From positions 1 to 11,840 of the forward strand of contig JASEIE010000093.1 in NCBI GenBank assembly GCA_030024065.1: a stretch of DNA of 11,840 bases, written 5' to 3'. The notes under the pieces are model-generated. The model did not search any database and was not told the origin of the DNA. It saw nothing but the letters and a program-made list of their open reading frames with translations. Origin of the DNA: Thermodesulfobacteriota bacterium (GTDB taxonomy: Bacteria; Desulfobacterota; BSN033; UBA1163). Positions 1 through 11,840 of this stretch are shown piece after piece; position 1 is the first letter of the stretch; each line of letters begins with the position of its first letter. The position numbers and the translations under genes are program-made.

Positions 1-1
1 C

Positions 2-82
2 ATCGAAGTTCATCCCTTTAATTCCTTGCCCCGCTACGAAGTCAAGGCAAAGCGGTTTAAAGATTTAAGGAAACAAGGATAA
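2..82 (+). CDS. C-terminal end of a phenylacetate-CoA ligase-like protein (partial)
   Basis: The window opens inside a plus-strand reading frame that gives 26 residues and ends with TAA at 80-82. The residues SLPRYEVKAKRFKDLRK resemble the end of phenylacetate-CoA ligase (PaaK) family enzymes, which typically finish with a segment like LPRSEGKAxRVxDxR in the C-terminal AMP-binding domain. That lysine-containing segment lies in the mobile C-terminal domain that helps adenylation and thioester formation. If correct, the enzyme is cytoplasmic and makes an aryl-CoA from an aromatic acid, ATP and CoA. Only the tail is visible, so substrate and length are unknown. The Gly usual after Glu in this motif is Val here, which may mean a divergent paralogue. 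Confidence 0.6.
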   Translation: MEVHPFNSLPRYEVKAKRFKDLRKQG

Positions 83-91
83 ATTGCTTCC

Positions 92-141
92 GTAGGGCAG
101 GGCTTTAGCCCTGCTGAAGCAAACCTGAAGGTTTGCCCTAC
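92..141. repeat. Double-hairpin palindromic element, copy 1
   Basis: A 50-base unit begins GTAGGGCA and ends TGCCCTAC, which are exact reverse complements. Inside are two hairpins with 2-base loops: GCAGGGCTTTAGCCCTGC at 97-114 and GCAAACCTGAAGGTTTGC at 119-136, each with an 8-bp stem. The same architecture recurs at 7803-7868 and 11271-11325 with different stem bases. This looks like a dispersed REP/MITE-type intergenic repeat. It lies 9 bases after the ligase stop, where its hairpins could also stop transcription or protect the mRNA end. Confidence 0.85.
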
Positions 142-166
142 AAAATTTGATAAAAGGATGGGAATC

Positions 167-346
167 ATGAACCGAAGGGAAATAAAAAAAATCGATACCC
201 GAATCAAGACGATTAAGAAGGCGGCTCAGGAATTGAAAGAACTCTCTGGCGGGATACAGGCCGTGGACCGGAATGCAGATCGAATCCTCGCCTCGGTGAA
301 GATGCTGGAGATCAACATCAGTGACATCCTGGAACTGGAGGCTTAA
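167..346 (+). CDS. Small charged helical protein of unknown function (59 aa)
   Basis: I do not recognise this protein. It is 59 residues, rich in Lys, Arg, Glu, Ile and Leu, with no Cys and no membrane segment. Heptad-like spacing of Ile and Leu along most of its length suggests a helical, possibly coiled-coil, cytoplasmic protein. Two ATG codons are in frame, at 158 and 167. The second is preferred because AGGA at 155-158 then lies 8 bases upstream, whereas the first overlaps that ribosome-binding sequence. The gene follows the ligase tail on the same strand, separated by the palindromic element. It could be cotranscribed with the ligase, but nothing in the sequence links their functions. 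It is probably real because of the ribosome-binding site and the biased composition. Confidence 0.55.
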   Translation: MNRREIKKIDTRIKTIKKAAQELKELSGGIQAVDRNADRILASVKMLEINISDILELEA

Positions 347-347
347 T

Positions 348-444
348 TGGAATATTGGAATAATGGAATGTTGGGAATAGAAGCAAAAAACATGATCAAG
401 TCCTCCTGTTTCGTTACCCAATACTCCATCATTCCACCATTCCA
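348..444. repeat. Imperfect inverted repeat between convergent genes
   Basis: The arms at 348-375 and 417-444 match as reverse complements at 23 of 28 positions, around a 41-base centre. Each arm is itself built from repeats of TGGAAT. The element lies between a plus-strand gene ending at 346 and glgC ending at 463 on the minus strand. It could act as a bidirectional stop for transcription, but lacks the compact stem and T-tract of a classical terminator. It more likely represents a dispersed repeat family. Confidence 0.7.
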
Positions 445-462
445 TTCTTCCTGGTAGTTTGT

Positions 463-1668
463 TCAGAGTTTGATCCATCGGGGAACGACCACAATCCCTG
501 AGCTGGTCACCGTGAATTGCCTAACATCTTCGTCAGGATCGTAACCGATCTCCATCCCCTGGGGAATCCGAACTTCCTTATCAATGATCGCCCTCCGAAT
601 CTTCGCATACCTTCCCACATCAACGCCTTCCAGAAGGATGGAGTCCTCAATCTCGGCATAACTGTGAACCATCACCCTTGGTGAGAGGATCGATCGCTTC
701 ACACTGCCTCCGCTGATGATGCACCCATTCGAGAGGATGGAGTTGAGGGCTGCGCCAACCCTTCCCTCTTCCAGCAGGACCGTCTTGGCAGGCGGATGGG
801 GTGGTTGGTAGGTAAAAATAGGCCATTCGGGGTCATAGAGATTGAGCTGGGGGATTACGGAAACAAGATCCATGTTCGCCTCAAAGTAGGCATCGATCGT
901 CCCCACATCCCGCCAGTATTCCATTTCTCCCCGATTTCCCTGCCTGAAATCGAAAGCGAAAACCCGATCCTTTTGAATCATCATCGGGATAATATCCCTG
1001 CCGAAATCATGGGTTGAATCGGACCTTGCATCTTCGATCAATCGCCTCACCATGGTTTCCGTGTTGAAGACATAGATTCCCATCGATGCCAGAATCCCTT
1101 CCGAATCTCCGGGGATGGTCTTGGGTTCTTCAGGCTTCTCCTGAAATCCCAGAATTCTCCAATCCCGGTCTACCTCCATCACGCCAAACTCTTTTGATAA
1201 TCCTCGATCCATCCTGATCGCTGCAACAGTCAGGTCCGCCCCCTTCTCCAGATGGAAGGCGATCATCTTCCTGTAATCCATCTTATAGATATGGTCTCCG
1301 GAAAGGATCAGGACAAGGTCCGGCTTCTCCTGCTGAAGGGTATAGATATTCTGAAAGACGGCATCGGCTGTCCCCTGATACCACTGTTCACCGATCCTTT
1401 GCTGAGCTGGAATGACCTCGATGAACTCTCCAAGAGGAGTGGAGAGGATGTTCCAACCGAACTGGATGTGACGATGAAGGGATATCGATTTATATTGGGT
1501 GAGGATATAGATCCGTTTTATATCCGAATTGAGGCAGTTGGAGAGTGTGAAGTCGATGATTCGATAGATGCCTCCAAAAGGGACGGCTGGCTTGGCCCGG
1601 TCACGGGTGAGGGGATAGAGCCTCTCCCCTCGGCCACCCGCCAGGAGCATCGTCACAATTTTCTTCAT
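463..1668 (-). CDS. glgC: Glucose-1-phosphate adenylyltransferase (ADP-glucose pyrophosphorylase)
   Basis: This cytoplasmic enzyme makes ADP-glucose and pyrophosphate from ATP and glucose 1-phosphate, the committed step of bacterial glycogen synthesis. The 401-residue length is normal for the family. The N-terminal nucleotidyltransferase domain has GGRGERLYPLT at 11-21, WYQGTADAV at 96-104, SGDHIYKMDY at 123-132 (Asp125 matching the catalytic Asp of E. coli GlgC), FQEKP at 175-179 (Lys178 matching the sugar-phosphate Lys) and HDFGRDIIP at 220-228. From about residue 305 hexapeptide-like repeats form the C-terminal beta-helix domain. The ATG overlaps the stop of the upstream response-regulator gene (1665-1668), so the two are probably translationally coupled; no strong ribosome-binding site of its own is visible. 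No glgA or glgB is in the window. All key motifs are intact. Confidence 0.96.
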   Translation of the reverse strand: MKKIVTMLLAGGRGERLYPLTRDRAKPAVPFGGIYRIIDFTLSNCLNSDIKRIYILTQYKSISLHRHIQFGWNILSTPLGEFIEVIPAQQRIGEQWYQGTADAVFQNIYTLQQEKPDLVLILSGDHIYKMDYRKMIAFHLEKGADLTVAAIRMDRGLSKEFGVMEVDRDWRILGFQEKPEEPKTIPGDSEGILASMGIYVFNTETMVRRLIEDARSDSTHDFGRDIIPMMIQKDRVFAFDFRQGNRGEMEYWRDVGTIDAYFEANMDLVSVIPQLNLYDPEWPIFTYQPPHPPAKTVLLEEGRVGAALNSILSNGCIISGGSVKRSILSPRVMVHSYAEIEDSILLEGVDVGRYAKIRRAIIDKEVRIPQGMEIGYDPDEDVRQFTVTSSGIVVVPRWIKL

Positions 1669-2033
1669 CGGGATTTGCCCTTCTCCAGAAGCTGTTTGAT
1701 CTTACCCTTCAACTCTTCGAGATCAATCGACTTGGTCACATAGGCATCGGCCACCCAGCTCATAAAGTCCTTGCGATAGCCGGGGTAAGAAGTATTGAGG
1801 ATGATCGGGATCTTTCTGTCCTTCTCGACAATCCGGCCGAGGGCTTCTATCCCATCCATCACAGGCATGACGATGTCGAGGATGATCAGGTCGGGTTTTC
1901 CTTCTTCCAGTTGCTGGATAGCTTCCTTTCCATTTCGTGCGGTGAGGACTTCATAGCCCTCCCCCTCCAGTTCCTCTTTATAGAGAAGTCTCAGACCTTC
2001 CTCATCCTCAACGATTAGGATTTTTTTCTTCAT
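1665..2033 (-). CDS. Single-domain response regulator (CheY-like receiver)
   Basis: This 122-residue protein is one receiver domain with no output domain. Acidic residues Glu9-Asp10 form the metal site, Asp53 in LIILDIVMP is the expected phosphorylation site, Thr81 or Ser82 takes the switch position, and Lys101 is the conserved lysine. Such proteins are phosphorylated by a histidine kinase and act through protein contacts or phosphorelay. The stretch FMSWVADAYVTKS (90-102) is distinctive; I recall similar stand-alone receivers from deltaproteobacteria. The stop overlaps the glgC start by 4 bases, so the two proteins are likely produced together. No kinase is nearby, so the partner is unknown. 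The bases just before the ATG show no clear ribosome-binding site. Confidence 0.9.
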   Translation of the reverse strand: MKKKILIVEDEEGLRLLYKEELEGEGYEVLTARNGKEAIQQLEEGKPDLIILDIVMPVMDGIEALGRIVEKDRKIPIILNTSYPGYRKDFMSWVADAYVTKSIDLEELKGKIKQLLEKGKSR

Positions 2034-2079
2034 AAAATAATTATCGGCAATCTCAAGAGAAAAAACAACCCTTTTTAAA

Positions 2080-2109
2080 CTCCGAACTCATCGCTCCGAA
2101 CTCCGAACT
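2080..2109. repeat. Three copies of CTCCGAACT
   Basis: The 9-mer CTCCGAACT occurs at 2080-2088, 2094-2102 and 2101-2109, the last two overlapping by two bases. It fills most of the 78-base gap between the DUF2180 gene and the response-regulator gene. It looks like a short low-complexity repeat patch; no regulator binding can be inferred. Confidence 0.7.
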
Positions 2110-2111
2110 AA

Positions 2112-2348
2112 TTATTTCCTTTCGACTCTTTTTCTTTGCTCAAAGGCCAGCTTACATTCGGCACAGATGAACCTGGGCAACGTATTCGGATAAGCGATCT
2201 TTTCCTCTCCAAATCCCCAATCAATGATATCCTTCACCAGTAACTCCTCTTTAAAGGCATGCCCCATACAGAGACCCATTCCGCAGACAATGCAGATGGC
2301 GACAGCCTCTGATTCCACTCCCTGCTTCGCACAGACGTAACATTTCAT
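2112..2348 (-). CDS. DUF2180 family zinc-binding protein (78 aa)
   Basis: The protein begins MKCYVCAKQGVESEAVAICI, which matches what I know of the DUF2180 family, found in archaea and anaerobic bacteria. Paired metal ligands are clear: Cys3-Cys6, Cys19-Cys22, Cys27 with His30, and Cys62-Cys65. This pattern resembles a small B-box or zinc-ribbon fold binding one or two zinc ions. The family's biochemical role is unknown to me. The start at 2348 is preferred over an in-frame one 23 codons upstream, because AGGAGG at 2356-2361 is 7 bases before it and the metal-binding domain begins exactly there. The gene lies 78 bases upstream of the response regulator on the same strand and may lead that operon. 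Confidence 0.85.
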   Translation of the reverse strand: MKCYVCAKQGVESEAVAICIVCGMGLCMGHAFKEELLVKDIIDWGFGEEKIAYPNTLPRFICAECKLAFEQRKRVERK

Positions 2349-2388
2349 GGTCAGACCTCCTGTTAAATGTGAATAAACCCATAAACCA

Positions 2389-2417
2389 TTTTTACCATGA
2401 AAAAGGCTAAAAATCAA
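2389..2417 (-). promoter_or_regulatory. Tentative sigma70-type promoter for the DUF2180 gene
   Basis: Read on the minus strand, TTGATT (2417-2412) is followed after exactly 17 bases by TAAAAA (2394-2389). The -35 matches at 4 of 6 positions and the -10 at 4 of 6. The predicted start near 2382 gives a leader of roughly 35 bases. The region is AT-rich, so chance matches are likely. Confidence 0.3.
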
Positions 2418-2625
2418 AAGAGATAATCAAACGGGGTAGGATAAGATAACGGTGGATGCCAATCTAATAGATGATTGCCTTTATTTTAGAAGCGTAAATA
2501 CCTGACCCTGGTTAGGCCTTTTGTCTGTTTACTCTTTGTCTTTCGAGAAGTTATCTCGCACTCTCCAAAAATTTGGACAAAGTCCGAAGAAAAAACAGGA
2601 AAAGGAGATTGTGAAACTTTTTTTA

Positions 2626-2654
2626 TTGACAAACGATTTTATTGGTAATATAAG
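2626..2654 (+). promoter_or_regulatory. Sigma70-type promoter of the molybdenum-hydroxylase operon
   Basis: A perfect -35 box TTGACA (2626-2631) is followed after exactly 17 bases by TATAAG (2649-2654), a 5 of 6 match to the -10 consensus. Transcription would begin near 2661. It points at the three-subunit operon starting at 2782 and is the best promoter in the window. Confidence 0.75.
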
Positions 2655-2658
2655 GACA

Positions 2659-2672
2659 TCGTAAGCTTACGA
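2659..2672. promoter_or_regulatory. Candidate operator: 14-base perfect palindrome at the transcription start
   Basis: TCGTAAGCTTACGA is a perfect reverse-complement palindrome with no spacer. It begins 4 bases after the -10 box and covers the predicted start site near 2661. A protein bound here would block the promoter, so a repressor operator is the natural reading. No regulator gene is in the window, and the palindrome alone does not identify the family. Confidence 0.5.
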
Positions 2673-2781
2673 ACCCATTTCCAAAGGTTTGAAAAATTCA
2701 ACGGATTCACCGAGTCTTCCCTGAAAAAACCATTTAAATCATTCACTGTTAAGTGTCTGACTAACTCAATTGGAGAAGATT

Positions 2782-3414
2782 ATGAATGAGAAGGAAAGAA
2801 AGTCAAAGCAAGAGAAGAAGGGGAATGCATTGAAGGTCTCACGCCGTGATTTCTTGAAGGGAGCAGGGGCAACTGCCATTGCCTCAACGGTCAGCACTCT
2901 TTCTCCTCCTTTACTCACAGAAGTTGATGCCGCTCCTCTGCCAAAGGGAGTCAAGGAGGCTTTCATCCAGCTCAATGTCAACGCCAAGTCCTATCGTCTG
3001 AAGGTCAAATCGCACTGGACCTTGCTCGATGTATTGAGAAAAGAACTCGGGTACACCGGAACCAAAAGATCCTGCGACCGGGGAAGCTGTGGAGCCTGTA
3101 CGGTGATCATGGAGGGCAAGGCCGTTTATGCCTGTTCTCGCCTGGCCATTGAAGCAGATAACAAGAAGATCTTCACCATAGAAGGATTGGTTGAAGGAGA
3201 AAAGCTCCATCCCATTCAGGAGGCTTTTGTTAAACATGACGGGATGCAGTGCGGGTTCTGCACATCGGGTGTCATCATGTCTGTCAAGGCCTTACTGGAC
3301 AGAACCCCCCGCCCGAGCATGGACGAAACAAAAGAAGCCCTTTCGGGTAATATCTGCAGGTGTTCTGCCTATCCTAAAATTTTAAAATCCGCCATGGCAG
3401 CAGTCCAGAGATAA
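2782..3414 (+). CDS. Tat-exported 2Fe-2S subunit of a molybdenum hydroxylase
   Basis: This 210-residue protein is the small electron-transfer subunit of a xanthine dehydrogenase/aldehyde oxidoreductase-type enzyme. The N-terminus has a twin-arginine signal, SRRDFLKG at 20-27, then a short hydrophobic stretch and Ala-rich region to about residue 51, so export through Tat is expected. The plant-type ferredoxin cluster is bound by Cys98, Cys103, Cys106 and Cys118; the second cluster, in the helical domain, by Cys157, Cys160, Cys192 and Cys194. All eight ligands are present. The ATG at 2782 is chosen because GGAG (2772-2775) is 6 bases upstream; an in-frame TTG at 2770 overlaps that site. It is the first gene of a three-gene operon. 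The leader on this subunit parallels PaoA of the E. coli periplasmic aldehyde oxidoreductase PaoABC. Confidence 0.93.
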   Translation: MNEKERKSKQEKKGNALKVSRRDFLKGAGATAIASTVSTLSPPLLTEVDAAPLPKGVKEAFIQLNVNAKSYRLKVKSHWTLLDVLRKELGYTGTKRSCDRGSCGACTVIMEGKAVYACSRLAIEADNKKIFTIEGLVEGEKLHPIQEAFVKHDGMQCGFCTSGVIMSVKALLDRTPRPSMDETKEALSGNICRCSAYPKILKSAMAAVQR

Positions 3415-3428
3415 AAAGGAGGTTTTTC

Positions 3429-5642
3429 ATGAGTAAGAAATTCAATATCATTGGAAAACACCAGCCACAGCTCGATGCCTGGGAAAGGGTGTCCGGAAAG
3501 GCAAAATACGCCTCGGACCTTTACCTTCCTGGGATGCTCTATGCCAAAATTTTAAGGAGCCCCCATCCCCATGCCAAAATCATCAATATCGATGTGGAAA
3601 AAGCCAAAGCCCTGTTGGGGGTTAAAGCAATACTTACCCCGAAGGACATGCCTCCCTATCGCTGGCATGCAGATATGCCTATCTTAACGGATACCGCTCG
3701 CTTTGAAGGGGATGATATCGCTGTGGTTGCTGCAGTAGATGAAGATGTGGCCAGAGAGGCTTTGGACCTGATCAAAGTGGATTATCAAGCGCTCCCGTTT
3801 GTCCTCGACCCTCAACAAGCCATGAAACCGGAGGCCCCCAAGATTCATCCCCAGGGGAATATCATCGGTGGAAAACCTCTCCTCTTTCAACGCGGGGATA
3901 TAGAAAAAGGCTTTCAAGAGTCTGACCTGGTCTATGAGGACAATTACCGCACTTCCCTGCTTCAACATGCCACCTCTGAGCCCAGAGTCTGTGTTGCTCT
4001 CTGGGAAGGAGGAAAGTTAACCCTCTGGGATTCAACCCAGTATACCTTTTCAACTCAGGCTGGTCTGTCCAGGGCCCTCAAGATACCCATGAGCAAGGTT
4101 CGGGTTATCTGTGAATTCATGGGAGGGGGATTCGGTGATAAAACCGGACCGGAAAGATATAACGTCTTAGCCGCGCTTCTCACTAAGAAAACCGGACGTC
4201 CGGTGAAGATAGAATTTGATAGGGATGAGAATTTTTTAGCTGCTCACCACCGTTATCCCACCATCTGGCATCTAAAATACGGTGTAAAAAAAGATGGAAC
4301 CCTGATTGCCCTGTATGCCAAAGTGATCGCTGACATGGGAGGCTATGGTCATTTTGCCGGTGCTGGTGGTTCTCTGGAGACGATGAGATCGGTTTATCGA
4401 TGTCCCAATTTAAAAGCGGAGGGATATTCCGTACACACCAATAAACCAGAAGGTGGATTTTTACGATGCGTGGGACATCCCATGGGGCAATTTGCGCAAG
4501 AAGTGCATATGGATATCATTGCAGAAAAGCTGGGGATGGATCCGGTAGAATTTAGATTAAAAAACCATGCCCGTCTTGAAGATGGGGACCAGGATAGAAA
4601 ATTACCTTTTACCAGCAATGGAGTGGAGGAGTGCATTAGGAGGGGAGCCGAGGAGATAGGCTGGCGGCAAAAATGGCAAAAACCTGGTTCCAGCTCTGGT
4701 CCCAAAAAGAGGGGCATAGGGATGGCCATCCATGCCTGCAGGCACGGAGCCATGACCGTCCCCAGTTCTGGCATGGTGAGAATAAATTCGGACGGAACAG
4801 TGAATGTACTTACCGGTACTTCTGATATTGGAGGGGGTCAGAAGGGAGCCATGGCCATGATTGCTGCCGAAGAACTTGGAGTTCCTTTGGAGGCGGTTTC
4901 CGTCACCTCCGCGGACACCGATGTGACGACCGATACAGGGGGAAGTACTGGAAGCAGGCAGATCATGACTGGAGGAACCGGGATTCGGTTAGCAGCCGCA
5001 GATGCCAGGAGGCAGATTCTGGAGATTGCAGCACGGGAGTTGAAAACAGCCAAAGAGAACCTGGAAATAAGAGGTGGCCAGATCTATGTTCAGGGCTCGG
5101 ACAAGGGTATTCCCCTGGGGGAAGCACTTAGGAGCGCACCCGCATCGATCATTGGCAGAGGAATCGGCCAGCTTCCAAAGGGGTTTATCATTCATACGTT
5201 CGCCGCCCACTTTGTAGAAGTGGAAATAGATACCCGGACTGGAAAGGTCAAGGTCCTCAAACTGTTTGCTGTCCATGATGTCGGCAAGGCAATCAACATG
5301 CTGGCTGTTGAAAACCAGATAGAAGGGGGAGCTATCCAGGGAATGGGTTTTGGCCTGATGGAGGACCAGATCCTGGACAGGACGACCGGTATCTGCGTCA
5401 ACCCCAATGTCCTGGATTACAAGATGTTCACGATCAAGGACGTTCCCGAAATCTACCCACTGGTCATAGAACCCTATGACCCTCACGGTCCGTTTGGAGC
5501 CAAGGGAGTTGGGGAACCACCTTATAGTGTGCCGGCACCAGCCATCGCTAATGCCATTTACAATGCCATCGGAGTCCGTTTCAAGGAAATCCCCATCACC
5601 CCCCGTTCCATCCTGGAAGGGCTGAAGGGGTTGAAGGCTTAA
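3429..5642 (+). CDS. Molybdopterin-binding catalytic subunit of a molybdenum hydroxylase
   Basis: This 737-residue protein is the large subunit of the xanthine oxidase family. It carries the molybdenum cofactor and hydroxylates an aldehyde or N-heterocycle using water. Residues 16-120 form the a/b hammerhead domain. Cofactor-binding segments are GGGFGDK at 232-238, GGFLRCVGHPMGQFAQE at 342-358, GTSDIGGGQKG at 463-473 and GGSTGSRQ at 504-511. GAKGVGEPP places the catalytic glutamate at Glu696. It has no signal peptide, so it probably crosses the membrane bound to the Tat-tagged small subunit. AGGAGG (3417-3422) is 6 bases before the ATG, and the upstream stop is 14 bases away. Substrate is not readable; it lacks the CO dehydrogenase active-site motif (VAYRCSFR). 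Aldehyde oxidoreductase or an N-heterocycle dehydrogenase both fit. Confidence 0.94.
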   Translation: MSKKFNIIGKHQPQLDAWERVSGKAKYASDLYLPGMLYAKILRSPHPHAKIINIDVEKAKALLGVKAILTPKDMPPYRWHADMPILTDTARFEGDDIAVVAAVDEDVAREALDLIKVDYQALPFVLDPQQAMKPEAPKIHPQGNIIGGKPLLFQRGDIEKGFQESDLVYEDNYRTSLLQHATSEPRVCVALWEGGKLTLWDSTQYTFSTQAGLSRALKIPMSKVRVICEFMGGGFGDKTGPERYNVLAALLTKKTGRPVKIEFDRDENFLAAHHRYPTIWHLKYGVKKDGTLIALYAKVIADMGGYGHFAGAGGSLETMRSVYRCPNLKAEGYSVHTNKPEGGFLRCVGHPMGQFAQEVHMDIIAEKLGMDPVEFRLKNHARLEDGDQDRKLPFTSNGVEECIRRGAEEIGWRQKWQKPGSSSGPKKRGIGMAIHACRHGAMTVPSSGMVRINSDGTVNVLTGTSDIGGGQKGAMAMIAAEELGVPLEAVSVTSADTDVTTDTGGSTGSRQIMTGGTGIRLAAADARRQILEIAARELKTAKENLEIRGGQIYVQGSDKGIPLGEALRSAPASIIGRGIGQLPKGFIIHTFAAHFVEVEIDTRTGKVKVLKLFAVHDVGKAINMLAVENQIEGGAIQGMGFGLMEDQILDRTTGICVNPNVLDYKMFTIKDVPEIYPLVIEPYDPHGPFGAKGVGEPPYSVPAPAIANAIYNAIGVRFKEIPITPRSILEGLKGLKA

Positions 5643-5659
5643 AGAGAAAGGAGCAGCGA

Positions 5660-6649
5660 ATGAAACCTTTTGAATACTATAAAGTCGTGACTGTGGCACA
5701 GGCGATTTCACTCCTGACGAAACACAAGGAAAAGGCGGCACTGCTTGCCGGTGGCAGTGACTTTCTGGGCATGATGAAGGATCGCCTTGAAGGGCCAAAG
5801 CTCAAGATGCCTCAATTCCTCATCGACCTCAAGGGCATTAAAGATCTCAGTTATATCAAGGAACAGAAGAGTGGTTTGAAGATAGGCGCAAGCACGACCA
5901 TCAGTGAAATCGCCTCATCGGACTTGATCGCCAAGAAATTTCCCCTCCTTGCTCAGGCCGCCAATCAGATAGCCGTGCCCCAGATCCGAAATGTTGGGAC
6001 TCTTGGCGGGAATCTCTGCCAGAGGCCCCGTTGCTGGTATTTCAGGAGGGGACTGTTCAAGGACTGTATGCGTAAAGGGGGAAATAATTGTTACGCCCCG
6101 GGTGGTGAGAATCAATACCATGCCATTTTGGGGAGCGACATCTGTTTTATCGTCAACCCTTCGGATATGGCTCCGGCCTTAGCGGCTCTCAATGCAAAAG
6201 TGGAGATCGCAACAGCCAAAGGGAATAGGATGGTTCCTATCGAGCAATTCTATATTCGGCCTGAGAAAAATATCTTGAGAGAGAACATCCTCACTTCTCA
6301 GGAGATGGTGGTGGCAGTGGAGATCCCTCATTCTGCTCCCAACAGCAAAGGGGTTTATCTCAAGCTGAAGGAGCGGCAGGCCTTTGATTTTGCCATTGTC
6401 AGTGTGGCTGTTAATCTTGCCTTTAAAGGCGATCTCGTTTTTGACTCGCGGATTGTCTTTGGCGGGATTGCGCCATTTCCTTTTAGAGCGACCAAGTCTG
6501 AGGCAACTCTGAAAGGCAAGGGAGTTAAAGAGGCGATGGCTGCTGTTTGTAGGGCTGCTACGGATGGGGCGAAACCGATGAGTCACAATGGGTATAAGGT
6601 CGATGCCACCAGGGGAATTCTGGAAGAGGCGCTCAGCCTTCTTGCCTGA
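5660..6649 (+). CDS. FAD-binding subunit of a molybdenum hydroxylase, with likely 4Fe-4S insert
   Basis: This 329-residue protein is the middle subunit of the complex; it takes electrons from the 2Fe-2S subunit and passes them to an acceptor. The FAD-binding domain shows LLAGGSDFLGMM at 28-39 and GTLGGNLC at 113-120; the C-terminal CO dehydrogenase flavoprotein domain covers about 225-329. A loop after the second FAD motif holds Cys120, Cys125, Cys136, Cys144 and Cys162. Similar Cys-rich loops bind an extra 4Fe-4S cluster in E. coli PaoB and in the HcrB subunit of 4-hydroxybenzoyl-CoA reductase, so an extra cluster is likely here. There is no signal peptide. AAGGAG (5648-5653) is 6 bases before the ATG, 17 bases after the preceding stop. 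The stop codon lies in the stem of a terminator. Confidence 0.92.
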   Translation: MKPFEYYKVVTVAQAISLLTKHKEKAALLAGGSDFLGMMKDRLEGPKLKMPQFLIDLKGIKDLSYIKEQKSGLKIGASTTISEIASSDLIAKKFPLLAQAANQIAVPQIRNVGTLGGNLCQRPRCWYFRRGLFKDCMRKGGNNCYAPGGENQYHAILGSDICFIVNPSDMAPALAALNAKVEIATAKGNRMVPIEQFYIRPEKNILRENILTSQEMVVAVEIPHSAPNSKGVYLKLKERQAFDFAIVSVAVNLAFKGDLVFDSRIVFGGIAPFPFRATKSEATLKGKGVKEAMAAVCRAATDGAKPMSHNGYKVDATRGILEEALSLLA

Positions 6650-6669
6650 TACAGTCAGGTTTTCTTTTT
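6645..6669 (+). terminator. Rho-independent terminator overlapping the FAD-subunit stop codon
   Basis: CCTGA (6645-6649) pairs with TCAGG (6655-6659) around the loop TACAG, followed by a T-rich run TTTTCTTTTT. The stem is only 5 bp, so it is weak, but the geometry and position are right for ending the molybdenum-hydroxylase operon. The TGA stop is inside the stem. Confidence 0.5.
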
Positions 6670-6799
6670 AGTGCTTTATATCAAGAGATACCTTCTCTTT
6701 CTCTATCTATTATTCTGAAACGCATTCCTTTCCCCGTTCATGCTCCGGCGATGTGTCGGTAAGGCCCCTCTGTTCTGTATTCCTCCCTGTACCCTTCCA

Positions 6800-6828
6800 T
6801 TGATAAATCCGAACTTTTGGGATAATAT
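6800..6828 (+). promoter_or_regulatory. Tentative promoter for the TPR gene
   Basis: TTGATA (6800-6805) is followed after 17 bases by TAATAT (6823-6828); the overlapping GATAAT (6821-6826) is a better -10 match but at 15-base spacing. The start would fall about 25 bases before the ATG. The rest of the 6670-6858 gap shows nothing else I can support. Confidence 0.35.
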
Positions 6829-6858
6829 TTTTTTCATTGAGATCAGGAGGAATTTTAA

Positions 6859-7434
6859 ATGAAAAAAGAGGCAGCGATTCTCGCCATTGTCATTGCATTT
6901 CTCGTGGGATTCATTGCCGGGGCAACCGTGGCCATCCTCAGGGGGACAAAGGGAACAGAAAAGGTGGCGATGGTTCAAAAGCCTCAGATGGATCCAGGTC
7001 CTGATCTTGCGGAGATGAATCTGAAGATCAAAACCCTGAAAGAAATCGTCGAGAAAGACCCTAAAAATCTATCCGCTTGGGTGGAATTAGGAAACCTCTA
7101 CTTCGATTCCGGACAGCCAAAGGAAGCAATTGAAGCTTACAGTCGATATCTCGCCATCAAACCGGACAATCCGGATGTGAGGACGGATATGGGGATTATG
7201 TACAGAGCCTTAGGAGACTTTGACCGCGCCATTGAAGAGTTTAAGAAAGCGGCTCAATCCGATCCCAAACACATCAACAGCCGATACAATATTGGCATTG
7301 TCCTTCTCCATGATAAAAACGACATCAAAGGAGCCATCAAAGCCTGGGAGGAATATTTGAAGGTTGATCCTAAAAGCGAGAAAGCCCAACGGATAAAAGC
7401 TCAAATTGAAAAAATGAAAACAATGGCCAAATGA
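6859..7434 (+). CDS. Membrane-anchored tetratricopeptide repeat protein
   Basis: This 191-residue protein starts with a single hydrophobic helix (about residues 5-27), acting as a membrane anchor or uncleaved signal, then a short linker. Three TPR units follow at about 71-104, 105-138 and 139-173, each with the expected Gly/Ala/Tyr pattern and ending in DPK or KPD. A partial helix pair may precede them (51-70). The TPR domain is predicted to lie outside the cytoplasm and bind other proteins. Similar short anchored TPR proteins occur in cytochrome c assembly and envelope complexes, but no partner gene here supports a specific role. AGGAGG (6845-6850) is 8 bases before the ATG. It follows the molybdenum operon across a 209-base gap with a terminator, so it is probably a separate unit. 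Confidence 0.88.
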   Translation: MKKEAAILAIVIAFLVGFIAGATVAILRGTKGTEKVAMVQKPQMDPGPDLAEMNLKIKTLKEIVEKDPKNLSAWVELGNLYFDSGQPKEAIEAYSRYLAIKPDNPDVRTDMGIMYRALGDFDRAIEEFKKAAQSDPKHINSRYNIGIVLLHDKNDIKGAIKAWEEYLKVDPKSEKAQRIKAQIEKMKTMAK

Positions 7435-7440
7435 ATTGCA

Positions 7441-7484
7441 GATTTCGGAATGCGCCTGCCTGCGGTAGGCAGGGATTTCGGAAT
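7441..7484. repeat. Hairpin flanked by direct repeats of GATTTCGGAAT
   Basis: GATTTCGGAAT occurs at 7441-7451 and again at 7474-7484. Between them CCTGCCT (7455-7461) pairs perfectly with AGGCAGG (7467-7473) around GCGGT. The reverse complement of the 11-mer occurs at 7904-7914. The hairpin has no T-run after it, so I read it as a dispersed repeat and not a terminator. Confidence 0.7.
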
Positions 7485-7592
7485 TAAAAAGATGGGATAT
7501 ACGATTGAGAATTAAGGCAAAGCTAATTGGGATTGCCGCTTTGTTTTTTACCGCTATGCTCTATGCCCTTTGCGCTATGCGGGTTTAATGTC

Positions 7593-7760
7593 ATGAAGAA
7601 AGAAGAGAAAGAAGAAGAACTCGAAGAAGCAAAGGAACTGTTTAAGGAAGGCCTGAAGAAGATCTTCGAGGCCACCAAGAAGGTATCCAAGGAGGTGGTC
7701 GAAGGTTTCAGGGAAGGCTACGCCAAAGACGTTACCAAAAAGGAAGAGCCAGACAAGTGA
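7593..7760 (+). CDS. Small, highly charged coiled-coil-like protein (55 aa)
   Basis: I do not recognise this protein. From the ATG at 7593 it has 55 residues, over half of them Lys, Glu, Asp or Arg, with hydrophobic residues spaced as on an amphipathic helix (LFKEGLKKIFEATKKV). There is no Cys, signal peptide or membrane segment. The frame stays open 22 codons upstream to 7527, but that stretch is translated from low-complexity DNA with repeated CTATGC and looks non-coding, so the short form is preferred. No good ribosome-binding site precedes 7593, which lowers confidence. It is flanked by repeats on both sides. A DNA- or protein-associated accessory role is possible but unsupported. Confidence 0.5.
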   Translation: MKKEEKEEELEEAKELFKEGLKKIFEATKKVSKEVVEGFREGYAKDVTKKEEPDK

Positions 7761-7802
7761 TAAAAGATCGTCTCCAAAATACAGTAGCAATGGTAAGTAT
7801 TT

Positions 7803-7868
7803 GTAGCCGCAGGCTTTAGCCTGCGAAAAATGGCTGTCAGACTAACGCAACCTAAAGGGTGTGGCTAC
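7803..7868. repeat. Double-hairpin palindromic element, copy 2
   Basis: This 66-base copy starts GTAGCC and ends GGCTAC. The first hairpin, CGCAGGCTTTAGCCTGCG at 7808-7825, has a perfect 8-bp stem with loop TT. The second (7846-7863) is degenerate, with one wobble and one mismatch. Its spacer is longer than in the other copies. It shares its left half with the copy at 11271 except for one base. Confidence 0.85.
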
Positions 7869-7890
7869 TTTGGTTTATGTGATTTTTAAA

Positions 7891-7920
7891 TTCCGCATTC
7901 CGAATTCCGAAATCCGCAAT
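7891..7920. repeat. Low-complexity CCGAA/CCGCA repeat
   Basis: This stretch reads as alternating ATTCCG and AATCCGC units and contains ATTCCGAAATC (7904-7914), the exact reverse complement of the 11-mer found twice at 7441-7484. It lies in the gap between the 55-residue protein and the end of tldD, which otherwise holds only the palindromic element. Confidence 0.65.
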
Positions 7921-7953
7921 CATTTTCTCCCCATCTCCCTACCTCCCCATCAT

Positions 7954-9405
7954 TTATTTCATCACCCCCACCTGAACATTCCTGAATCGGGCTGGCGCGG
8001 CGCCGTGCCCCACATGAGCCACCTGCCCGGGTTCTCCCTTCCCGCAATTGGGAGTTCCCCACATTTGCCAGTGATCCTTATTGCCAATCGCGTCACAGGA
8101 ATTCCAGAACCGGGGTGTAATCCCTGTATAGGTAGGGTTTTTTATCATCTCCCCGATTTTTCCGTTCTTAATCTCCCATCCGATCTCCGTGCCAAATTGG
8201 AAATTGATCCTCTTATCATCGATCGACCAGCTTCGATTGGTGCTTAAGAAAATACCTTCATCGGTATCAGCAATCATTCCCTCTAAGGTCCACTCCCCAG
8301 GCTCCAGATTGATATTGGTCATCCGGATGAGGGGAATCCTATTCCAGCCGTCCGCCCTCATCGTCCCGTTGCTCTCTTTTCCGAGATGGCAGGCTGTCTC
8401 TCTCGATGTGAGAAGATTAACCAGAATCCCCTCTGTGATGATGGGGACCCTCTGGGCTTGAATCCCCTCATCGTCGTAACCGAAAGTGCCCAATCCTCCC
8501 GGATAGGTTGCATCAGCCACAATATTGACGATCTCCGAACCATATCTGAAATGGCCCGCCATCTCCGGTTTTAAAAAACTGGTCCCTGCATAACTTGCCT
8601 CTGTCCCAAGGACTCGATCCAGTTCAATAGGATGGCCGATCGATTCATGGATCTGAAGAGCTAACTGGGAATTGTCCAGTATCAGGGTAGTGATTTTCGA
8701 TGGGCAGGGTTTGGCAGTAAGGAGTTGTGAGGCCTCTTCTGCTATCCTTTCGGCGTGATCCTGCAGCGTTAACGCCTCAATCCATTCAAATCCTTTTGTG
8801 GCAAAATTTCCTCTGAACGAGTTGGGGTAGGATCGCACCTGGACATCCGTACCTTCGATGGCTGTGGTGGAAATTCCTGCTCCGCACTCCACAATCTCCT
8901 GCTCAATGCAGGACCCTTCGGTGGAGGCAAACGTCTTCTCCGTTCTATACGACCCTATAAAAGCCTCTGAAATTTTTACCTTCTTATTTCTCCGGATAAT
9001 CTCATCGGACCTCAGGAGAAGATTCAGCTTTTTTTCAGAAGGGACTTCAAATGGATCGATAGAAATGGGAGTCTTATATTTATCCACCCTAAGAGGAGCG
9101 GGCGGATAAATAACCTCCTCCCCATTCGCTTTTGAACTTGCTCTGGCAATCTTCAATGCCTTTCCTAAAACCGCCTCCATCTCCCTCTTGTTCAATCCGG
9201 AACTGGAGGCAAATCCCCAGGCGCCTCGAAACAGAACCCTGATCCCGAAGCCGGAATCCTCATCATGGGTGAAGATTTCCACATTTCCATTCTTCACCCC
9301 GATCTCTTCGATCCGTCGATGGACAATCCGGATATCGGCATAGTCCACCTTTTTCAACTTGGCCAGATCGAGGATATTTTCGATGAGATTTCTCAATTCA
9401 ATCAC
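7954..9405 (-). CDS. tldD: TldD-type zinc metalloprotease
   Basis: TldD is the catalytic subunit of the TldD/TldE protease, which in E. coli processes microcin B17 and degrades unfolded peptides such as CcdA. The 483-residue protein carries the zinc motif HESIGH at 253-258 and the third ligand Cys454 in GTPNCGKGEPG, followed by the conserved end HVGHGAAPARFRNV. The length is typical. The longest frame starts with GTG at 9405, which overlaps the upstream DUF559 reading frame by 8 bases; a TTG three codons in (9396) has GGAG 8 bases upstream and may be the true start. No ATG fits. The gene follows pmbA on the same strand, with the DUF559 cassette between them. Cytoplasmic. All visible catalytic residues are intact. 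Confidence 0.94.
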   Translation of the reverse strand: MIELRNLIENILDLAKLKKVDYADIRIVHRRIEEIGVKNGNVEIFTHDEDSGFGIRVLFRGAWGFASSSGLNKREMEAVLGKALKIARASSKANGEEVIYPPAPLRVDKYKTPISIDPFEVPSEKKLNLLLRSDEIIRRNKKVKISEAFIGSYRTEKTFASTEGSCIEQEIVECGAGISTTAIEGTDVQVRSYPNSFRGNFATKGFEWIEALTLQDHAERIAEEASQLLTAKPCPSKITTLILDNSQLALQIHESIGHPIELDRVLGTEASYAGTSFLKPEMAGHFRYGSEIVNIVADATYPGGLGTFGYDDEGIQAQRVPIITEGILVNLLTSRETACHLGKESNGTMRADGWNRIPLIRMTNINLEPGEWTLEGMIADTDEGIFLSTNRSWSIDDKRINFQFGTEIGWEIKNGKIGEMIKNPTYTGITPRFWNSCDAIGNKDHWQMWGTPNCGKGEPGQVAHVGHGAAPARFRNVQVGVMK

Positions 9406-9772
9406 TCCATCTTATTATCTCCTCTACCCATGGGGGAGAGGAGTAAGGTGAGGGGGATTCTTTTCTTCTTAAATTCTTTTGAATTATTTCAAAAACTCCT
9501 TCAATATTGTTCAATATCTCATTATCGTTAAACCTCAAAATTTCTACACCCAACTTATACAGTTCTTTTTCCCTAACCTTGTCGCCATGTTTTCCTTTAT
9601 CTTCATAATGTTGACCGCCATCGGCCTCTATCCCAAGCCGATATTCAGGAGAGTAAAAATCTAATATGTAATTTCCTACAGAAAATTGTCTCCTGAATTT
9701 TGCTCCAGCCAACTGACGATTCCCCAATATTGACTATAGCTTCCTCTCTGCATCGGTCTGATTTCTCCGCAA
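9398..9772 (-). pseudogene. DUF559 (Vsr-like nuclease fold) gene interrupted by an amber codon
   Basis: The open part (109 codons from a TTG at 9727) gives NRQLAGAKFRRQFSVGNY, then FYSPEYRLGIEADGGQH and VEILRFNDNEILNNIEGVFE, the conserved core of DUF559, a small family with an endonuclease-like fold related to Vsr mismatch endonucleases. Upstream, the same frame continues past a TAG at 9734-9736 as ILRRNQTDAERKL, which fits the usual family N-terminus; the next residue is normally Trp, so TGG has become TAG by one change. A possible original start is the TTG at 9772, but the true start is uncertain. The last residues are encoded by the left flanking repeat, and the stop falls inside tldD. It may be dead, read through, or made as a shortened protein. 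Confidence 0.75.
9421..9456 (+). repeat. Left inverted repeat of the DUF559 cassette
   Basis: The left arm begins CCTCTACCCATGGGGGAGAG and ends GTGAGGGGG. It encodes the Pro/Ser-rich tail (SPSPYSSPPWVE) of the DUF559 protein on the minus strand and lies 15 bases from the tldD start. Confidence 0.85.
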
Positions 9773-9828
9773 TATTCTACACTTCTGAATATTTTTTCTT
9801 TTAATTTTATCCCCCTGAAGGTTTTGAC

Positions 9829-9864
9829 CCCCCTCACCCTTTCCCTCTCCCCCACGGGTAGAGG
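9829..9864 (-). repeat. Right inverted repeat of the DUF559 cassette
   Basis: Read on the minus strand it begins CCTCTACCCGTGGGGGAGAG and ends GTGAGGGGG, differing from the left arm at 5 positions. It lies 15 bases from the pmbA stop. Confidence 0.85.
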
Positions 9865-9879
9865 GAAATTATAGTAGGG

Positions 9880-11235
9880 TCATAACGCTGAGACTCCCGA
9901 GAAATTAAACCCATCCACCTTGATGGCAGGCGCCACTACCCCTGTGATGAAACGCCTTGAATAAACCGTCCCCTCGGAACAGATTCTTCGTTCTGTTGAG
10001 ATGGCGCTGACCCGTGAAAGGGCTTTTAGAACCGATTCGGTAAATCTCAGATTTTTGATCGGTCTCTTCAACTCGCCCTCTTCAATCAAAAAGGTCCCGC
10101 CCCGTGTCATGCCGGTTAACACTGCCTTCATCGGCTCGACCACATTGGTGTAATGAAAACGGGTGACATAGATTCCTTTTCGAACAGACCGGATCATCTC
10201 CTCCAGGGAAGATTCTCCTTCCTTCATAAATAAATTGATGGGGATAGGACCTTCCGTATTGGGAGCGATAAGACCATGGCCTGTAGAGTCCTTTCCATCC
10301 CGTCCTCCGGTGAAGGAGTCATAGGTTACCCTTTTGGCCACGCCTTCTTCAAAGAAGGTTACCCTTTGCTTTGGAATTCCTTCGAAATCGAAAGGAATCT
10401 GCAATCCTTCCGGATCAAGGCCATCATCATAGACCGTCACCTTCCCATCCACCATCTTCTTCCCGAACTCGTTACAGAAGAAACTTCTACCCTCCTGAAC
10501 GGCCATGGCATGAAAACCCAGATAGCCAAGAAAGGAGAGCAGTTCACTCACGGCATAGGGTTCTAAGATGACCTCGTACTCTCCGGGTTCGATCTGAACC
10601 GGCTCTCCTCTCAATGCCTTTCCAATCGCCTCCTTGGCTAAAGAGTCGATATCTAGATGGCCAGGATCCCTCGATACATAGCTGGCATAACCTGAACCCT
10701 TATCATCCTCGATGACCAGATGAAAGACGAGGTCCGAATATTTCTGATAGGTCTCCACTCCCAGAGAGTTGACCACTGTTAGTTCAACTGCTCCGTTCGA
10801 AAAGGCGCCTGAACCCCTCAACCCTTTCTCTTTTAACATTTTGAAGAGATCTTTGATGACTTTTACCTTTTTACTCGGCGTGAGATGCTCGATATTTTTA
10901 TTGAAGGTATCTATTTCTGGAATGGGCTTCGGTTGCGGTAAGGAAACGAACTCTTCGTTGGAATGTTGGATTCTGGCAAGGGAGATGGCCTTTCTGGTCA
11001 ACTCTTTCACGGAAGAACGGCTGAGGATATTCGTCGTGAGCACGGCAATCCTTTTATCCAGAACCACTCTGAGGATCAATGTCCCGTTCTTCTCCGCAAC
11101 ATGTTGATGGACCGAAGAGTTTGCAAACCGGGTGAGAGAAGAATCCTCTGTCAGGAGAAGGGCCTCTGTCTGATCAGCAGGAGATTCCTGAATGATTTTT
11201 TTCAGGAATGGTATCGATTTCTCTCTTCCGATCAT
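9880..11235 (-). CDS. pmbA: TldE/PmbA, non-catalytic partner of TldD
   Basis: This 451-residue protein is the TldE (PmbA) subunit that pairs with TldD in a protease complex. It aligns in layout with the family: an N-terminal domain to about residue 200, then the C-terminal domain with VILEPYAVSELLSFLGYLGF, the conserved TYDSFTGGRDGKDSTGHGL, and GMTRGGTFLIEEGEL near 377-391. The HExxH zinc motif of TldD is absent, as expected for TldE. It lies upstream of tldD on the same strand, so the two were probably one operon before the DUF559 cassette arrived. The ATG at 11235 follows a purine-rich GAGAGAAAG, a weak ribosome-binding site. Length is normal for the family. Confidence 0.93.
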   Translation of the reverse strand: MIGREKSIPFLKKIIQESPADQTEALLLTEDSSLTRFANSSVHQHVAEKNGTLILRVVLDKRIAVLTTNILSRSSVKELTRKAISLARIQHSNEEFVSLPQPKPIPEIDTFNKNIEHLTPSKKVKVIKDLFKMLKEKGLRGSGAFSNGAVELTVVNSLGVETYQKYSDLVFHLVIEDDKGSGYASYVSRDPGHLDIDSLAKEAIGKALRGEPVQIEPGEYEVILEPYAVSELLSFLGYLGFHAMAVQEGRSFFCNEFGKKMVDGKVTVYDDGLDPEGLQIPFDFEGIPKQRVTFFEEGVAKRVTYDSFTGGRDGKDSTGHGLIAPNTEGPIPINLFMKEGESSLEEMIRSVRKGIYVTRFHYTNVVEPMKAVLTGMTRGGTFLIEEGELKRPIKNLRFTESVLKALSRVSAISTERRICSEGTVYSRRFITGVVAPAIKVDGFNFSGVSAL

Positions 11236-11270
11236 CTTTCTCTCTTTTTCCCCCTTAGATAATCAGATGT

Positions 11271-11325
11271 GTAGCCGCAGGCTTAAGCCTGCGAATTTGG
11301 TTCGCAACCTAAAGGGTGCGGCTAC
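11271..11325. repeat. Double-hairpin palindromic element, copy 3
   Basis: This 55-base copy begins GTAGCCGC and ends GCGGCTAC (exact reverse complements). The first hairpin CGCAGGCTTAAGCCTGCG (11276-11293) is a perfect palindrome; the second (11303-11320) has one mismatch. It lies between pmbA and the IscU-like gene, and its right arm supplies the last codons and stop of the latter. Confidence 0.88.
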
Positions 11326-11719
11326 TGTCTTCTGGTTCCCTCCTCTTTCGATAATCCAATACCGCCGCCTTGATCGCCTTCTCCGCAAGAATGGAACAAT
11401 GGATTTTAGCTTGTGGTAGTCCACCCAATGCTTCAACAATGACTCGATCTGAAATATTGAGGGCTTCCTCAATCGTCTTCCCTTTAATCATCTCTGTGGT
11501 AATGCTCGATGAAGCAATGGCCGCACTGCATCCAAAAGTTAAGAAATTCGCATCGATGATCCGACCCGACTCAACTTTGATGAAGAGCCGCATGGTATCT
11601 CCGCAGACCGGATTCTGAGCCTCTCCCACCCCATCGGGATTCTCCATCTCGCCCATATTCCGTGGATGGTTGAAATGGTCCATGACGATGGGACTATATG
11701 GGCCGGTTGACTTTTCCAT
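11309..11719 (-). CDS. iscU: IscU/NifU-type iron-sulfur cluster scaffold
   Basis: This 136-residue cytoplasmic protein belongs to the IscU/NifU N-terminal family, which assembles Fe-S clusters from sulfur given by a cysteine desulfurase. The three scaffold cysteines are Cys39 (NPVCGD, with Asp41), Cys64 (FGCSAAIASSS) and Cys108 (KIHCSILAEKAI). The LPPVK motif that HscA chaperones bind in E. coli IscU reads LPQAK (101-105), suggesting chaperone-independent or altered handling. There is no NifU C-terminal domain. The stop and final residues (SRTL) come from the palindromic element, so the natural C-terminus has been altered. No ribosome-binding site is evident before the ATG at 11719, and repeats begin directly upstream. 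A desulfurase gene may lie beyond the window. nifU is an equally valid symbol. Confidence 0.9.
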   Translation of the reverse strand: MEKSTGPYSPIVMDHFNHPRNMGEMENPDGVGEAQNPVCGDTMRLFIKVESGRIIDANFLTFGCSAAIASSSITTEMIKGKTIEEALNISDRVIVEALGGLPQAKIHCSILAEKAIKAAVLDYRKRREPEDSSRTL

Positions 11720-11732
11720 AGTGCAAAGGTAT

Positions 11733-11803
11733 AAGTGCCTAAATGATAAGTGACTAAAGTTGAAAGTGCCTAAAGTGAACTAAAGTTCAAAGTGAGCTAA
11801 AGG
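11733..11803. repeat. Degenerate tandem repeat of AAGTGNCTAAAG
   Basis: About five variants of AAGTG(C/A)CTAAAG follow one another, starting with AAGTGCCTAAATG at 11733 and including GAACTAAAGTTC, a small palindrome at 11777-11788. The patch begins 14 bases upstream of the IscU start and replaces any obvious promoter there. Confidence 0.7.
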
Positions 11804-11820
11804 CTACCTCTAAAAATGTC

Positions 11821-11840
11821 ATTCCTGCTTTCGCAGGAAT
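11821..11840. repeat. Perfect hairpin at window end (repeat, cut off)
   Basis: ATTCCTGC pairs exactly with GCAGGAAT around TTTC. The motif GTCATTCCTGC before it looks like the start of a common dispersed palindromic repeat; the window ends at the stem, so its full extent is unknown. Confidence 0.7.

Follow-up and report, generated by a model that had tools for sequence, protein, structure and literature searches.

REPs are the gene-less relatives of RAYT units, whose gene encodes a Y1 tyrosine transposase. Another family of dispersed repeats, the TM elements, formerly BoxC and PIT, has been described with 23 copies in MG1655 and in more than 260 genomes (PMC4666352, Holder et al. 2015). As far as the main text of that paper goes, TM elements form triplexes in vitro with E. 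coli oligonucleotides and are tied to genome instability; DMS footprinting gave no triplex in vivo, the authors found no mobility genes associated with the elements, and an earlier study of PIT elements is quoted as having detected neither promoter nor terminator activity. Five close inverted TM pairs are reported there, each made of one type A and one type B element, and by the coordinates given in the paper four of the five are inward-facing, 16-27 bp apart, and the fifth is outward-facing. The terms DUF559, ycjD and endonuclease are absent from its main text. BoxC/PIT triplex repeats have so far been orphans, being widespread, highly conserved and linked to genome instability, without a known function or route of spread.

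Here we describe a unit in which repeats of this kind bracket a gene of the DUF559 family. It was noticed in an 11,840-nucleotide stretch of Thermodesulfobacteriota DNA (the window) by a reading of the letters alone, called here the sequence-only reading, which took it for a gene enclosed by hairpin repeats, apparently inserted between pmbA and tldD, with a layout like that of REP palindromes around a RAYT gene; that the repeat is a triplex motif of BoxC/PIT type, and that the gene copy in the window is broken, was found afterwards. Both the repeat (BoxC/PIT/TM) and the protein family (DUF559) are already known; the finding is new because the two are joined, and no report joining them was found in the open-licence literature among the matches listed.

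The DUF559 Unit between pmbA and tldD

The unit lies, as first proposed, between a TldD-type metallopeptidase gene downstream (7954..9405, minus strand; PF19289, PF01523, PF19290) and a PmbA-type metallopeptidase gene upstream (9880..11235, minus strand; PF19289, PF01523), and DUF559 is the only gene inside it. The longest inverted repeat listed for the window has its arms at 9421-9456 and 9829-9864, which are reverse-complementary at 31/36 positions, exactly as the sequence-only reading had given them. The same reading described each repeat as a palindrome, and both do fold as hairpins (z of -3.2 and -3.8 against shuffles in single-stranded DNA folding), but the element is larger, consisting on each side of a hairpin, a short spacer and a purine tail in mirror order to the purine arm. 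In the copy at the 3' gene end (9419..9455, plus strand) the hairpin CTCCTCTACCC-ATG-GGGGAGAGGAG is followed by the spacer T and the gene-facing tail AAGGTGAGGGG, and this repeat doubles as coding sequence for part of the C-terminal tail of the open reading frame; at the 5' end (9830..9866, minus strand) the hairpin TCCCTCTACCC-GTG-GGGGAGAGGGA is followed by the spacer A and the gene-facing tail AGGGTGAGGGG. Dot-bracket folding cannot display a triplex, and the triplex rule was applied as a test on sequence: in a 9-nt version run over both strands of the 11.84 kb it matched at two places only, both with tails toward the DUF559 gene. No known RNA family reached the Rfam gathering score, and no terminal inverted repeats were recognised at the window unit beyond the hairpins. 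Another compound repeat, GTAGCCGCAGGCTTTAGCCTGCGAA ... CGCAACCTAAAGGGTGYGGCTACT, occurs in two copies, at 7799-7869 and 11267-11326, bracketing the whole tldD-DUF559-pmbA block.

The DUF559 reading frame (9398..9865, minus strand) matches PF04480 and is assigned a Vsr/EDxHD-type nuclease fold from a homologue. It is interrupted by an in-frame TAG at 9736-9734, upstream of the listed start TTG 9727, and the remaining open reading frame (9398..9727, minus strand; 109 aa), with the C-terminal tail SPSPYSSPPWVEE translated from the repeat, scores 80.4 bits against PF04480, compared with 102.4 bits for the whole frame with the stop read as X. Since the frame carries this TAG and what remains lacks the conserved first helices, the window copy is probably an inactive pseudogene; the enclosed gene of Vsr-like type announced by the sequence-only reading is thus present as a family member, in a broken copy. 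Compared with solved structures, the family profile matched NGO0050 (3HRL; E 4e-25) and gave a weak match (E 0.0058) to I-Bth0305I, a homing nuclease (3R3P), and a Foldseek search with a predicted model of the homologue P0013 (mean pLDDT 78) returned the same two structures (1.8e-6 and 8.9e-5) and more weakly Vsr (0.05); in this model the homologue has a Vsr-like nuclease fold. In an alignment of 26 DUF559 sequences, charged and other residues of the kind that a nuclease site would have (R, K, D, E, H) show no variation.

Unit Boundaries and Flanking Repeats in Other Genomes

Loci for comparison were chosen by similarity to the window protein or by PF04480 in selected genomes, and not at random. 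A scan of genome contigs gave 70 DUF559 loci, and 163 loci with a domain match were reduced to 127 non-redundant ones by leaving out any that scored below 60 bits, had short flanks or shared an identical core. By eye, most of the best 120 of 983 homologous proteins carry heads or tails translated from the repeat, such as SPSPQSSPPWVEE, PPHLNPLPxGER and GERVRVRG. An inverted-repeat score of at least 14 was found at 61/127 DUF559 loci versus 5/286 control ORFs from the same loci, and two-sided hairpins with a score of at least 9 at 57/127 versus 8/286; chance as the source of the flanking repeats is ruled out by these control ORFs and by shuffled comparisons.

In 35 units of repeat type 1, conservation drops just beyond the outer hairpin arms on both sides, with a median length of 428 bp, and the flanks are A/T-rich. 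Two loci from differently named groups (L003 and L009) are 85% identical over 430 bp bounded by the hairpins and have unlike flanks. In the genomes G001, G008 and G005, where type-1 repeats occur at 67, 54 and 32 places, three inward pairs of gene size (150-2000 bp) were counted by eye, and all three are DUF559 units, two of them the orthologous pmbA-tldD units; two more inward pairs in these genomes stand 36-37 bp apart and are gene-free. The unit and its boundaries count as shown, as does the association of DUF559 with the repeat across many bacterial groups. Several type-1 units from different groups (L009, L010, L014, L016, L018 and L022) have a motif like GGYTTCACAAAACT in their left flanks; at L022 it forms part of a terminal repeat whose frame shows a 9-bp duplication.

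The Triplex Grammar of Unit Ends

Unit ends follow a common order of pyrimidine arm, loop, purine arm, short spacer and purine tail, in which the tail is a mirror image of the purine arm, with G matched by G and A by either A or T, as the rule of an intrastrand purine-motif triplex has it. A gene-facing motif of this kind was present at both ends of 72/127 DUF559 loci versus 0/290 control ORFs, and at either end of 91/127 versus 17/290; the sequence-only reading had made its cassette idea depend on DUF559 genes being flanked by such repeats more often than random genes, and they are, for inverted repeats and triplex motifs alike. Motifs pointing outward stand at 23 upstream and 17 downstream ends of DUF559 loci, and shuffled upstream ends gave an inward motif in 1/127.

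At the level of sequence, hairpin and tail covary. A suitable hairpin is present at 209/254 ends, and the own tail fits the own arm (at least 0.88) in 147 of the 209, compared with 13.6% for tails swapped from ends with different arms and 3.7% for shuffled tails. Among the 130 ends that are not of type 1, the mirror rule applies in 78 and a parallel rule in 14, and repeat types unrelated in sequence, for example CCCCCTTTGG..CAAAGGGGGG..GGGGGGATTT, also follow the triplex rule. By group, the two-ended motif was found at 25/28 loci of the window-like clade, 26/40 of relatives, 8/12 of Omnitrophota and 6/11 from a further search; the rule has exceptions, and for loci L032-L070 (many Bacteroidaceae, with Alphaproteobacteria and others) the figure is 7/36, many of the ends there being hairpins that have no tail of this kind.

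Relationship to BoxC/PIT/TM Elements

Judged by sequence and layout, the window repeat is a member of the known BoxC/PIT/TM family. The architecture of that family, a pyrimidine arm, a loop, a purine arm, a second loop and a purine third strand in mirror order, is found at both ends of the window unit, and the family sequence CCCTC(G/T)CCC..GGGAGAGGG..GGGTGAGGG, as given in Table 1 of PMC4666352, fits the repeat at the 5' end of the window unit with one change in the outer arm. An inward TM pair reads, in these terms, as a DUF559 unit minus its gene.

E. coli K-12 has a DUF559 gene of its own, ycjD, between sapF and fabI. Its 3' end runs, by eye, into a decayed hairpin, and a BoxC copy, CCCTCGCCCCTCTGGGGAGAGGGTTAGGGTGAGGGG, stands about 170 bp further; from the position of fabI we take this copy to be no. 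9 of the published table. It is identical to an entry in Table 1 of PMC4666352, in which nos. 9, 16 and 19 have the same sequence. CCCTCGCCCCTCTGGGGAGAGGGTTAGGGTGAGGGG was matched in 5376/5426 E. coli genomes, at a median of 16 places (E up to 0.1). Element no. 19 of MG1655, between pstB and pstA, is polymorphic as an insertion: the site is 92 bp shorter in strains E2 and Ecol_743, and in its filled form the 8-bp direct repeat AACCGTGT stands on both sides of a 92-bp insertion with a solitary BoxC; 2089 of the 5375 genomes matching there cover at least 80% of the query. Strains differ also at tauD-hemB (no. 5), with no simple empty site in the three strains examined, and in Nissle the pair at the gcvP site is missing and the flanking sequence is different. 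The recurrence in many bacterial groups of a nuclease gene bracketed by BoxC-type repeats makes DUF559 a direct candidate for the factor, so far lacking, by which BoxC spreads, and E. coli K-12 has both ycjD and 23 repeats.

Proposed Mechanism

The reading that we prefer, and to which we assign a probability of roughly 0.55, is that of a compact mobile unit of about 430 bp, whose DUF559 nuclease most likely recognises and cuts the single-stranded triplex repeat, and of which the BoxC/PIT/TM elements are gene-less descendants. The unit would consist of a triplex-forming repeat, the DUF559 nuclease gene and a second, inverted triplex-forming repeat. On the strand exposed in replication, a unit end would fold into the hairpin with its third strand; the nuclease would bind this folded shape and nick there, both at its own ends and at gene-less copies; and host replication or repair would, by copying or joining, bring the unit, or repeats lacking the gene, to intergenic sites rich in A and T. 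BoxC/PIT/TM elements dispersed in genomes, those of E. coli included, would be gene-less descendants in the sense in which REPs are of RAYT units. Recognition, cleavage and mobilisation are the steps that we infer for the DUF559 protein. The interpretation given by the sequence-only reading is thus supported in part, and its proposal that DUF559 proteins mobilise or maintain the repeats keeps the rank of a hypothesis. A nuclease reading shape would explain the conservation at the level of shape, the inward orientation of both ends, the gene-less copies and pairs, the loss and gain of units and their exchange between lineages; taken alone it leaves the 8-9-bp duplications around some frames unexplained.

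More tentatively, and at somewhat less than even odds, DUF559 could represent an unrecognised class of mobile-element enzymes that read an intrastrand-triplex shape and not a fixed sequence, each lineage having its own covarying pair of hairpin and tail, with the BoxC/PIT repeats, described since the 1990s and present in E. coli and over 260 genomes, as gene-less offspring and ycjD as a relic or resident source in E. coli. Several observations taken up below count against mobility driven by DUF559, namely the repeats of the Omnitrophota genomes G099 and G100, which gave no DUF559 match, the larger frames with 8-9-bp duplications, the hairpins without tails and the correlation with Y1 transposases.

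Outer Frames and Flanking Duplications

Some units sit within larger frames, and these are a reason to consider that DUF559 and its repeats are the cargo of MITE-like non-autonomous transposons moved by a DDE transposase in trans, the repeats being fellow passengers or insertion targets. Terminal inverted repeats with direct duplications occur in three kinds: GRTTC(A/T)TCCGGCTT-type with 8-bp duplications (L192, L204, L222, L210, L215), GGTA(G/C)TGTCAAATA-type with 8-9-bp duplications (L162, L163, L173) and TAGGCTGTCACAAA-type with a 9-bp duplication (L022). In genome G091 a 502-bp DUF559 unit is present twice (L162 and L173), 99.8% identical and each copy with its own 8-9-bp direct repeat, which records recent movement as part of a larger frame. 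A loose criterion of terminal repeat and duplication holds for 38/127 units versus 3.5 for shuffled pairings, many of the 38 arising from matches that lie within hairpins or repeats; 8-mers shared beyond the hairpins occur in 7/35 type-1 units versus a shuffled-pair mean of 2.7 (95th percentile 5), a small excess; and the 8-bp direct repeat around the pstB-pstA insertion of E. coli points in the same direction. Against such cargo status, a frame is convincing by eye in only 8/127 units, so that a single universal outer frame is rejected, nothing outside the hairpins is well conserved across the 35 type-1 units, and L003 and L009 have the unit in common but not the TTTCACAAAATT stretch found ahead of it in L009. 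We regard this explanation as unlikely, although it is the strongest of the rivals.

The 8-9-bp duplications at some insertions look like transposase chemistry, and PD-(D/E)XK-type nucleases are not known to join DNA; either a staggered cut by the nuclease itself or a helper transposase may be the source of the duplications.

Presence, Absence and Exchange at Orthologous Sites

TldD is present in 39/59 relatives of G001 (Deltaproteobacteria bacterium CROMO_BS_46_3), and 19 of the 39 match at an identity of at least 62%. The pmbA-tldD junction was compared between the window and 14 genomes. A DUF559 unit occupies it in the window and in G001, G005 and G002 (the G002 contig ends in the upstream side of the unit); the unit of G001 (L001) is orthologous to that of the window, with 94% protein identity, and free of stops. 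The junction of G016 holds a lone hairpin, those of G008, G010 and G013 a different small gene, those of G009 and G011 only 23 bp, and those of G012, G003, G017, G014 and G006 other short sequence. Carriers and non-carriers of the unit interleave in the TldD tree, which is weakly supported (3/16 inner branches starred). At two further sites the unit of G008 is absent from five comparable relatives (G001, G005, G002, G009 and G006) and that of G013 from eleven, in which the gaps are near-empty or hold other repeat families. Presence and absence of the unit at orthologous sites are therefore observed at three loci, and the insert-shaped length difference that the sequence-only reading required at the pmbA-tldD gap is seen there and at the two other sites. 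Its ATTAT repeats, at 9414-9418 and 9868-9872, are indeed in place in the window, the only junction among those compared to have them on both sides; as a target-site duplication they are ruled out by the orthologous G001 unit, which does not have ATTAT at both of its edges.

At the pmbA-tldD site the DUF559 core has been exchanged between lineages. Synonymous divergence (dS) between the window and G001 is 0.25 in DUF559 versus 0.88 in tldD and 0.92 in pmbA; between G005 and G002 it is 0.19 versus 1.20 in tldD; and between G001 and G005 the order is reversed, with 1.32 in DUF559 versus 0.43 and 0.32 in the neighbouring genes. In a sliding comparison of the window with G001, identity climbs from 67-82% to 90-98% over about 300 bp, ending at the 3' hairpin. 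This exchange of the DUF559 core with flanks that stayed vertical is what would be expected if DUF559 were a free-standing homing endonuclease, with the uninterrupted repeat or allele as its target and the unit copied into cut repeat-bearing sites. The protein fits this to a degree: NGO0050 apart, its closest relative with a solved structure is I-Bth0305I, a homing nuclease, and a homing-endonuclease profile matches P0013 weakly (E 4e-4). In G016 the lone hairpin contains the 20-mer CTCTCCCCCATGGGTAGAGG of the 3' hairpin, a sequence that among the loci compared is confined to the pmbA-tldD gap in G001, G005 and G016, and for that reason this hairpin may be either a remnant of the unit or an older target; a leftover after loss is as good an account of it as a homing target. 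Units are, however, found at many unrelated sites, those of G008 and G013 lie where comparable relatives lack this repeat, and the 8-9-bp duplications of several insertions are not expected from homing, which makes this model doubtful, a little more so than that of transposon cargo.

Other small elements use the same gaps. Where G013 has its unit, several relatives (L287-L296) have other inverted-repeat families (GGAATAATGGAA / TTCCATTATTCC; CCAAACTCCAAGCACCAA / TTGGAGCTTGG), and the site therefore looks like a recurrent landing place. The pmbA-tldD gaps of G008, G010 and G013 (L072, L078, L081) contain a 23S-rRNA-intervening-sequence-type gene (PF05635 was tested for G010 and G013) flanked by inverted repeats of its own, AGTGACTAAAGTT-type and GCGCTATGCGC-type, and such units are a candidate for another class of gene plus inverted repeats. 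In the G008 gap (L072) a GIY-YIG ORF (PF01541) lies inside the 23S-rRNA-intervening-sequence-like gene, with the ends CCTGTTAAATA / TATTTAACAGGG; the G010 gene has no GIY-YIG ORF.

A Possible Resident Role for the Nuclease

The nuclease might instead be a resident enzyme, of a Vsr-like repair or restriction type, with hairpins that only insulate or stabilise its transcript. DUF559 proteins show weak matches to methyl-directed restriction and other nucleases, and on a plasmid of Synechocystis sp. B12 (L318, 899-1345) a DUF559 gene adjoins a BREX-type pglX and may serve a defence role there. The Caulobacter DUF559 protein VsrA is, by the account in PMC12907096, required for the SOS response in cells lacking a solitary methyltransferase. 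Gene-less copies, empty sites, exchange between lineages and a triplex grammar shared by unrelated repeats are all left unexplained by such a role, and the absence of promoter and terminator activity in PIT elements, as quoted in PMC4666352, speaks against hairpins of that function; we consider it improbable.

Repeat Numbers and Y1 Transposases

Repeat and enzyme tend to occur together in genomes. Type-1 repeats, counted with one mismatch allowed, are present in 18/18 genomes of DUF559 loci, at 2-77 copies (13 of the genomes have at least 17, and 4 have only two), and the reversed pattern gave 0-1 copies in the same genomes; G001 combines 67 copies with one DUF559 gene. The number of type-1 repeats correlates with that of DUF559 genes across 59 relatives of G001 (rho 0.73, uncorrected for phylogeny like the other correlations here), the DUF559 counts including some long multi-domain frames, and at least five type-1 copies occur in 18/23 genomes with DUF559 versus 5/36 without; the genomes compared are kin, so that these counts are not independent. 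Another DUF559 type has a second repeat of its own, which is dispersed in 5/7 genomes with that unit type and in 3/52 others, and is absent from genomes rich in type 1, such as G007, G029 and G014; G013 and G016 have the type-2 unit and, by the pattern used, no type-2 repeat. Three of the 59 relatives have type-1 repeats and no DUF559 match (G010 with 64, G041 with 42 and G012 with 20). In 35 Omnitrophota genomes the correlation is weak (rho 0.39, p 0.02): the repeat is found in 9/12 genomes having DUF559 versus 8/23 without, 3/12 with DUF559 have no type-1 repeat, and genomes with no DUF559 match include G099 with 279 repeats, partly in tandem arrays of about 43-53 bp spacing, G100 with 81, and G101, G102 and G106 with 17 each. 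Most of the genomes are drafts, so that DUF559 may seem to be missing where the assembly has a gap.

The least probable explanation is that the repeats are REPs for which Y1 tyrosine transposases encoded at other places in the genome provide the mobility, with DUF559 as a hitchhiker. In its favour, Y1_Tnp genes occur in 41/59 relatives in numbers correlated with repeat number (rho 0.55; partial 0.45 given DUF559), and G010 and G012 have repeats and Y1 genes with no DUF559 match. Against it, a repeat of type 1 or type 2 is present at 0/28 Y1 loci examined (8 from a search and 20 hand-picked out of a far larger set) versus 50/127 DUF559 loci with a type-1 repeat within 300 bp, and the correlation of repeat with DUF559 survives correction for Y1 transposases (partial 0.68). 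On the Y1 loci examined, a RAYT partnership is rejected; the RAYT-like layout seen in the sequence-only reading stands (one gene, inverted ends and often many gene-less repeats).

Significance and Comparison with Known Systems

If the preferred reading of a unit mobilised by its DUF559 nuclease is true, the units would form a class of mobile elements whose ends are defined by a triple-helical shape, intrastrand DNA triplexes would have a natural biological role, and the large DUF559 family would gain a function.

Several described systems resemble the unit in part. MITEs and IS-type elements are alike in their small size, and some DUF559 units have terminal inverted repeats with 8-9-bp duplications; in most of the units examined, however, no such frame was recognised. 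The EDxHD/Vsr-like homing endonuclease I-Bth0305I is similar in fold and, weakly, in profile; unlike homing of that type, the DUF559 unit has no intron that could be seen, brings its own flanking repeat and occupies many unrelated insertion sites. The likeness to REP/RAYT systems is one of architecture only, a gene flanked by inverted repeats that are also present as many gene-less copies, and the short inward DUF559-type repeat pairs without a gene recall REPINs; the unit encodes a Vsr-fold nuclease and not an HUH/Y1 transposase, and its ends are triplex motifs. Because the defining Y1 transposase is absent, the unit is not a member of the RAYT system. The BoxC/PIT/TM elements, as described in the main text of PMC4666352, have the sequence and triplex rule of the window repeat and form inverted A/B pairs, four of five inward, but no mobility gene was reported there, whereas here the motif brackets a nuclease gene in many bacterial groups. 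Taken together, both the enzyme superfamily and the kind of end set the DUF559 unit apart from the systems that it resembles.
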